DNA from: Levilactobacillus yonginensis
GTDB lineage: Bacteria > Bacillota > Bacilli > Lactobacillales > Lactobacillaceae
Assembly (NCBI RefSeq): GCF_964065165.1
Contig: NZ_OZ061549.1
Span: 1,674,001 to 1,738,000 of the forward strand
DNA: 64,000 nucleotides
Direction: 5' to 3'
Shown here: positions 1 to 64,000 of the stretch, piece by piece
Layout: each line of letters opens with the position of its first letter
Position numbering within the stretch: the stretch's first letter is position 1
The notes under the pieces: model-generated
What the model was told of the DNA's origin: nothing
Database searches by the model: none
The model's input: the letters and a program-made list of their open reading frames with translations, nothing else
Made by a program: the position numbers and the translations under genes

Positions 1-413
1 CCGTCCCATTCAGCCAGGCTCACCAACTGCTGAATTGCAGTCGGTGACCCACTCGTAACCCGTTCCAGGGGAACCTTGACCTGTGTCAGTTGGTTGGGCA
101 CATCTTTCATCAGCGAACATACCCACATGAAACCTAGCCGGTCATCGGGATGGTCACTCCACCACACGCGAATCGCATCGCCCCGGTCAATGGCCGCTTG
201 CAGCTGCCCGATTCTTCGTTGCACCGTTTGGGCCAGTTCGGTGGCCGTTTCTGTTCCCTCTAACTGAGCTTTCATTTGCCAGAAATCGGTTGATTCTTCC
301 GTCAGCCGCCCTAAGTCGCCGACCTGCAAGTCTAATTGCAGGCCAACTACGGATCGTTGTAGGGCACCCGCCAAGGCGTTGCCAAAGCTTTCATTAAAGA
401 CGACGTCCATCAT
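1..413 (-). CDS. DUF1835-like protein, cut by the window edge
   Basis: The frame opens at the second-strand ATG at 413 and runs off the left edge, so only about 137 N-terminal residues are visible. The opening MMDVVFNESFGNALAGAL and a later tract ending in RVWWSDHPDDRLGFMW fit the DUF1835 pattern (a strand ending in an F-x-(D/E)-S turn, then an iWwsd-x-p-x-E/D segment). Proteins of this family have no settled biochemical role that I know of. A GGGGGAG ribosome-binding site lies inside the end of the upstream GTPase gene. The two genes share the overlap ATGA, so translation is probably coupled. The family assignment is by eye; the overlap is seen directly. Confidence 0.7.
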   Translation of the reverse strand, partial: MMDVVFNESFGNALAGALQRSVVGLQLDLQVGDLGRLTEESTDFWQMKAQLEGTETATELAQTVQRRIGQLQAAIDRGDAIRVWWSDHPDDRLGFMWVCSLMKDVPNQLTQVKVPLERVTSGSPTAIQQLVSLAEWD

Positions 414-2380
414 CCTACTCCCCCATCAGTTTTTAGTTGCGCTAAATCCGCCGCCGAATAGGCATAATCCACGTGCGCCATCCCCGGCACCTCGTCCCAC
501 GGAACCGGGTAACCGGCCCCGTGCGCACAGAATACAGAGTCCGGTGTATTGGGGAGGTCGGCCACTGGTGCATAATCCTGAGCCGCGACCACTTCGTCAG
601 CGTTATGGCAAGGCCGGTAACCATCAATCAAACATTCCAATTGACCCTGCCCGTGCGTATAGGCATTGACTGCCTGCGCGTAGTCCTGCATTTCTGAAAC
701 GGGGGCGACCCCCGTCAACGTTGCCAAGCCGCTATCTCCGGCCGTGTCTGGCGTATCAAAACTGCCAGTCATCTTTTGAATGTCCGTCATCGCCCGACCG
801 ACTTGGTCTTGCCCAACCTCAAGTCGGAAGCGATACCACGGCTCGAGGAGCTGGTCGCCGCCCTGATTTCTAAGCATCATCAACCCCTGCCGAACGGCGC
901 GCCAAGTGGCCTCACGAAAGTCGCCGCCGACCGAGTGAACGATACTGGCCCGACCAGTTACCAAGGTGAGTTTCACGTCGGTAAGCGGTGCACCGACCAA
1001 GACTCCCAAGTGTTCCTTGGCCCGCAAGTTACTGAGCACCTGGTGCTGCCAATTCTTACCTAAGACTTCTAGTGAACAGTCGGCCGCAATTGTCACACCG
1101 CTACCACGTGGTGCTGGTTCCATCAAGAGATGAACTTCGGAATAGTGCCGCAGCGGTTCAAAATGACCGACCCCTTCGACCGGTCGCGTGATTGTTTCCT
1201 TGTAAAGAATGCTACCTTCACCGAAACCTATGTCCAAATTGAACCGATCCCGTAAAATTTGTTGCAGGATTTCCAGCTGAACGGCCCCCATAATCTGCAC
1301 GCGAATCTCTTGGAGTTGGCTCGACCACGCTACGTGCAGTTGTGGATCCTCGTCTTCCAACTGGCGTAGAATCGTCAAGCAGTCGTGAATGTCGTGGTCC
1401 TTAGGGTCTAACGTGTAGGTCAAGACTGGTTGAATCTCCGGCGTCCGACCATCAGGTTGCGTGCCCAATCCCTGTCCCGGATGGGTGTCCGTTAAATTTG
1501 GAATAGCGCAGACGTCGCCTGCCGTCACCGTTTGTTTGACCACGTATTTCGTGCCATCGTAAACGCGCAGTTGGTTGACCTTCTGCTCACCCAACAATAC
1601 TGCCTTAGTCGCTAATTGACCACCAGTCAGGCGTAACCAAGTTAATCGTTCGCCCTTATCATGGGAGATTTTAAAGACCTGCGCTCCAAATTCAGCCGGG
1701 TAAGTTGGTACTTGCGTCCACTTGTCCAATCCCGCCATCAAAGTGTCTATGCCATTTAATTTCAGTGCTGCTCCAAAGTAACACGGGAAGACCTGCCGCT
1801 GTTGGATCATGCCGCGAATCGTTTCATCACTCAGTTCACCCGTGTCCAAATACTGTTCCAACACGGTATCATCCTGCATGGCGATATCTTCGGCCGCAGC
1901 GGTCGCATCATCACCAAACGCAATACAGCCCGCCGAAAAGACAGTCTGTAACTCAGCCAATACCCGATTGCGGTTGGCCGTGTCTGCATCCATTTTATTC
2001 ACAAAAATAAACGTGGGCACTTGATAGTGCTCCAATAATCGCCAGAGAGTCCGCGTGTACCCCTGAATACCATCCGTGGCGGAAACCACTAGAATAGCGT
2101 AGTCCAGGACGCTCAAAACTTGTTCAGTCTGTGAAGCAAAGTCCACGTGACCGGGAGTATCCAGCAGGGTCACGTTCAGGTCGCCGTGCGTAAAGCTGGC
2201 CTGGTGAGAAAAAATGGTAATTCCGCGCTGTTTTTCGAGGTCGTCGGGGTCGAGAAAGGCGTCCCCGTTATCGACCCGTCCCAGTTGACGCAACGCACCA
2301 GACTGATACAACAGGCCCTCGGATAGCGTGGTCTTGCCTGCATCAACGTGGGCAACGATTCCCGCTACAATGTGTTTCAT
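410..2380 (-). CDS. Tet(M)/Tet(O)-like ribosomal-protection GTPase (translation factor family)
   Basis: The 656-residue protein is an EF-G-like translational GTPase of about the length of Tet(M). The GTPase signatures are in order: AHVDAGKT at 10-17, RGITIF near 52, DTPGH at 74-78 and NKMD at 128-131, followed by EF-G-like domains. Members bind the ribosome and some dislodge tetracycline. In Tet(M)/Tet(O) the domain IV tip carries the motif YSPVST, which is needed for drug release. The equivalent stretch here reads ASIVHSVGGDFR, so the key tip is not conserved and resistance cannot be assumed. It may be a chromosomal housekeeping relative. It overlaps the DUF1835-like gene by four bases and has ATG with a GGAGCC-like site upstream. 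Confidence 0.85.
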   Translation of the reverse strand: MKHIVAGIVAHVDAGKTTLSEGLLYQSGALRQLGRVDNGDAFLDPDDLEKQRGITIFSHQASFTHGDLNVTLLDTPGHVDFASQTEQVLSVLDYAILVVSATDGIQGYTRTLWRLLEHYQVPTFIFVNKMDADTANRNRVLAELQTVFSAGCIAFGDDATAAAEDIAMQDDTVLEQYLDTGELSDETIRGMIQQRQVFPCYFGAALKLNGIDTLMAGLDKWTQVPTYPAEFGAQVFKISHDKGERLTWLRLTGGQLATKAVLLGEQKVNQLRVYDGTKYVVKQTVTAGDVCAIPNLTDTHPGQGLGTQPDGRTPEIQPVLTYTLDPKDHDIHDCLTILRQLEDEDPQLHVAWSSQLQEIRVQIMGAVQLEILQQILRDRFNLDIGFGEGSILYKETITRPVEGVGHFEPLRHYSEVHLLMEPAPRGSGVTIAADCSLEVLGKNWQHQVLSNLRAKEHLGVLVGAPLTDVKLTLVTGRASIVHSVGGDFREATWRAVRQGLMMLRNQGGDQLLEPWYRFRLEVGQDQVGRAMTDIQKMTGSFDTPDTAGDSGLATLTGVAPVSEMQDYAQAVNAYTHGQGQLECLIDGYRPCHNADEVVAAQDYAPVADLPNTPDSVFCAHGAGYPVPWDEVPGMAHVDYAYSAADLAQLKTDGGVG

Positions 2381-2506
2381 GGTTAGTTGGCTCCTTTAGA
2401 GGTTAAGTAGTTTTTGAATAAATTAATAAATCCAATTAGTCTTAATTATCATACCATCCCTACTCTTACTAACGAAATCCAACGCCCATTTGTCACCCCT
2501 AACTAC

Positions 2507-2541
2507 CAAAAAACTGCGGAAACCGTTGTCCGTTCCCGCAG
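2507..2541 (-). terminator. Rho-independent terminator of the MFS gene
   Basis: On the minus strand a CTGCGG...CCGCAG stem, continued by GGAACGG/GGTTTCC pairing, is followed by TTTTTT. It lies about 10 bases past the MFS stop codon. Confidence 0.75.
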
Positions 2542-2550
2542 TTCGTTAAC

Positions 2551-3693
2551 TCAAGCTAATTTAAACCGGCGACTGCACCCCAGCGCCAACGCAATGTACA
2601 GGAGTGAAATCACCGTAAGCACCCAGAACATCCCCTGGTAGGCCACCGCTTCGACGACCCAACCAAGGACCACAGCGCCCAATCCCATCCCCAAATCGTA
2701 GGAATTAAGAAACATTCCAGTCGCCGTGTCCCGATTTTCCAGCGTGGTTTGCTTGAAGAGCCAGGCCTGCAGCGTCGGGTAAATGGCCCCATCGGCCACA
2801 CCATAGAACACACCCGCCAGTAACAGTAGCCAATTACGATCAATCAAGGCAATCAACACCATCGCAATCGTCAGCAATACCGTGCTCACTAACAGAATCA
2901 ACCGTGGCCCCTGCCGGTCAAACGTGTGCCCGACGATGGGCCGAATCACGACCCCCGCAATCGCCGCAATGAAGAAGAACCCGGAGATACCGGTCAGATG
3001 CTGCAGTTGGGCGTAAATTGGCGTGAAGGTCATGACGCCGCTCATCAACACTCCCAGGATGAAAACCAGCCCACATTGGGGCAAAAACCGCCGGTCAAAG
3101 ACCGGACCAGTCGCTGTAGCCTTGACCGGCGCCTGTTCGGCCGTCGCCGTTCCCAGAATCGTAACCATCGCCGCAAATAAAATGACAATGCAGGCCAGGA
3201 AAAACGCCGAAAATCCGAACCGGTGAACCAGGGCCAAAGCCAGTAATGGCGCCAGTGAGGCCGTCACCATAGTGCCGATTCCGAAGTATCCCATCCCCTC
3301 ACCGATCTTCTGATTGGGTAGTTCATCGGCAGCGGAGGTGGCAAAGTACGTGGTCGTGATGCCATGTCCCAGGCCGTTGAATAGCCGCAAGAGTACTAAT
3401 AATCCAAAACTGCTCAACAGAGGGTACCCGACCGCCGCCAGTAGATAAAGCAAAATCCCCACGACGAGCAACACCTTTTTACTAAAACGTTCGGAAAACC
3501 ACGGCACGAACAGCCGCGTTACCAGCGCAGCGAACATGATGGCGCCCACGAAGACCCCAATTTGAGCGGGAGAAAGGCCCAATTGCTTCCCGTACAACGG
3601 GAGGACGGGCACCTGCATGTTGTAAACCATGAACAACAGGGCGTTCCCAATTAAAATTAAGATGAAATTACGACTCCAATACGATTCCTTCAC
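2551..3693 (-). CDS. MFS transporter (drug-efflux-like), 380 aa
   Basis: This is a twelve-helix major facilitator protein. The loop between helices 2 and 3 contains LFVPWFSERFSKK, a variant of the MFS motif A (G-x-x-x-D-R-x-G-R). The overall pattern resembles sugar/drug efflux proteins of the YfcJ/YttB type, but the substrate is unknown. I place the start at GTG 3693 because GGGGAGGAG stands 10 bases before it. An ATG at 3729 would add 12 residues read through a terminator hairpin, which is unlikely. The gene is monocistronic between a terminator and a leader that itself contains a terminator (see 3716-3840), so expression is probably controlled by antitermination. Confidence 0.85.
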   Translation of the reverse strand: MKESYWSRNFILILIGNALLFMVYNMQVPVLPLYGKQLGLSPAQIGVFVGAIMFAALVTRLFVPWFSERFSKKVLLVVGILLYLLAAVGYPLLSSFGLLVLLRLFNGLGHGITTTYFATSAADELPNQKIGEGMGYFGIGTMVTASLAPLLALALVHRFGFSAFFLACIVILFAAMVTILGTATAEQAPVKATATGPVFDRRFLPQCGLVFILGVLMSGVMTFTPIYAQLQHLTGISGFFFIAAIAGVVIRPIVGHTFDRQGPRLILLVSTVLLTIAMVLIALIDRNWLLLLAGVFYGVADGAIYPTLQAWLFKQTTLENRDTATGMFLNSYDLGMGLGAVVLGWVVEAVAYQGMFWVLTVISLLYIALALGCSRRFKLA

Positions 3694-3715
3694 GCGTTGC
3701 GCTCCTCCCCGAAAG

Positions 3716-3840
3716 ACAAAAAAGGCCAAATAAGATTAAATGAATAATCTTATCTGGCCGTAACCCTCCGATGCTCAGCGAGCACCTTATCTAACTAAAA
3801 AGTCTTCCGATGTGTTATTAAGTTATCTAAAAGTGTAGCG
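3716..3840 (-). promoter_or_regulatory. Leader with intrinsic terminator ahead of the MFS gene (attenuator)
   Basis: On the minus strand a small GTGCTC-GCT-GAGCAT hairpin is followed by GGAGGGTTACGGCC. A long stem then pairs GGCCAgATAAGATTA with TAATCTTATtTGGCC and ends in TTTTTT. This terminator stands between the likely promoter and the ribosome-binding site of the transporter, the usual layout of a riboswitch or leader-peptide attenuator. I do not recognise the aptamer as any standard riboswitch class. Confidence 0.7.
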
Positions 3841-3927
3841 CAAAATAGCCGGTAAACGCAAGTAGAATCGCGTTACAGTGCTAGTGATTCTGCTTTACAA
3901 CTAATACCCCAGCAACCTAGCTCGCCC

Positions 3928-4545
3928 CTAGTCGTTAAATAGTTGCGGATCAATTCGCCGGTCTTTAAAATAAACCTCTCGATCGTGTTCACCAACTGGA
4001 CGGGCCACCCGACATGGATCTCCGAACGCGACAACATTGCTCGGCAAGTCCTTGGTAACCACGCTACCGGCGCCTACAACCACGTTATCACCAATCGTGA
4101 CACCAGGTAAAACAATGACACCGGCGCCCAACCAGCAATTCTGGCCAATGTGAATGGCCTGGTTGTACTGATAATTTTTAGCGCGCAACTCAGGATCGAT
4201 GGGATGACCAGCCGTGGCCAACGTGACGTTGGGCCCAATCATAGTGTGGTCGCCCACGTAGATGTGCGTATCATCGACTAATGTCAGGTTAAAATTGGCG
4301 TAGATATTCGCACCAAAGTGAACGTGATGACCGCCAAAGTTAGCGTGCAGCGGTGGTTCAACGTAACAGTTGGGGCCCAGATCTGCAAAGAGTTCGTGGA
4401 GAATTTTCTGTTGCCGTTCGGGCTCACTGGGGCGCGTTTGATTGAAGTCGTAGAGCCGGTCAAGGTACCGCTTTTGCTCAACTTCAATGGCGGGGTCGTC
4501 CGGTAAATAGAGATCCCCGGTATGTAATTTATCACGGTTAGACAT
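3928..4545 (-). CDS. Sugar O-acetyltransferase (maltose/galactoside acetyltransferase family)
   Basis: The 205-residue protein transfers acetyl groups from acetyl-CoA to the hydroxyl of a sugar. An N-terminal Mac-type domain (residues 4-60) precedes left-handed beta-helix hexapeptide repeats, seen as runs such as IGQNCWLGAGVIVLPGVTIG and VVVGAGSVVTKDLP. The active-site histidine of the family is expected at TAGHPID. The length matches LacA/Maa proteins. Start ATG 4545 follows AAAGGA at a good distance; the longer frame to 4638 lacks a site. It stands alone, with no sugar operon beside it, so the physiological substrate is open. Confidence 0.88.
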   Translation of the reverse strand: MSNRDKLHTGDLYLPDDPAIEVEQKRYLDRLYDFNQTRPSEPERQQKILHELFADLGPNCYVEPPLHANFGGHHVHFGANIYANFNLTLVDDTHIYVGDHTMIGPNVTLATAGHPIDPELRAKNYQYNQAIHIGQNCWLGAGVIVLPGVTIGDNVVVGAGSVVTKDLPSNVVAFGDPCRVARPVGEHDREVYFKDRRIDPQLFND

Positions 4546-4637
4546 GGAATCATCCTTTCTTAATCTAGGGTCAAGCCAAACCTTGCGCACTCGCGCCGCC
4601 CAGCGTTGACTATGTTGCTGGCCAGCTACTCCCATCA

Positions 4638-4722
4638 TAATCCGCTTTCAAAAATTAATAAATAACCCATTTATCAATACAACACGTGCCTACCATCAAA
4701 TACCGTCGTATCTCAAAGAAAA
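4638..4722. repeat. Intergenic repeat, copy 1
   Basis: About 85 bp starting TAATCCGCTTTCAAA and rich in AATTAATAAATA is similar (roughly three quarters by eye) to 6768-6861 in the same orientation. The two copies bracket the acetyltransferase-distal gene pair at 4.8-6.5 kb. Confidence 0.55.
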
Positions 4723-4771
4723 CTAGCCATCTGCTGATTTCTCATTGGGAGATCACTAGATGGCTAGTTTT
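4719..4771 (-). terminator. Terminator after the small secreted protein gene
   Basis: AAAACTAGCCATCT pairs perfectly with AGATGGCTAGTTTT around a 25-base loop. The tails are A-rich and T-rich, so it could work in both directions. Confidence 0.75.
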
Positions 4772-4781
4772 GAATTGAGGA

Positions 4782-5276
4782 TTATTTATTAAAATGTGCC
4801 GCTAGTTTTTTCGTAGTGTAGTACGAACTGTTTACCTGCCCGCCCGAAACATTTTGCAGGACTTTAATCTTACGATGCTTATACGTCTTCGTTTTCACTC
4901 GATAATTTCCCTCTAGTGGCAGATTCACTGTGTGATCCCACAGCGCGATATGGATTGTCCCGTGGTGCTTCTTGGCATAAATCCACGTCCACTTGTACTT
5001 AGTCTTAATTTTACGAAGCGGTAGTTTGCGCGCGTGTAACTGAAAATGCCCGAAGTCGCTGTTGTTATCGTAGCGCATGGCCGCCTTTTTAGCCGTTATT
5101 TTCATGGCATTCCCACGCTTTCCGGCTGATTCGTACCAGTTGTGCCGAAATGACTTAGGAAATGTCTTTAACGTTGACTTAGCTTCTGCTTGGGTGGTGT
5201 TCGGACCTGCAAACACGCCCGCCAGACCGAGGCCGGTGGCGAGAACGGTCACGCTTAAAATTTTTGCTATTTTCAT
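4782..5276 (-). CDS. Small basic secreted protein, 164 aa
   Basis: A Sec-type signal peptide (MKIAKILSVTVLATGLGLAG..., cleavage probably after the AEA near residue 32) leads a lysine-rich mature domain without a known fold. The mature part opens with TFPKSFRHNWYES, which resembles TMPKALRGTWQEKS in the protein at 24643-25122 and GVPKVVRNRTYM in the one at 13967-14401, suggesting a lineage-specific paralogous family. Its AAGGAG site overlaps the stop region of the gene at 5288-6496 and the start lies 11 bases after that stop, so the two are almost certainly translated together. Function unknown. Confidence 0.75.
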   Translation of the reverse strand: MKIAKILSVTVLATGLGLAGVFAGPNTTQAEAKSTLKTFPKSFRHNWYESAGKRGNAMKITAKKAAMRYDNNSDFGHFQLHARKLPLRKIKTKYKWTWIYAKKHHGTIHIALWDHTVNLPLEGNYRVKTKTYKHRKIKVLQNVSGGQVNSSYYTTKKLAAHFNK

Positions 5277-5287
5277 TGGTTTACTCC

Positions 5288-6496
5288 TTAGTAATACTTT
5301 TGCTTGCGACCGTAGAACTCATTGATGCGGTCATTACTGTCTTGCATGATTCCCGTTTGGTAGTACATAATTTCCGTCTGTTCCTGATTCCATTCATCCA
5401 TTCTTCTAGTTTGATCCTCTAAAGAACTCTGGACGTCAGAAATTGATTTGGTTGCCGCTTGCACGCTCTGGGTAATTTTTTCACTGGCCTGGGTAATTGA
5501 ATTGATAATATCGCCCTTGGCGGCGTGAATTTCATCGACCAACGTCTGCTTTAATTGATGAATCCGTTCATCCTCATCAACCAAGACGGCCGCCTCTTTC
5601 CAGTTCATCGCGCGGCCATTTATCAGTAGCTTATAGATTCGAAAAACGTGCCGCACATCCTGCATATCATCCATGGGGAAGTAGGCTACATGCTCCTTCA
5701 GCGTCTTGACATAACCGTTTAAATTCTCCCGTGTTTGGATCTCTTCCGCATTCATTTTTTCAAAGTAAACACCGCGGCTGGCAGTTACACTCTCATGGAA
5801 CTTAAACCGTTTCCTCAAAGTCGCCTCGTCACATTTATTTTCCTGACAATACCGCTCATCGGCGCGATGGATTCGATTCACCAAAGATTTAATACGATGG
5901 TTATGGTACATGGTCCAAGGTTGAGAGAACGGCAAATTTAGTTTTGCTGCGAAGTACAAGAGCCCAAAACCCACGAAACAAAGTGGCATTAACAATATTA
6001 AGGGTAACCCCGTGTAAATTGGATTCAAGAGGAAATTACCCCAACTGGAAAGAACATAACTCATCACGATAAGGGTCGTGAAAAAACCAATCTTAGCCAC
6101 CTTCGTACTCCGATTATCAATGTGTTTAGCCGTTGGGAGATGTTTCACGTGATGCTCCCGACGATAGGCGATTTCAACCGGATGCTGATTCAAATATGTA
6201 TAGTGTTTAAACCGTTTCTGTAACTCATCGAGCTCGTCGTTAAAAGCTTGCACATAGTTAACTGTCTTCTGCCGATTGGTATCCTTTAAGTTGTCCAAAG
6301 TAACCTTCGTGGCTACGGTGATTCGTAAATGCTCAATCAATTCAGGTAACGCCATCACCTGAAGTTTCTGCAATTTCTCAACGTTCCAATCGTGCTGCGG
6401 CATTTGCCAATCACGGGACTGCTGTAACGTTTTGGCTTGCTGATAGACTCGTTGCACGTCTTCATTGGTTCGCACCAGTTGTTTTTCATCATCCAT
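5288..6496 (-). CDS. Membrane protein with coiled-coil ends, 402 aa, unknown function
   Basis: I do not recognise a named family. Residues 1-130 are charged and helical. Two hydrophobic segments (about 138-158 and 163-187) are followed by a soluble helical part. Near the C-terminus HAAKGDIINSITQ, SEKITQSVQAATKS and SDVQSSLEDQTRRM form a heptad-like coiled coil. No signal peptide is visible, so it is probably an inner-membrane protein with both ends in the cytoplasm. The small secreted protein gene follows 11 bases later in an operon, which suggests a shared envelope-related job. Confidence 0.7.
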   Translation of the reverse strand: MDDEKQLVRTNEDVQRVYQQAKTLQQSRDWQMPQHDWNVEKLQKLQVMALPELIEHLRITVATKVTLDNLKDTNRQKTVNYVQAFNDELDELQKRFKHYTYLNQHPVEIAYRREHHVKHLPTAKHIDNRSTKVAKIGFFTTLIVMSYVLSSWGNFLLNPIYTGLPLILLMPLCFVGFGLLYFAAKLNLPFSQPWTMYHNHRIKSLVNRIHRADERYCQENKCDEATLRKRFKFHESVTASRGVYFEKMNAEEIQTRENLNGYVKTLKEHVAYFPMDDMQDVRHVFRIYKLLINGRAMNWKEAAVLVDEDERIHQLKQTLVDEIHAAKGDIINSITQASEKITQSVQAATKSISDVQSSLEDQTRRMDEWNQEQTEIMYYQTGIMQDSNDRINEFYGRKQKYY

Positions 6497-6767
6497 AGCT
6501 AAATACCTTCAATCACTAATAATTTGGCTAACATCGACGCATAGCCTGACTTACGATAGGTCTATCGTACAACATGGGGCTGACACATTATGTCGTTCAA
6601 CCGGTCTGAAGGCTTAAAATTTAATTTTATTGGCCTGCAGTTGGTAGTTTAGTGGAAATGTTCTGTCTGCCACGTAGAAACCGCTTATTAGCTAAGCCTA
6701 GTTGGTCAAATTCAGAGCGCGATTCCAACCAACGTGCCCGTGATTTTAACCGAACGCCACTCATTTA

Positions 6768-6861
6768 TCTAATCCGCTTTCAAATATTAATAAATAAAAC
6801 ATTTACCAAGACAATACGTACCAATCATCAAATCCTTACGTCCGTTCGTTATTCTAGAGAA
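6768..6861. repeat. Intergenic repeat, copy 2
   Basis: Similar to 4638-4722, sharing TAATCCGCTTTCAAA, ATTAATAAATA and CATCAAAT blocks in the same order. It lies just upstream of the phosphatase gene in the 6497-6908 intergenic stretch, which otherwise holds only presumed promoter sequence. Confidence 0.55.
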
Positions 6862-6908
6862 ACAACTTGCTGTACATAGTACCTAGACGAACAAATTGGA
6901 GGAATTTG

Positions 6909-8312
6909 ATGACTCATCGACTGCAACGAACCTTTAGTATCAGTATGCTGACTTTAACTTTGATGGGGCTGGGAACCCCCGTCGTCACTAGTCTAGCCGC
7001 CACGACACCAACCACCCAAGCCCCTGGTAAGACAGCGGATAAGGCCGACCCCGACCGCGTACCCATGCTAAACGGCGAACAAATGCCCGAAACCACGGCT
7101 ACGCCTAAGGTGCCAGCGGCTGGGAAACCTGGAAGCCGGATTGCGTTGTCCAAGGACAAGAAAGGTTTTAATGCCAACACCCGTGACCTCGGTAGTTACT
7201 TGACTAAAGATAAGACCCAGGCTATTAAACCCGGTTTCCTATTCCGTTCAGCCCAATTAACAAAAGTCACAAATCCTGATATTACCAAATTGACCGGGTA
7301 CAACATTGGTCTGATTATCGATTTAAGAACCCCGCTTAATCACATGAAGAAAAAAGACGCACTGCTTGGTAAAGCTACCTCAAAAGTTGCCGCCATTTAT
7401 TCACAATCTGACGATGATGACTTATCAGGCGTCGAGCACTACAACCGCGCCAATGGTGGTTCAATTGCCTTCTCCCCGACTGCACTGAGTGGCTACCACG
7501 ATTTCCTGACGGATCTGGTCAATGCAAAAGGTCCCGTCCTCTATCACTGTAAGCATGGGAACGATCGAACGGGTATTGCTACGGTGTTGTTGATGTCAAT
7601 TCTGGGGATGCGTAATCAGGACATCATCGACGACTATTTAATGTCGAATAACTACGTCGACAAACAGGTTAACTACGCTTGGCTCAAAACCTATATCGGT
7701 CAAATTGATGAAAAATTTGGGGGTCTGAATGACTACATCACTAGTCCCAAAGGGTTAAACTTCAGTGCTGACCAACAAGCTGCCTTACGGGCCAAATACT
7801 TAGTACCATCAGGGCTGTCCGTGCCACACCCGAGCGAAAAGCCTACGCCGGCTCCCACTCCTAAACCGATTGAGAAACCAACTCCAGCACCCGTTCCTAG
7901 CCCCATTGAAAAGCCTACACCAGCACCAACTGCCGCAACATCGACTAAACCAGTAACCAATCCCACACCAATTCACGCCGGTCAACCAGACCTCGTCGTT
8001 ACTAAGCCACATCAGGCCGGGAAGACTAAAGTGAAGGTCCTATCGGTGAAGAAATTGAAGCACGCCAAAGCCGTTCATTTAAAGGCTCACCGCGCCTATT
8101 TCTTCGACTTACATCTCAAACACAAAGTCGGAAATTCTGGCAAGACTGGTCGCCATCCCCGCGCTAAATGGCAGCTTATCAAGCAGGCCAAGCTACGGAT
8201 TAATGGGAAAACCAAGACCTACGTTGAGGTTCAAAGTCCCCGGGGTAAGAAACGATGGATTCAGCTGAAAGATGTTTCACTGATTAAAAATACCGTTAAA
8301 CACTCTCACTAA
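6909..8312 (+). CDS. Secreted tyrosine phosphatase with proline-rich linker and basic C-terminal domain
   Basis: Start ATG 6909 follows TTGGAGG; the frame extends further upstream without a site. A signal peptide (residues 1-31) precedes a phosphatase domain of the PF13350 (Y_phosphatase3) type with FLFRSAQL, a D-L-R loop at IIDLRTPLN and the catalytic HCKHGNDRTG, where Cys214 and Arg220 match HCxxGxxR. A linker follows with three degenerate repeats of EKPTPAPTPKPI (about 305-345). The last 85 residues are very basic and may bind the wall. Secreted relatives dephosphorylate tyrosine or phosphoinositide substrates; the substrate here is unknown. It is monocistronic and closed by a strong terminator. 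Confidence 0.85.
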   Translation: MTHRLQRTFSISMLTLTLMGLGTPVVTSLAATTPTTQAPGKTADKADPDRVPMLNGEQMPETTATPKVPAAGKPGSRIALSKDKKGFNANTRDLGSYLTKDKTQAIKPGFLFRSAQLTKVTNPDITKLTGYNIGLIIDLRTPLNHMKKKDALLGKATSKVAAIYSQSDDDDLSGVEHYNRANGGSIAFSPTALSGYHDFLTDLVNAKGPVLYHCKHGNDRTGIATVLLMSILGMRNQDIIDDYLMSNNYVDKQVNYAWLKTYIGQIDEKFGGLNDYITSPKGLNFSADQQAALRAKYLVPSGLSVPHPSEKPTPAPTPKPIEKPTPAPVPSPIEKPTPAPTAATSTKPVTNPTPIHAGQPDLVVTKPHQAGKTKVKVLSVKKLKHAKAVHLKAHRAYFFDLHLKHKVGNSGKTGRHPRAKWQLIKQAKLRINGKTKTYVEVQSPRGKKRWIQLKDVSLIKNTVKHSH

Positions 8313-8315
8313 CTA

Positions 8316-8366
8316 AAATGAGGTCGTTAAGATTGGAATGAGCCAATCCTAACGACCTCGTTTTAT
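8316..8366. terminator. Bidirectional terminator
   Basis: GAGGTCGTTAaGATTGG pairs with CCAATCcTAACGACCTC, flanked by AAAAT and GTTTT. It separates the phosphatase gene from the convergent surface-protein gene. Confidence 0.85.
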
Positions 8367-9624
8367 TTGCTAATAATTATTAAAAAGAACCCAACTTACA
8401 CTGAATCCGCCATCCTAATTTCTATTTAATAGTCCGTACAAAGTAGGGGTTGGCGGTGACGTAACCCCCACTTACCCGGTAACGGAGTGTATCGTTCTTG
8501 CCAAAGTTATGCGCATTAGAATACGTCCAGCCTTTGACCTTCAACACCTCACCAGCATGATAATGCCGGTTACGCTGGGTCAAGTTAGCAGTGCCGTAAC
8601 GGTTAATGGCGTGCTTGATCAGGATCTTTTTGGGCATTGTTTGCTTGCCCGCTTTAACCAACTGTTTATTGGCAGTCACATAACGCCCATTACTGAGAAC
8701 AAAACGCGTCGTTAAATTATGCGTGACGATCTTTTTGACTTTGAGTACTTGTCCCTGACGATAATGCGTCCGTTTGCCGGTCAACGTCTTCTTACTGTAA
8801 GCATTGATCCCCTGAGGATTGATTACCGTAATCTGAGAATGCTTGGTTGCATAGTATACGGGTACTGTATATTTCGCGTTAGCCGTTACGTAACCGGTCT
8901 TACCCGCCGTCCGACTATGATGGTTGACGTCTCTGACCTGGTAGCGTTTCACGCCGTTCTTCGATTTGGCGTAACCCGTAACCACAAACATCGGCCGATT
9001 CATCCGTGACTTCTTATGGTACCACTGCTTGCGAGCTTTCTTCGTAAAGGTAGCTTGCTTGTACAAACCAATCTTCTGAGTGGCATAAATCACAGTTCCC
9101 TTGGGCGCAATCGTTGCGCCAGCTGAACCAGATTGTACCACGGCATCGTAAGTGTACGTGACCGACTGCTTGGAACCGGTGAACTTGCCAGTGGCATTCA
9201 CTGGCGTCTGGTTCAACTGATAACCCGTAATGTCGAGTGCTGCCGTTTGATACGTCGCGCCCAACTTACCAGTTAATGTCTTGTCCTTAGCAATCTGATT
9301 GCCCTGCGCGTCAACATAATGCACCGTCACCGGTTGACTCGTTTCAGGTGTCGGCGCTGGTTTAGTGGTATGTGTCTCCGGTGCCTCGGCAAAAACGCTC
9401 ACACCAGAGAGACCTGACATGGCTGGATCTAGTACGTAAGTACCATCGGCTTGCTTCTGTACAAAGTGACTAAGTGGCTGCCTGTAGGCGGCAATGGTCG
9501 CATCGTAAGAGGCCTGACCATCCAGGTTAGCTAATTGATCACTCGGATAGTCCTTACCAAATAACACGACAACCATCTGGTCGACCATCTGACTAAACTG
9601 TGGCTCAAAACTCTCTGAGTCTAA

Positions 9625-10504
9625 GAACGTGTTTGGATACTTTGACATTCGATTTGATTTTAGTTAAATTAGATCAAAAACAGGAGTTTTTAATCCATGA
9701 AAAGCTTTGCACACCATTATAGTAGCGACATCTCTCGTGAACAATTTGAACTAATCCGGACAGATCTAGAAGGCATACGTAAGCGGACTAAGCCAAGAAA
9801 GGTTGATTTATATGATATCTTTTGTGCCCTGCTTTATACCTTGAAAAATGGGTGCGTTTGGCGCGATTTACCCAGCGATTTTCCTAAATGGGAAACCGTC
9901 TATTATTACTGGTTACTTTGGACTAAAACGCCATCTCCTGCTGGTATCACTCCTCTGGATAAGGTTTTAAAAAAATTGTCAGCCAACATCGGTTGGCTCA
10001 GAAGCGTTCAGTTTATACATCGTTCGTCATTCTAGATGCTCAAAGTGTCAAGAATACCGATCCTGCTGAAAGTAGCGGCTACGATGGTGGTAAAAAGGTG
10101 AGTGGGATTAAGCGCCATCTTGCTGTAGATATCAATGGGCTGCCGATGGCAGTCCATGTGACAACCGCCAATGTTTCTGAGCGTGATGGCGCCAATGCGC
10201 TACTGGCGTTAAACAAATCACAGTTTGACCTGGTTCAACGAGTAATGGCCGATGGTGGTTATACTGGTAACAACTTTGCTCAATCAGTTCAGGCAATGAT
10301 TAACGCTGAAGTCATTATTGCTAAACAGAGTGACCTTAGGCACGGTCAAGTGACCCCGCAACGCTGGGTTATCGAACGCAGTTTTAGCTGGCTAGGAAAA
10401 TATCGGCGCCTCTGGCGCAATTGTGAGCGAAAGCTGAACACCAGTAAGATGATGATTAGCTTAGCCTTCCTGCGAATACTCTTGAAAAGATTCTAAACAC
10501 GTTC
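9625..10504 (+). mobile_element. IS5-family element (IS427-like group), complete, 880 bp
   Basis: The ends are inverted repeats: GAACGTGTTTGGATAC on the left and the complement of GAACGTGTTTAGAATC on the right. It is flanked by direct repeats TAA (9622-9624 and 10505-10507), the TNA duplication expected for the IS427 group. It carries one transposase split over two frames and interrupts the MucBP surface-protein gene. Confidence 0.88.
9697..10496 (+). CDS. IS5-family transposase, two frames joined by -1 frameshift
   Basis: The first frame (9697-10035, 112 residues) carries the N-terminal DUF4096-type domain with FCALLYTLKNGCVWRDLP. The second, in the -1 frame and open up to 10496, carries the catalytic DDE domain: ILDAQSVKNTD (first Asp), VMADGGYTG (second Asp) and WVIERSFSWLGKYRRL (Glu, with the R-W motif). 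At 9966-9972 the mRNA has U-UUA-AAA followed by more A residues, a classic slippery site, exactly where the two frames overlap. A programmed fusion of about 265 residues is therefore likely, and the transposase looks intact rather than degraded. Confidence 0.85.
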
Positions 10505-11137
10505 TAAGTTAAGGGCTCGTTGATACTGGGCCAACATCCCCGCCAATTCAGGACTCTTCTCGAGAATTGGTTGAACGTTCTTTTCAAAATCAGCCTTACC
10601 GTCAGCTTGGGTTAACTCGTGTTGATTAAATCTAATCCCATCACTGATTAACCAGGCGTACGCGGCCATCTGACCACCGCCCTGTGCTTCAATACTTTGA
10701 ACCGTCAGAGAACCACCCGCGGATTTTACCAAATAATCAATGAACGGCATACTCAGATCCCGTTTACCGGAAAATCCCTTCATAGCGGTGACACCGTTAG
10801 TCGCCAAGTCTTTCAACGTTTCGTTAGACGGATACTGGTCCTTGAACCACGTGACATAATCTGTATCCGCCAATTGCGTAGCAGTTACAACACTTGGTAA
10901 TTTGGGATAATTGTAAATTTTAGTCTGTTTCCCGGTCTTATCCTGAAGGGCCGTATAAGGCATCTCTAACCCGCTAACCTGTACATCAGTGTCCCCAGTC
11001 GCTTTCGCAGCAGTAGCGGTCTTAGCCATAGCAGGCAAATCAGTTGTATCTGCACGAGCAGCGCTCGGACTAACGATGCCGCCTAGTAGTAACAAGGTTA
11101 ATCCTGACACTGTGATTTGCTTCAAAACTCGGTTCAC

Positions 11138-11678
11138 TTAGCTCACCCCATATACTTTTTCTTTAATTATTTACTGTTACTATAGCATATTCGCAGGTGG
11201 AATAGTGGGCTAAAATGGCAATGTACCGGGATTTCTTCATTAAAATTAGAATTTGGCGAAACCGTTTTCATCTTTCCTTTGGTATTACACAACTATCCCA
11301 ATGTGGACACCTCAAGAAGGTTTGAGCGTCGTCTGGTTCATGGCGGTTACATTTTCATCAGAAATCATTGTCAAAACGCTGATAAATCGCGTTTTTTAAC
11401 ACGACGACCATGTAGCGGATAACCCAGCCCGCGTAATTGCCTCCCTGTTTCCGGGGGGACACAGCATTGATTAAGACTAAATGAAAATTCTCACCTACAA
11501 ATCATGACTGTGGCATCTGTTTTAACGACAAACATTGATTCGATTAAGCATCAATACGACCAACGGCTAGGTCATTGTTGGCATAAACACGGAACAAACG
11601 CGTGCTGTCCAGCTTGAAATGTGCGTTGCCAGTGGTTGAACGACCTATACTGAACTCAAATCTCGATGAAAGAAGACG
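11138..11678. other. Intergenic stretch, no gene supported
   Basis: This holds the promoter side of the split surface-protein gene and about 450 bases without a convincing gene. Short open stretches are present but lack ribosome-binding sites and family resemblance. It may be decayed coding DNA. Confidence 0.5.
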
Positions 11679-12164
11679 ATGGGGATGAAAAGCTTATACC
11701 ACGTATCCAATCAGCCGTTAAGAGAACTGCTGACTGTCCGAACAGCCCGTTATTTAGCACTGTACGTCAAGGCGTTGCCAATCTTACTCATTTTAGTTTT
11801 GTTGAATTGTCAGTTCACGGTGGGACGGTTCGTCTTCACCTGGAACGCAGAGTCATGGTATCTGGTAATCTGCTACTTGGTCTTTCCTTGGGTTCACGTG
11901 TTGTTCAATCACCTCTTGGTTCGTCGTACCACTGCAACCTATCACCCGGTGGATCAGCCTAAATCAGTAGCACCTAAGGCTAAAACTTATGCCGCCGGAT
12001 TACCAATGACCCCCATTCAAGATTTCTCTGGAAGCGAGGATCATCTGTTGCCCAGGCTGTTGCGAGCGTTGGTAGAATTCACCTTTGCACCAATTATTTT
12101 GTTGCTTCTACCCGTTATATTGGGGTTACGGCACGGGCATAGGCGACATCAGCTGAATGGGTAA
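11679..12164 (+). CDS. Small membrane protein, 161 aa, unknown
   Basis: Two hydrophobic segments are clear: ALPILLILVLLNC near 33-46 with a second at WYLVICYLVFPWVHVLF (61-77), and a third at APIILLLLPVILGL near the C-terminus. There is no recognised domain. The start is uncertain: ATG 11679 and ATG 11685 are both possible and neither has a strong Shine-Dalgarno sequence. A good terminator follows 20 bases after the stop, which supports a real transcription unit. Confidence 0.55.
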   Translation: MGMKSLYHVSNQPLRELLTVRTARYLALYVKALPILLILVLLNCQFTVGRFVFTWNAESWYLVICYLVFPWVHVLFNHLLVRRTTATYHPVDQPKSVAPKAKTYAAGLPMTPIQDFSGSEDHLLPRLLRALVEFTFAPIILLLLPVILGLRHGHRRHQLNG

Positions 12165-12185
12165 CTCTATTTGTACATTAGTAAA

Positions 12186-12224
12186 GAGTAGCTAGGCGGT
12201 GGTACTTGCCTGGCTACTCTTTTT
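12186..12224 (+). terminator. Rho-independent terminator
   Basis: GAGTAGCtAGGC pairs with GCCTgGCTACTC, followed by TTTTT, directly after the small membrane protein gene. Confidence 0.85.
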
Positions 12225-12770
12225 GGTGACTTGGATTTTCTGCCCTACTGCTGTGGGGAATACGATGAGGAGGTACTGGTCTGGCTTGTTTAGATAGCTC
12301 CATTACCCAACCTCCCTCGTATCAAGTTTGCAAAAAAACTTTCAACAGTTTCAAAATGTCACAACGTGGTTACTTTCTTTTTATCAAAAGACAAATTGAG
12401 TACCGCTACGTCAATGCAGTAAATCAATGAAATAATTCATAACAATTATTTATTACTTTTTCTTTTGAAACACAGCTACTAGTAGATACTTGATACGTCG
12501 CTATATACATGCACAGGTAATTTATGTAATAGTTCCAGTACTAGTCAAAGATTAGGTCGCAATGCTTTTGAAAAATATGTCAAAAATCAAAATGAAAGCA
12601 TGTTCATAAACCATATTTTCATTTTTACCGCTTTATTTTGCCCCTACATTCATGGAGAATGCTATAGCAATGACAGTAGGCATTTAAGTAGGAACCATAA
12701 TACTAAACCCGAAATAATAATGCTGGTACAACCACATCCATCGCCTTCATAACCATCAAATTTCATATCA
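12225..12770. other. Intergenic stretch, no gene supported
   Basis: AT-rich DNA with no reading frame that has both a start site and family features. It leads into the CRISPR relic. Confidence 0.5.
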
Positions 12771-12859
12771 GAATCGCCTCCATATCTCTGAGAAACACTG
12801 TGAAAACACAATCTAAATCCTTGACCAGCTGGGATCACCCCCACATCCGTTGGGAATAC
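12771..12859 (-). CRISPR. Relic type I-E CRISPR unit: two repeats, one spacer
   Basis: A 28-base sequence at 12832-12859 begins GGATCACCCCCACATCC and ends TTGGGAATAC. On the minus strand this is the GTATTCCC...GTGGGGGTGATCC form typical of type I-E repeats in lactobacilli, with one mismatch in the palindromic stem. A second, degenerate copy (18 of 28 identical) lies at 12771-12798. The period is exactly 61 bases, leaving a 33-base spacer (12799-12831), as in type I-E arrays. The weaker copy would be the leader-distal terminal repeat. No cas gene is present in the window. Confidence 0.65.
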
Positions 12860-13091
12860 ACTAAACAGACGTTGATTTAACAGCATTCAAAATTTCCCAG
12901 GCACCTAAATTCCTTTAGTTTGCTTCTCAAGCATACCTGAGGAGCATCTAGTTAACAATGTATTTAATGTCTACCCATAAACTAAATTTCACACTGAATT
13001 TATGACCCCAAACTACATTACAGCCGCCTTCTAATTAACCTCCTCACAGTATTTTTCAACCGTTTCTGTTTAACAACTCCGCTTAACCTAT

Positions 13092-13815
13092 AAATAAAAA
13101 CCACCCGTTGAACGGGTGGTTTTCTCGAGGGCTATAAGCCCTGGATACTGGCCAGCGTCTCAAGGCGCTGGCTTTTGTGTGTCAAAGCCAAATTGCGTTT
13201 GCCACTTTTGCTGCCGCTTTAAGCGGCGTTTGTATTACTTACCCTGACCCTTGAAAGGGTCTTCATACTCCCGAACGCTGAGTCTATCCACCGCCTGATC
13301 ACTTTTTTCTTGATCACGAATATATTTTTTGATGGTGGCTTCGTTCAAGCCCACCGTGCTCACGTAGTATCCGATTGACCAGAAATGTCGATTTCCAAAT
13401 TTATATTTCAAATTTGCATGCTGGTCAAACATCATCAACGCACTTTTTCCCTTTAAATATCCCATAAAGCTCGACACACTGAGCTTGGGTGGGATACTTA
13501 CCAGGAGATGAACATGATCTGGCATCATATGACCTTCCAAAATCTTGACCCCTTTATACTGGCATAAAAGTCGAATATCCTCCTGTAAGTCACGTCGATA
13601 TTGATTATAAATCATCTTTCTCCTATACTTTGGAGTGAATACGATATGGTACTTGCATAACCACTTTGTGTGCGCAAGACTGTTGAGTTTATTCGCCATT
13701 TAAAAAGTCCCCTTTCGATTTAGCAATGTTGGCTTCGACACCTACATTCTAATTCTTATGGAGGGCTTTTTGGTACAACCGATCTATTATCCGCCCGCAT
13801 AGCGGGTGGGTTTTT
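13092..13815 (-). mobile_element. IS200/IS605-family element, tnpA only
   Basis: A single Y1-transposase gene is bracketed by hairpins of matching sequence: AACCACCCGTT-gAACGGGTGGTT at 13096-13120 (right end) and CCGCCCGC-ATA-GCGGGTGGG near 13790-13808 (left end). Such subterminal hairpins are what TnpA recognises. Length near 720 bp fits IS200-like elements. Exact ends are estimated, since this family makes no target duplication. Confidence 0.7.
13235..13699 (-). CDS. tnpA: IS200-type Y1 transposase
   Basis: The 154-residue protein is a single-strand-specific HUH/Y1 transposase. YHIVFTPKYRRKM opens the domain, the HUH pair is in MPDHVHLLVSIPP, and the catalytic tyrosine is expected in the C-terminal helix after VGLNEATIKKYI. 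The length is complete for the family. It nicks and rejoins single-stranded ends at the hairpins on either side. No tnpB accompanies it; the tnpB remnant at 43 kb belongs to a different element. Confidence 0.9.
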   Translation of the reverse strand: MANKLNSLAHTKWLCKYHIVFTPKYRRKMIYNQYRRDLQEDIRLLCQYKGVKILEGHMMPDHVHLLVSIPPKLSVSSFMGYLKGKSALMMFDQHANLKYKFGNRHFWSIGYYVSTVGLNEATIKKYIRDQEKSDQAVDRLSVREYEDPFKGQGK

Positions 13816-13890
13816 GTTTCGCACGCTTTAGCGTGCTCAACTGGGCCTAAAGGCACTACAAAAAAAGGAACCGGCCCTCGACCGATTCCC

Positions 13891-13922
13891 TGAAGTGAAC
13901 CCCCAAATCGGTGACAGGTTCT
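13891..13922. repeat. Solo IS3-family-like terminal repeat
   Basis: TGAAGTGAACCCCCAAATCGG resembles both ends of the IS3-family element at 29022-30515 (TGAAGTGAACCC...AA...GG). No transposase is next to it, so this is probably a remnant end. Confidence 0.45.
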
Positions 13923-13966
13923 TTTGGTTGTGCAACTCAATTAACTGACTATATCGCTAATGGCGC

Positions 13967-14401
13967 TTAATGAACCCGCGGCCAGGTCTTACCAGAATAC
14001 TTGTACGGAGCATAGCCTTTGAACCCGCCATTGTCGAGGTCCTGGACTATCAGCTTATTTTTGTTGGTAACCTTGAGCTTTAGCCGTTCCTTGTCGCCTG
14101 AAACGCTCCCCTTAATTGAATAAGTCTGCTTACCAACCTTTTTATACTTTAGATGCCTGACGAAATGACCGCCATCCATGGTATGGCCAGCGAACAACGA
14201 CTTGTTAGTGAACGTGTAGCCCACGTAAGCCATTAGATTTTTATCCGTCACATGACTGATCATATAAGTCCGATTACGAACAACCTTGGGCACACCTTTG
14301 TGCCATTTACCCGCGTCAGCCGTGGTTCCCGTGGCAAAGTAAATCCCGCCAATCAGCAAAACTATCAGGCCAACCACTGCGATACGAATTGATTTACGCA
14401 T
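13967..14401 (-). CDS. Small secreted or membrane-anchored basic protein, 144 aa
   Basis: An N-terminal hydrophobic segment (IAVVGLIVLLIGGIYFAT, residues 7-24) acts as signal or anchor. The remaining 110 residues are basic and beta-rich, with KGVPKVVRNRTYM and a Y-x-G-K-T-W-P ending. The P-K-x-x-R opening suggests distant relation to the proteins at 4782-5276 and 24643-25122. A GAGGAGGAAT site precedes ATG 14401. No function can be assigned. Confidence 0.65.
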   Translation of the reverse strand: MRKSIRIAVVGLIVLLIGGIYFATGTTADAGKWHKGVPKVVRNRTYMISHVTDKNLMAYVGYTFTNKSLFAGHTMDGGHFVRHLKYKKVGKQTYSIKGSVSGDKERLKLKVTNKNKLIVQDLDNGGFKGYAPYKYSGKTWPRVH

Positions 14402-15021
14402 TCCTATTCCTCCTCAACTGGCTACTCCTGCTTGTTCCACATGAAACAGTGGCTAAAATTTTTGAAACTCAGACCTTGAATTCAACGCACATCGAAACAA
14501 ACTAGTCCCTTGCTCTTATCCAGGTCAATCCTATCCAAAACACCGGATGCATTTACCTAATCGGTCAACACACCAATGAATAATTGAAATAGGACATAGA
14601 CGATTACCAATGATACTATCACGTGAACACAACCCAATCCATCGCCATCGAACTCCGGCTTTCGATCCATTCTTCCATCCCCAATGTGCTAACAGCCTTA
14701 AAACTCGACGTCAACTTATTAGTAACCTTTATATATCGAAAGATCAGCAATGACCATCTGGTTTACCAGTTATCAAATCCCTTGATCACTGCCACAACAT
14801 GCTTTGATAGTTGCCATGCCTGTACTTTTTGTTTCGTCCTTTAAGCATACATCAGCGGTTCTCTATCCACAATCAAGTATGATAGCTCTTCCCCACTCCC
14901 ACCTTTTCAAAATTCTACAGTCTCCCGCCCCATAACTGCTATACTAGTAATAGCAATTTTCACAGAGAAATCTAGCCTCATTTACGTACGCAAATTAACT
15001 AAGGCATAAGGGAGCTTCAGA
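14402..15021. other. Intergenic stretch with a parS-like site
   Basis: About 620 bases with no supported gene. A parS-like palindrome lies at 14433-14448. The right end carries the promoter region and AAGGGAG site of the helicase-like gene. Confidence 0.5.
14433..14448. promoter_or_regulatory. parS-like site 1
   Basis: TGTTCCACATGAAACA differs from the canonical B. subtilis parS TGTTCCACGTGAAACA by one central base. Confidence 0.7.
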
Positions 15022-16191
15022 ATGAATAAAATTTTAAAGGCACAGTTCTTCGTCGATGACCTGTCAGACGACCAGAAGACTGTCATCACCAATATCAACG
15101 ACTACATCAAGCAAGGGCTGAACGGCAACCAATCCTCCGTCGCTATCATTGAAGGCGCTGCTGGAACTGGAAAGTCCGTTGTCCTCATGGAACTCGTTCG
15201 TCAGTATATGACTGATAGTCGCTACCAAACTTCACTGGTGGTCAACCATCCCGAGTTGTACAAAGCCTATCAAGACCTCGCTGAATCCATTCCGAACATG
15301 AAAGTGAAGTCCATTCGGCGGCCCACTGCTCTAATCAACTACGCACAAAAGAACCACAAAAAATACGACATTATTTTCGTTGATGAAGCCCATTTGCTCT
15401 ACTCCAAGTCAGAACCCTACGCCCATTACCGTGGCCAAAACCAACTAACCGACCTCATGAACTTGGCTAAGGTTGTGGTCGTCGTGTATGACTTTGAACA
15501 AGTCTTCCAGTCCAAGATGTACTGGGACAAAGACCTGCTCTACAAGACCATCGGCACCCACCCACATAAGCTGTTCAACATGAACTTTCAATACCGGATG
15601 GTTGCCAGCGACGAACAGGTTGCTTGGATGGATGACTTATCCGCTGAAAAGCCCTTGAAACCTTTCCCCGACAACAGCGACTTCGAATTCAAAATGTTTG
15701 ATACTGCTGGTGAATTGTTCGAGAATATTAAGAAGCGCAACAAGGAATTTGGCATGAGTCGGGTCGTAGCCACCTCTGGGTTCCCTCGCATTGATGGCCG
15801 CCACAACGTCGAGATGGATACGTTCAACCTACCTTGGGACGAATGGGACCCACAACGGACCCACTGGGCCAAGCGTGAAGGCTCCATCACCCAGGTCGGT
15901 ACCATCTACACCCTACAAGGTTTTGACCTCAACTACGTGGGTATGATCATTGGGCCGTCATTTGGCTACGACCCTAAGACGGATACGATGACCATCATTC
16001 CCGAAAAGTACTCCCACAAGGAAATCTTTAAGAAACGGAAGGACATTCAATTCAGCCGCGACGAATACAAAACGTTTATCGCCAACGTCCTAAACGTCTT
16101 GATGAAACGGGGAAAATACGGCCTGTACCTGACAGCCTACGACGATGCTTTACGGCAACGGCTACTTGAATTGTCTGAAACTGGCAAATAG
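15022..16191 (+). CDS. DUF2075-type DNA/RNA helicase-like ATPase (Schlafen group 3-like)
   Basis: The 389-residue protein is a superfamily 1 helicase-like ATPase. Walker A is IEGAAGTGKSVVLM (near 47-60), Walker B is YDIIFVDEAHLLY (near 115), then a motif III-like VVVVYDFEQVFQ and a C-terminal motif VI-like tract TIYTLQGFDLNYVGMIIGPSF. This order matches DUF2075 proteins, a family linked to nucleic-acid processing and sometimes to phage defence; its job here is unknown. It has its own promoter region, a GGGAG site and a terminator. The flanking parS-like sites lie outside the gene. Confidence 0.85.
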   Translation: MNKILKAQFFVDDLSDDQKTVITNINDYIKQGLNGNQSSVAIIEGAAGTGKSVVLMELVRQYMTDSRYQTSLVVNHPELYKAYQDLAESIPNMKVKSIRRPTALINYAQKNHKKYDIIFVDEAHLLYSKSEPYAHYRGQNQLTDLMNLAKVVVVVYDFEQVFQSKMYWDKDLLYKTIGTHPHKLFNMNFQYRMVASDEQVAWMDDLSAEKPLKPFPDNSDFEFKMFDTAGELFENIKKRNKEFGMSRVVATSGFPRIDGRHNVEMDTFNLPWDEWDPQRTHWAKREGSITQVGTIYTLQGFDLNYVGMIIGPSFGYDPKTDTMTIIPEKYSHKEIFKKRKDIQFSRDEYKTFIANVLNVLMKRGKYGLYLTAYDDALRQRLLELSETGK

Positions 16192-16209
16192 TTGCATCTA
16201 ACCTAAACA

Positions 16210-16262
16210 AAGACGACTCACCTAATACCCCTTTTCAGGGCAGCTAGATGAGTCGTCTTTTT
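16210..16262 (+). terminator. Rho-independent terminator
   Basis: AAGACGACTCA pairs with TGAGTCGTCTT followed by TTT, 20 bases after the helicase-like gene. Confidence 0.85.
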
Positions 16263-16281
16263 AGTACGCTACTAACCTTAA

Positions 16282-16297
16282 TGTTTCATGTGAAACA
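16282..16297. promoter_or_regulatory. parS-like site 2
   Basis: TGTTTCATGTGAAACA is a perfect 16-base palindrome in an intergenic position. The same sequence recurs at 52732, 60221 and (complement) 61451. Confidence 0.75.
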
Positions 16298-16465
16298 ACG
16301 GTGGCTACTTTACCAATATCACTAATTTCAGAGAATCACGCTTGACTGTAACGTTACGGCATAGTTTAAGCTCATGGTTAATACACGAGCTTGGCTCCTC
16401 CATTCTCTGCGACATGCCTATGGAAAGCCGGCCCTGCTACTTAACTTAGAGATAGGAGAAAAACT

Positions 16466-16894
16466 ATGACTAATGAAAATACCGACTTAACCACAAAAAT
16501 TATTGGGCTTGAAAAGAGCGCTCTGGACAAATGGTTCAAGGGCGACACTTCCGGCTACTTAACCATCTGGTCTCAAAAGAACTTTTCCTACTTTGACAGC
16601 TCTAAACCGCACCGGGTCGACACCTACGCCGAAATCAAAGAATTTGTCCTCGCTAACGTGGAGGGCAAACTATTCGCAGACACCTACGACTTTGAAGACC
16701 CCCGCGTTCAAATCAAAGGTGACATGGCAGTTCTAACTTACCAACTCTTTGCCAAGACTTCACTGAACGAAATGCGCTACAACTGCATTGAGGTTTACGA
16801 ACGTGAAGACACTGATTGGAAGGTCATTCACTCAACCTGGTCCTTCATCCGGCCAATGGACATGGATTTCGGCCAAAAGAAAACGCTGGTTTAG
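16466..16894 (+). CDS. NTF2-like (DUF4440/SnoaL-type) protein
   Basis: The 142-residue protein has the cone-shaped NTF2 pattern: an N-terminal helix (IIGLEKSALDKWFKGDTSGYL), ...DTYAEIKEFV, then strands ending EVYEREDTDWKVIHSTWSFIRP. Relatives include calcium/calmodulin kinase association domains and SnoaL-like enzymes; a catalytic role cannot be told from sequence. ATG 16466 follows TAGGAG at good spacing. It is monocistronic and converges on rarA over a shared terminator. Confidence 0.8.
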   Translation: MTNENTDLTTKIIGLEKSALDKWFKGDTSGYLTIWSQKNFSYFDSSKPHRVDTYAEIKEFVLANVEGKLFADTYDFEDPRVQIKGDMAVLTYQLFAKTSLNEMRYNCIEVYEREDTDWKVIHSTWSFIRPMDMDFGQKKTLV

Positions 16895-16945
16895 ACTGAA
16901 ACTCAAGCATCAGTACGCCGTGACATCTTAATCATCCTGAAACCT

Positions 16946-16990
16946 AACAAAAACGGGTGTCCCCATTGAGGATATCCGTTTTTTGTTACC
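16946..16990. terminator. Bidirectional terminator between the NTF2-like gene and rarA
   Basis: AACAAAAACGG...CCGTTTTTTGTT forms a stem reaching into the last codons of rarA. A- and T-rich tails serve both strands. Confidence 0.7.
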
Positions 16991-18305
16991 CATTCTGTTC
17001 ATGCCAAGCCTTGATCTGCGCCAATCGCTCCTTGAACCGCCGCTCATGGCCCTCAGTTGTTGGCAAATAATATTCATGCCCCTCTAAGGAAGGTGGCATG
17101 GTTTTCATCGTCGTCAGCTTATCTTTGGCATAGTGGGCTAATTCATAGTCCTTGCCATACCCTAAATCTTTCATCAACTTAGTCGGTGCGTTCCGAATCT
17201 GTAGCGGTACCGGATCATTCACCGTCTGCTTCACGTCCTTAGCCGCCGCGAGTCTGGCCTTATAAATGGCATTGGACTTGGGGGCCAGGGACAGGTAGGT
17301 CACAGCCTCAACCAGGTGAATGTCACACTCCGGCATCCCCAGAAACTGGCAGGCCTGAAAGACGTTGATTGCCACGTTGAGGGCATTCGTATCGGCTAAG
17401 CCAACGTCTTCACTGGCAAACCGAACGAGTCGCCGAGCAATGTACAACGGGTCCTCGCCACCCTCTAGCATTCGCGACAGCCAATAAATAGCGGCATCGG
17501 TGTCACTATTACGCATGGATTTATGCAGCGCGGAAATGATGTTGTAGTGTTCCTCACCATTTTTGTCGTACAACACAAACTTTTTAGTAATTAACTGACT
17601 GAGATTTTCCATGGTCACCGTCGTGGCCCCATCAACCTTCTCGCCATTGAGAATCGCCATTTCTAGCGTATTCAATGCCATTCTGGCATCCCCGTCGGCA
17701 AAGTTGGCAATCGCTTGGATTTCATCGCCACCAATCTTAATGCTCTGTTTCCCGTAACCATTGGGATTTTTCAGGGCATTCTCGACCAACGTGATAATGT
17801 CAGCCTGTTGCAAGGCTTTCAGCACAAACACCTTACAGCGTGACAACAAGGCTGAGTTGATTTCAAACGAAGGATTTTCCGTCGTTGCCCCAATTAAAAT
17901 GATGCTCCCCCGCTCAACATAGGGCAGAAACGCATCCTGCTGGGCCTTGTTAAACCGGTGGATTTCGTCCACAAAGACGATTGTTCGTTGCCCAATTTCC
18001 CGGTCCAATTCAGCTTGCTTCATAATTTTTTTGATTTTACTGATACTGCTATCCACGGCACTAAAGCTCAAAAAACTAGATTGCGTTTTACGGGCAATAA
18101 TTTCAGCCAGCGTGGTCTTCCCAACACCCGGCGGCCCCCAGAAAACCATGGACGAGACTTGGTCATTTTCAATAATTTCTCGCAAAATCTTGCCAGGACC
18201 CAGTAGATGTTGCTGGCCAACGAATTGGTCCAGGTCTTGGGGCCGAACCCGACTGGCCAACGGCGTGTTCTCCGGTTGATTTGAGAAAAGTGATTCCTGT
18301 TTCAT
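16986..18305 (-). CDS. rarA: Replication-associated recombination protein A (RarA/MgsA)
   Basis: This AAA+ clamp-loader-like ATPase acts at stalled replication forks. Walker A FWGPPGVGKTT, Walker B IVFVDEIHRFN and sensor ATTENPSF are present, followed by the C-terminal MgsA/RarA domain (YWLSRMLEGGEDPLYIARRLVRFASEDVGLAD). Full family length. I prefer ATG 18305 (MKQESLFSN), which matches the usual start of the family; GTG 18317 would add four residues and sits only four bases after AAGG. Confidence 0.95.
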   Translation of the reverse strand: MKQESLFSNQPENTPLASRVRPQDLDQFVGQQHLLGPGKILREIIENDQVSSMVFWGPPGVGKTTLAEIIARKTQSSFLSFSAVDSSISKIKKIMKQAELDREIGQRTIVFVDEIHRFNKAQQDAFLPYVERGSIILIGATTENPSFEINSALLSRCKVFVLKALQQADIITLVENALKNPNGYGKQSIKIGGDEIQAIANFADGDARMALNTLEMAILNGEKVDGATTVTMENLSQLITKKFVLYDKNGEEHYNIISALHKSMRNSDTDAAIYWLSRMLEGGEDPLYIARRLVRFASEDVGLADTNALNVAINVFQACQFLGMPECDIHLVEAVTYLSLAPKSNAIYKARLAAAKDVKQTVNDPVPLQIRNAPTKLMKDLGYGKDYELAHYAKDKLTTMKTMPPSLEGHEYYLPTTEGHERRFKERLAQIKAWHEQNG

Positions 18306-18430
18306 GTACGACGCCACCCTACCTTCAGACTTCAGTAATCGAACTGTTGTAGGTAATCATAAACTATGACGTTGCGGGACAGTCAACTGGTGACGCTTAT
18401 TGATTTAATCAGTGTCATGCTATCTGCAAC

Positions 18431-18462
18431 AAAAAAACGAGCACAGTATCTGCTCGTTTCGT
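18431..18462 (-). terminator. Terminator of the pilus operon
   Basis: On the minus strand AAACGAGCA-gatactg-TGCTCGTTT is followed by a T run, 25 bases after the last sortase gene. Confidence 0.8.
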
Positions 18463-18485
18463 TTACCTTCACCTATTCAAATCCC

Positions 18486-19193
18486 TCAAGCCCGAACTCG
18501 CTGGACCGACACCAGTTCTCCCTGCACCACCAATCGTTTAGGTTCGCCGCGCTTGGCGGAAGCACAGGTTACCAGTGTCACCAATTTCTTGCCGGGTACA
18601 TCGTCAATGACATTGACCTGGTGACGATCCACCACCCGGACCCGTGAGACTTGGTAATGGTACACCTGTTGCTTGTCCGTCAGATAGACGTTATCTCCTC
18701 GTCGAACGCCCTTTAGTGGAGAAAACAGGAGCCGCTTCGCTGCCATGTAGTGCCCAGCCAGCGCGTAATTCCCCTGGCCCATCTGTTGGTCCGCCTTCAG
18801 CGTTCCCGCCCCCCGCACCAGCACGCTATTACTGACACCAATGCCGATCGGCAAGTCTAGTCCCACCGCGGGGACCTTCAGCTGACCCACCGCACCATCG
18901 TAGCCGCTATTCCCGGTCAACTCACGGAGGCGATACCCACCGACCGTGAGCGGTGTCAGCTGCGAGGTCTTGGCGTAATCAAACGGGGCCGTCTTACCTT
19001 GCTCCGTTTTTTTCTGGGCCGATTGCTTGACCCGCCGAACACTCTCAACCGTCATCTCCCGCTTGGCTGCATCACCCATCCGGGTTACCGAGGAATTTTG
19101 TGTCAACCCGAGTAGGACCAGCCCACTCCCGACAAGAAACATCACCAGCAACCAGAGGGAACCTTTTTTAAAGCGTCGTTTACGTTTCGTCAT
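18486..19193 (-). CDS. Class A-like sortase, last gene of the pilus operon
   Basis: The 235-residue transpeptidase has an N-terminal anchor (residues 11-31) and the sortase barrel with catalytic His in LAGHYM, Cys in LVTLVTCAS and Arg in EPKRLVVQGE. It lacks the C-terminal membrane helix of the upstream class C enzyme, pointing to class A-type wall anchoring of LPxTG proteins. Its start lies directly behind the stop of the class C sortase gene. Together they probably polymerise and then anchor the pilus. Whether it also serves as the housekeeping sortase cannot be judged from this window. Confidence 0.88.
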   Translation of the reverse strand: MTKRKRRFKKGSLWLLVMFLVGSGLVLLGLTQNSSVTRMGDAAKREMTVESVRRVKQSAQKKTEQGKTAPFDYAKTSQLTPLTVGGYRLRELTGNSGYDGAVGQLKVPAVGLDLPIGIGVSNSVLVRGAGTLKADQQMGQGNYALAGHYMAAKRLLFSPLKGVRRGDNVYLTDKQQVYHYQVSRVRVVDRHQVNVIDDVPGKKLVTLVTCASAKRGEPKRLVVQGELVSVQRVRA

Positions 19194-19976
19194 TTAGTTA
19201 CCCTCCCTTGCTTGTCTGAATCGCCGGTAACCGGCCCACGTGCCACCAATCAGTAGAAGTGCCCCGATAACCAACAGGATAATCTTGTACCAGTCCCACA
19301 CCATCTTCCCTTGCGGAATCGTCTTAGTTTCGTTCGGAATTCGCTGTCCCGTCACCAAGAGCCGGTGGGTATTGATCATATACGGCGTACAGGTCATCAG
19401 CGTCACCTGATTTTTGGCCGTGTCCCGCAGGATTGGCTGACGCGTGGCCGCTTTCACGGTCCGAATGTTCGTCACCCGATAGGTCATCAACCCGTAGGCA
19501 TTCTTCAGGTAGAAATGATCGCCCCGCTGTAACCGCGGTAGGTCCGTGAACAGGGTCGCGTTGGGTGACCCCCGGTGAGCCGTAATCAGACTGTGCTGGT
19601 TACGTTTGCCCTGCGGCACGTCCGTCCCGTGAACCAATCCTGCGTATTTCTGTAAAACGGGGTCGCTGGTCCCAGCAAACACCGGTAATTCCACGTTAAT
19701 GGTAGGAATCGCCACTAACGCTAGGGGAGGCGTCCCCATGAACCGGTCATTTTCCTGTTTGAACGGGTTATAGAGGGTGGTCCGAGTATCCCTTGCCTGC
19801 CGCTGTAAGGACCGTTGGAGCGCTTTTCGCTGCCTAGTACTTGCCGACCGTAACTGGTTCTTATACGCCACCAGGACCCCCTGCTGACGCCAACCAATCA
19901 CTAGGTTGCTGGCAGCTGGGTAGGCAATCAGGCCTAAGCCGAAACAACATAGCAGAATCACTAGCCATTTACGCAT
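19194..19976 (-). CDS. Class C (pilin-polymerising) sortase
   Basis: The 260-residue enzyme carries an N-terminal signal/anchor, His in ITAHRGSP, the catalytic Cys in VTLMTCTPYMINTHR and Arg in THRLLVTGQR. A second membrane helix (WYKIILLVIGALLLIGGTW) sits at the C-terminus, the class C hallmark. A lid motif is visible as D-R-F-x-G-T-P-P before the barrel. It links pilin subunits through the YPK lysine and the LPxTG threonine. It sits between the major pilin gene and the second sortase gene. Confidence 0.92.
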   Translation of the reverse strand: MRKWLVILLCCFGLGLIAYPAASNLVIGWRQQGVLVAYKNQLRSASTRQRKALQRSLQRQARDTRTTLYNPFKQENDRFMGTPPLALVAIPTINVELPVFAGTSDPVLQKYAGLVHGTDVPQGKRNQHSLITAHRGSPNATLFTDLPRLQRGDHFYLKNAYGLMTYRVTNIRTVKAATRQPILRDTAKNQVTLMTCTPYMINTHRLLVTGQRIPNETKTIPQGKMVWDWYKIILLVIGALLLIGGTWAGYRRFRQAREGN

Positions 19977-20018
19977 GCGGGGGTCCTCCCTTCTCTAATT
20001 GTCTAAGTGGCTAACCAG

Positions 20019-21470
20019 TTAGGCCGCCTTCCGTTGCCGGTAGTACAGGTAACCGGCGCCACCCATCAGGAGACTCCCGATGAGAAGAAATAGCCAGATA
20101 CCCATCCCCCCAGTGGTTGGCAGGGCGTAGCTTTCGTTTTTGATCGTCTTGAGATTCGTTTTTTCATTAATTTTAAATGGTGTCGCTTCCTTCAACAACG
20201 CGTAACCCGCGGGGGCTTGCGTTTCAACCAGGTTGTAGGTGACCTTGCCTTGCCGCTGGTCATACACGTAAGGGACGCCGGTGAAGTCGAACGTGCCATC
20301 TTCTGCTGACGTTAATTCAGTTGCAGCAGCCTTGCTCGTCACCCATTTCACGAAAGTCTGGCCTTGGAAGACCGCCCAGTAAGTTCTACCCTTAGGACTA
20401 ATCTTTTGGACCTTAAACTTCGCTCCAGCCAAGCCTTTTTCGGTCTGTGCGTCCACCTTCTTGAATTCAGCACCCCCAAGAATCAGGTCGTTTTTGATAC
20501 CGATGCGCGTGCCCTGAATGTTAAAGTGTTTCGCATCCGGCAGCGTCTCGAGTGCTTTGATGTTACCCTCCTTATCGACCGTAAAGGTCAATGAAAGCTT
20601 GTGCTTCTTGGTATCCGTTTGTTGATACCACGGGTAGCGCTGGTTGGCTGACTCCGTTAACACGTACTCGGTCCCGACTTCCAGGCCACCAAATTCGATG
20701 TCCCCATTTTTATCGGTCACCAGGGTCCGCACTTCACCTTCGCCGTCCTTCTGTGCCAGGGTGAATTCCACCTTTCCCAATGGTAGGTACGTTTCACTGG
20801 TTGGGTCTTGGGGATTACGTCCCACCTTGTGGATTTCAGGGTCAACGTCCCGAGCAATCAGATTCTTGGGGTATAGGTGAATGGTCGCCTTATCACTCAA
20901 CGGTAAACCAATGATCAGGGGCGCCGACAACTTCGTCAAATGATGCGTTGGGGCGCCTGTTTCCATGATCAGGTAGAAGCCACTGTTCCTAATACCGGGA
21001 AAAGTTAGGGAACTAGACTGGTCTTTCAACGTCTTGTCGGCAATGCTCGTTAACCCGTTGGCCTTCACGAAGGCCGCCTGGGCCGCTAGTAAGGCCTTGG
21101 GATCAGTCTGGTTAGCCGTAATATCCGTCAGTAGCTGGTTACGAGCGGTTTCAAAAGCTTCGCTGGTCGCTTCACCATTGGTGATACCCCGCTTTTTCAT
21201 CACGTCGGTCAGGTCATAAACACTATAGGTGACCTCGCCGTACTTACCAGCGTTGTAAGGCGTCACGCCAGTTGGTAGGGAAACTTCATCCCCCGTGTTC
21301 TTAATCGTTTCTGTCGTTTGATTATCCGAGTTGTTGTCTAGCTTATGCAGCTCCATCGTGACCGTGCTTGGCGCTGGCGTGCTGGCGTGGGCAACTGCCC
21401 GACCGCCTAGCGCCAAGCCACAAACGGCGAAGGTCGCAAGCACCAGCTGTCTAATTTTAGTGAATTTCAT
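20019..21470 (-). CDS. LPTTG-anchored major pilin (SpaA/SpaH-type backbone)
   Basis: The 483-residue protein has a signal peptide (1-29), an N-terminal isopeptide domain, a pilin motif in ATIHLYPKNLI whose lysine is the probable polymerisation site, Cna-B domains with an E-box (YNLVETQAPAGYAL), and a sorting signal LPTTGGMG followed by a membrane helix and RQRKAA. This set identifies the backbone pilin. The gene starts three bases after the stop of the larger pilin gene; the GAGGAGG ribosome-binding site is made from the last codons (RGG) of that gene, so translation is coupled. Confidence 0.92.
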   Translation of the reverse strand: MKFTKIRQLVLATFAVCGLALGGRAVAHASTPAPSTVTMELHKLDNNSDNQTTETIKNTGDEVSLPTGVTPYNAGKYGEVTYSVYDLTDVMKKRGITNGEATSEAFETARNQLLTDITANQTDPKALLAAQAAFVKANGLTSIADKTLKDQSSSLTFPGIRNSGFYLIMETGAPTHHLTKLSAPLIIGLPLSDKATIHLYPKNLIARDVDPEIHKVGRNPQDPTSETYLPLGKVEFTLAQKDGEGEVRTLVTDKNGDIEFGGLEVGTEYVLTESANQRYPWYQQTDTKKHKLSLTFTVDKEGNIKALETLPDAKHFNIQGTRIGIKNDLILGGAEFKKVDAQTEKGLAGAKFKVQKISPKGRTYWAVFQGQTFVKWVTSKAAATELTSAEDGTFDFTGVPYVYDQRQGKVTYNLVETQAPAGYALLKEATPFKINEKTNLKTIKNESYALPTTGGMGIWLFLLIGSLLMGGAGYLYYRQRKAA

Positions 21471-21473
21471 GGG

Positions 21474-24179
21474 TTATCCTCCTCTAGGGTAAGTGCGCCA
21501 AATGGCGAGAGACGATAGGGTGAGTATGAGCCCTACGACAATGAACCAGAAGATCCCTTGTCCCCCGGTTACGGGAAGACTGTAGGGGTCATTTTCAATT
21601 TGCGTTGGTGTGGTCTGAGCCTTACCAGAAATGGTGAACTCAGTTGGCTTCCCAATTACGTAGCCATCGGGCGCCTTGGTTTCAATCAACTTGTACGTAC
21701 CCTTCGCGAGGCCAGCAACTTTAAAGTTGCCGTCGCTGTCACCTTGCAGTCGGGTTGCCCGTGATTTCAATGCGACCAGTCCGGTCTGGTGATTGTTACC
21801 GTCAAAGGTCAGGTACTGACCATCTGCGTTTTGAATGATAAACGTGGAACCGGCCAGGGACTTGCCAGTGGTACCATCGACCTTCTGGAACTCGTAACTG
21901 CCCCGGATAAAATGGGTCACCACTTTGTTTGTGCGTTTCCGCCATCTGTGGTCGTCACCAGAGTTAAATTCGATGCTGGCTCGATTCTTAAGGGTCCCGA
22001 CAAAGTCATCACCAATCTTCGTTTCTATCTGAATCGCAAAGTGTCCGCCGTCAAATTTTAATTCTTCAATTTCTTTTTCAGAGAACTTGTACGTGATTTT
22101 GCCTTCGGGGGTAATTTCGAGTTCACCCGTCAGCGGCGTCATTTCTACGCCGTCCGTGTTGAATAGTCGAAAGCCACCATTTTCAACAGTTACTCCAGCT
22201 GGCAATTTGTCCCGAAAGATAATCTCATTCGGTTTCGCAATCGATTCGTTGGGAATGCTGTAGGTCTTTTGGTAAATCGTGTAGAACAACTTGTTCTGGT
22301 CGTCATTGTCCCGGTCAATCGTCACACCGTCTAAGTTATTCTTGTCCAATCCCAATTCTTTGTCTCGGTGAACGTTTTTTTGTGGCGCTGGTTGCTCTAG
22401 TGGCATGATGTACCCGCTAGAGAAGGACTGCCAAGTAAAGCCTGATTCACTTCTTAACTTAAATAGTTGGTCACGTCCAACCAGTGGGAAGGAAACGGCG
22501 CCCCGTTCGTAGTCACTGGAACCGAGGTAGTCTCCCCAGTCGGCTGGTCGCTCGCCTTCTTTTCTGTCCGCTTCATACTTCTCTTTATCAACGACCCCCA
22601 TACCAGTACCTTCGTACCAACCATTTGGATGCTCGGCTATGGTCGCGTTAGGCGCTAACTTTCCTGGTAAGTTCAATCGACTACCAGCCCATTCGTGGGC
22701 GCCCTTTTCATTCCCGTTCAGTGACCCAAACGTGAAGTAGCTGCGAGCATCCCCGTTACCATCAAGCGGTGGGAAAACCAGCGCTTGCTTCCAGTCAGAA
22801 GTGGTAAACGTCACGTCGATATCGAGCGTTTCAATCCCGTTGTAGACCATTCCAGAGTAGAAGTTGTTGGAAAAGTCAATGAAGGCCTTGCCAGCTTTGG
22901 GTTCGCCGGTAATCTTTTTATGGTACTGAATGTTGGAAATTTTAACGATGGCCCCCATTGGTTCCGTTGGATTATCGGCCGTCGTTGAATCAGTGTAGGC
23001 CCCGACGTTTTGGTAATAAACGAGAATGTCATCTGCTTTATTACTAGTCGGCTGGCCGTCAACCGCTACAGCATAGGCCTTTTCGCCATCTCCAGTCCCC
23101 GTGCCATCGCCCTTTCGCATGTAGGATGAGTGGTAGTGTTTTTCGAAGTTATCAAAGTTGGTTCCACCGTAGTACCCACCTGAGATGATACCGTTGACGC
23201 CCAATTCTTTTTCTAACACATTCACGTTATCTTTAGCAGGTAGTGAGCCAGCCACAATTAGGCTGTCTGACCAGCTGCCCACCTGGATTTGCGCCCGGTG
23301 AACGTCAATATTTGTGCCAGATAGCGCATCTGTTGGCGCCGCGGCCATCTTGGATTTAGTGGTGGTAGCCGTCTTAGCCACCTTGTCGTCAGTGTCATCC
23401 TTGGTAGTTGTCAGTTGATCACTGGTGGTCGTTGTTTGTGGTAATTGTTGGCGCCCCTCTTTTGGCGAATCTGATTGTTGCTTATCAATCGTCTTGGTGT
23501 CGTTAGTCGTGTCTGACGCTGGTGTGACTTCTTTGGTCGTTTCTTTAGTTGTTTCTTTAGTAGTTTCTTCGGTCGTTTTCTTAGTCGTCTTCTTCGCAGA
23601 TTTCTCAGGTGCTTTCGTGCCTGATTCGTTGGTCGGGTCTTCCGCTGGTTCTTTAACTAAATCTTCCGTCGATTCCTCGGCCTTTTCTTCGGCAACTTCC
23701 TTAGTATCTTCAGCCGTGACCGTGATTTCGGGAAGCGTGTAAGTTTCTTTTGAGTCGGCAACGTGTAAGTCCAGTTGTAACTTGGCTACCAGTAGTGGGT
23801 TCGTCACTTCGACTGGCACGACCAGCTTCACTTTCTTTACGCGGCCTCGGTCGTTTTGGATAACAAGTTGGTTTTGTTGGTCAACTCGTGCCGTGATGTC
23901 TTCGTTGGGCTGCAGGTCAACGATTTCCCCGGTCTTAAGCTTGACGTTGTCCTGGTCGGCTAACGTCATCATCGTTTCCCCGGTGGGTAGCTTGATGGTC
24001 AACGCCATCTGTAGCTCCTGGGGGTCGTGACTGCTAACCTTTTCAACAACTTTACCCGCCTGGTCTTGGAGGGCCGCCGTTTTAATAATGTCTTCTCGCT
24101 TTTGCGCCTGAATCCGTAGCAGTGATGCCAAGCCAAGGAAACATCCCAGTATCGCAATAATCCGTAATAGTTTTTTCAT
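21474..24179 (-). CDS. Large LPVTG-anchored minor pilin/adhesin
   Basis: The 901-residue protein starts at ATG 24179 behind GGAGG. After a signal peptide comes a region with a Glu/Thr/Lys-rich low-complexity tract (about residues 150-265, repeated TTKETTKE units), a long beta-rich adhesin-like part, a Cna-B domain with FQKVDGTTGKSLAGSTF and an E-box (YKLIETKAPDGYVIG), and an LPVTGGQG sorting signal. I see no YPK pilin motif, so it is probably the tip or basal subunit. It is the first gene of the four-gene pilus operon. Confidence 0.88.
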   Translation of the reverse strand: MKKLLRIIAILGCFLGLASLLRIQAQKREDIIKTAALQDQAGKVVEKVSSHDPQELQMALTIKLPTGETMMTLADQDNVKLKTGEIVDLQPNEDITARVDQQNQLVIQNDRGRVKKVKLVVPVEVTNPLLVAKLQLDLHVADSKETYTLPEITVTAEDTKEVAEEKAEESTEDLVKEPAEDPTNESGTKAPEKSAKKTTKKTTEETTKETTKETTKEVTPASDTTNDTKTIDKQQSDSPKEGRQQLPQTTTTSDQLTTTKDDTDDKVAKTATTTKSKMAAAPTDALSGTNIDVHRAQIQVGSWSDSLIVAGSLPAKDNVNVLEKELGVNGIISGGYYGGTNFDNFEKHYHSSYMRKGDGTGTGDGEKAYAVAVDGQPTSNKADDILVYYQNVGAYTDSTTADNPTEPMGAIVKISNIQYHKKITGEPKAGKAFIDFSNNFYSGMVYNGIETLDIDVTFTTSDWKQALVFPPLDGNGDARSYFTFGSLNGNEKGAHEWAGSRLNLPGKLAPNATIAEHPNGWYEGTGMGVVDKEKYEADRKEGERPADWGDYLGSSDYERGAVSFPLVGRDQLFKLRSESGFTWQSFSSGYIMPLEQPAPQKNVHRDKELGLDKNNLDGVTIDRDNDDQNKLFYTIYQKTYSIPNESIAKPNEIIFRDKLPAGVTVENGGFRLFNTDGVEMTPLTGELEITPEGKITYKFSEKEIEELKFDGGHFAIQIETKIGDDFVGTLKNRASIEFNSGDDHRWRKRTNKVVTHFIRGSYEFQKVDGTTGKSLAGSTFIIQNADGQYLTFDGNNHQTGLVALKSRATRLQGDSDGNFKVAGLAKGTYKLIETKAPDGYVIGKPTEFTISGKAQTTPTQIENDPYSLPVTGGQGIFWFIVVGLILTLSSLAIWRTYPRGG

Positions 24180-24199
24180 GCGGTAATCCTCCATATCCC

Positions 24200-24640
24200 C
24201 TGTGGGTTTCGCTCTGTCTTTTTTTGAGTGATTTCAGAATACCAACGAAATGTGAATAACTTATGAACACCATATGTATTTTATAATAATATTAATAAGG
24301 TTGTTGTGTTATATATTAAAGTAATTACGTCAACCGCTAAATATATTGAACAGTTGTGGGTGGCGTTGTTTCTATAGAGTAAGGGTGTTTGGTTGCAGGG
24401 AGGGGTAGGAATCGATTGTTCTGAGCTTGGAGGGGCTGGCAGGTGATTTCGCTGACTATTTATTTTGTTTCGCGATTCGTTTGTACGGGATAGTTGCGTG
24501 GATAACTTGGGTGAAAGCCTGTGTAGAAACACTGGATAATGCGTAGAGACAGCAAAGAGGTCGCCCAACGTTGTTGGACGACCTCCTGTGAGTATTTAGA
24601 TTATTCTAGACTTACTGCTGTAGCTAGCCTAGCTGAGATT
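24200..24640. other. Intergenic stretch upstream of the pilus operon
   Basis: This contains the AT-rich promoter region of the pilus operon (TATTTTATAATAATATTAATAAGG) and, at about 24555-24592, a hairpin GAGGTCGcCCAAC/GTTGGaCGACCTC that probably terminates the secreted protein gene to its right. No gene is supported. Confidence 0.55.
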
Positions 24641-24642
24641 GG

Positions 24643-25122
24643 TTACTTACGGTAGAAATACGTAATCTTATCGTCGGCAATGCCATGCAGTCCCAAAGCC
24701 TTTTTACCATTGTGGCGACCAGCAGTAAACGTCATGTAACCGGCATAGGGCAGCTTGCTCTTAGGAATTGATGACCCGCCAGGAAAGACGTTATACACTT
24801 TGTAGTGATGGTCATAGTTCATGCCACCAATTTCCTTCTTAGAAAAACGGATGGTCTTAGACTTCTTATGGCCACCCTTAAAATCCATTCTCATGGAATA
24901 AGAGTGTTTCTTGAAAGTGTAACTCCATCTAACCTTGATACCCTTCTTGTACTTAGAGTAGCTCTTCTCCTGCCAGGTCCCTCGCAGAGCCTTGGGCATC
25001 GTCTTATAGGTCGTAATCCGCTTTGACTTCGCCGCGGCATTGACCGGTTGATCAAAGGTCGTCACAGCTCCGGCAAGGCCCAAGCTTAATGCTGCCGCTG
25101 CAACCAAATATTTAACTTTCAT
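24643..25122 (-). CDS. Small basic secreted protein, 159 aa
   Basis: ATG 25122 follows TTGGAGG. A signal peptide (MKVKYLVAAAALSLGLAG..., cleavage near VNAAAKS at 31) leads a lysine- and aromatic-rich domain beginning TYKTMPKALRGTWQEKS. The P-K-x-x-R-x-x-W opening matches the protein at 4782-5276, and the total length is also similar, so I take them as paralogues. No enzyme motif is visible. It is a single-gene unit with its own promoter region and terminator. Confidence 0.78.
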   Translation of the reverse strand: MKVKYLVAAAALSLGLAGAVTTFDQPVNAAAKSKRITTYKTMPKALRGTWQEKSYSKYKKGIKVRWSYTFKKHSYSMRMDFKGGHKKSKTIRFSKKEIGGMNYDHHYKVYNVFPGGSSIPKSKLPYAGYMTFTAGRHNGKKALGLHGIADDKITYFYRK

Positions 25123-25304
25123 TATGTATTCCTCCAATTGACCATAGTTTAATTCATCAATTACATCATAATTATAGCACTGGGTTAACAGTCGGAATAC
25201 ACAAATAATTTTTGGGTGTGATATTGTTGGAACATGCCCAGGTGAGTACCGTTGGTTCACTTGTTATTTTCTAACAACGCGGATAAACGTTGGTATTTGA
25301 ATGC

Positions 25305-25410
25305 ACGGATAATTCACTTTCATTGGCGAATTCTATTAAAGCAGAGTTCAGATCAACTTTACAAACCAGAATACTGGGCAGCGAATTAACTAGCGCTACA
25401 TATGAAAACA
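25305..25410. repeat. Intergenic repeat, copy 1
   Basis: About 105 bp containing TTTCATTGGCGAATT and the order TATTAAAG, CAGAT, TTTTACAA and CTACATATGAAAA are matched by 26888-26993 in the same orientation at roughly three quarters identity. Each copy is followed downstream by a hairpin, and the pair brackets the SDR/MerR genes. Confidence 0.6.
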
Positions 25411-25483
25411 TTTTCCAAGGATTAAAACTACATAAATAGTCGGATAACCAACTTCTAGGTTTCGGGTATCATCCGACGTTAAA

Positions 25484-25530
25484 AAAAGGTGATCTCCCCG
25501 TAAACAATCACGATGAGATCACTTTAATTT
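25484..25530 (-). terminator. Terminator after the SDR gene
   Basis: On the minus strand GTGATCTC ... GAGATCAC is followed by CTTTTTTT. Confidence 0.75.
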
Positions 25531-25627
25531 TGGCTTGAAGTTATTAAGCTGCATTGTCTAAAATATTGATTTTTCTCTTCTAAAAATGGCTTTGCCTTCT
25601 TAGTTTGTCGTACCCAATTTGAGCAGG

Positions 25628-26344
25628 TTACCAAGGGACGATACCATCAATATCTGAAAACGTGCCAGAATCAGTTAACGTATCAGAAGTGGCCAGTTCC
25701 ACAGTCCGCGCCACCCCCACTTGCACGGTCCGATTACCGCCGCCACCACCAAAACTAGTATCTACCCAACCAGGATTGACGGCGTTTACCGTGACAGGCG
25801 TTCCCTCCAGTTCGGCAGCGAGTTTGACGGTGAACATATTGACCGCTGACTTAGAAGCCTGATAGCCAGATGCTTGTAGTTTGTGAATACTGGTACTGGC
25901 ATCGCTAGCTAGAGTCAATGACCCCACTGCACTAGAGATATTGATAATCCGGCCAGCCGGTGCTGCCTTCAAAAGCGGTAAGAAGACCTGCGTGACGTCA
26001 ATCAAGCCGAAATAATTCACGTTAAAATCTTGCCGAATTGCGTCTAGTGACAGTTCTGACGGCTTAGTCTCATGATCAACGGCAATCCCAGCATTATTGA
26101 TTAGAATATCTAAATTAGGAATACTCGTTTTCGCGTCAACGATCGACTCATGGTCGGTCACGTCCAACTGTACCGTCTGAGCTTGAACACCCGCAGCCTC
26201 GAGCCGGGCAACAGCGGCCTGTCCATGAGCTAAATTCCTAGAACCAACATAGATATGCTGGCCTTTCAAACCAAGTTCTAAGGCTAACTCGTAACCCATC
26301 CCGCGATCAGCACCAGTAATTAATGTCTTGATAGTCATATCCAT
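25628..26344 (-). CDS. SDR-family oxidoreductase
   Basis: The Rossmann-fold short-chain dehydrogenase has TGADRGMG (cofactor glycine motif), NNAG, the catalytic Ser in NISSAVGS and the YxxxK pair in YQASKSAVN. The presence of a Ser/Arg-type second strand (YVGSRN) suggests NADP(H) preference. The substrate is unknown. The start may be ATG 26344 or ATG 26338. It diverges from a MerR-type gene, and its promoter has the long 19-base spacer of MerR-activated promoters, so it is probably that regulator's target. Confidence 0.88.
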   Translation of the reverse strand: MDMTIKTLITGADRGMGYELALELGLKGQHIYVGSRNLAHGQAAVARLEAAGVQAQTVQLDVTDHESIVDAKTSIPNLDILINNAGIAVDHETKPSELSLDAIRQDFNVNYFGLIDVTQVFLPLLKAAPAGRIINISSAVGSLTLASDASTSIHKLQASGYQASKSAVNMFTVKLAAELEGTPVTVNAVNPGWVDTSFGGGGGNRTVQVGVARTVELATSDTLTDSGTFSDIDGIVPW

Positions 26345-26371
26345 AGCTTCCTTTTCTGTTATGATGGATTT

Positions 26372-26402
26372 ACTATATCAGCCTAACGTAACGGGAGGTC
26401 AA
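26372..26402 (-). promoter_or_regulatory. MerR-type promoter of the SDR gene
   Basis: On the minus strand TTGACC (26402-26397) and TATAGT (26377-26372) are separated by 19 bases, longer than the usual 17. The spacer carries the dyad-like CCCGTTACGTTAGG, where a MerR dimer would bind. The same architecture recurs at 58636-58666. Confidence 0.75.
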
Positions 26403-26408
26403 GCCAAA

Positions 26409-26789
26409 ATGGAAAATAATAAATTGATGCGGATCGGTGAGTTTGCGAAAGCTGCCAATGTTACTATTCGAACAGTCAGGTATTACTTAGAGTGTGGCTT
26501 ATTACCACCAGAAAAGCGCAATAAAAATAATCAACGGGTCTTTAATGATGAAGACCTACATTGGATAACCAACTTACATTATTTGCGGGAAGCTGGCATG
26601 TCAATCGTTGAATTGCAATACTACACCACTTTAGTGCGTGAAGGCGATAGCAGCTTACCGCAACGAATTGAATTAATGCGCAAGCAGCGTAAGCACGTCA
26701 TCACTGCGATTGCTGCTAAGCAGGAACAGCTGAAAGTGATTGATCATAAGCTTGAGCGGTATTTAGCTGGAGACAGTGCGGTGATGTGA
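26409..26789 (+). CDS. MerR-family transcriptional regulator
   Basis: The 126-residue protein starts at ATG 26409 behind GGGAGG; a longer frame upstream has no site. The winged helix-turn-helix opens with MRIGEFAKAANVTIRTVRYY and continues through NQRVFNDEDLHWI, followed by a coiled-coil dimerisation helix. The effector domain is minimal, so the inducer cannot be guessed; no conserved Cys pair for metal or redox sensing is seen (one Cys, in LECGLLPP). It probably represses and activates the divergent SDR gene. Confidence 0.9.
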   Translation: MENNKLMRIGEFAKAANVTIRTVRYYLECGLLPPEKRNKNNQRVFNDEDLHWITNLHYLREAGMSIVELQYYTTLVREGDSSLPQRIELMRKQRKHVITAIAAKQEQLKVIDHKLERYLAGDSAVM

Positions 26790-26799
26790 GCGACCTAAA

Positions 26800-26815
26800 C
26801 AGACTAGCCTACGAT
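26800..26815. repeat. 16-bp direct repeat, left copy
   Basis: CAGACTAGCCTACGAT is identical at 31320-31335, the other side of the nuclease/ATPase cassette. Confidence 0.75.
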
Positions 26816-26887
26816 TACTTCTATACACAAAATAGACTTGGCGTCAGATACACTAAGCCTTCATGGTAACAATATATGTTTAAAAAC

Positions 26888-26993
26888 GTGGATAGCTCAT
26901 TTTCATTGGCGAATTTTATTAAAGTAGCGTCCAGATTAATTTTACAATTCAGGATACCCGGCATCAAGTTAGCTAACACTACGCATAAAAAAT
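26888..26993. repeat. Intergenic repeat, copy 2
   Basis: Counterpart of 25305-25410 (shared TTTTCATTGGCGAATT and following blocks). Confidence 0.6.
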
Positions 26994-27005
26994 TTAGTCG
27001 AAAAA

Positions 27006-27057
27006 TAAAGTGCCCTACGATTGTTAGACAGATAAGTCTAACAATCGTAGGGCACTT
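27006..27057. terminator. Perfect 22-bp-stem hairpin
   Basis: AAGTGCCCTACGATTGTTAG and its exact complement enclose a six-base loop, with A-rich and TCAAAA tails. It could terminate the ATPase gene 120 bases upstream on the minus strand, or be a small palindromic repeat. Confidence 0.65.
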
Positions 27058-27179
27058 CAAAATCCGGATAACGCTTTTATGACACCATAGGGGTAAGAAC
27101 TTCTACCAATCATAACTACTCGCTAGTCATACTTAGCCGCTTTCAAAAATATGACAATTAATCACTATTATTTCATATT

Positions 27180-28646
27180 CTAGTCAGGATTCGTTGTTGT
27201 ATTGTTTTCACTCAATCCTTCATTTAAATTAGACACACCATCCATTAATCCCTCATTCAAAACTATCTTAGTATCCCACTTTCGATTATATTCATAAATA
27301 CTTGCAAATATCTTTTGGTTGTTAGGAAATTCTTGATCCAGCAGTTTAAACATTCTCTGAATATTTTCTGCATCTACCTCTCCTGCCATCGGTGAATCAA
27401 CGATAATAGGAAATATTTTATCATCCTGATTCTGTACAACTTTTAAAACGGCCATTCTGTATGCAAAAACTAATAAATGTAATTTTGCACCACTATATCT
27501 CTTTAAGTCCCTAGTAAAAATAAAATCTTCATCTTTGTCAATAGTGTCCTGCACTCCCAATATTTTTGAAAATTTCACAATAGTATTATATATCTTTCTC
27601 ACTTGCTGTATCGATCCTAGACTATCCCTCTGCAAGGATTTTAATTTATTAATTTCTTTTGTATTTTCCTTAAGTGTACTTTCCATAGAATCCTGAGTAA
27701 TATTTATTTTTTCTACAGCATTATTAAATCTCCGAATTTGATCTTGATCCGAAAAAAGGCTCAATTGCTTGTTTAAATCCTTGGACATTTTGTTTTTTTG
27801 AACTATATATTCAGAAAGCTCTCTATTCTCTCTAGCTATTTGAGCCGTAATGACTGTCTGATTAAAATCAAAACCTAAAATATTCTTTTTAGATACCGGT
27901 ATGGCCTTGTTATCCACTTTAATTAATATATTCATATCATCTATTAGTTTATAAAAGCTATCATTGCTTTTAATTATTCTATCTAGTTTACTAATTTTAA
28001 GTTTCTTTTTATTTATATCCATATCAATGGAACGTATCTGATCTTGTAGCTCATCAATACTCGACCAGTTTATGTCATCTTTATTCTTTTCACTTTCCAT
28101 ATTTAAAGTAAGCAGAGTCTTTATTTGCAATAAAACCTTTCGTTCCTCTTTTTTACTATCCATTTCAATCTGTATTTTTTCTGCATCAGTATTCGATATA
28201 CCATCTAAAAGTTCTTCAATTTTAAACCGTATTTTCCCAATAACTATTCCTCTATTTAGAAGAGTCCAGCCTTTATCTTGATCAAAATATATAAGTCCCA
28301 ATAAGTTATCTGCCAATTTAGGATTTTCAGTTTCAAAAACACTTGCTAATACTTCTGTAAAATCTTCCGGCAATTTATAAGTCCTTACACTCTGACCCAT
28401 CTCAATATTAATTATTTTATCATGACGTTTTAATACCATTTCTTGATTTCTTTGTATAATTCCAATTTCCAAACTTAGCTTAGAAAAATCAATTCCTTTG
28501 GTTGAAGGAATTGGATATCCCAACGCATACAGAACCAACCGGATTAGGGAGGTTTTTCCGTGACTATTCTTTCGACTGTATATCAGGGTTGTCCCCACAT
28601 CAAACTGAAATTTTTTATCGTTAATTAATAAATAATCAATTTCCAT
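27180..28646 (-). CDS. SMC/ABC-like ATPase of a putative nuclease-ATPase defence cassette
   Basis: The 488-residue protein has a Walker A of the form RKNSHGKTS (about 26-34), a long charged coiled coil in the middle (about 150-330), an ABC-signature-like YSGAK near 398, and Walker B IFPIIVDSP followed by an H/Q-loop region. This is the head-coil-head layout of SMC/RecN-like ATPases. I see no CxxC zinc hook. Start ATG 28646 follows AAGGAGG and overlaps the end of the DUF4297-like gene by 11 bases, so both products act together. Comparable pairings occur in Lamassu and in ABC-three-component systems. Base composition is more AT-rich than the flanking core genes. Confidence 0.8.
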   Translation of the reverse strand: MEIDYLLINDKKFQFDVGTTLIYSRKNSHGKTSLIRLVLYALGYPIPSTKGIDFSKLSLEIGIIQRNQEMVLKRHDKIINIEMGQSVRTYKLPEDFTEVLASVFETENPKLADNLLGLIYFDQDKGWTLLNRGIVIGKIRFKIEELLDGISNTDAEKIQIEMDSKKEERKVLLQIKTLLTLNMESEKNKDDINWSSIDELQDQIRSIDMDINKKKLKISKLDRIIKSNDSFYKLIDDMNILIKVDNKAIPVSKKNILGFDFNQTVITAQIARENRELSEYIVQKNKMSKDLNKQLSLFSDQDQIRRFNNAVEKINITQDSMESTLKENTKEINKLKSLQRDSLGSIQQVRKIYNTIVKFSKILGVQDTIDKDEDFIFTRDLKRYSGAKLHLLVFAYRMAVLKVVQNQDDKIFPIIVDSPMAGEVDAENIQRMFKLLDQEFPNNQKIFASIYEYNRKWDTKIVLNEGLMDGVSNLNEGLSENNTTTNPD

Positions 28647-29052
28647 AGTTTAACGCCTCCTTAATATTCTTGAAATCAGAATTATTAGTAACAATTAACC
28701 AAAGAATAAATTTTGCAACATCTTTATTTCTGCTATCAGCCTCAACGTCTATTCCTAAATATGTACATATATCTCCATAATTTTTATTAACAAAGTCTCT
28801 AGCCCTATCATCTCTACTGAGACCATGGTTATGTTTTCCATAATTAAATAACAACATATTTACTTTAGAAACCACTGAAAAATCAAACGCCATCGGTTTC
28901 AAGAATTCTGAATACTGTCCTCTTATATAGTCTTCGTCATCAAAGCCAATATCAAAGAGTCTTAAAAAGTGCTCAATCTGAGATGTGCCAATCAACAATG
29001 TAGCTGCTGTATAACCTGCGATGAAGTGAACCCTTAAAGTTGGACACAGAAT

Positions 29053-29934
29053 TTACGCTGCCTTCTGGATGGCGAGTTCCCGGTATTTTTCCGGGGACTT
29101 GCCATCCAGTTTTGTTTTGATCCGACGTTTATTGTAAAAGTTAATCCAGTCAGTCATAGCTTGAGTCAAGTCTTCCTTGTTCTCAAAATGCTCATCCATA
29201 ACTTCGACCTTCATGATGTGGAAGAATGATTCAACTGCCGCATTATCTAGACAAGTTGCTTTGCGTGACATGCTTTGAAATACGCGATGTTCTTTGAGTG
29301 TTTCTCGCCAGAATTTATGTTGATACTGGAATCCCTGATCCGTGTGGACTGTTGTTCGATAACCTAACTTTGGCAGTCCTTCCAATGCTTCTCTAAGCGG
29401 CTTTAGGGCAAATTCTACTGTTGGATGGTCACTGATGTTGAAGGCTAAGACTTCGCCTGAGAAGAGGTCAATCACTGGTTCTAAATAGACCCGTTCACTT
29501 TGGCTCATACCACCGTATCGAAATTCACTGACATCTGTAACGAGTTTTTGATAGGGTCGGTCCGTTTTGAATCGTCGGTTCAACTGATTAGGCGCAATTT
29601 TACCAACGGATCCTTTGTATGAATTATATTTACGTTTTTGCCGATTGTACGCTAAACAAAGCCAATCATGCTCATGCATTAGACGCAAGACTCGTTTATG
29701 ATTCACCGTGAATCCATGCTCCTGTAAAGCTTTAGTTAGTCGCCGGTAACCATACTTCTTGGTGTACTTAGAATCTTCCTGCCGGATCTCATCGATTGCC
29801 TGAATGATTGGAGAATCATCCAGCTTTTCACGCTGACGATGTGAGCGTGCGTAATAATACGTACTTCTTGGTACTTTGACGACCTTGAGTAGGAGCTTGA
29901 TGGGCACTTGAAAGACCTGCCTTAACTCGGTCAC
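29053..29934 (-). CDS. IS3-family transposase catalytic subunit OrfB
   Basis: The 293-residue product has an HTH_21-type start (YYYARSHRQREK, YGYRRLTKAL) and an rve integrase core. The DDE residues lie in LVTDVSEF, VHTDQGFQYQ and DNAAVESFF. It begins with GTG whose first base is the last base of the orfA stop codon, the frame arrangement used by IS3 elements for -1 frameshift fusion. No damage is visible. Confidence 0.93.
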   Translation of the reverse strand: MTELRQVFQVPIKLLLKVVKVPRSTYYYARSHRQREKLDDSPIIQAIDEIRQEDSKYTKKYGYRRLTKALQEHGFTVNHKRVLRLMHEHDWLCLAYNRQKRKYNSYKGSVGKIAPNQLNRRFKTDRPYQKLVTDVSEFRYGGMSQSERVYLEPVIDLFSGEVLAFNISDHPTVEFALKPLREALEGLPKLGYRTTVHTDQGFQYQHKFWRETLKEHRVFQSMSRKATCLDNAAVESFFHIMKVEVMDEHFENKEDLTQAMTDWINFYNKRRIKTKLDGKSPEKYRELAIQKAA

Positions 29935-30464
29935 TATTTGCGAGATTTCTTGTCTGCTGACTTCTTCTGAGCTAAGGCATCGAGTTTTTTTAGGTATTCA
30001 TTCTCAATCTTTAACATCAAGTTTTCTTGTTTTAATTGCTTCAATTCATCGGCGGTACTGGAGTTATTGCGACTCTTTGAAGGCTTCGTTTGCTTATGTT
30101 TAGCCATGATTTTAGGCTTTCCTCGCTTCCGTTCAAGGCCAGCGATTCCTTGCTCCTCAAAGCGCTTCTCCCATTGCCAGATGGTGCTTGGCGAAGATAG
30201 ATTGAAGTGCAGAGCCGTTACCGGAAGCGAGGCCTGATGTTGTTTTCTCCAGTTTAATACATCAACCTTGAACTGACTAGAATATTCTGGCTTCTGATCC
30301 TTCAGCTTCAATCCAGCTATACCGTATTTCTGGAAGCGACTAACCCAAAGAAGGATAGTTTCTTCCTTGCTGATACCATGTTTTCTGGCCAATGAGGTTG
30401 ATCCAACTCCACTCAAATATTCAGTGACGACCTTAATTCTAAAATCTAAATCAAACTTAACCAT
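29934..30464 (-). CDS. IS3-family transposase OrfA (DNA-binding)
   Basis: The 176-residue protein, starting at ATG 30464, carries two helix-turn-helix motifs (SLARKHGISKEETILLWVSR and STIWQWEKRFEEQGIAGLE), a basic linker and a leucine-zipper-like coiled coil (ELKQLKQENLMLKIENEYLK). It binds the terminal repeats and partners OrfB. Confidence 0.92.
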   Translation of the reverse strand: MVKFDLDFRIKVVTEYLSGVGSTSLARKHGISKEETILLWVSRFQKYGIAGLKLKDQKPEYSSQFKVDVLNWRKQHQASLPVTALHFNLSSPSTIWQWEKRFEEQGIAGLERKRGKPKIMAKHKQTKPSKSRNNSSTADELKQLKQENLMLKIENEYLKKLDALAQKKSADKKSRK

Positions 30465-31232
30465 AGTAAAACCCCCAAGGTTGGACTTTCTGTCCAACCT
30501 TGGGGGTTCACTTCACGAAATCCTTTTTGGATATAACCTTTTTACTATCTTCTGCACTCCGATACACTAAAAACAACATAGATTTAAGCAAAGAATCATA
30601 CTTACTTAAATTAATATGTGCAGCATCCATGAATTTACGAACTTTTTTCTCAAGCTCAGATAGTTTCGTTTCATCATCATCACCTGCGTACTCAATCTTC
30701 ATTACCTTTAGTTTCGAGAAATCAATTTCACTATGCTCTAAAGTTTCATTAAATTCCTTCAATCTTTTTAACATCTTAGGCGGTAAGGAACTACTACTGT
30801 ATTTTCTATGTGGTGCATTAGCTAATTCCTGACCAGCACGCTTTCCAAACAAATAATTTGAATTAGTTAATAAAACTTCACTTTTGATACTTTCCAATCC
30901 GTAATCAACCACATCTTGTGACAACACTCTCAAAGCATCCACAATATACTCTTTATTGAACGTATCGTATGGGTTCTGTGTTTCTTTCGCTTGAATAAAC
31001 GACATTGTTCCGTCATTCCATGTCAAAACAATGTCTTCTTTTCCTTCAACCTCAAAAGATTGAACTTTATCGACATTATCTAAAAAGAGATAGAGGGCCG
31101 CCATGTCTTGAAAATTAAATCCGGCAACACCACCTGAATTGTTCGTATTCTTTGCCAATTTATAGCTCTCCTTAACTTATGTGTCAAATGGCATCATATC
31201 ACTATAGATGCCGGTAGCCACATATATCGTCT

Positions 31233-31249
31233 CATTACTTATGATATGG
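31233..31249. promoter_or_regulatory. Putative operator, copy 1
   Basis: CATTACTTATGATATGG lies upstream of the nuclease gene. It differs by one base from the copy at 31293-31309, exactly 60 bases away. Confidence 0.55.
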
Positions 31250-31292
31250 ACTCCCGTAACTACCCACGCAGCGATTAATCGCAAGAAAACCG

Positions 31293-31309
31293 CATCACTT
31301 ATGATATGG
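31293..31309. promoter_or_regulatory. Putative operator, copy 2
   Basis: CATCACTTATGATATGG. The pair lies in the only intergenic gap between the HTH regulator and the nuclease gene, so it is a candidate binding site for that regulator. Confidence 0.55.
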
Positions 31310-31319
31310 TAACCTGTAT

Positions 31320-31335
31320 CAGACTAGCCTACGAT
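31320..31335. repeat. 16-bp direct repeat, right copy
   Basis: Identical to 26800-26815. It sits 15 bases before the end of the HTH regulator gene. Confidence 0.75.
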
Positions 31336-31350
31336 CAGTCCAATTAGCCA

Positions 31351-32112
31351 TCAATCTTTTTGAAAATGTATTCGCTTTTTCATAAAGATATCATGCCACT
31401 TGGTTCTATACGGAGTGGCAAAATACGATAATCGAAACCCTTGTTGATATGCTTCCTTGTAAGCCAGTAGCAAATATAAATTAATTTCATCGTCTGGGCT
31501 GACCATCTGACTGAGCTTGCTAAATGATATATTAGGCGTATTCAACTCTAGATTATTTGCTAACAATCTCAGCTCCACTTCCACCAAGTTGATGTCTCGC
31601 GCGAACAAAACCATTGCATGAAGTAATTTATCGAAAATACTTACCAACTCAGAATCTGGAATATACCTATCTCGCTTAGTTAAATCAAAATCAACTATAA
31701 CTAACTTTGGAACACTCGATAAATCTATTAAAAGATTACCAGAAAAGCTAACTCTGCGTTTCATCTCGTACTTCGTATAAACATTCACCTTACACTTACT
31801 TGAATAAACTTGATACGTAAAACTCAAACCAGAAGACTCTACATATTTCTCCAAAATTCTAAGATTAACTTCGGAAAAATTCCTTTCAAAAAATCGAGGA
31901 TTCCGCCTAACCTTAAAAATTCTGTCGAAGGGCTCATTCAAAGTTTGCGAAATAACATAAGCTTTGGTCAACATAACATTGTAACTAATATCATCTCTAA
32001 TATTAATAATTGTCTGCCGCTTAATACTAGAGCGCCTGCTAACTTCTGAAATACTCAGACCTGACTCGCTTAGCACAGTTGCTAAGTCATTCTCCACAAT
32101 AAACTTTTCCAT
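31351..32112 (-). CDS. Helix-turn-helix protein beside the nuclease/ATPase cassette
   Basis: The first 60 residues hold an XRE-like helix-turn-helix (LATVLSESGLSISEVSRRSS, then IKRQTIINIRDDIS). The remaining 190 residues match nothing I recognise. GGTGG precedes ATG 32112; GTG 32124 is an alternative. The gene is transcribed towards the cassette, separated from it by 190 bases that contain two near-identical 17-base sites, so a regulatory role over the cassette is plausible. It shares the AT-rich composition of the cassette genes. Confidence 0.72.
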   Translation of the reverse strand: MEKFIVENDLATVLSESGLSISEVSRRSSIKRQTIINIRDDISYNVMLTKAYVISQTLNEPFDRIFKVRRNPRFFERNFSEVNLRILEKYVESSGLSFTYQVYSSKCKVNVYTKYEMKRRVSFSGNLLIDLSSVPKLVIVDFDLTKRDRYIPDSELVSIFDKLLHAMVLFARDINLVEVELRLLANNLELNTPNISFSKLSQMVSPDDEINLYLLLAYKEAYQQGFRLSYFATPYRTKWHDIFMKKRIHFQKD

Positions 32113-32215
32113 TTCATTCACCACCCATCTAAATCATATACGATGAGTTAGATTTTGCATATCCAAGTAAAAATATTTACAGGGGGTTACAAGCTAAGAT
32201 TCCTAAAATTGGCCA

Positions 32216-32692
32216 CTACTGCCTAAACTTCTCCAAACGATACAATTGTTCTTCGTCAACAGCGTCACGACCATCTTTGAAGTCATAACCCATATGCTGA
32301 TAGAATTCGAGTCCCGTTATCGATGCCGGTATTTCAACCCGTTTTGCTCGCTGGAAATATGTATCTTTTTCGAGTGTCTCAATAATCAGCCGACCAATCC
32401 CTTGTCCTTGATAAGCTGGTAAGACAAAGATATCAAAGAGACTAAATTCAGTTGTACTCCCCCAATATGAACCGATAGCACCAGTACCAATGATTTTCTG
32501 GTGCTCACAGAAAACATAGAAATGGGTTTGCTTTGCCTTAGAAACAAAAAAATCAGCTGGCATTGAGCGAATTTCATTCTCAATGTATTCCTGAGAGTAA
32601 TCCTTGCTGTTTGACTCCCGGAGAGTTTTCGCCACGACACTGGCTACTGCTTCAGCATCGCTGGTTTTGAATTTTCTGACACTGATGTGCAT
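32216..32692 (-). CDS. GNAT-family N-acetyltransferase
   Basis: The 158-residue protein shows the GNAT fold: HISVRKFKTSDAEAVASV at the N-terminus, an acetyl-CoA binding loop VLPAYQGQGIGRLIIETLE (the Q-x-x-G-x-G/A pattern) and EIPASITGLEFYQHMGYDF near the end. The acceptor is unknown. It is monocistronic; no regulator is adjacent in a telling way. Confidence 0.9.
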   Translation of the reverse strand: MHISVRKFKTSDAEAVASVVAKTLRESNSKDYSQEYIENEIRSMPADFFVSKAKQTHFYVFCEHQKIIGTGAIGSYWGSTTEFSLFDIFVLPAYQGQGIGRLIIETLEKDTYFQRAKRVEIPASITGLEFYQHMGYDFKDGRDAVDEEQLYRLEKFRQ

Positions 32693-32922
32693 TGAGTCAC
32701 CTTCAACTTTTACTTAGTCATACCAATTGCGGAACAAATTTTCATAGCAAAACCAAACTAAAGAACTGCATCGTTACATGATGTAACTTTACTTGCCCCG
32801 ATTAAAACAAATAATTTTCATCAGGAAAGGGCTTATAACTATTACCATAGTTGCTAAAGAAAAAATGACAAACAACCACAACTATCCCTTCCTCAAATAC
32901 CACTACACTAAGTATCAAGCAA

Positions 32923-33402
32923 TCACTTATGGTACGGAGACCCCTCATTAATCATAAACGCCCGATAAACTTGCTCCGTCAGCACCAACCGCATCAACTG
33001 ATGAGGTAGTGTGAACCGGCCAAACGAAATCTGAGCGTCCGCACGCTTCAGAACGGCCGGCGTCAGTCCCAGTGAGCCCCCGATGACGAACGTGATGTCT
33101 GAGTGGCCGTACGTGGTCAAGTCCTTCAGTTCCTTGGCAAACTCCTCCGACGAGCGTTCCTTGCCTAAGATGGCCAATGCATAGACGTATTCGCGGTCCT
33201 TGATTTTACTCAGGATTCGTTCGCCTTCTGCCACCATGACCTGGTCCATCTCTGCCTGCGACAAATTCTCTGGTGCCTTTTCATCTGGAACTTCGACGAT
33301 TGAAAATTTACAGAACCGCGACAATCTTTTGGCGTACTCCGCGATACCCTGTTTGAAGTATTTTTCCTTCAATTTACCCACAACCACAAACTTGATGTTC
33401 AT
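32923..33402 (-). CDS. rlmH: 23S rRNA (pseudouridine1915-N3)-methyltransferase RlmH
   Basis: RlmH methylates N3 of pseudouridine 1915 in helix 69 of 23S rRNA using S-adenosylmethionine. The 159 residues match the family length exactly. The SPOUT knot is seen at [10 protein letters not shown] and the C-terminal [18 protein letters not shown]...GSPYHK is the family signature. ATG 33402 follows AGGAGG. The gene is next to a DnaA-box cluster, as its B. subtilis orthologue yydA is. Confidence 0.97.
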
Positions 33403-33423
33403 AATTAGCCTCCTGTACACAGG

Positions 33424-33751
33424 TTGTCCACAAAGTTATCCACAGGTGGACAACCTGGTTTCCTAGATATTGGGGTGAGCAGTTGGACCACCCACCACAT
33501 GTATTTTTTGTTAAAAAGTCAATCTCAAATTAGTTATCCACCGTTGTCCACCGAAACGGACGTTCGGGGTTCCCGCTTACAAACCGCACTACATAAGGAT
33601 TCCTAGCGCCTAAAATAGCGAACAACTTTTTCTATCCACAGTTATCCACTATGCCTGTGGATAACTTTTGCACCGGTTTCATTGCCGGTATTACCCAAGT
33701 TTTGAGTTTTCCACCGGGTCAGCCCTCTGATTATCCCCCAAGTTATCCACA
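33424..33751. promoter_or_regulatory. DnaA-box cluster upstream of rlmH
   Basis: Perfect TTATCCACA boxes lie at 33436-33444 and 33743-33751 (plus) and 33656-33664 (minus). One-mismatch boxes lie at 33424-33432, 33534-33542, 33632-33640 and 33642-33650. Two-mismatch TTGTCCACC boxes lie at 33544-33552 and, on the minus strand, 33445-33453. Nine boxes in 330 bases is far above chance. No replication gene is adjacent, so a titration or regulatory cluster is likelier than oriC itself. Confidence 0.85.
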
Positions 33752-33895
33752 GATACAAATTCAATTATTTTCGGCCCTGAATTACCCAGGCCCCTCATAA
33801 ATTTTTCGTTCGGCTACCGAACCGGCGGGGACGTTTTCATCCCCCTTAAGCCGACCTTAAACTTCGGCTTTTCACTAAACAGTTTATCATACACA

Positions 33896-33931
33896 AAAAC
33901 GACAGTCGGAAAATCCGACTGCCGTTTTTCA
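33896..33931 (-). terminator. Terminator of htrA
   Basis: On the minus strand AACGGCAGTCGGA-tttTCCGACTGTCGTTTTT forms a 10-bp stem plus T run, about 20 bases past the htrA stop. It can work in both directions. Confidence 0.85.
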
Positions 33932-33950
33932 TTTTTCGGAGATTATTCGG

Positions 33951-35303
33951 TTAGCTTTCGGAATTCGTCGTTGTCCCGGACGTCGTCTTCAATTGTGACG
34001 AGGTCTCAGTCAACTTGACCTTGGTAGTCTGCTTCTTACCATTGTGGTAGTACGTCACCGAAACGGTATCGTTCAACTTGTACTTGTACAGAATATCCCG
34101 CAACGTGGATTGATTTGAAATTTCGTGACCACCCATGGCGGTAATGACGTCGTACTTGGTCAGACCGGCCTTCTTAGCTGGTGACCCTGCCGTGGCACTC
34201 ATCACAACCACACCACTGTCTACGTTAGATGGCAACTTCAAGATCGACTTCTGTTGTGAGCTAGAGACGTTCGCCAGGTCCACGTAGGTGATCCCTAACG
34301 CTGGCCGAACGACCTTACCTCGCTTGACCAGCTGATTGATGATGTTGACCACTTCGTTAGATGGAATGGCAAAGCCCATCCCCTCAACGCTGGTCCCCTC
34401 AGCATCACTGGCAATCTTGGAAGACGTGATCCCGACGACTTGGCCGCCGACGTTGATCAGCGCCCCACCGGAGTTCCCTGGGTTAATCGCCGCATCGGTT
34501 TGAATAACCGTGGCGTTCCCCGTCTGAGCCCCGTTAGAGTTAGTGGTCTCAATCGTCCGCTTCTTGGCGGAGATGATTCCTTCCGTCAGAGACGTTGCGT
34601 ACTGGCTACCCAGTGGCGACCCAATGGCCAGGGCCGTTTCGCCGACCTTCACCTTGTCAGAATCACCAAACGAAGCAATGGTCTTCAAGTCCGCACCGTT
34701 GACCTTTAAGACGGCCAGGTCGGTCACGGAATCCTTCCCCACTAATTTCGCTTGCAACTGCTTACCTGAGCTGGTAACGACCCGCAGCGCCGATGAACCG
34801 GACACCACGTGATTGTTGGTCACGATGTACGCCGAGTTGCCACTCTTCTTGTAAACGACCCCGGAACCTTCAGAAGCTTCCTGCAGAGCCGCCTTACTGG
34901 TCGATGAACCTGAAGCGTCCTCGCCAAATAACTGACCCAACGTGCTGTTACTACTACTTTGTTTTTGTAAATTAATAACAGAGACCATCGCTCCCTTGAC
35001 CTGGTTAAAGGCCTTGGTGGACTGGCTAGACACGTTGACCGTCACGTTGGAGGTCGACGCGTTCCCACTCTTATTGCCACCGGCAGGTACCGCCGTATCG
35101 TTGAGACCACTATTGTTGATGTAGCTGATGCCACCGTAAGCAGCACCCCCACCGAGTAGCCCGGCCACCAGTGCGGTCACGGCGACCTTGGTCAAGGTCA
35201 ATCCGCCCCGCTTCTTCCGTGGTTCTGGAGTAGGCGTTGGAGTTGTTTGGTTATTATCAGTTGTTTGGTTGTTATCATTATTTTGATTATTATTGTTATC
35301 CAT
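33951..35303 (-). CDS. htrA: HtrA/DegP-type membrane-anchored serine protease
   Basis: HtrA degrades misfolded proteins outside the membrane. An Asn/Gln/Thr-rich cytoplasmic tail (1-30) and a membrane helix (TKVAVTALVAGLLGGGAAYG) precede the trypsin-like domain, with His in VTNNHVVSG, Asp in TDLAVLKV and Ser in GNSGGALI. One PDZ domain (about 345-430) follows. The start is ATG 35303 (GTG 35306 also possible). The GGGAGGG site is about 22 bases away but a GCGCGTTAGCGC hairpin lies between, which would shorten the effective distance. It follows the wal block, as usual in lactobacilli. Confidence 0.95.
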   Translation of the reverse strand: MDNNNNQNNDNNQTTDNNQTTPTPTPEPRKKRGGLTLTKVAVTALVAGLLGGGAAYGGISYINNSGLNDTAVPAGGNKSGNASTSNVTVNVSSQSTKAFNQVKGAMVSVINLQKQSSSNSTLGQLFGEDASGSSTSKAALQEASEGSGVVYKKSGNSAYIVTNNHVVSGSSALRVVTSSGKQLQAKLVGKDSVTDLAVLKVNGADLKTIASFGDSDKVKVGETALAIGSPLGSQYATSLTEGIISAKKRTIETTNSNGAQTGNATVIQTDAAINPGNSGGALINVGGQVVGITSSKIASDAEGTSVEGMGFAIPSNEVVNIINQLVKRGKVVRPALGITYVDLANVSSSQQKSILKLPSNVDSGVVVMSATAGSPAKKAGLTKYDVITAMGGHEISNQSTLRDILYKYKLNDTVSVTYYHNGKKQTTKVKLTETSSQLKTTSGTTTNSES

Positions 35304-35450
35304 CACATTGCGCTAACGCGCGAACCCTCCCTTATCCGTCAGTTGAAAGAGACCTTCAACCGCTTATTTTATAAACTTAATCATAGCGAGTGAGTGTGAA
35401 TTTTTTTTGATAATTTCGTGCACAAGTCCTAAAATTTACGCTTTCTTAAC

Positions 35451-36275
35451 CTATAAAGCGACTAGGGGCGTGGCTTCTTCGGGGTTGGTATCAATCAGCT
35501 GGAAGTCGTGACCCACGCCAAAGTCCCGGTTCTCCATCATGGAGGCGACCGTCAAGTGACACAGCGACTGCATGTTGTTGTGTAGGCTCCGGTGACCCAG
35601 ATAAATCTTCTTGGTTCGGTTGCCCAGCACGTCCATCAGGGCGTCGGCGCCTTCCTCGTTAGAGAGGTGCCCCTTGTCACCCAGAATCCGTTGCTTCAGT
35701 GGCCACGAGTACTCACCCATCCGTAGCATTTCCACGTCATGGTTACATTCCAACAAGTAGGCGTCGGCGTCCTTGATGACGCCCTCCACGTGCTCGGAGA
35801 CGTAGCCGGTATCAGTCAGGATGACGAAGGTCTTGCCATGATAGTGGATGGCGTAGAATTGAGGTTCGGCGGCATCATGGGATACGGAGAAGCTTTCCAC
35901 GTCAATGTCCCCAAACGTCTGAACCGTATCCGGCGCAAACATATGCTTCTGAGCCAAGTCAACCTTTCCAATCTTGGAAGACATGGCATCCCAGGTCCCT
36001 TGGTTAGCGTACACGTTCAGCTGTTCATAGCGCCGTGCCAAAATACCCACCGCCTGGCGGTGATCAGAATGTTCATGCGTCACGAGGAGGGCGTTGACGT
36101 CGCTCATGTTGCGGTCAATGTCACCCATTAATTTTTCAATTTTCTTACCACTCAGTCCCGCGTCGATCATAATCTTTTCGTTAGGGCTCTCCACGTAGGC
36201 CACGTTACCCGTGCTCCCACTGGAAAGAATACTGATGCGTAAGTCATCTGCTGTTGTTTCTGTCCGCAAGTCCAT
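35451..36275 (-). CDS. walJ: WalJ (YycJ) metallo-beta-lactamase-fold hydrolase
   Basis: The 274-residue cytoplasmic protein belongs to the MBL-fold exonuclease-like family. THEHSDH provides the HxHxDH zinc motif, and further ligands are in TDTGYVSE and LGHRSLHNN. In B. subtilis YycJ links the wal operon to DNA replication and mismatch repair. ATG 36275 follows AAGGAG. A terminator (36354-36384) lies between walI and walJ, so walJ may rely on read-through or its own promoter. Confidence 0.95.
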   Translation of the reverse strand: MDLRTETTADDLRISILSSGSTGNVAYVESPNEKIMIDAGLSGKKIEKLMGDIDRNMSDVNALLVTHEHSDHRQAVGILARRYEQLNVYANQGTWDAMSSKIGKVDLAQKHMFAPDTVQTFGDIDVESFSVSHDAAEPQFYAIHYHGKTFVILTDTGYVSEHVEGVIKDADAYLLECNHDVEMLRMGEYSWPLKQRILGDKGHLSNEEGADALMDVLGNRTKKIYLGHRSLHNNMQSLCHLTVASMMENRDFGVGHDFQLIDTNPEEATPLVAL

Positions 36276-36353
36276 TCGACCTCTCCTTAAATTCAATACC
36301 GTTATCATACCGCATCTGGCCGGCTTTGTAACTAACGCCGTCCGCTACCAAGT

Positions 36354-36384
36354 AAAAAGGGGGCAACCAGCTGGCCGCCCCCTG
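36354..36384 (-). terminator. Terminator between walI and walJ
   Basis: On the minus strand AGGGGGCgGCCAGCTGGTtGCCCCC is followed by TTTTT, 12 bases after the walI stop. Confidence 0.85.
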
Positions 36385-36397
36385 ATTCATCATGCGT

Positions 36398-37255
36398 TTA
36401 ATCACTCGTTGACGTGGTCCCACTGACCGTCTTCACGTTACTGTCGTTGGTCAAGATGGCCCCAGTGAACGCGTTGACGTGTTTCAGCTGTAAGACCCCG
36501 GCGTTATTCCCGCTGTTGGCCTTGACCGCAATGACCCAGGTCGGAATGTACACACTGCTATTCTTCAAGGTGAAGTACCGAGTGTACGCTAACTTGGTCC
36601 ATACGATCTTAGTGTTATTCGAGATCTGATTGTATTGATACAACCAGATCAGCGCCTTCCGTTCGGAAATAGTTTCCGTCTTTTCACGCAAGGTCGACAC
36701 GTCTGACAGGTACCCCTGCGTGTAGCCGGTGACCGTGCCATCGTTAGTCAGGCTAAAGCGAATCTCACCGTACCGCGAGTAAATCTGTCCGTCCGTCACG
36801 TGTTGCGTGTAAACCACGGTGTTCTGGCTGGACAACCGTTTATTGTAGAAGTAATTCGTCCCGTTTAGAATCATGGCCCCATTATTGACCACGGTATCCA
36901 GCGTTTTATCCGGATGCTTGGTATCAACCCCGGTAATGGGGGTCTTAAACGTCGACGCAATCGTGCCGTCGTCGTGGTACCGAACCGTTTGGTCACTCAG
37001 TGCGGTCAAAGAATTCTTAATGCTGTTATCGTTACTGGTTGAAATGTAGTAGCCTTCGCTACTGGCCTTCGACGGCGTCTTGAAGGTGATATCGTCGGAC
37101 CGCATTTCTTTAACGATGGTGGCATCGCTATCCGCCGAACGCGTCGAGGCCGTCTCCGTTTGCCCGGACGTATCCCGTTGAAAGGCAACGAACAAGAAAA
37201 TATCAATGACAATGAACGCGACTAGGAACAACCATTCGATGCGGCGGAAATCCAT
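36398..37255 (-). CDS. walI: WalI (YycI), membrane regulator of WalK
   Basis: The 285-residue protein has one N-terminal membrane helix (WLFLVAFIVIDIFLFVAF, 9-26) and an extracellular YycI domain, the standard layout. With WalH it forms a membrane complex that modulates WalK activity (established in B. subtilis). The start MDFRRIEW is the family's usual opening, with GGAGGG upstream. It lies 26 bases after walH. Confidence 0.95.
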   Translation of the reverse strand: MDFRRIEWLFLVAFIVIDIFLFVAFQRDTSGQTETASTRSADSDATIVKEMRSDDITFKTPSKASSEGYYISTSNDNSIKNSLTALSDQTVRYHDDGTIASTFKTPITGVDTKHPDKTLDTVVNNGAMILNGTNYFYNKRLSSQNTVVYTQHVTDGQIYSRYGEIRFSLTNDGTVTGYTQGYLSDVSTLREKTETISERKALIWLYQYNQISNNTKIVWTKLAYTRYFTLKNSSVYIPTWVIAVKANSGNNAGVLQLKHVNAFTGAILTNDSNVKTVSGTTSTSD

Positions 37256-37281
37256 GCCAAACCACCCTCCTTTTTAGCGAC

Positions 37282-38577
37282 TTACTGTTTCAACATCTGT
37301 GAATACGTCTTCCAACTACCATCGTAGAAAACGTACCAGGTTGGGGTCAGATTGACGACCTTATCCGATGAGGACGAAGCCAGCCACTGATACCCCAGTT
37401 GCACGGTCGTAATTTTCTTTTTACTATACCCAGCGGCCGTCAGCTGGTTAATCACGCTCTGCGTGCTAGGCAGCGAAACGGACTTCTTATCATTTGGTAC
37501 GGGGACCTGCAGACTGTACAGCGAGAAATAGTACCGCCGCACACCCTGTGACAGCATCTGAATCCGTGCTGCCCCGTAATTACTTTGATTAAAGATCGGG
37601 AACCCTTCAACGAAACTCCGATACGTAACTGTCGAATTCGTGTGGTTGTACCCGTAGTACCGCAGATTTTCCATCGGAATCCCCACGGCCTTGACAGCAC
37701 TATAACTGGCATTCAGCGCCTGACTGAAGCTCAGCGACGCTTGCAGCGCACTGTAATCTTCATATAATGCCGTGCCCTTCTTATTGTAGACGGTCAGCTG
37801 TTGCGACGCCCCATCGCTATAGATGGTATTGTCCTTGTTCTTCTTGGCCGAAACGTTGGTCGACTCCCCTTTGTTCAAGATGCGTGTAGTAAAGTAGTCC
37901 GTCGACTGTTGGTTGACCAAGTAACTGTAGGACTGAACGGTCACATTATTCCTAACGTACGGTACCGCTGAGCCATTGAGCCACTGCATCTTAATGTCAA
38001 TTCGAAAGAGATTTTCCTTAAGAATCTTGTTCAGTTGCCGGTTGTTTCCCTTCTTCACGGTCACCTGGTAAACTTCTTGATCCTTATCGTCTAACAGGTA
38101 AATGTGCTTGGAATTATCCAATGGCACCATAATCCGTGAAAATTGGGTGGCGGAACGCCCCAAGTTGCTGCTAAACACCGTATTAAACAGTTTAATGTTG
38201 ACTGGTGCCCCGTAAGACAGGAGAATGCTGCTCTTAGTCGTCAAAAATTTCATATAAACGGCTTGTGATTTGGCATCGACCCGGCGCACTCGGCCTAAGT
38301 CCCATTTGGACAGGGACTCGCGAATCTCCGTGGTCAAATTAACTTTCCGGTTATTCAACAGTTCCTGATTACCATTATCGTTGGTGTACACCACCTGTGT
38401 TGGCAAATAAACGTCCTTCTTTGGCCGCGCATTTAGCTCGGTCGTGGGCGTATTTGAACTACGCTGGCGGTTACGCTCGTACTGAGCCGGATTCGTCCAG
38501 ATCATGGCGGACAACGCCACACTGATCACTACGGCGATGGTAAGCCCGAGTGGTAAGAATGCTTTAGTTATCTTCAT
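37282..38577 (-). CDS. walH: WalH (YycH), membrane regulator of WalK
   Basis: ATG 38577 follows GAGGAGG; a longer frame runs back into walK and is not used. The 431-residue protein has an N-terminal membrane helix (LGLTIAVVISVALSAMIW) and a three-domain extracellular part of the YycH family. It overlaps the end of walK by 14 bases, so translation is coupled. It acts with WalI on WalK. Confidence 0.94.
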   Translation of the reverse strand: MKITKAFLPLGLTIAVVISVALSAMIWTNPAQYERNRQRSSNTPTTELNARPKKDVYLPTQVVYTNDNGNQELLNNRKVNLTTEIRESLSKWDLGRVRRVDAKSQAVYMKFLTTKSSILLSYGAPVNIKLFNTVFSSNLGRSATQFSRIMVPLDNSKHIYLLDDKDQEVYQVTVKKGNNRQLNKILKENLFRIDIKMQWLNGSAVPYVRNNVTVQSYSYLVNQQSTDYFTTRILNKGESTNVSAKKNKDNTIYSDGASQQLTVYNKKGTALYEDYSALQASLSFSQALNASYSAVKAVGIPMENLRYYGYNHTNSTVTYRSFVEGFPIFNQSNYGAARIQMLSQGVRRYYFSLYSLQVPVPNDKKSVSLPSTQSVINQLTAAGYSKKKITTVQLGYQWLASSSSDKVVNLTPTWYVFYDGSWKTYSQMLKQ

Positions 38578-40420
38578 CCCAGAGATCCTCCTCATCGTAC
38601 GGCTTGTAAGGCAAGGAAATGTAGAACGTGGAGCCGCGGCCCTCACGACTATCAACCCAGATTCGTCCGCCCAACATCTGGACAACTTCACGGGAAATCG
38701 CAAGTCCTAACCCACTCCCACCTTGGGCCCGTGAACGGGCCTTATCAACCCGGTAGAACCGGTCAAAAATGCGGGGAACATCTGCTCGTGGAATCCCTAA
38801 ACCTTGGTCAGAAACGCTTAAAATCACATTATTATGCGTCTCCAGTAAGCGGGCCGTCACGACACCACCATCTGGGGAATATTTAATCGCGTTATTCATC
38901 AAGTTATCCAACACTTGTGTGAACCGGTCCGTGTCGATTTCGACCCAGAGGTCCCGCTTCGTGAAGTCCCGCTTGATGGTGTACGTCTTCTTGGGCTGGT
39001 CATCCTGCTTTAGCATCATATCAAAGCGGTCCAGCACGTAGTTAAACAATTCGTTCAGGTTAACCATTTCTAGTTCAAGTTTTTGGGTCCCAGAATCCAT
39101 CCGTGACAGTGTTAAGAGGTCATTGATCATCCGAATCATCCGATCAGTTTCCTCTTGGGTGACCTTCAAGAACTGTGGCGCCACCTCGGGATCCTTCCAG
39201 GCCCCCTCGGACAACGATTCGATGTACGCCCGCACACTGGTCAGTGGCGTCCGTAATTCATGGGACACGTTAGAAACGAATTCCTTCCGGTCCTGATCGA
39301 TCTTCTGTTGTTCGGTGACATCGTGCAGAACACAGACTAACCCGGAAATAAAGCCAGATTCCCGTTGAATCAGGGAGAAGTAAGCTTGCAAAATCAGGTC
39401 ATGTTCCTTCGTTGAGAAGTCCAAGACCAGATCGTCTGGGTCCTCTAACAGTTCACGCAACGTGTAGTCATCACGAATGTCGAGCAGGTCCAGAATCGAC
39501 TTGCCCACGGCATCGTCCGGCTCTTGGTCGAGTAGACTACCGGCAGTTTCGTTAATAATTGTGACGTTCCCCCGACGATCGGTGGCAATAACCCCATCGG
39601 TCATGTGAGACATCACAGAATCCAGCCGACGCCGTTCAGACTCAGTGGATTCCTGAGCCTCTTCAACCCGCACGGATAAGTTATTGACGGCACTGGCTAA
39701 TTGCCCCAGTTCGTCATTTCCGTACACGTGGACGTGGCCAGAGTAGTCCCCACGGGCGATGCGTAGCGTCTGTTTCTTCATCTCATCGATTGGCCGGGTA
39801 ATGGCTCGCGAAATAATAATTGCCATAACCAGTCCCAAAATAATCGCAACAAACGTAGCTGAGAAGTAAATCAGCGTGATTTGATTGATATTTTGATAAA
39901 CCGAGTCTAGACTTGAGCGCATTGAAATAACCCCGACTAATTCGCTGTTATTTCCCTGGGTCCGAATCAGCCGCGTAATGGTCGTGTAGTACCGACTATT
40001 GTTCTGTGAATTGTACGTCGTCCGCACCACATCACGGTTATTGTAGATGGCATTTTTAATGTTGTTATCAGTCGTCTTTTGGCCAACGATTCCCTGATTG
40101 TCGACTTCATTGGTCCCTCGAATGGTTCCTTTGTTATCGATAACCCGAATCTGGGCGTTATTGGTGTTATTGATTTCCGACAACGTTGATTTAATTTGTT
40201 TATTTCCCTTGACGGTGTTCGTCATCGTCAGCTCGTCTGAGAGGCGATTCCCAATATAGGTTTGCACGACCTGTTGCGCTTTAAACGTATTTAGGTTCTG
40301 CCGCTCCAACTGGCGTACAAACACGGCACCAACGATCTCCAGCGTTAAAAGTAGGAGTAGCGCGAAGACCAGTGCGATTTTAAAGTGAATCGACTGGAAA
40401 AATTTAATTTTACTATTCAC
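38564..40420 (-). CDS. walK: WalK (YycG) sensor histidine kinase
   Basis: The 618-residue kinase controls cell-wall metabolism with WalR. The domain order is: membrane helix (11-35), extracellular sensor of about 145 residues, second helix (about 183-205), HAMP, PAS (with VIATDRRGNVTIINETA), HisKA with phospho-acceptor His near 387 in FVSNVSHELRTPL, and a catalytic domain with N-box NLMNNAIKYSP, DQGLGIP and GGSGLGLAI. Nothing is missing. It lies 44 bases after walR in the operon. Confidence 0.98.
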   Translation of the reverse strand: MNSKIKFFQSIHFKIALVFALLLLLTLEIVGAVFVRQLERQNLNTFKAQQVVQTYIGNRLSDELTMTNTVKGNKQIKSTLSEINNTNNAQIRVIDNKGTIRGTNEVDNQGIVGQKTTDNNIKNAIYNNRDVVRTTYNSQNNSRYYTTITRLIRTQGNNSELVGVISMRSSLDSVYQNINQITLIYFSATFVAIILGLVMAIIISRAITRPIDEMKKQTLRIARGDYSGHVHVYGNDELGQLASAVNNLSVRVEEAQESTESERRRLDSVMSHMTDGVIATDRRGNVTIINETAGSLLDQEPDDAVGKSILDLLDIRDDYTLRELLEDPDDLVLDFSTKEHDLILQAYFSLIQRESGFISGLVCVLHDVTEQQKIDQDRKEFVSNVSHELRTPLTSVRAYIESLSEGAWKDPEVAPQFLKVTQEETDRMIRMINDLLTLSRMDSGTQKLELEMVNLNELFNYVLDRFDMMLKQDDQPKKTYTIKRDFTKRDLWVEIDTDRFTQVLDNLMNNAIKYSPDGGVVTARLLETHNNVILSVSDQGLGIPRADVPRIFDRFYRVDKARSRAQGGSGLGLAISREVVQMLGGRIWVDSREGRGSTFYISLPYKPYDEEDLWDEDN

Positions 40421-40464
40421 GAAGTCACATACTCCTCAATGCGAGATTTAGCGTTGCCGCTAGC

Positions 40465-41181
40465 TTAAGCTTGGTCTGAATCTGGGTTGCGTAAGTAGTA
40501 TCCCACACCCCGTCGGGTTACCAGCCAAGTTGGGTGGCTCGGTGCATCTTCAATTTTTTCTCTGAGCCGACGAACCGTGACGTCCACGGTCCGGACATCA
40601 CCAAAGTAATCATAACCCCAGACCGTTTGCAGCAAATGTTCCCGCGTCATAACTTGACCAATATGTTGGGCTAAGTAATGGAGTAATTCAAACTCCCGGT
40701 GGGTCAAATCAATGTTGGCGCCACGCTTAGAAACGGAATAAGCTTCAGGATGAATGGTTAAATCACCAATCTCAATATCTTGGTTTTCTGGTTCTTCTGG
40801 CTGGGCGTGAGCGACCGTATCCTGCCGACGCAGGTTAGCTTTCACCCGAGCAACCAATTCTCGGTTAGAGAATGGCTTGGTTACGTAGTCATCGGCCCCG
40901 ACTTCCAGACCGACAACCTTATCTAATTCAGAGTCCTTAGCCGTTACCATGATGATTGGCATATCATGCTTCCGGCGAATCTCACGAGCGACACCCAGGC
41001 CATCAACCTTAGGTAACATTAAATCCAAGATAACCAAATCAGGGCTATCCTCTTCAACCTGCTGAATAGCAGCTTCACCATCATAGGCGACCGCCACTTC
41101 GTAACCCTCTTTTTCAAGGTTAAACTTCATAATATCAGTAATCGGCTTTTCATCATCAACAACGAGAATTTTCTTAGGCAT
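40465..41181 (-). CDS. walR: WalR (YycF) response regulator
   Basis: The 238-residue OmpR-type regulator has a receiver domain (DDE 9-11, phospho-acceptor Asp53 in VILDLMLP, Lys in YVTKPFSN) and a C-terminal winged helix ([11 protein letters not shown]... [17 protein letters not shown]). ATG 41181 follows AAGGAGG. It is the first gene of the wal operon and an essential regulator in most Firmicutes. Confidence 0.98.
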
Positions 41182-41430
41182 AATAAAAATTTCCTCCTTA
41201 AAGGGAAATACAAATGAATCCGGCAATTGCAGGATTACCGGCAGGCCGGCCGCTGGGTGTCACACTACCACCGTCAACGGGGCCACTACGTTTAATAGAT
41301 AGCTTGGTTCATCGTTTAAAGTCAAGAATAGAACGGGCCACCGTACAACTGATGGCCCAAAATGTTTTCAAAAGTAACGTTGAACGGTCCGAGATATTTC
41401 CGGTACCGAGTGAACAACGCTAACTGAATT

Positions 41431-42074
41431 ATAACACATCATGAAGCTTCTTTCAGTCCAGGCACATCAAGGACTTAAGCTTCCTTTAACCTGTTATTTC
41501 CCGGGAAATGCACTTTTCTAATGAACATATCTGTCAATTAAGTCTATTAGACGGCCCGTTGTTAGTAAGATAGCGGTTTCAATCTCACCAGTCCCGGACT
41601 TCCTTACAATTTCACGACAATCTCTTTACGAAAATTAATTTCTATATTTAGTCAGGTTTGGACGGGTAGCCAACCACAGCTGACCAATCGACTGGTTAAG
41701 CAAATAAACCAGGAAATAATTTTAGAGCGTTTATTTTTAGCGAACCGCTTGCTAAATCCATCAACAGCTGCCCATTATTCACAAAATTAGGTGGATTTAA
41801 AAAAATTTTGCCAAAAAATGCTACCTACTTCGCGACCGTTGCTCGAAATACGATGTTTATTTTGCCTAATTTCAAAAAAATCTCAGAATTCCAAAAACTT
41901 TTTAAGATTCAGAAGTAACCACGGTAAACCGGGATTTTTCGTCCCTTCGTCATTATGAAATTTACAATCTTTTTGAATAAAAATAAATTTTTTTTGAAAA
42001 AGGGGTTGCGCCCCCCTAATCCTCATGATATGATAGTTCTCGTTGATATGGAAGACATACGACATAACCGATAT
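41431..42074. other. Intergenic region between walR and tRNA-Lys
   Basis: This AT-rich stretch without a gene contains the wal operon promoter region (left), a perfect Noc-type palindrome at 41496-41509 and presumably the tRNA promoter (right). Confidence 0.6.
41496..41509. promoter_or_regulatory. Noc-binding-site-like palindrome
   Basis: ATTTCCCGGGAAAT equals the 14-base Noc consensus reported for B. subtilis. Noc is the ParB paralogue that keeps FtsZ off the nucleoid. Confidence 0.7.
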
Positions 42075-42147
42075 GGGCAGTTAGCTCAGCTGGCAGAGCA
42101 ACGGACTCTTAATCCGTGGGTCCAGGGTTCGATCCCCTGACTGCCCA
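42075..42147 (+). tRNA. tRNA-Lys (CTT)
   Basis: The 73-base cloverleaf begins GGGCAGT and ends ACTGCCCA, with the A box TTAGCTCAGCTGG and B box GGTTCGATCCC. The anticodon loop CTCTTAA gives anticodon CTT. No CCA end is encoded (ATCA follows). A terminator follows directly. Confidence 0.96.
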
Positions 42148-42156
42148 TCACTTACT

Positions 42157-42199
42157 AATCAGCTTTCACGAAGCTAACTTCGTGGTTGCTGATTTTTTT
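42157..42199 (+). terminator. Terminator after tRNA-Lys
   Basis: AATCAGC...CACGAAG-ctaa-CTTCGTG...GCTGATT is followed by TTTTT. Confidence 0.88.
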
Positions 42200-42417
42200 G
42201 TACCCTGAGGTAATAAATATCCGCTGACCTCATGTTTATTCATAGTGAGTTCACACGTTGCTTTTTCACTGAACAGTAGCGATTTATCACCGTGAACTCC
42301 CTCAGAAGCCGCCACAGTAAGCCTGCTTCACCGACACTTCCTACATATATGGATGACACCCGCAACGGAAACTTGCAGAGGTGATGCGTTATCCAACAGC
42401 AACATCAAAAGAATCGC

Positions 42418-43062
42418 ATGTCTTATCGGGTCGTCGCCCTCTTGATTGGCCTGGTCTTAAACGCCTTCGGCAACGCCCTCAGTGTTTCAGCCAACGCCGG
42501 GAGTGGGATTTGGACCGCGGCGGCCGTTAACATCGCTTACTGGATTCACGGCAACGTGGGGGTCATTCTCCTCATCGTCGGGGTTCTGAGCGCGCTTTTG
42601 AATCAGATTTTGATTCACCAGATCGACATCCCCCGGTTCGTAGGTGAGGTGGCCTTCATTTCCTGTTTCAGTTACTTCATTGACGTGTTCGTTTCCATGT
42701 TTGGCAAATGGGGAGTTCCCGACCTTTCCTTGGGTTGGCGCATGCTCCTCAGCATCGTAGGAGTCACCATCTTTGCTAGCTCCATTTCCATCTATCAGCG
42801 GGCTAACCTCATCATGCACCCCAACGATGACACGTCGAACATTCTGCGGTTCATGTACCTAGGTGGGCGCGCCACGGCTTCACAGCTGGTCGACTTCATT
42901 CCGCCGATTATCATGATTGCCGTTTGTTACATCGCCACCCGGCAGATTTACTCCGTCAACGTGGGGACGTTATACTCCATTATCTTTAACGGCGTCATCA
43001 TCGCCGCCGCTGATAAGCACATCATGCCACACCTGTACCACAACTTTAGAGTTTCTCATTAA
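42418..43062 (+). CDS. YczE/YyaS-type membrane protein
   Basis: The 214-residue protein has about five membrane helices. It opens YRVVALLIGLVLNAFGNALSVSANAGSGIW, the pattern of the YczE/YyaS/YitT-related family, and ends with MPHLYHNFRVSH. Function is poorly known; YczE of B. subtilis affects surfactin production. ATG 42418 is the only in-frame start I can support, though its ribosome-binding site is weak. It is monocistronic with a good terminator. Confidence 0.78.
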   Translation: MSYRVVALLIGLVLNAFGNALSVSANAGSGIWTAAAVNIAYWIHGNVGVILLIVGVLSALLNQILIHQIDIPRFVGEVAFISCFSYFIDVFVSMFGKWGVPDLSLGWRMLLSIVGVTIFASSISIYQRANLIMHPNDDTSNILRFMYLGGRATASQLVDFIPPIIMIAVCYIATRQIYSVNVGTLYSIIFNGVIIAAADKHIMPHLYHNFRVSH

Positions 43063-43071
43063 ATTAACCTT

Positions 43072-43108
43072 ATCCGTTGACCACGAGGTGGCCAGCGGAT
43101 TTTTTTCG
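43072..43108 (+). terminator. Rho-independent terminator
   Basis: ATCCGtTGaCCAC-gagg-TGGcCAgCGGAT is followed by TTTTTT. Confidence 0.8.
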
Positions 43109-43189
43109 TCTCCCCAAATTTGTTTTCAACCGTTCATACTGTCTATACTGGTCTTGTCAACCACGCCCGTTTAAAAACGGACGCTTGTG

Positions 43190-43311
43190 AGAACCACACC
43201 CTTTGGCATGGTGACCACAATTTGCTTAGATACAGCGCTAGCCTACGAATAGGACTTATCCGCTAATTACCAAAGCCTTTTAGGTCCGCAGGTTGCCAGA
43301 CGGACTAATTT
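43190..43311 (-). ncRNA. Remnant right end / omega-RNA region of an IS605-type element
   Basis: Directly after the tnpB remnant, on the minus strand, GTCCGTCTGGCAACCTGCGGAC can form a hairpin, followed by further short stems. TnpB guide RNAs come from this position in intact elements. With no N-terminal tnpB left, it is probably non-functional. Confidence 0.4.
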
Positions 43312-43710
43312 TTACAGGGTTGCTAAACCCTTAACTAGAATATTTTTAGCTGCATTATGATCACGGACATGAAATATCCCACAATTAGGACACGTCCACT
43401 TGCAATCAGCTAACGTCAACTTGTGCTCACCGGTCATGATGTGCCCACAATGACTACAGGTCTGCGTTGTATTCCGGGGATTAATCGTCAAAAATTTCCG
43501 ACCATACAAATCGGCTTTGTAAGCCAACATGCTCAGTAAAGTTCGCCAACCAACGTACGAGATGCTCATTGCCAAGGCGTGGTTCCGCAACATATTTTTA
43601 CTCCGCAGTTCTTCAGCTACGACTAAATCGTGGTTTTTGATCAAGGTCGTAGAGAAGTGATGTAAAAAGTTCTTACGTTGATTGGCAACTTTAAGTTGTA
43701 ATTTGGCCAC
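43312..43710 (-). pseudogene. tnpB: tnpB remnant (C-terminal third)
   Basis: Only about 132 residues remain of a protein normally near 370-400. They carry the second RuvC part (IKNHDLVVAEELRSKNML, catalytic Glu), the four-cysteine zinc ribbon (CSHCGHI...CPNCGIF) and the last RuvC Asp in VRDHNAAKNIL. The first RuvC Asp and the recognition lobe are absent, so RNA-guided cutting is not possible from this copy. The left flank is unrelated sequence. Confidence 0.88.
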
Positions 43711-43911
43711 TAATAATCGTTGTCTTTGATAATTCTTTGCTTGATAACAAGCGTACCATATGAGTATACCGTATCCATAGCAAAGTGTCTTACAATAATA
43801 TTTATGGAGATAACATATAAGCTTCGCTGATCAACGAAAGGCATAGTGGCATTCATCCCTTGATTGAGAGCAAGGGAATTCTGCCTAATATATATTAAAG
43901 GAGGCACCATC

Positions 43912-44139
43912 ATGCGCTTTACCTCAAAATTTCTTGATTCCTATTCACGCTGGGTCAAAACCCTAGATTTCCTCGAGTTACCCGTTGGCATTCTCTGGCT
44001 ACTTAACTTTCTCTGGCCGCACTACGTCGTGCAGACCAGTATCATCTTTGGCCTCTATAACGTTATCTTCTTTCTCTCCTGGTTGGTCGAAACCATTTGG
44101 CGCCATCATCAGAAGAAAAATGGGCGTCTAAAGCGTTGA
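43912..44139 (+). CDS. Small two-helix membrane protein, 75 aa
   Basis: ATG 43912 follows AAAGGAGG at ideal spacing. Two hydrophobic segments (LELPVGILWLLNFLW and TSIIFGLYNVIFFLSWLV) are followed by a basic tail (HHQKKNGRLKR). I know no family. The strong ribosome-binding site supports expression. Confidence 0.7.
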   Translation: MRFTSKFLDSYSRWVKTLDFLELPVGILWLLNFLWPHYVVQTSIIFGLYNVIFFLSWLVETIWRHHQKKNGRLKR

Positions 44140-44262
44140 TTTGGACTGGACAAGCTCCCACCTCAGGGACTACGCTTAATAAAAATAAGTGGAGTGGACT
44201 ATTTCTCGGATAATCATTTTATCGACTAGTCTATCCCCACAGCTTAGAGGGGAACCGTCACT

Positions 44263-45267
44263 ATGAGAAAATCCGTCGTCCTGTTCGCCAGTTGTCTGGC
44301 CCTGCTGACTAGTCTGCCAGCCGCCGCTGCCACTAAGAATCCAACACCCATCAGCAAATACCGTTACGCTAGTAAGAAAGCCGCCTACTATAACAAATCG
44401 ACCAGTGCTTACTACCGGTCTATTTGGACGGCCGCTCGTCAGGCTTGGAATAAATCCAAAGCTTTTAAGTGGTCTCCGACCAAGAATAAAAAGTCACGGA
44501 CGTTTACCACGACCATCAGTAAGGCCTCTGGCATCTGGATCAACGCAACCGGGATGGCTTACAATGGCATGTCCTTTGACAAGGCTGGCCATCAGACTGG
44601 TTCAGCCATGTACCTGAATCGGTCCGTTCTGAAAAAATACAAATACAATAAGAAACAGCGGACCAACGTTGCCATTCATGAAATGGGCCACGCTCTGGGC
44701 CTCAGCCATAACGCCAAGGGCTCCGTTAGTGTGATGAATCCAGCTAACCGGGTTCAACCGCTACGTAACGTTGATATCCGCGGCGTTAAGAAGGCCTACA
44801 GTACGCCCGTCACTCCACGTAAAGCTTTGGCTTCCGCTGCCAAGCCATCCCTCTCCGTCGATCACATTAAGGACTATTCCAACAACATTTATGGCGTTGA
44901 GGGACTGGTCCACGACGCCGGAACCATTGTAGAAGGGACCATCACCAAAAGTGTTGGCCACCACCAGGCCCCTAAGAATTACTATACGACCCAAACGTTA
45001 AAGGTGTCAGACAAGTTTAAGGGCGCCGCCGCTGGGACCACCCTCACCTTCACCCAGGGGGGAACTACGCAGATGGCCGTTACCGACAGCGAGGTCTTGC
45101 ATCCCGGTGAAGACGTGCTGGTCATGTTGGGGAAGAGTGCCGCTGGTAAATACTACGTTATCAATGACGGCCAAGGCATGTTTCTCGATACCCACACCAG
45201 TAACGGGCACGAGCTCTTTGAACACGTGTCTGATCACACCATCTACACGGAAGACATGCTCCACTAA
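44263..45267 (+). CDS. Secreted metzincin-type (matrixin-like) zinc metalloprotease
   Basis: The 334-residue protein has a signal peptide (1-23) and a protease domain whose zinc site HEMGHALGLSH (139-149) matches HExxHxxGxxH, with a Met-turn in SVMNP (156-160). A C-terminal domain of about 140 residues has no family I recognise. Matrixin-like proteins of lactobacilli are exported and probably act on wall or host proteins. ATG 44263 follows GAGGGG. The gene stands alone and is followed by a long structured intergenic region. Confidence 0.88.
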   Translation: MRKSVVLFASCLALLTSLPAAAATKNPTPISKYRYASKKAAYYNKSTSAYYRSIWTAARQAWNKSKAFKWSPTKNKKSRTFTTTISKASGIWINATGMAYNGMSFDKAGHQTGSAMYLNRSVLKKYKYNKKQRTNVAIHEMGHALGLSHNAKGSVSVMNPANRVQPLRNVDIRGVKKAYSTPVTPRKALASAAKPSLSVDHIKDYSNNIYGVEGLVHDAGTIVEGTITKSVGHHQAPKNYYTTQTLKVSDKFKGAAAGTTLTFTQGGTTQMAVTDSEVLHPGEDVLVMLGKSAAGKYYVINDGQGMFLDTHTSNGHELFEHVSDHTIYTEDMLH

Positions 45268-45278
45268 GTCTATCTTCT

Positions 45279-45435
45279 CGCCTTACCGGCCGCCAGCTAT
45301 GGGCTGGAACGGTGCGGGCACAACTTGAAGCCTCGAAAGTGCCGAGTCTTCAAGCTTGGCCTTCTGCTAAGCCAGCAGGAAAAACACCTCCTGACTAAGC
45401 AGAACGACGCGCCTGAGCCCATATCTGGCGACCTC
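45279..45435. repeat. Structured element 1: three-way junction
   Basis: An outer stem (CGCCAGcTATGGGCT with AGCCCATAtCTGGCG) encloses two hairpins: CTTGAAGcCTCG/CGAGtCTTCAAG and TTCTGCTaAGcCAG/CTGaCTaAGCAGAA. There is no reading frame of note. Confidence 0.65.
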
Positions 45436-45548
45436 TCGGCTTACATAGTAGTTCTTACTGCCAGGTCAGCTAGCTGTTATCAGCAAGGTCGTCATAAGTG
45501 ACTCAACTCCCGCCTATCAGCGATAATCATGTTGCAACACCATCAGAG

Positions 45549-45688
45549 CCGGAGGCGGCCAGGGACGCAGCCAGCTTACACCACGGGCGACTTTGGAGAC
45601 ACGGTTCCTTCGTGGCTTCAAATCGAGCGAGAAGCCCGCTCTTTGGCTGAAGCGTCCCCACAGCAGGCTACATCCCTGGCCGCCGGAG
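45549..45688. repeat. Structured element 2: three-way junction
   Basis: An outer stem GGCGGCCAGGGA/TCCCTGGCCGCC encloses two hairpins (CCACG/CGTGG and CTTCA..GAGCG/CGCTC..TGAAG). It has the same topology as element 1 but different sequence. Confidence 0.6.
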
Positions 45689-45764
45689 TGCGTTCAATTT
45701 AGCGTACTAATACTGGATTGAAGCAACTAATTCATTTTTCAACTTTTAGTTCTGATTCAAAATG

Positions 45765-45804
45765 AAAAGCGGTCGTGACGGTTTAACCCGTGACGACCGC
45801 TTTT
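45765..45804 (-). terminator. Strong bidirectional terminator
   Basis: AAAAGCGGTCGT...ACGACCGCTTTT with inner GACGG/CCGTG pairing lies just past the small membrane protein gene. Confidence 0.82.
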
Positions 45805-45815
45805 CTATGTATGGC

Positions 45816-46010
45816 TTAGTGCAGGTACCAATGATGCAGCGCAGTTACTAGGTCAATCAACGCAAATAACGCGATGAATCCGCCCACACTAGCAATAAAT
45901 AGGAGTCCATAACTTCGCCAGAACAACTGGCCTTGCGTGATGAAATCAACGGCTCCCTTAAACAGAAATACCGGTAATAAAAAGAACAGATAAATCTCTA
46001 ACCAAGTCAA
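45816..46010 (-). CDS. Putative small membrane protein, 64 aa
   Basis: Two hydrophobic stretches (WLEIYLFFLLPVFLFKGAV and LLFIASVGGFIALFALIDLV) are typical of a small membrane protein. The frame must start at TTG 46010, because an in-frame stop lies four codons upstream, and the nearest GGGAG is about 17 bases away, so the start is weak. The strong terminator 12 bases past the stop argues for a real unit. Confidence 0.5.
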   Translation of the reverse strand: MTWLEIYLFFLLPVFLFKGAVDFITQGQLFWRSYGLLFIASVGGFIALFALIDLVTALHHWYLH

Positions 46011-46458
46011 CCGATTGGGTTACTTGCTCCCTTAGAATCTTCCGAAAACCCATCACACAACCTCCTCCGATGATCCATCATCGCCGAAGCCTGATCTGAT
46101 GCCGGTTAGCCACCGCCATCACCCCGTAATCAGTCCCGGTTACTACTCATCCCCGAGTCCCCATGCAGTCATCATACCATGGCCACCCCACAATAACTAT
46201 GCACCTGAACTAAGTTGTACGAAAAAACTAAAGCTTGTCGACAACTTGCTTATATAACTGTTTTTGCTAGTGAGAATGACTAGTTCGTCGCCGCCTAGCT
46301 TGGTGACGAACTCATGTCGCTAGTTATTACTTTGATAATTAGAATGTCAGCTTTCGTAGCATTTACTGATTGTTCTTGAGCAAAAAAGCGCTTATCTGTG
46401 AAAGGCGTTGACGTCGTCCTGATTGCCAGCTATGCTTAGGTCCTCATTCTGATACCCG

Positions 46459-46492
46459 AAAAAGCTGTCCCGAGTTCTGGGGCAGCTTTTTT
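46459..46492. terminator. Isolated bidirectional terminator
   Basis: AAAAAGCTGtCCC-gagttct-GGGgCAGCTTTTTT stands in a 600-base region with no gene, between the small membrane protein and oppA. Confidence 0.75.
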
Positions 46493-46685
46493 GGTTGCTA
46501 TTGGGGCTTGTCAGTTGGCTGAAAGAATTCGGTGAGCGTGTATTGTCTTAGGCAGCTTGTCCCCAGAACCATCTTCCCAACCTGCGTGTCAAAAGGGACA
46601 GGTCCCTGCGCTTAGCGTAAAACCGGTCCATGACTTTGTCTCTGCTGGCTTAGAGCTTTCGTCTCCGGAGATTTATCCTGTGCCT

Positions 46686-46815
46686 GGCAGCTTCTGAAAC
46701 GTGTGGAAATAGGCAGTTTCCTGCGCTTAGCACAAAACAAGCTCCAAACTGGATAAATCCAGTCTGGAGCTTGTTTTACGCTAATGCTCAGAATCTAAGC
46801 GCCTATTTCCACACT
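46686..46815 (-). repeat. Structured 3' element, oppA copy
   Basis: On the minus strand GAGTGTGG begins at the oppA stop codon. GTGTGGAAATAGGC pairs with GCCTATTTCCACAC; inside lie the conserved GCGCTTAG/CTAAGCGC blocks and an AAACAAGCTCCA/TGGAGCTTGTTT hairpin. It ends CACGTTTCAGAAGC. Same family as 54218-54345. Confidence 0.75.
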
Positions 46816-48426
46816 CTATTTCCAATACGCATACTTATACTGTGCATCACTCATCATGGTGTACTTCAACCCACCGACCGACTTAGATACTAAGTGCGCC
46901 TTGGCTTGTTGGTACAGTGGGACTAAGCCCGCCTGTTCCGTGACGTACGTATCCGCCTTCTTTAACATGTCCCACCGTTGTTGCGTGGTGTACTTCGCCG
47001 TGTTGTCAATTTCCTTCATCATATTACTGAAGTGGGCGTTGTTCCACTTCGTGAAGTTAACTGAGCTGGTTCCATCTGCCATTTGTAAGAAGTCTGATGG
47101 GTCCCGCCAGTCCGTGGTCCAACCGTCCAAATCAATATCGAAGTTCCCGGCCGCCCCCTTGGCAATCTGCTGGGCCAATGGCATCGACTTAATGGTGATT
47201 GTCAGGCCTGGCATGTACTTCTGCGCCTGTTGTTGTAAGTATTGAGCCACGTGCTTCTGTTCGTCCGTATCAGCCGTCAGGAGCTCTAAATTAGCCTTCT
47301 TGATGCCCAACTCCTTCTTTGCTTGGTTCCAGAGCTGCGTCGCCTTCTTCGGATTGTAGCTCAACAGGTTACCCACGTCTTGTGAGAAGTCCTTACCAGT
47401 GGTTGGATCATTACCGTCACCATAAGGAATCAGACTCTTAGCCGCCGATGAGCCATCTTGTAGCACACTCTTCGTCACAGCCTTCCGGTTCACAACGTAG
47501 GAGAACGCTTGCCGAACCTTCGTGCTGTGCGTCACGGTCTTCTTGTCGTTAAATTCCAGGAACCGCATGGAGCTGTTCAACGTCGTCTTCAATTCTGGAT
47601 TGTTGGCGTTTTGCTTGATGTATTGACCTGACAGTACCGTTTCTTGAACCTTGCCCGACTTGAATAAACTAGCCGAAGTCCCCGGGTCCTTCACAACCTG
47701 AACGCCCACCTTCTTGATTTTCACGTTCTTAGCGTTCCAGTAGTTATCATTCTTTACGTAAGTCCATGAGTCCGCACTTCCACTCCAACCGACTAACTTG
47801 TAGGCGCCTTCGGACATGGTCTTAGCTGCGGAAGTCCCATACTTGTTACCATATTTATTAAATAAATTTGTCTTGATTGGATAAACCGCCGTTGCCAAGA
47901 TATCTGGCAACCAAGGCTGTGGTTTGGACAGCGTCAATTGTAACGTCTGCTTATCCAAAGCCTTAGCACCGATGGCCGAAGGCTTCTTTTTCCCATTTTG
48001 CACATCATCGTAGTTCTTCAAGAATTTCAGTTTGTTGGCCACTTGTGACTTGGACTTGGGGTTAACCTGCCAGTCAATGGCGGTAACGAAGTCCTGAGCC
48101 GTGACGGGATCCCCGTTAGCCCATTTAGCATTCTTTTTGATCTTAAACGTATAAACGGTACCATTCTTCGTGGGCTTAACCACTTTTTCAGCAACCCCGG
48201 CAACGACCTTCCCGTTGCCATTCAGCGTGTACAGCCCTTCTTCAGTTTGGGCAATCATGCTGGAACTGTTACTGTCACCCGAAATAGCTGGGTTAGCGGT
48301 GGCAGGATTTCCCACCATCGTCACGCTTAATTCTTTATTCGCATCACTCTTGGCTTGCGTGGACCCACAACCGGCCAACGCTGCAACTGCTAACAAACCA
48401 AATCCTAATCCCATTAATTTTTTCAT
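46816..48426 (-). CDS. oppA: Oligopeptide ABC transporter substrate-binding lipoprotein (OppA-like)
   Basis: The 536-residue SBP_bac_5-family protein captures peptides for an Opp importer. A lipobox (LAVAALAGCG, Cys near 20) anchors it in the membrane. GLYTLNGNGKVVAGVAEK and KWANGDPVTAQDFVTA are typical family tracts. No opp permease or ATPase gene is adjacent, so it must share a transporter encoded elsewhere. A paralogue lies at 61459-63063. A T-box leader with terminator precedes it, so expression rises when a specific tRNA is uncharged. Confidence 0.93.
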   Translation of the reverse strand: MKKLMGLGFGLLAVAALAGCGSTQAKSDANKELSVTMVGNPATANPAISGDSNSSSMIAQTEEGLYTLNGNGKVVAGVAEKVVKPTKNGTVYTFKIKKNAKWANGDPVTAQDFVTAIDWQVNPKSKSQVANKLKFLKNYDDVQNGKKKPSAIGAKALDKQTLQLTLSKPQPWLPDILATAVYPIKTNLFNKYGNKYGTSAAKTMSEGAYKLVGWSGSADSWTYVKNDNYWNAKNVKIKKVGVQVVKDPGTSASLFKSGKVQETVLSGQYIKQNANNPELKTTLNSSMRFLEFNDKKTVTHSTKVRQAFSYVVNRKAVTKSVLQDGSSAAKSLIPYGDGNDPTTGKDFSQDVGNLLSYNPKKATQLWNQAKKELGIKKANLELLTADTDEQKHVAQYLQQQAQKYMPGLTITIKSMPLAQQIAKGAAGNFDIDLDGWTTDWRDPSDFLQMADGTSSVNFTKWNNAHFSNMMKEIDNTAKYTTQQRWDMLKKADTYVTEQAGLVPLYQQAKAHLVSKSVGGLKYTMMSDAQYKYAYWK

Positions 48427-48454
48427 TTTAATTACCCCTCGTCATCGTTTATCA

Positions 48455-48712
48455 CTAAAAAAGTCGTTCGCCTTTGTCAGCCATCTCTGGCTAACAAGGG
48501 CGAACGACTCGCGGTACCACCTTGTTTTATCTCTCATAGAGTTCCTTAGAACTCTCCGTGTGGTAATGGACACGAACCAGTAACAGCTACTTCATTCACT
48601 ATTACGACTTCCAGATGCGCTTCACTCGTATGGTTTGATCCGGCTTTCATCACCCCGGACTCGCTCAGCAAACCATCACGAGCTACTCTTCTGTTTGACG
48701 TCTTCTTGATTG
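48455..48712 (-). promoter_or_regulatory. T-box riboswitch upstream of oppA
   Basis: On the minus strand the T-box sequence AAGGTGGTACCGCG is followed by a terminator (AGTCGTTCGCCCTTG with AAGGCGAACGACT, then TTTTTT). Stem I has an S-turn AGTA on the 5' side and GAA on the 3' side. The bases after GAA read G-CGC-A, suggesting an Arg (CGC) specifier by the usual GAA-N-specifier-purine spacing. T-box identity is firm; the specifier call is tentative. Confidence 0.92.
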
Positions 48713-48878
48713 ATATTAAATTTATCATCATTCATTTTATCTGTCAATCCTTTTATAAACATTCATTTTTATGTATATTTTGGGGCTATTTGGGTAAAAA
48801 AATGGCCAACCCACGTCGCCGTAGGCTGGTCGAAATGAATAATCGTGAAAATTTCCTAAATAATCGCGACAAAATTTT

Positions 48879-49151
48879 TTATTTATGCGTCCAACGTTGA
48901 TGATTTTGTGTGGTGGTCGTTGTTTGCCGACTCACGGTCTTCCCCGCCTGACTGGTCGTGGTCTGCGTCTTAACTGCGACGTGACCTTTGCCTTTGCCAC
49001 CATTTGATAGCTGGACGGCCGTTTGACCAGATGTCGGTTGAACCACTGAGTCCGTCACGGTTGATTGGCTCTTTGGCGCCTGAATGAACAGAAAAGCGCC
49101 TAAAACCAGACCGATCAATAGACCGACGATTCCCCGAATACTTTTTTTCAT
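48879..49151 (-). CDS. Small exported or membrane-anchored protein, 90 aa
   Basis: An N-terminal helix (IRGIVGLLIGLVLGAFLF, 5-22) precedes a Gln/Thr/Ser-rich extracellular tail with VKTQTTTSQ and RQTTTTTQNHQ tracts. There is no recognised domain; low-complexity tails of this type are common in lactobacillar envelope proteins. ATG 49151 has GGGGAAAG upstream. Confidence 0.65.
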   Translation of the reverse strand: MKKSIRGIVGLLIGLVLGAFLFIQAPKSQSTVTDSVVQPTSGQTAVQLSNGGKGKGHVAVKTQTTTSQAGKTVSRQTTTTTQNHQRWTHK

Positions 49152-49222
49152 GTGCTTTCCCCTGATTTCCCTATGTGCGTTTTAGTCCTCTAGCGACATT
49201 ATACACCTAAGTTGTCCAAAAC

Positions 49223-50398
49223 TTATCGATAAGTTTCCACACGCCGTTGGTTTCCCGTCACGACAACCCCAGTCAGGACCAAGACAATCAGGTTAGCCGC
49301 AGCTGCCACCACGAAGAGTACGGTGTAGGAAGCGTGGTCAATCACTAAGCCGCCGAAAAGGGGACCTAGGGCCTTCCCAACGGACGCCCAGGCGTTGGCC
49401 ATCCCCTGATACTTTCCCTTGACTACGGTCGGCGTCAGGTCGTTAACGAGTGCTGGAATCGCAGGAAATGCCGTTGCTTCCCCCATCGTCAGGATCACCA
49501 TGGCAATGACGAAGTGTAGGTAGTCCTTGGCAAAAATCAGCGTGATAAATGATAACGCCACGAAGAAAATCCCAGCATAGACCTGCACGTAGAGATTGCT
49601 AACATAGTTGGCTAACCAGTTCAGACCAGCCTGAAAAACCACAATCAGTGCGGCATTTAGCGTCCACAACAGACTGTATTCCTTCATGGGAATGCCCATC
49701 CCCGTCATATAAACGGACAGGTTCGACGCCCATTGCTCATACATCGTCCAAATGATGACCAGCGAGACGAAGAACGTCGCCATGATCCGCCGATTGGGCA
49801 GCGCAATGTGGACGGTCGTCTTGGCTCTGGTCACCACTTTGCGGTTCACCACGGCCGGAACCTTGTAGCACACGATAGCCACGATGAGAAAGCCCACGAA
49901 CAGGCCAAAGGCGATGCCAAACAGCAGCGTGATGCTGGTCGTGTAGACGAACCCCACCATGGCAGTTCCGAGCACGATTCCCAAATTTTCCGCAAAGTAC
50001 AACATGTTAAAGATGTACCGACCATCCCGACTATGAATGGTCGTGGCCAGCGAATTAACCATCGTTAACGTCCACCCTGAGGCGAATCCCAGGAAGACTA
50101 ACGCGATTGGGTAGGCTGGCCAACCATGCGTGAAGACCAACGTACCGAACGTGACCAGGGACATGCACACCCCAGCGATGGTCAAATGGTAGGGATTGAG
50201 GCGGTCAAACAAGCGGCCACCCAATACGCTACCCACGACATTGGCGAGGGAATAAAACAGCAAGATAATACCCACCTCGGTCAACGACGTTCCCAGCCGA
50301 TTATGTAAATAGATGGTGGTCAGCGGCCAAATAAAACTCATGCCGATACTACTGAACAATGCACCCAGTAGGAGCCACCGGATACGGATCTCTTGCAT
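49223..50398 (-). CDS. MFS transporter, 391 aa
   Basis: The twelve-helix major facilitator has SVLGGRLFDRLNPYHL as motif A and YQGMANAWASVGKALGPLFGG in the second half, similar to multidrug efflux proteins of the MdtG/YfkF type. The substrate is unknown. ATG 50398 follows AAAGGAGG. It diverges from an IclR-type regulator 88 bases away, which may control it. Confidence 0.9.
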   Translation of the reverse strand: MQEIRIRWLLLGALFSSIGMSFIWPLTTIYLHNRLGTSLTEVGIILLFYSLANVVGSVLGGRLFDRLNPYHLTIAGVCMSLVTFGTLVFTHGWPAYPIALVFLGFASGWTLTMVNSLATTIHSRDGRYIFNMLYFAENLGIVLGTAMVGFVYTTSITLLFGIAFGLFVGFLIVAIVCYKVPAVVNRKVVTRAKTTVHIALPNRRIMATFFVSLVIIWTMYEQWASNLSVYMTGMGIPMKEYSLLWTLNAALIVVFQAGLNWLANYVSNLYVQVYAGIFFVALSFITLIFAKDYLHFVIAMVILTMGEATAFPAIPALVNDLTPTVVKGKYQGMANAWASVGKALGPLFGGLVIDHASYTVLFVVAAAANLIVLVLTGVVVTGNQRRVETYR

Positions 50399-50486
50399 AA
50401 AACCCCTCCTTTTCTCAAAAGATGTTAAGCTTTATTCTAGCACTCGTGGGGCGAACGTGACCACCCCACATCTAGGAGGTCATCCC

Positions 50487-51203
50487 ATGACAAAACTCAT
50501 TCAATCCGTTCAACGCGCCGCAGCCATCTGTCGGTTACTGACCACGCAACCCGAAACGAGTCTCCACGAGCTTCAGGCAGCCCTTCAGCTCCCCAAAGCC
50601 ACCACTTACGGCTTACTAGCTACTCTGGTTGCCGAACGCATCGTTTATAAGAATCCGCTGACCGCCGCCTATTCACTGGGACCGGCAGCCTTGGTTGGGG
50701 ACCAACCGCTCACTGGCGACCAACTGGTCCGACTATTGCGCCCCAATCTACAACAACTGGCAAGTGACCGAAACCTTGCCGTTCACGTTGCAGTCCGCCA
50801 GGCCGACCGAGCGCACTACTTAGCCAAAATTGAGGCGCCCCACCCCCAACACGTATCCGCCCAGCCCGGACAAGATGATTCACTGGCTATCACCGCCACC
50901 GGCAAACTGCTGCTCAGTGCCAGCCCAGCTGACTTTCAAGCCAGCTATCTAGCGAGTCTGACCGCACCACTAGCACGGCAATTACAAGACGATCTCTCCA
51001 CCATCAGTCGCCGAAACGTGGCTTACGACTACGGTGAACAGACGAGCCAAATTGCCTGCGTCGCTACCGGTCTGCGCGACCACCGGGGCCAGGTGATTGC
51101 CAGCGTCAGTCTCGTCCTACCAGCCACTGCCACTTCAATCGACCTGCGGACTGGCGAGCAGCAGCTACTTGCATTGACTGCAGCTTTGGCGCCCCGCATT
51201 TAA
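50487..51203 (+). CDS. IclR-family transcriptional regulator
   Basis: The 238-residue protein starts at ATG 50487 behind TAGGAGG; the frame extends upstream through the divergent promoter and is not used there. The N-terminal winged helix (SVQRAAAICRLL...TSLHELQAALQLPKATTYGLL) and C-terminal effector domain (HYLAKIEAPHP, ITATGKLLLSA, CVATGLRDHRGQVIASVSLVLP) are complete. The likely target is the divergent MFS gene; the effector is unknown. Confidence 0.92.
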   Translation: MTKLIQSVQRAAAICRLLTTQPETSLHELQAALQLPKATTYGLLATLVAERIVYKNPLTAAYSLGPAALVGDQPLTGDQLVRLLRPNLQQLASDRNLAVHVAVRQADRAHYLAKIEAPHPQHVSAQPGQDDSLAITATGKLLLSASPADFQASYLASLTAPLARQLQDDLSTISRRNVAYDYGEQTSQIACVATGLRDHRGQVIASVSLVLPATATSIDLRTGEQQLLALTAALAPRI

Positions 51204-51235
51204 ATTTAAAGAGGTGGACCAGCTCAATTCATCAC

Positions 51236-51272
51236 TAAAAAAAGGCCAGGAATTTCGTCCCGAGCCCTTAAA
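51236..51272 (-). terminator. Terminator after the second SDR gene
   Basis: On the minus strand GGGCTCGGGA-cgaaat-TCCTGGCC is followed by TTTTTTT; the stem is imperfect. Confidence 0.55.
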
Positions 51273-51284
51273 GTAGCATTAAAT

Positions 51285-52037
51285 TTATTGCACCGGCTGA
51301 CCAGAATGCTGTTCCAAGCCACCCGATACCGGCAAGTTCTCTCCGTTGATTGGGTCAGACTCGTCGCTAGCCAGGAAATACATGACCCGTGCGATGTCTT
51401 CCGGTTGGGCGATCCGCTTCAATGGATTGGCCTGTTCGAACTGTGCCACGACCTCTGGTGGGTTGGCCATAAACATCGGCGTCTTGGTCGCACTTGGATC
51501 CACGTTGTTCACGCGAATATTGTACTGCCCGTAGTCCAAAGCCATAGCACGCACCAGGTTGACGACGGCACCCTTGGCAGCATTATAGGCCGCCATGTTA
51601 TAGTCGCCCCGTAAACCAGAAATGGAGCCGGTGTTCACAATCGTCCCGTGCCCCTGTTCAATCATGCCAGGAACAAAGGCCGCACTCATCAGATAGATGG
51701 ACTTGACATCGACCGCCATGATCCGGTCCCAATCGTCCTCCTTGACCTGGTGGAGCATCCCCGGAACAAAGATCCCAGCATTGTTCACCAGGCTGTCAAC
51801 GGACCAACCTTGAGCCTGAACAGCTGCGGCTAAAGCTTGTACGGAAGCGGCCTGACTAACATCTGTCGCATGAAAGAATAGGTTGGCATACCCCGCTTGC
51901 TGCAAGTCTGCGACCACTTGGGACCCCTTTTCCACATTTAAATCGGCCAGGACAACGCGCCAGCCACGGTGACTAAATAGTTTGACAGCGCTGAGTCCCA
52001 TCCCGGACGTAGCACCAGTAATAATTACAGTTTTCAT
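51285..52037 (-). CDS. SDR-family oxidoreductase, 250 aa
   Basis: The classical short-chain dehydrogenase has TGATSGMG, LADLN at the end of strand 2 (Asp, NAD preference), NNAG, Ser in NTGSISGLRG, YNAAKGAV for YxxxK, and a C-terminal PINGENLPVSGGL typical of the diacetyl reductase/3-ketoacyl reductase-like group. The substrate is unknown. It converges on the IclR gene and diverges from a flavodoxin-like reductase gene. Confidence 0.92.
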   Translation of the reverse strand: MKTVIITGATSGMGLSAVKLFSHRGWRVVLADLNVEKGSQVVADLQQAGYANLFFHATDVSQAASVQALAAAVQAQGWSVDSLVNNAGIFVPGMLHQVKEDDWDRIMAVDVKSIYLMSAAFVPGMIEQGHGTIVNTGSISGLRGDYNMAAYNAAKGAVVNLVRAMALDYGQYNIRVNNVDPSATKTPMFMANPPEVVAQFEQANPLKRIAQPEDIARVMYFLASDESDPINGENLPVSGGLEQHSGQPVQ

Positions 52038-52196
52038 GGTTCAAAACCTCCCAATTTTAAATAGGGGTTCGACAATGCCGAACGGGCTTTCCCTGAACCC
52101 CGCACACTATACGAGGCTCTACCTAATTTGTCAAACGCTTCAATTGCATTTTTACGCAGCTTTCCCTACACTTAGTCCCTAAGGAGGACCACCACG

Positions 52197-52730
52197 ATGA
52201 CAATTTTACTGATCAACGGCAGTCCCAGAAAGACTGGCAACACGGCAACTCTGGGCGACCGACTGCTCACTAATCTACCTTATCGCACCATTCATCTGAC
52301 CGACCATCAACTCAACTTTGTTCAGGATTACCGAGACACGAACCATCCTCAACAGGACCTAACCGATGATTACGAAACATTGATGGCCCAATTTGCTCAA
52401 GCAACCGATATTGTGCTGGGAACGCCAGTCTACTGGTATGGCATGACCGGGCAACTCAAGGTCTTCATGGACCGCTGGTTTGACAGTTTCACCAACGACT
52501 TTCCCTTTGCTGGCAAGCGTCTCTACCTGCTAGTCGTGGGGGCCGATGAACCGGAAACCAAGGCCACTGGTATCACCCAGGCGATTCAGGAATCCTGTGA
52601 CTGGTTACAGATGGACTTCCAAGGGACGGCGACCGTTACGGCAGATAGTCCCACGGACGTCGCCAAGATGGCAGAGCTTCCCGCTAGTGTGCGTCGTTTA
52701 CGTGATATTCTGCAGCAACACCAAGCTTAA
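52197..52730 (+). CDS. Flavodoxin-like NAD(P)H-dependent oxidoreductase
   Basis: The 177-residue protein has INGSPRKTGNTATL, the FMN phosphate-binding loop, and IVLGTPVYWYGMTGQLKVFMDR, the family signature of NADPH-dependent FMN reductases. These enzymes reduce flavins or quinones in the cytoplasm. ATG 52197 follows AAGGAGG. A parS-like site overlaps the bases just after its stop. Confidence 0.92.
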   Translation: MTILLINGSPRKTGNTATLGDRLLTNLPYRTIHLTDHQLNFVQDYRDTNHPQQDLTDDYETLMAQFAQATDIVLGTPVYWYGMTGQLKVFMDRWFDSFTNDFPFAGKRLYLLVVGADEPETKATGITQAIQESCDWLQMDFQGTATVTADSPTDVAKMAELPASVRRLRDILQQHQA

Positions 52731-52731
52731 A

Positions 52732-52747
52732 TGTTTCATGTGAAACA
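52732..52747. promoter_or_regulatory. parS-like site 3
   Basis: TGTTTCATGTGAAACA, two bases after the stop of the reductase gene. Confidence 0.75.
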
Positions 52748-52885
52748 CAACTAAACAACTTAACTTCTTTGACCAGTTGGCACGTTCAGCACTCAACCGG
52801 TCATTTTATTTTGCCTAAACACCCTATTCAGCTACGAACTATGCTAGAGTAAAAGTTGAATTCATTGAGAAAGTGAGGCTTCACC

Positions 52886-53368
52886 ATGCAATTTCGACTT
52901 ATCCAACCAACCGACAATCCTGCGTTAGCTAAAATCCTACGTGGCAACCTTAAAGCCAACGGATTAGACATCCCGGGGACCGCTTACTTCGACGACCTTG
53001 AACACCTCAGCGACTTCTACCAACAAGCTGGGCGTGACTACCTAGTCGCGCTCGACGATACTGGTGAAATTCTCGGCGGTGGCGGTTTTGCCGAATACCT
53101 CCCTGATCAAGGCATCGCGGAGCTTCAGAAGCTGTACCTGGCTGACACCGCTAAGGGGCAAGGTGTGGGTTACCGTTTGGTCCGGACGGTCGAAGTCATG
53201 GCCCGTGAGGCCGGCTACCAACAAATGTATCTAGAGACCCACCATGCATTGAAACCGGCCATGCACCTTTATGAGGAAATGCACTACCAATTGGTCCCTG
53301 AACCTTTAAAAACCGCGGTACATCAAACAATGGATCGTTTCTACGTTAAATCACTCATTAAAAGCTAA
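52886..53368 (+). CDS. GNAT-family N-acetyltransferase, 160 aa
   Basis: FRLIQPTDNPALAKILR opens the fold, and ELQKLYLADTAKGQGVGYRLV is the acetyl-CoA loop (G-Q-G-V-G); the C-terminus has LYEEMHYQLVPEP. The pattern resembles the PanM/YjgM-like group of small acetyltransferases. The acceptor is unknown. GTGAGG precedes ATG 52886; it is a single-gene unit with a terminator. Confidence 0.9.
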   Translation: MQFRLIQPTDNPALAKILRGNLKANGLDIPGTAYFDDLEHLSDFYQQAGRDYLVALDDTGEILGGGGFAEYLPDQGIAELQKLYLADTAKGQGVGYRLVRTVEVMAREAGYQQMYLETHHALKPAMHLYEEMHYQLVPEPLKTAVHQTMDRFYVKSLIKS

Positions 53369-53433
53369 TTTTTTCCAAAAGGAACGTGTGCCTACGACCT
53401 GGCACACATTTTAACCAGATATCTTCGGAGCGC

Positions 53434-53468
53434 AAAAGGCCTGAGACAAATGTCTCAGGCCTTTTTTT
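53434..53468 (+). terminator. Rho-independent terminator
   Basis: AAAAGGCCTGAGACA-aa-TGTCTCAGGCC is followed by TTTTTTT. Confidence 0.9.
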
Positions 53469-53499
53469 ATTTATCAGTCGATAACTAATCGGCAAATAA

Positions 53500-53900
53500 A
53501 AAACCACCGCTCGGGGAAAGCGATGGTCATCGGAGTAGGGGTAACGTCACTATATAAGAATGACGTTAACTATTTTTTCATTATTCCAGGGGAGGAGGAG
53601 TACATGAAAAAAGATTGTTAATCTTTGGTAGAAGCAACCTACTGGTTAACTTCTATGCTTCATATAATAATTGGAAAATATGATGAAAGTGTGAACTTTC
53701 TGGCACACTCTTATGAATTTTGCGCATAGTCACTATTTAAGACGTTATTTCCTTACGGGGAGCAGGGTTTTGTGGCATCACTATTTTAGTCATATTTCGC
53801 CCAATTCATACGTTTGATTTTAATTTATACAGCATATAACACTTTATACAGCAATCTATGCACCAGATCAATTTCATCTCGGTCTAGTTCCTTTTGATGG
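53500..53900. other. Intergenic stretch with a five-codon ORF behind a strong ribosome-binding site
   Basis: At 53563-53592 TAACGTCA and TGACGTTA form an inverted repeat. GGGGAGGAGGAG then precedes ATGAAAAAAGATTGTTAA (53604-53621), encoding only MKKDC. No longer gene is supported on either strand. Confidence 0.5.
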
Positions 53901-53902
53901 CT

Positions 53903-54075
53903 GAAACGTGCGCCGTCAGCCAGACTCCTCCGCTTAGCAAAAATAAGGTCCCTGTCCGGCCATGCCAAACAGGGACCTTATTTCCCATACACTCATTTTG
54001 TATTCCGTTCTTGGCGGCTTCCGAAACGTGCTCTGCAAGGCAGGTCCCTGCGCTTAACACCGCCAAGCACCAGAC
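53903..54075. repeat. 173-bp tandem repeat unit, copy 1
   Basis: Nearly identical to 54108-54280, with a period of 205 bases. It contains GAAACGTG, CCGCTTAGCA and an AAATAAGGTCCCTGT/ACAGGGACCTTATTT hairpin, then a truncated second GGCTTCCGAAACGTG element. Confidence 0.9.
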
Positions 54076-54107
54076 TTCGCCTCAATACCCCTGCCCTGGC
54101 GGCTTCC

Positions 54108-54280
54108 GAAACGTGCGCCGTCAGCCAGACCCCTCCGCTTAGCAAAAATAAGGTCTCTGTCCGGCCATGCCGAACAGGGACCTTATTTCCCATACACTCA
54201 TTTTGTATTCCGTTCTTGGCGGCTTCTGAAACGTGCTCTGCAAGGCAGGTCCCTGCGCTTAACACCGCCAAGCACCAGAC
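54108..54280. repeat. 173-bp tandem repeat unit, copy 2
   Basis: Second copy, running into the structured 3' element of dnaB. It differs from copy 1 at only a few positions (for example TCTCTGT for TCCCTGT). Confidence 0.9.
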
Positions 54281-54345
54281 CGGTTCCACCGGTCCGGCAC
54301 TTGGCGACGTTAATGCTCAGGACCTAAGCGCCTTGCTCCACACTC
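54218..54345 (-). repeat. Structured 3' element, dnaB copy
   Basis: On the minus strand GAGTGTGG starts at the dnaB stop codon. GCAAGGC pairs with GCCTTGC, GCGCTTA blocks sit inside, and a CGCCAAGtGCCGGACCGG hairpin with its complement fills the centre. It ends CACGTTTCAGAAGC. It matches the oppA copy in the conserved blocks while the stems differ. Confidence 0.78.
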
Positions 54346-55743
54346 TTACCCTTCCGGCGTATAAGCCACCGAGGAGAACTTGTTGAACGATTTGACGAAA
54401 AGTAATTTGACCGTGCCTCGAGGACCCGACCGGTTCTTTTCAATAATGACTTCAACCTCACCGACGTCTTGGTCGCCCTCTTCACGTGGGTCACTGTTGT
54501 TGTCACTGCCACCGCCGTCTTCGTCGCCTTCCCGTTCGTAATAATCATCACGGTACAGGAACGAAACGATATCGGCATCTTGTTCGATCGATCCGGATTC
54601 ACGAATATCAGATAGAACTGGGCGCTTGTCTTGCCGCTGTTCCACTCCCCGTGAGAGCTGGGACAACGCAATAACTGGCACGTGCAGTTCCTTAGCTAAC
54701 TTCTTCAATTGCCGCGAAATATCGGAAACTTCTTGTTGCCGACTCTCGTGGTTGGTTCCTTCAATCAGCTGCAGGTAATCGATTACGATTAACCCCAGGT
54801 TACCCTTTTCTTTTGCTAACCGCCGACACTTAGCCCGAATTTCAGTAATCTTATTCCCGGCCGTATCGTCGATATAAATGTTGGCCTTGGCCAGACTGCC
54901 CATAGCCACAATCAGGTTTTGCCATTCATCCTCGGACAACTGACCAGTCCGTAAATGGTTGGCATCGATGGAACCTTCCGCACACAACATTCGGTTGACC
55001 AACGATTCCGCACTCATTTCCAGACTAAAAATTGCCACAGTTTTATCGGTCTTAGTCCCCACGTTTTGCGCAATGTTCAAGGCAAACGCAGTCTTCCCAA
55101 CGGCTGGCCGCGCGGCGAGAATCATTAATTCGTCGTCGTGCAACCCCGTCGTCATCTTATCCAGTTCGGCGTAACCGGTAGATAACCCGGTAATCACGTC
55201 ACCCTGTTCGGAAAGCTTATTGATCTCTTCAAATGAGTTATTTAAAACATCACGAATAGGCTTGAACCCCGATTGGTTCCGCGTTTCCGCCACACTCATG
55301 ATATCTCGTTCAGCATTATCTAACAGGTCCGAAACGTCTTCGTCCTGTTGATAACCCTGCGTTGCAATGTTCGTGGCTGTCTGAATCAGCCGCCGTAAAA
55401 TGGCCTTTTCTTGAACAATCTTAGCGTAGTAGGTGGCGTTGGCCGCGGTGGGCACGGAACCCGCTAACTCAGCAATGTAGGTCACACCACCGACGTCGTC
55501 CAGCTCGTTTTTCGCCGTCAATCGGTCGGTGATGGTCACCACATCAATGGCTTCATCACGGTCGTTCAGGTCGATCATGGCCTGAAAGATAATCTGATGT
55601 TCCCGGCGGTAGAAGTCTTCCGGGGACAGATATTCCATGGCATCCACCAATGCGTCGGTACTCAAAAAGATCGCCCCAAGGACGGCCTTTTCGGCATCGA
55701 GGTTCTGTGGTGGTGTGTGATCTGTGAGAACGTTGTTATCCAT
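54346..55743 (-). CDS. dnaB: Replicative DNA helicase DnaB
   Basis: The 465-residue hexameric 5'-3' helicase (called DnaC in B. subtilis) has its N-terminal primase-binding domain (PPQNLDAEKAVLGAIFL), RecA-like core with Walker A AARPAVGKTAFAL, Walker B LGLIVIDYLQLI, LSQLSRGVEQR and RESGSIEQDAD. An acidic insert (EGDEDGGGSDNNSDPREEGD) near the C-terminus is common in lactobacilli. It follows rplI in the usual gdpP-rplI-dnaB order. Confidence 0.98.
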   Translation of the reverse strand: MDNNVLTDHTPPQNLDAEKAVLGAIFLSTDALVDAMEYLSPEDFYRREHQIIFQAMIDLNDRDEAIDVVTITDRLTAKNELDDVGGVTYIAELAGSVPTAANATYYAKIVQEKAILRRLIQTATNIATQGYQQDEDVSDLLDNAERDIMSVAETRNQSGFKPIRDVLNNSFEEINKLSEQGDVITGLSTGYAELDKMTTGLHDDELMILAARPAVGKTAFALNIAQNVGTKTDKTVAIFSLEMSAESLVNRMLCAEGSIDANHLRTGQLSEDEWQNLIVAMGSLAKANIYIDDTAGNKITEIRAKCRRLAKEKGNLGLIVIDYLQLIEGTNHESRQQEVSDISRQLKKLAKELHVPVIALSQLSRGVEQRQDKRPVLSDIRESGSIEQDADIVSFLYRDDYYEREGDEDGGGSDNNSDPREEGDQDVGEVEVIIEKNRSGPRGTVKLLFVKSFNKFSSVAYTPEG

Positions 55744-55862
55744 GCTTAACTGATTACCTCTTAACTCAATTTTGTCTGCCGCAACGGACTTCTGAACTTA
55801 CATTTTACCATGTAAGCTAGGATGGGGGAAATATAAGTTACCCCACTGACGGCTGGTACCAT

Positions 55863-55891
55863 GAAAAAAGCCGCCCTGATAGGACGGCTTT
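55863..55891 (-). terminator. Terminator after rplI
   Basis: AAAAAAGCCGcCCT-gat-AGGaCGGCTTTT lies eight bases past the rplI stop, separating it from dnaB. Confidence 0.85.
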
Positions 55892-55899
55892 TGAAATAT

Positions 55900-56358
55900 T
55901 TATTTTTGCTTAGCAACCACGTGAACCCGAATCTTCGCGGTGACGTTGCTGTGCAGCTTAACCGGCACGTTCGTGAAGCCCAAAGACCGGATAGGTTCTG
56001 GGAGTTCGACCTTGCGCTTGTCGATCTTTAAATCAAATTGCTTTTGCAGTGCTTGAACAATCTGCTTACTAGGAATGGACCCAAATAACCGGTCGTCTTC
56101 CCCCGCCTTAGCCACGATTTCAACAACCGTCTTGTCGGCTTCCAGCTTCTTTTGTAAGTCCTTGGCTTCTGCCAATTCTTCGGCGTCCCGCCGTTGTTCA
56201 GCTTTGCGTTCGGCACTCAACTGACTCATCGCGGATTGGTTGGCTTCCTTAGCCAACCCCCGTTTGATCAGGAAGTTTTGGGCGTAGCCATCGGGAACAT
56301 TCTTGATTTCCCCACGCTTACCCTTACCGCGAACGTCCTTGATAAAAATAACTTTCAC
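55900..56358 (-). CDS. rplI: 50S ribosomal protein L9
   Basis: GTG 56358 follows GAGGAG; this gives the standard opening [18 protein letters not shown] and 152 residues. The N-terminal domain ([17 protein letters not shown]), the long connecting helix and the C-terminal domain ([13 protein letters not shown]) are complete. It binds domain V of 23S rRNA. Confidence 0.97.
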
Positions 56359-56427
56359 GTCGCTCACTCCTCACTTATTCCAACTATAATATTAATCCTA
56401 CGCTAAGACGACGCGTTTAGCAATTAA

Positions 56428-58443
56428 CTAAGTCGTCGCTTCCTCCGGCTCATCACTATGATTTAAAATATCAATCAGCTGCTGCTTGACCTCAGCCACT
56501 GTCTTGTCGCTGATTTGCGTGGCTGCGTTCGACAGGTGACCACCACCGCCCATCGCTTCCATGGACAATTGTACGTTAATTTCACCCAGCGACCGAGCAG
56601 AAATACCTACCCGACCATCGGCCCGACGCGTAATGACAAATGACGCATCGACACCCGACATGTTCAACAGGTCATCGGCAGCCTGAGCGGCAGTAACGGG
56701 ATCGTAGGTTTGGTCCTCTTCACCGGCGATCAGTGCCATGTCTTCATTGATAAACTCGACCATTTCAATTAAGTGATTGCGTTGCAGGTAACTGTCGACG
56801 TTTTCCTTCATATACTGTTGCATTTGAATCGCGTCAGCTCCAGCAGACCGCAAGTAACTGGCAGCATCGAACGTCCGCGTCCCAGTCCGCAACGAGAAGT
56901 GCTTGGTGTCGACGAAAATCCCTGTCAGCATCGCAGTGGCTTCCAGCTTGTTGATTGGTTCACCCTCTTGTGACTGATACTCAAACATTTCGGTAATCAG
57001 CTCACACGTAGAGCTAGCGTACGGTTCAATGTAGACCAACAATGGGTTCTCAGGGAACTCTTCACCACGACGGTGATGGTCAATAATCATGACCCGGTTT
57101 TCCAGGCGGTGATACAGTTCAGACGAAATGGAAATCGATGCCTTGGAATGGTCAACCATCAGCAACATACTCTGATCGGTCGCCTTCTCCAGGGCTTCTT
57201 CCGGTGAAATAATGGCGGCATCGACATCTGGATATTCTTTCAAGTTATCCAGCAACCGTTGCACGTCGGAATGAACAGTCTCTTTGTCGAGGACAATCCA
57301 CGCCTTCTTATTATTCATCTTCGCAATCCGCCGAATCCCTAAGCAAGCTCCCAACGAATCCATATCCGGTTGGGTGTGTCCCTGAACAAAGATTTGGTCG
57401 GATTCATTCATCAATTCCTGCAGTGCTTGCGAAATCATCCGGGCCCGAACCCGCGTCCGTTTCTCCATCGGATTCGTCTTACCACCATAGTAGCGGGCTT
57501 CCTGGTCAGCGGCTTTCACCACGACCTGATCCCCACCCCGACCGAGGGCCAAGTCCAGATTACTCTGAGCTTGATCGGCCAGTTTATTCAAGTTAGGGTC
57601 GCCGTACGCAATCCCCATACTCAAGGTCAGAGGGAAGTTTTGCTTCGACGTACTCTCGCGAATGGTGTCCAAAATTTTAAACTTATCCGCTTCAATCCCA
57701 GCCAATGATTTAGCATAGGCCAGAATGAAGTAGTGGTCATCATCCAATTGTTTGAGGTACATATCAAATTGCTGGACCCACGCCGACAATTCATTCGTGA
57801 CATAATTTCTCAGGTTAGAAATGTCTTGGTCGGTCATTGACTGTGTGACTTCATCATAGTTATCCAGGAAGATCTGCCCAATCGCAATTTTCTCATTATC
57901 GTACTGTTCCTGAATCAATTGGTAATGGGTGATGTCATACAAATAAATCGCATGAAAATCTGGTTGAACGTACATCGTGAAACGTTTATCCCGCCATTTC
58001 ACGGTCGTCATGGTCTGGGGCTCCGCACCTTCCACCAGCTTTGCCAAGTCCGTATCAACCGCCCCAATCGTGCGGTTCAAAACGTCCTGGTCACCAAAGT
58101 AGTGTTGCAGGTAAGGATTGACCCATTCAATCTGATCGTTTTCCCCGAGAATAATCACACCAGGTGGCATCCGTAGCAGTGCTTCCTGCTCACCCTGCTG
58201 AATTCGAAAGGACAGGTCAGAGATGTACTGCGTCGTATCGGCACCAATTTCCGCCATAGTATTAAATGCTATCAGCGTTGCGATTCCCACCAGAACTAAA
58301 ACGACGATCCCAAAAATCCAATTGAGCAGAAACGAGAGCACAATGCCGAGAATTGCCAGTATGGCAGTCATCATTGCAATGCCTCGCAAGCGCCGGTTCT
58401 GTAAGAACTCAGGCACATTTGCTCGTGAAAATAATTTATTCAT
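56428..58443 (-). CDS. gdpP: Cyclic-di-AMP phosphodiesterase GdpP
   Basis: GdpP hydrolyses c-di-AMP and so sets its level, which governs potassium, osmolytes and wall stress. ATG 58443 follows GAGGAG, giving 671 residues. Two N-terminal membrane helices (about 20-60), a PAS-like domain, a degenerate GGDEF domain, and DHH/DHHA1 domains are present, with DSLGACLG, MLMVDHSK and VMIIDHHRRG as metal ligands and GGGGHLSNAA at the end. It is first in the gdpP-rplI-dnaB set. Confidence 0.96.
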   Translation of the reverse strand: MNKLFSRANVPEFLQNRRLRGIAMMTAILAILGIVLSFLLNWIFGIVVLVLVGIATLIAFNTMAEIGADTTQYISDLSFRIQQGEQEALLRMPPGVIILGENDQIEWVNPYLQHYFGDQDVLNRTIGAVDTDLAKLVEGAEPQTMTTVKWRDKRFTMYVQPDFHAIYLYDITHYQLIQEQYDNEKIAIGQIFLDNYDEVTQSMTDQDISNLRNYVTNELSAWVQQFDMYLKQLDDDHYFILAYAKSLAGIEADKFKILDTIRESTSKQNFPLTLSMGIAYGDPNLNKLADQAQSNLDLALGRGGDQVVVKAADQEARYYGGKTNPMEKRTRVRARMISQALQELMNESDQIFVQGHTQPDMDSLGACLGIRRIAKMNNKKAWIVLDKETVHSDVQRLLDNLKEYPDVDAAIISPEEALEKATDQSMLLMVDHSKASISISSELYHRLENRVMIIDHHRRGEEFPENPLLVYIEPYASSTCELITEMFEYQSQEGEPINKLEATAMLTGIFVDTKHFSLRTGTRTFDAASYLRSAGADAIQMQQYMKENVDSYLQRNHLIEMVEFINEDMALIAGEEDQTYDPVTAAQAADDLLNMSGVDASFVITRRADGRVGISARSLGEINVQLSMEAMGGGGHLSNAATQISDKTVAEVKQQLIDILNHSDEPEEATT

Positions 58444-58635
58444 TTTGCTCCTCATCTGATTCATCTGGAAAAGATATTTTGACCCACCCATGCCGGGCAA
58501 AAACTCACGGGATCAAAAAGTGTCAAATAATAACCTTATTTTATCACACTCGCTGGTAATGACAAACCCGTCCTACGTAATAAACCGCGTCATGACGGGC
58601 ACGGCAAGAGTTTGGGCATGATTAAAAATTCCCAG

Positions 58636-58666
58636 TTGACCTTGACGTTACGTCAACCACTATAGT
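58636..58666 (+). promoter_or_regulatory. MerR-type promoter of the TipAS regulator
   Basis: TTGACC and TATAGT are separated by 19 bases that contain the perfect dyad TTGACGT-T-ACGTCAA. This is a textbook MerR operator and suggests autoregulation of the gene that starts 30 bases downstream. Confidence 0.85.
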
Positions 58667-58696
58667 AGATTACAAGCAAGACAGGAGGTGGTCACC

Positions 58697-59458
58697 ATGA
58701 CCTACAGCATTCAACAGTTAGCCAGTTTAGCTGGCGTCAGCACTCGGACCCTACGCTACTATGATCAAATCAAGCTGTTACCCGCTAATCGCAACGTTCA
58801 TAATGGCTACCGTGAATACGATGCGAGCGCCGTAGACCGGCTCCAATTGATTCGTTACTTTCAAACGTTTGGCTTCGAGCTGACCACCATTCAACAACTG
58901 CTCAGCCAGCCCCGTACCGTCCAAACAGCCGCATTAGCTACGCAACGGGCCCAGTTGGCCGCAAAGCGTGATCACCTCACTACCTTGCTGAATACGCTGG
59001 ACCGCACCCTAGCGGCCCGTAACGGAGGTCCTCAGATGACTGATTCAGAAAAATTTGCCACCTTTAAACAGGAGCAACTCGCCGACAACGAGCAGGCCTT
59101 TGGCACAGAAGCCCGTCAACTATATGGAAAAGCAACCGTCACAGCTAGCCAACAACGGTTTGCTAATCTAAGTGAAACCGAGTATTGCGACATGCAGGCC
59201 ACCGAGGCTGAGCTATTTGTCGCTCTCAAAACGGTCGCCACAACGGGTGACCTCACGAGCGAAGCCGCTCAGCGAGTCTACGAGTGCCATCGGAAATGGT
59301 TGTGTTTCACGTGGAACAACTACTCACCGGCTGCTCACCGTGGCTTGGCTCAAATGTACTCACACGATTCCCGTTTTGCCGACTACTACAATCAACGGGT
59401 CGGCTTGCCTAATGCGGCAGCTACATTAGTGGCCGTGATCAACCGGTTTACAGCATAA
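58697..59458 (+). CDS. MerR-family regulator with TipAS effector domain
   Basis: ATG 58697 follows GGAGGTGG. The N-terminal winged helix (YSIQQLASLAGVSTRTLRYYDQIKLL) and coiled coil are followed by a TipAS domain (about 120-250; RQLYGK, ECHRKWLCFTW, YSHDSRFADYYNQ). TipAS domains bind thiopeptides or other amphipathic drugs and trigger transcription. No efflux gene lies directly downstream, so the regulon must be elsewhere or only itself. The coding sequence contains an exact B. subtilis-type parS at 59303-59318. Confidence 0.92.
   Translation: MTYSIQQLASLAGVSTRTLRYYDQIKLLPANRNVHNGYREYDASAVDRLQLIRYFQTFGFELTTIQQLLSQPRTVQTAALATQRAQLAAKRDHLTTLLNTLDRTLAARNGGPQMTDSEKFATFKQEQLADNEQAFGTEARQLYGKATVTASQQRFANLSETEYCDMQATEAELFVALKTVATTGDLTSEAAQRVYECHRKWLCFTWNNYSPAAHRGLAQMYSHDSRFADYYNQRVGLPNAAATLVAVINRFTA
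59303..59318. promoter_or_regulatory. parS site 4 (exact B. subtilis consensus), inside the TipAS gene
   Basis: TGTTTCACGTGGAACA is the reverse complement of TGTTCCACGTGAAACA. parS sites inside genes are common. Confidence 0.85.
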
Positions 59459-59497
59459 CTCGAATCACCACACGTCAACCCTTTTTTAATCTACTAC

Positions 59498-59540
59498 AGA
59501 AACCAGCGGCCATGAGAAAATGTCATGGCCGCTGGTTTCT
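59498..59540. terminator. 17-bp perfect stem between convergent genes
   Basis: AGAAACCAGCGGCCATG pairs with CATGGCCGCTGGTTTCT over a nine-base loop. Weak T tracts on both sides; probable shared terminator. Confidence 0.75.
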
Positions 59541-59575
59541 TGGTAAACTTTCTAATATTACGAATCAAAACCGGT

Positions 59576-60040
59576 TTATTGATTGGGATCCTTGATTTGG
59601 CTCCAAGGCATCACATGGAGCATCCAAGAAATGCCGTACTTGTCAGTGAAATGGCCCATCTTACCACCCCAGAACTGCTCCTCATATGGCATATCAACGG
59701 TCACTTCACCTGAGGCAACCAACCGTTGATAAAAAGCGTCCGCTGCCTGAACACTAGCGGCATCGTCACCATTAATATCCAAGATCATATCCACCTGATT
59801 AGACGACTGAACCGGGCCCCGAAAACTATCGGCACACTGAAAGCTCATGCCTAGGACTGTAAATCCGGCATGAATCGTCAGACTCTCTAGTTCGGCATCT
59901 ACTGGTAGATGAAACTGTTTGGCCTGTTCTGGTTGGGGGCTAAAACGATAGACATCCGTGGCACCAAAGACCGTTTGGTAATAGGCCAAGGCCTCCTTGG
60001 CACTTTCAAAGGCAAAGCTGGGAATAATTCTCGATTGCAT
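59576..60040 (-). CDS. VOC-family (PhnB-like glyoxalase fold) protein
   Basis: The 154-residue protein has two beta-alpha-beta-beta-beta units: IIPSFAFESAKEALAYYQTVFGA at the start and EEQFWGGKMGHFTDKYGISWMLH near the end, the signature of the PhnB/3-demethylubiquinone-methyltransferase-like group. The role is unknown; relatives are metal-binding proteins or resistance factors. It is a single-gene unit. Confidence 0.9.
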   Translation of the reverse strand: MQSRIIPSFAFESAKEALAYYQTVFGATDVYRFSPQPEQAKQFHLPVDAELESLTIHAGFTVLGMSFQCADSFRGPVQSSNQVDMILDINGDDAASVQAADAFYQRLVASGEVTVDMPYEEQFWGGKMGHFTDKYGISWMLHVMPWSQIKDPNQ

Positions 60041-60220
60041 AAATAACCATCTCCTGACTATGAATGTCCTAAGTTTAGCAATCTTCTCAGTGAGATGGTA
60101 GTAAAGGGGCTTGAATAATTTATTGTTCGCAATCTAGTGGCGGCCGCAACTGATACTTTTATTCATATCGCTCATCAATCACTGCCTTTAAACACTTACT
60201 ATTCCCTAATCAGGCTCTGA

Positions 60221-60236
60221 TGTTTCATGTGAAACA
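60221..60236. promoter_or_regulatory. parS-like site 5
   Basis: TGTTTCATGTGAAACA, intergenic. Confidence 0.75.
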
Positions 60237-60458
60237 AAGCTATTCAGTCTGATATCTCACCTGTTTAGTTGATAAACGCACCGATTCCATCCAGCTGACC
60301 GCGATTAATAACGATCCATTAACATGTATAAATATTAGCTGTGTAATGCGCCATATTTATTCAATTATGCTAGCGTTATTCTTCTTGTCTCCTCAGTTTT
60401 CCTATGCTAAGCTTGATTTCCAATCAGTCAGGAGGTTAGCCTTATCCTTAGCTTACTC

Positions 60459-60665
60459 ATGCGTTTAATCATTTGGTTACCCACCTTTCTAATCACTTGC
60501 TTTGCCCTTTTTATATTATTGGGCCGACTAATGGGTCCCCTCCTAGTAAGTGACAACATCAGCATTGTCTTCACGATTATCATCCTAATTGTCAGCGTGG
60601 CGATTGCTGTCGAGATTGCCAATTGGGTATGCTTTCGTCATTGGCATGAATCAGGCAACGACTAA
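60459..60665 (+). CDS. Small two-helix membrane protein, 68 aa
   Basis: Two long hydrophobic segments (LIIWLPTFLITCFALFILLG and ISIVFTIIILIVSVAIAVEI) cover most of the protein. From ATG 60459 the GGAGG is 24 bases away, too far; an in-frame ATC at 60444 has ideal spacing (eight bases), so a rare start codon is possible. A terminator (60709-60741) closes the unit. No family recognised. Confidence 0.55.
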   Translation: MRLIIWLPTFLITCFALFILLGRLMGPLLVSDNISIVFTIIILIVSVAIAVEIANWVCFRHWHESGND

Positions 60666-60708
60666 ACCCAATCGTCTACCAAAATTTCTTACATTATAGG
60701 GTATAAAT

Positions 60709-60741
60709 ACGAGGTCGGAATTTTTCCCAGCCTCGTTTTTG
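60709..60741 (+). terminator. Rho-independent terminator
   Basis: ACGAGGtcGGaA...TTcCCagCCTCGT followed by TTTT. Confidence 0.7.
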
Positions 60742-60744
60742 CTA

Positions 60745-61080
60745 ATCACTATTTTACCATCAATATCTGCCAACTTTCTCATTTTACAACCGCTTTGGGC
60801 CGGTTTTACCGGGTAGCCAGCCTGAAAATACTGACAACAATCGTTAGAAGTAAATTTTACTAACTCCCAAAACAATTTAATTATCCAGTGAATGATCTGC
60901 CAAATTAGCCACCGCTTGTCACCGCTTACATTACTACCAATATCATATTTATCCCACACCACCCAATCATCCCCACCATCTTCTCTCAACTAATCACCAC
61001 TGAAAATTTTACGTCTTTTTTTCAAATTCGCCGTTGACAAAACAAATTTCGGTGCTAAACTAGCAATTATTAACAATTGA
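60745..61080. other. Intergenic stretch before the second T-box
   Basis: I see no gene. The right end carries a likely promoter, TTGACA at 61034-61039 with a TAAACT-like -10, for the T-box leader. Confidence 0.5.
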
Positions 61081-61084
61081 TTAG

Positions 61085-61411
61085 AAAATTAAAAAGTGAT
61101 GATGAAGTCCAGTAGTGCTGAACGATCTTGTCAGCGAGCCCGGTTAAGTGAGAGCGGGTCAAGATTCTTAGCACGAACATCCCTTCGGAGCTGTTAGCTG
61201 AAATTCAAGTAAGTTTATACCGGAAGCATCCGTTATCAATGCAGTGAATCGCGGGAGTGGTCGTTTCCCAAAAGTTCCTAGCTTTTGAGGCTCGTCCTCT
61301 AGGAGCCCGCCGTTCATAGATAAGGCTACTTTTTGAGTAGCAAAAACTAAGGTGGTACCGTGCGAACTGCACCCTTACAGAGAAACATTTTCTGTAGGGG
61401 TGCTTTTTATT
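61085..61411 (+). promoter_or_regulatory. T-box riboswitch upstream of the second oppA-like gene
   Basis: AAGGTGGTACCGTG is the T-box, followed by a terminator (GCACCCTTACAGA...TCTGTAGGGGTGC, then TTTTT). Stem I shows AGTA/GAA S-turn elements. After GAA the sequence reads C-ATC-C, suggesting Ile (ATC) as specifier, though the base after it is not the usual purine. Confidence 0.92.
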
Positions 61412-61450
61412 TCCCCGCTAATCACTTCTAATCAATTGAATCTAGGAGGT

Positions 61451-61466
61451 TGTTTCACATGAAACA
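61451..61466. promoter_or_regulatory. parS-like site 6, overlapping the start of the second oppA-like gene
   Basis: TGTTTCACATGAAACA contains the ATG of the downstream gene. It is the complement of the sequence at 16282, 52732 and 60221. Confidence 0.7.
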
Positions 61467-63063
61467 TTCAGTTTGGGCAATGCCCGCATCTTTATTATTA
61501 CTCGTCACCCTCAGTGCCTGTGGTCAAGCATCCGGTAACACGACCAACAAGAACAAAACGCTAAACGTCACGCTGGCCAGTGAACCCGCCACCGCCGACC
61601 CGAACAAGTCGACCGATACCAACAGTGGTAACGTCATCACCCAAACAATGGAGGGGCTCTATACCTATAACAAAGCCGGCAAATTAACTGCCGGGGTTGC
61701 CACCAAGATGGTTAAACCCACCAACAACGGCAAAACCTACACGTTCACGTTACGTAAGAACGCCAAGTGGTCCAACGGCCAGCCAGTTACCGCCCAGGAC
61801 TTCGTAACTTCCATGCAACGGTGGGTCGACCCTAAGACCAAGGCTCAATATGCCAGTCTTCTAAGTGCCTTTAAAAACTACGATGCCGTCCAGAAGGGTA
61901 CCCTCACTCCCGATAAATTAGGGGTCAAGGCTTTAAGCAAAACCAAGCTCCAATTTCAATTAAGCAAGGCCGTTCCCTACTTTGATGACTTAGTCGCCGG
62001 CTACTACCCACTGAACACCGACGCCGTTAAGAAATATGGGCAGAAGTACGGGACTAGCGCTGCTAAGACCGTCAGCAATGGCGCCTACAAGCTGGCTGGC
62101 TGGACTGGGAGTAATTCCTCATGGACCTACGTGAAGAACACCCATTACTGGAACGCCCAAAACGTCAAAATCAAGAAAGTCGCTGTATCCGTCACCAAAG
62201 ATGAAAGCACCGCCTCTAATCTTTTTAAGAGCGGTAAGATTCAGGAAACCACGGTTAGCGGCCAGTACGTCCGGGCCAACGCCAACGACAAGCAACTTCA
62301 CACTCACCTGTTGGGCCGGTTGCAATACCTCTATGTCAACAGTAAGAAAAAAGCAACGGATTCAGAAAACCTACGTCAAGCTGTTTCACTCGTCATGAGC
62401 CGATCAACGTTGACTAAGAAAGTGCTTCAAGATGGCTCTAAACCAGCCCTCAGCGCCGTCCCTCGTGGTGATCAAGCTAATCCTAAGACTGGCCAAGATA
62501 TGGCCGCTCAGGTTGGGAACCTGTTACCTCAAGATGTCACCAAGGCCAAGGAATACTGGGCCAAATACCTCAAGGAAACTGGTAAGACTAAGGCCACGTT
62601 GAACCTTCTGACCGATGATACCGACGATGACAAGCACGTTGGTACCTACCTACAATCCGTTATGCAGAAGAATTTCAAGGGCCTGACGGTCAATGTGACC
62701 TCAATCCCTCACGCCCAACACGTTGCCCGCGACTTTGCCGGCACCTTTGAGCTGAACCTTACCGGCTGGTCCAGCAGTTGGCTTGACGCCTCCGACTACC
62801 TCAGCCTAGCCGCCAAGACCAACACCGTGAACTTCACCGGCTGGAACGATGATCAATTCAACGAATTGCTGAACGACGCCAACAGTAAGACTGGTTTGGC
62901 ACGCTACAACGGTCTAATGGCTGCCGATAAGCGGTTGATGGCGGTCAAGGGCTACATCCCCGTTTACCAACCTTCAGAAGCTAAGTTGGTCTCCAGCAAG
63001 GTGGGCGGTCTGACCTACACGCTCCTGCACGATGCTAAATACCAATACGCTTACTGGAAATAA
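61459..63063 (+). CDS. oppA: Oligopeptide ABC transporter substrate-binding lipoprotein (OppA-like), second copy
   Basis: ATG 61459 follows AGGAGG. The 534-residue lipoprotein (lipobox LLLVTLSACG) is clearly paralogous to the product of 46816-48426: both share AKWSNGQPVTAQDFVT-type tracts, SGQYV, TDDTDDDKHV and the same ending (YTLLHDAKYQYAYWK against YTMMSDAQYKYAYWK). It binds peptides or similar ligands for an importer encoded elsewhere. A T-box controls it, and an amidohydrolase gene follows 99 bases later, perhaps co-transcribed. Confidence 0.93.
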   Translation: MKHSVWAMPASLLLLVTLSACGQASGNTTNKNKTLNVTLASEPATADPNKSTDTNSGNVITQTMEGLYTYNKAGKLTAGVATKMVKPTNNGKTYTFTLRKNAKWSNGQPVTAQDFVTSMQRWVDPKTKAQYASLLSAFKNYDAVQKGTLTPDKLGVKALSKTKLQFQLSKAVPYFDDLVAGYYPLNTDAVKKYGQKYGTSAAKTVSNGAYKLAGWTGSNSSWTYVKNTHYWNAQNVKIKKVAVSVTKDESTASNLFKSGKIQETTVSGQYVRANANDKQLHTHLLGRLQYLYVNSKKKATDSENLRQAVSLVMSRSTLTKKVLQDGSKPALSAVPRGDQANPKTGQDMAAQVGNLLPQDVTKAKEYWAKYLKETGKTKATLNLLTDDTDDDKHVGTYLQSVMQKNFKGLTVNVTSIPHAQHVARDFAGTFELNLTGWSSSWLDASDYLSLAAKTNTVNFTGWNDDQFNELLNDANSKTGLARYNGLMAADKRLMAVKGYIPVYQPSEAKLVSSKVGGLTYTLLHDAKYQYAYWK

Positions 63064-63162
63064 ACGATTCCACTAGCAACATGATCATAACCACCAATAC
63101 TTCCACTAACAACCAAACGATGCTAACGAAACGAGTTACTTAATATATAGGAGGAAACGCAT

Positions 63163-64000
63163 ATGAGCAAAAAAACTTTCTTTAACTTCACCTTATTTGA
63201 TGGTACCACCGATCAGAATGAAGCCGACGCCTGGTTCACCGTCGACACGGAAACGGGTAAATTAGTCGACCGCGGTCAGGGCACGCCCGCTGAGGCCGAT
63301 GAACAGGTTGATTTAGGCGGTCAGTACGTCATGCCAGGGTTCTTCAACGTTCACACCCACGTTTCAGCCAATCCTTTAGCACTGAACGGCAGTCACAACT
63401 CTGAATCTGAAGTCTCCGTCTTTGCCTGGACCAACCTCCAAGCACTCTTAAAGTCCGGTGTAACCTATGTCCGGGGCTGCGGGAACGATTACGACGTTGA
63501 CGTGAAACTCAAGCGTCTGCAGAAAACCGGTCAGCTCCCACACACTCCCCGGATGTTGACCTCCGGCAAGGCCTTCTCGATGACCGGTGGCCACGGTGAT
63601 TCCGCAACTGGTGGGCACGCCGTTGACTCACCCGATGAGATGCGAAAGGCCGTTCGAACCGCCTTTAAGAACGGTGCTGAGAGTGTCAAAGTCATGGCCA
63701 CTGGTGGCGTCATGACCCCTAACGATTTCATGGAAGACGCTCAATTATCCGTAGCCGAAATGCACGTGGCCGTTGAAGAGGCCCACCATAAGCGTCGCGT
63801 CGTTGCTGCTCACGCCGAAGGGAACCCTGGTATCCAAAATGCTTTGGATGCGGGCGTTGATTCTATCGAGCATGGCTTCTACGTCAACGAATCTGAAGCC
63901 AAACAAATGGTCAACCAGGGCACCTACCTCACGCCAACGTTGATTGCCGAATGGGTCATCCCAGAATTTGGTAACGGTGACCTCCCTGACTGGGAAGTAA
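63163..64000 (+). CDS. Amidohydrolase-family enzyme, C-terminus beyond the window
   Basis: ATG 63163 follows ATAGGAGG. About 279 residues are visible of a metal-dependent TIM-barrel hydrolase: GFFNVHTHVSA provides the HxH ligands, SVKVMATGGVM the likely carboxylated-lysine strand, and VVAAHAEG and SIEHGFYV further histidines. This order fits the imidazolonepropionase/Xaa-Pro dipeptidase-like branch. Its place after a T-box-controlled peptide-binding protein suggests a role in using imported peptides or amides; that is inference. Confidence 0.88.
   Translation, partial: MSKKTFFNFTLFDGTTDQNEADAWFTVDTETGKLVDRGQGTPAEADEQVDLGGQYVMPGFFNVHTHVSANPLALNGSHNSESEVSVFAWTNLQALLKSGVTYVRGCGNDYDVDVKLKRLQKTGQLPHTPRMLTSGKAFSMTGGHGDSATGGHAVDSPDEMRKAVRTAFKNGAESVKVMATGGVMTPNDFMEDAQLSVAEMHVAVEEAHHKRRVVAAHAEGNPGIQNALDAGVDSIEHGFYVNESEAKQMVNQGTYLTPTLIAEWVIPEFGNGDLPDWEV

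Follow-up and report, generated by a model that had tools for sequence, protein, structure and literature searches.

What is encoded by two overlapping minus-strand genes lying after rlmH in Levilactobacillus yonginensis, how do they relate to the known defence systems, and does this copy still work? The genes, referred to here as A and B, are located in a stretch of 64,000 nucleotides that was analyzed as a whole (the window; contig NZ_OZ061549.1, positions 1,674,001 to 1,738,000). By analogy with characterized systems, the pair most likely represents an alarm-and-kill system directed against phages and plasmids, being a cousin of Lamassu without the zinc hook. It is already listed by PADLOC as the uncharacterised candidate PDC-M46 (in the following, M46).

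Organization of the gene pair

The gene pair and all motifs quoted in the initial annotation (EVEGKEDIVLTW...FIQAKE in A; RKNSHGKTS, YSGAK, and FPIIVDSP in B) were recovered in place and on the minus strand, and the pairing of a nuclease with an SMC-like ATPase proposed there was supported. The stop codon of A and the start codon of B overlap by 11 nt, the two genes being translationally coupled. The AT-rich composition described earlier was likewise found, with a GC content of 0.31 for positions 27001–29000 versus 0.385–0.574 in the other 1-kb blocks of the window outside 27–32 kb. All 27 further loci that were inspected, among them several near-copies (L036–L038, L040–L042, and L142/L148), have A directly upstream of B, the genes overlapping in 26 of them. 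This conserved order and the match of B to the PDC-M46B profile (E 1.7e-130) place the pairing above chance. Orthologues occurring without each other, and profiles assigning the ATPase to a housekeeping repair family, had been named as observations that would speak against a defence system. Neither was made: no orthologue lacking its partner was found in the 27 other loci or in the order-wide search, in support of an obligate pairing, and the best profile scores of B fall to PDC-M46B and LmuB. Loci L028–L031 and L032–L035 were excluded because they matched weakly or duplicated other loci, while L005, fetched as a relative of B, turned out to be an ordinary hooked LmuB and was moved from the M46 counts to the LmuB rows.

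The ATPase and its tip

Gene B (27180–28646, minus strand) is intact and encodes a hookless, LmuB-like SMC/Rad50-type ATPase of 488 aa, in which a short coiled coil carries a head of the ABC/SMC type, as deduced from the ORF, the PADLOC profiles, and Foldseek. No meaningful name was obtained for B from Pfam and NCBIfam. Among the PADLOC models, LmuB (1.8e-21) was outscored by PDC-M46B, and profile–profile comparison of B with LmuB yielded a probability of 99.7% (E 1e-25 over 465 columns). Searched against PDB chains, the B profile matched LmuB (9ux7_A) at 1.4e-17 and the best Rad50 chain at E 0.024. The structure model of B retrieved 9ux7_A, a chain of the LmuAB–DNA complex, as its first PDB match in Foldseek (6.8e-13), the first five rows being LmuB chains; in VIA-align, LmuB and Rad50 tied. 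The Walker A motif (SRKNSHGKT, residues 24–32; 28551–28577, minus strand, coordinates by arithmetic from the start of B) contains S24, N27, G30, and K31, all invariant in 67 aligned sequences. The Walker-B block DS-x4-E was detected in 28/28 M46B proteins and in all 15 LmuB rows reaching it, L022 and L023 having been left out of this count because their loci end before the block. In an unrooted tree of 45 rows, M46B formed one side of a 100/100 branch; the copy of L040, in which both genes look damaged, was left out.

The absence of a CxxC hook from B, as described in the initial annotation, was borne out family-wide: a zinc hook at the tip was present in 17 of 17 LmuB rows (labels verified for most of these rows) and in none of the 28 M46B proteins. 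Among 120 homologues of B, CxxC was found in four, in each case at residue 66 and away from the tip. The tip of B is formed by a block (residues 228–262; 27861–27965, minus strand) that is conserved and of fixed length in 67 sequences. For this block, the structure model predicts a helix–beta-hairpin–helix arrangement with strands at 241–244 and 247–250 and a mean pLDDT of 71–81. It is in this tip that M46 really differs from Lamassu, the conserved block with its predicted hairpin taking the place of the zinc hook.

Lamassu is believed to detect invading DNA via an SMC dimer; according to a review (PMC10586767), many, not all, LmuB proteins carry a zinc hook at the coiled-coil tip, which closes this dimer. 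A whole family in which head, effector, and gene order are retained while a conserved hairpin-like tip stands in for the hook would allow the role of the hook to be asked. If true, the zinc independence of M46 would amount to a natural experiment on the importance of the hook for sensing by Lamassu. With two coupled genes carried on plasmids as small as 7.6 kb, the system is an easy laboratory model.

The nuclease

The product of gene A is a Cap4-type nuclease whose C-terminal domain is helical; the gene itself is present in two pieces. The N-terminal piece (30516–31158, minus strand, TTG start) comprises the PD-(D/E)xK core and matches PDC-M46A at 7.4e-36; its match to Cap4_nuclease (5.9e-4) falls below the cut-off of Pfam. 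The C-terminal piece (28636–29021, minus strand) matches PDC-M46A at 1.9e-16 and is 93% identical to the intact relative P0121, which itself matches this model at 1e-57 over positions 3–338. The core motif E38-G-x2-D42...Q56-x-K58 lies at 30985–31047 on the minus strand (from the alignment, coordinates by arithmetic from the start of A), with E38, D42, Q56, and K58 being invariant in 32 aligned A proteins. Pfam analysis of P0121, L037 A (33 bits), and L051 A returned Cap4_nuclease alone and no SAVED domain. The C-terminal domain had previously been regarded as unassigned; it indeed has no Pfam name, but LmuA of 9ux7, the first Foldseek PDB match of the A model (1.1e-5), aligns over model residues 11–326.

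Relationship to known systems

Both genes match the PDC-M46 models of PADLOC-DB 2.0.0 over the full model length, adjacent and in the same order, the copy studied here alone being broken by an insertion sequence (IS). In the literature searched, M46 appears in a single paper (PMC11811056), as an unpublished candidate; for one locus described there the two tools disagreed, one assigning it to PDC-M46 and the other to Lamassu. The suggestion of a new variant was half right, since PDC-M46A/B models were already contained in PADLOC-DB of 2023.

The kinship with Lamassu proposed in the initial annotation was upheld: the pair consists of an LmuB-type ATPase and an effector with an N-terminal enzyme and a C-terminal domain, encoded side by side. 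With type I Lamassu (LmuAB; 9ux7/9ux8), the two-gene form to which both proteins ranked nearest, M46 shares the nuclease–ATPase order, the Cap4-type core, the LmuB-like head, the YxDQxxxW and DS-x4-E motifs, and the lack of LmuC. In contrast, LmuB of this type is hooked and 517–557 aa long, whereas M46B is hookless, with a hairpin-like tip and about 470–500 aa. Type II Lamassu (LmuACB/DdmABC) likewise combines an SMC-like sensor with a nuclease effector, and 9hqu, 9hqx, and 9uxh were among the top rows for B; M46 differs in lacking the hook as well as LmuC. This middle gene, which is not defining for type I Lamassu, was found neither in the window nor in the 27 loci, in agreement with the earlier statement that no third gene is present, which holds within 2 kb for the whole family. 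A reduced three-gene system was nevertheless rejected. According to PMC8565338, LmuC occurs in about 10.2% of Lamassu systems and LmuA+LmuB is the commoner form, so that two genes represent no reduction; hooked two-gene LmuAB pairs were also present in seven Lactobacillales loci of this study.

An ABC-three-component system would require a third, middle component, and none was found in the loci examined. CBASS was also rejected: the nuclease fold resembles Cap4 (6vm5, Foldseek 1.1e-4 versus A), but no SAVED domain was matched and no cyclase family occurs beside the pair.

Proposed function

It is considered highly probable that the pair forms an abortive defence system of the two-gene Lamassu type, with A as the effector and B as the sensor, and that this system is inactive in this genome owing to the IS. 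This proposal draws on sequence, structure models, and analogy, namely the PADLOC models, the profile matches of B to LmuB, the Foldseek match to 9ux7, the DS-x4-E block common to M46B and LmuB, the kept gene order, and the invariant nuclease residues. By analogy with solved Lamassu structures (PDB titles 'nuclease sequestration state', 'LmuA nuclease tetramer bound to DNA duplex', and 'LmuAB-DNA complex') and the review PMC10586767, two B protomers would keep A inactive; on binding the DNA of an invader at an abnormal end or structure, they would release A, which would then oligomerise, cut DNA, and stop the cell. The hairpin tip may pair the two protomers in a metal-free manner.

The pair is carried in intact form by plasmids and phages as well as by chromosomal islands, which also supports a role in defence. 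The pair was detected on eight plasmids, one phage record, and nine viral contigs, with all eight plasmid matches in lactic acid bacteria and records as small as 7.6 kb; an intact pair, that of L037, lies on the Lactiplantibacillus plantarum plasmid NZ_CP020862. The window as a whole had no DNA-level match in plasmids. No gene family within 2 kb of the pair was common to more than 5 of the 27 loci, the most frequent neighbours being two recombinase families (each in 5/27), and restriction-modification genes adjoin the pairs of L038 and L041. These observations would also fit a pair serving mainly as an inter-element weapon, by which plasmids, phages, and islands exclude competing plasmids and phages and host defence is a side effect. 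We regard this as rather unlikely: chromosomal pairs also occur with no recombinase in the 12 kb taken, e.g., beside valS in L048 and L050, and such a use would itself be compatible with a Lamassu-type mechanism.

Interruption of the nuclease gene

The two pieces of A are separated by an IS3-family element (29022–30515, minus strand; orfA 29934–30497, orfB 29053–29934). Its terminal inverted repeats match at 12/12 positions, and it is flanked by a target-site duplication of 3 bp, CGA (29019–29021 and 30516–30518). This 1,494-bp IS has ten full-length copies in the genome, five of them, including this one, at 100% identity. The frame of the N-terminal piece continues a few codons into the IS, ending at a stop at 30508. 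The element parts the nuclease core from the C-terminal domain, and with its effector broken the system in this genome is most likely inactive, a consequence the initial annotation did not state although it mentioned the IS.

A smaller version, in which the N-terminal nuclease piece still works with the intact B, is improbable. The piece retains all four invariant catalytic positions, and besides the IS, neither piece contains a stop or frameshift. However, the severed domain is the part believed to anchor LmuA in the complex in Lamassu (PMC10586767), and A is unbroken in 25 of the 27 other loci, with only L040 and L043 looking broken too. Both in this genome and in L043, the effector has been lost next to an intact ATPase, as would fit an effector that is toxic and costly.

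That B is a housekeeping repair ATPase of the SbcC/Rad50 type, with A as its nuclease partner, is hardly credible, and for practical purposes its sporadic occurrence (3 of 148 relatives; in the order, strong matches in 8 of 395) refutes this reading. Moreover, the pair lies in an AT-rich island, the partner is a PD-(D/E)xK nuclease in place of an Mre11/SbcD-type phosphoesterase, the zinc hook is absent, the Walker B Asp is followed by Ser versus Asp-Glu in Rad50 chains, and the best scores fall to the PDC-M46B/LmuB families, far closer in sequence than Rad50.

The rlmH site

The pair had been described as lying between core genes. This is correct for one side, where rlmH (32923–33402, minus strand) is located, the attachment-site gene of SCC/ECC elements according to PMC6222049; the stretch after rlmH, however, is hypervariable in the genus and carries SCC/ECC-type att repeats. 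In the window, att-like sequences were found on the minus strand at the 3' end of rlmH (CCGTACCATAAGTGA, 32923–32937) and at 31295–31309 (CCATATCATAAGTGA) and 31235–31249 (CCATATCATAAGTAA). A direct repeat of 16 bp (ATCGTAGGCTAGTCTG on the minus strand) has its distal copy at 26800–26815 and its proximal copy at 31320–31335; the two copies enclose the latter two att-like sequences and the A–B module. In two congeners, ccrA-ccrB-cch occupies the rlmH site, which suggests that SCC-type cassettes extend past staphylococci and enterococci. Tentatively, and with the odds slightly against it, M46 may constitute a distinct zinc-independent branch of Lamassu, in which a hairpin tip on a shortened coil pairs the protomers (or senses DNA) instead of a Cys hook, such cassettes being cargo of an SCC/ECC-like rlmH site in lactobacilli.

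The HTH gene at 31351–32124 (Pfam support for HTH at only E 0.1) was rejected as a part of the system: relatives occur in 5 of 35 congeners, including this genome, and the other four are without M46B.

Identification and Relatives of the Gene Pair

The ORF map placed an intact gene encoding a 488 aa SMC/Rad50-like ATPase (gene B) at 27180-28646 on the minus strand, and the two minus-strand ORFs upstream of it were identified as parts of one nuclease gene (gene A). All motifs quoted in the initial annotation were found in these ORFs, and the pair, suspected there to be a reduced or new variant of a defence system, is already catalogued as candidate system PDC-M46 (M46) in PADLOC. B matched the model PDC-M46B (1.7e-130; next LmuB, the Lamassu ATPase, 1.8e-21), and the two pieces of A matched PDC-M46A (7.4e-36 and 1.9e-16), the second PADLOC match of the N-terminal piece being the Lamassu nuclease LmuA (2.4e-10). 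The sole Pfam name obtained for A was the Cap4 nuclease domain, scoring below the cut-off in the window (5.9e-4) and above it in the relatives L037 and L051. By name, PDC-M46 occurred in a single paper among those searched.

Searched alone against PDB sequences, B yielded one meaningful match, LmuB chain 9ux7_A (1.2e-6); a B profile of 67 sequences matched the same chain with 1.4e-17, and the best Rad50 chain with 0.024. In profile-profile comparisons, B aligned with six LmuB over 465 columns (99.7%, E 1e-25), and only the first 63 columns of A aligned with LmuA (94.3%, 9.8e-8). The integrative model of Bacillus subtilis YydD-YydB (PDB 9a6c) ranked sixth among the nearest B folds (9.5e-9), and this pair may be Lamassu-like.

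In an unrooted ML tree of 45 ATPase rows, the 28 M46B rows formed one side of a branch with 100/100 support, and eight LmuB rows from Cap4-paired two-gene systems one side of a 100/99 branch. Since the tree is unrooted, M46 may, judging from these sequences, belong within Lamassu or represent its sister.

Features of the M46 ATPase

The CxxC zinc hook at the ATPase tip was present in all 17 LmuB rows (most labels being verified with PADLOC models), in contrast to 0 of 28 M46B rows; among the 120 B homologues listed, CxxC occurred in four, always at residue 66. Residues 228-262 of M46B form a block of constant length in place of the hook, with a single gapped column (3%) across residues 205-285 of the alignment and conserved positions N228 (97%), I235 (82%), I256 (78%), V251 and N262 (both 73%), and G258 (69%). 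The predicted structure comprises a helix (195-238), two strands (241-244 and 247-250), and a second helix (259-299), with tip-block pLDDT values of 71-81. From this model we infer a hairpin tip, which may pair two protomers without zinc. No description of a hookless M46 ATPase was found in a search of titles and abstracts, which did not cover the two main Lamassu structure papers and does not prove absence.

M46B proteins are 470-500 aa long, compared to 517-557 aa for the LmuB of pairs L052-L058, and retain the YxDQxxxW-like and DS-x4-E motifs of LmuB, the latter occurring in 28/28 M46B rows and in each of the 15 LmuB rows that extend to that region. Directly after the Walker-B Asp, M46B carries Ser instead of Glu; according to the review PMC10586767, LmuB has Gln at this position as a rule, and its ATP turnover may be slow. 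The sequences establish the architecture of the pair, its conserved catalytic positions, the coupling of the two genes, and their carriage on mobile elements. By analogy with Lamassu, as outlined in that review and in PDB titles, B would sense invader DNA and hold A, which upon activation would be released, oligomerise, and cut DNA, with a presumably abortive outcome.

Linkage and Distribution of A and B

The analysis covered 27 M46B loci outside the window (eight plasmids, one phage, nine viral contigs, one MAG, and eight other genomes). A lies directly upstream of B in all 27, and in every locus but the damaged L040 (26 of 27) the two genes overlap by 4-29 nt; near-copies (L036-L038, L040-L042, and L142/L148) reduce the number of independent cases. 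Split A genes occur in L040 and L043, and L148 has a short B. With the window added, A is damaged, by an IS or split frames, at 3 of the 28 loci; B is intact in two of these three, a pattern that would fit a costly effector, although the number is small. The 104 ORFs lying nearby (within 2 kb) include no gene family that reaches more than 5 of the 27 loci, and both families reaching five represent recombinases.

Strong M46B matches (≥420 bits) were detected in 8 and strong M46A matches (<1e-10) in 7 of 395 genomes of the order; these genomes coincide except for G319, whose A matches other M46A models. M46B was found in 2/299 genomes of the phylum sample and 3/148 close relatives, the window's genome being counted in both. 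A Secundilactobacillus plasmid with an intact pair (L036) also carries a second, partial M46B-like ORF (86-619, 177 aa).

The rlmH Site and Chromosome Cassettes

Upstream of A lies rlmH. Two further copies of its 3'-end site, CCGTACCATAAGTGA, are present at minus-strand positions 31309 and 31249, with no other copy within two mismatches anywhere in the 64 kb. In the rlmH site as well as in the core TATCATAA, there is agreement with SCCmec and enterococcal ECC, as described in PMC6222049. Among 33 further rlmH-carrying congeners, 20 (L095-L114) were analyzed across post-rlmH stretches of 4.4 to 15 kb. Further att-like copies occurred in 16/20 at up to two mismatches (1.17 expected from Markov-resampled sequence) and in 14/20 at up to one (0.08 expected). 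In the 10/20 where a conserved MerR/SDR flank could be recognised, about 2 to 11 kb of varying content separate it from rlmH. The region that follows rlmH (32923-31234 in the window) carries repeated att-like 15-mers and is hypervariable. At this site, congener G011 (L108) also has the GNAT gene located at 32216-32692 in the window and the beginning of the HTH gene, and G012 (L110) has the GNAT part. The A-B module is positioned just past the att pair instead of being flanked by att copies on both sides; copies of a 16-bp direct repeat, at 26800-26815 and 31320-31335, enclose module and att pair.

In two congeners, CcrA-, CcrB-, and Cch-like genes sit between rlmH and the next att-like repeat (G031, L098 4439-9454; G003, L100 6770-11382). 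Their NCBIfam scores, 8e-161 and 1.2e-154 for CcrB, 8.6e-47 and 1.7e-50 for CcrA, and 2.5e-63 and 2.8e-56 for Cch, all fall below the curated cut-offs of these staphylococcal models. The PF07508 recombinase was found in 2/35 genomes of the genus, each time at the rlmH site. By gene content, both loci are SCC/ECC-type chromosome cassettes, elements known from staphylococci and enterococci; no ccr gene was found within the window. A search of titles and abstracts retrieved no report of SCC elements in lactobacilli, which does not prove absence.

Interruption of Gene A

Gene A is interrupted by an IS3-family element at 29022-30515, which has terminal inverted repeats (12/12) and is accompanied by a 3-bp duplication (CGA); the genome harbours ten full-length copies, five at 100% including the one in the window. 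Among plasmid records with related IS copies, 108 of 137 pointed to Lactiplantibacillus hosts. Compared with P0121, a 341-aa protein that is uninterrupted at the IS site, the pieces of A show 95% and 93% identity; intact versions of the gene therefore exist, and the interruption appears to be recent. Because the IS separates the nuclease core from the C-terminal domain, no working M46 system is expected in this strain. GC content across 27001-29000 is 0.31, and a strong inverted repeat (AAGTGCCCTACGATTGTTAGAC...GTCTAACAATCGTAGGGCACTT, 27020-27065) downstream of B is likely a terminator.
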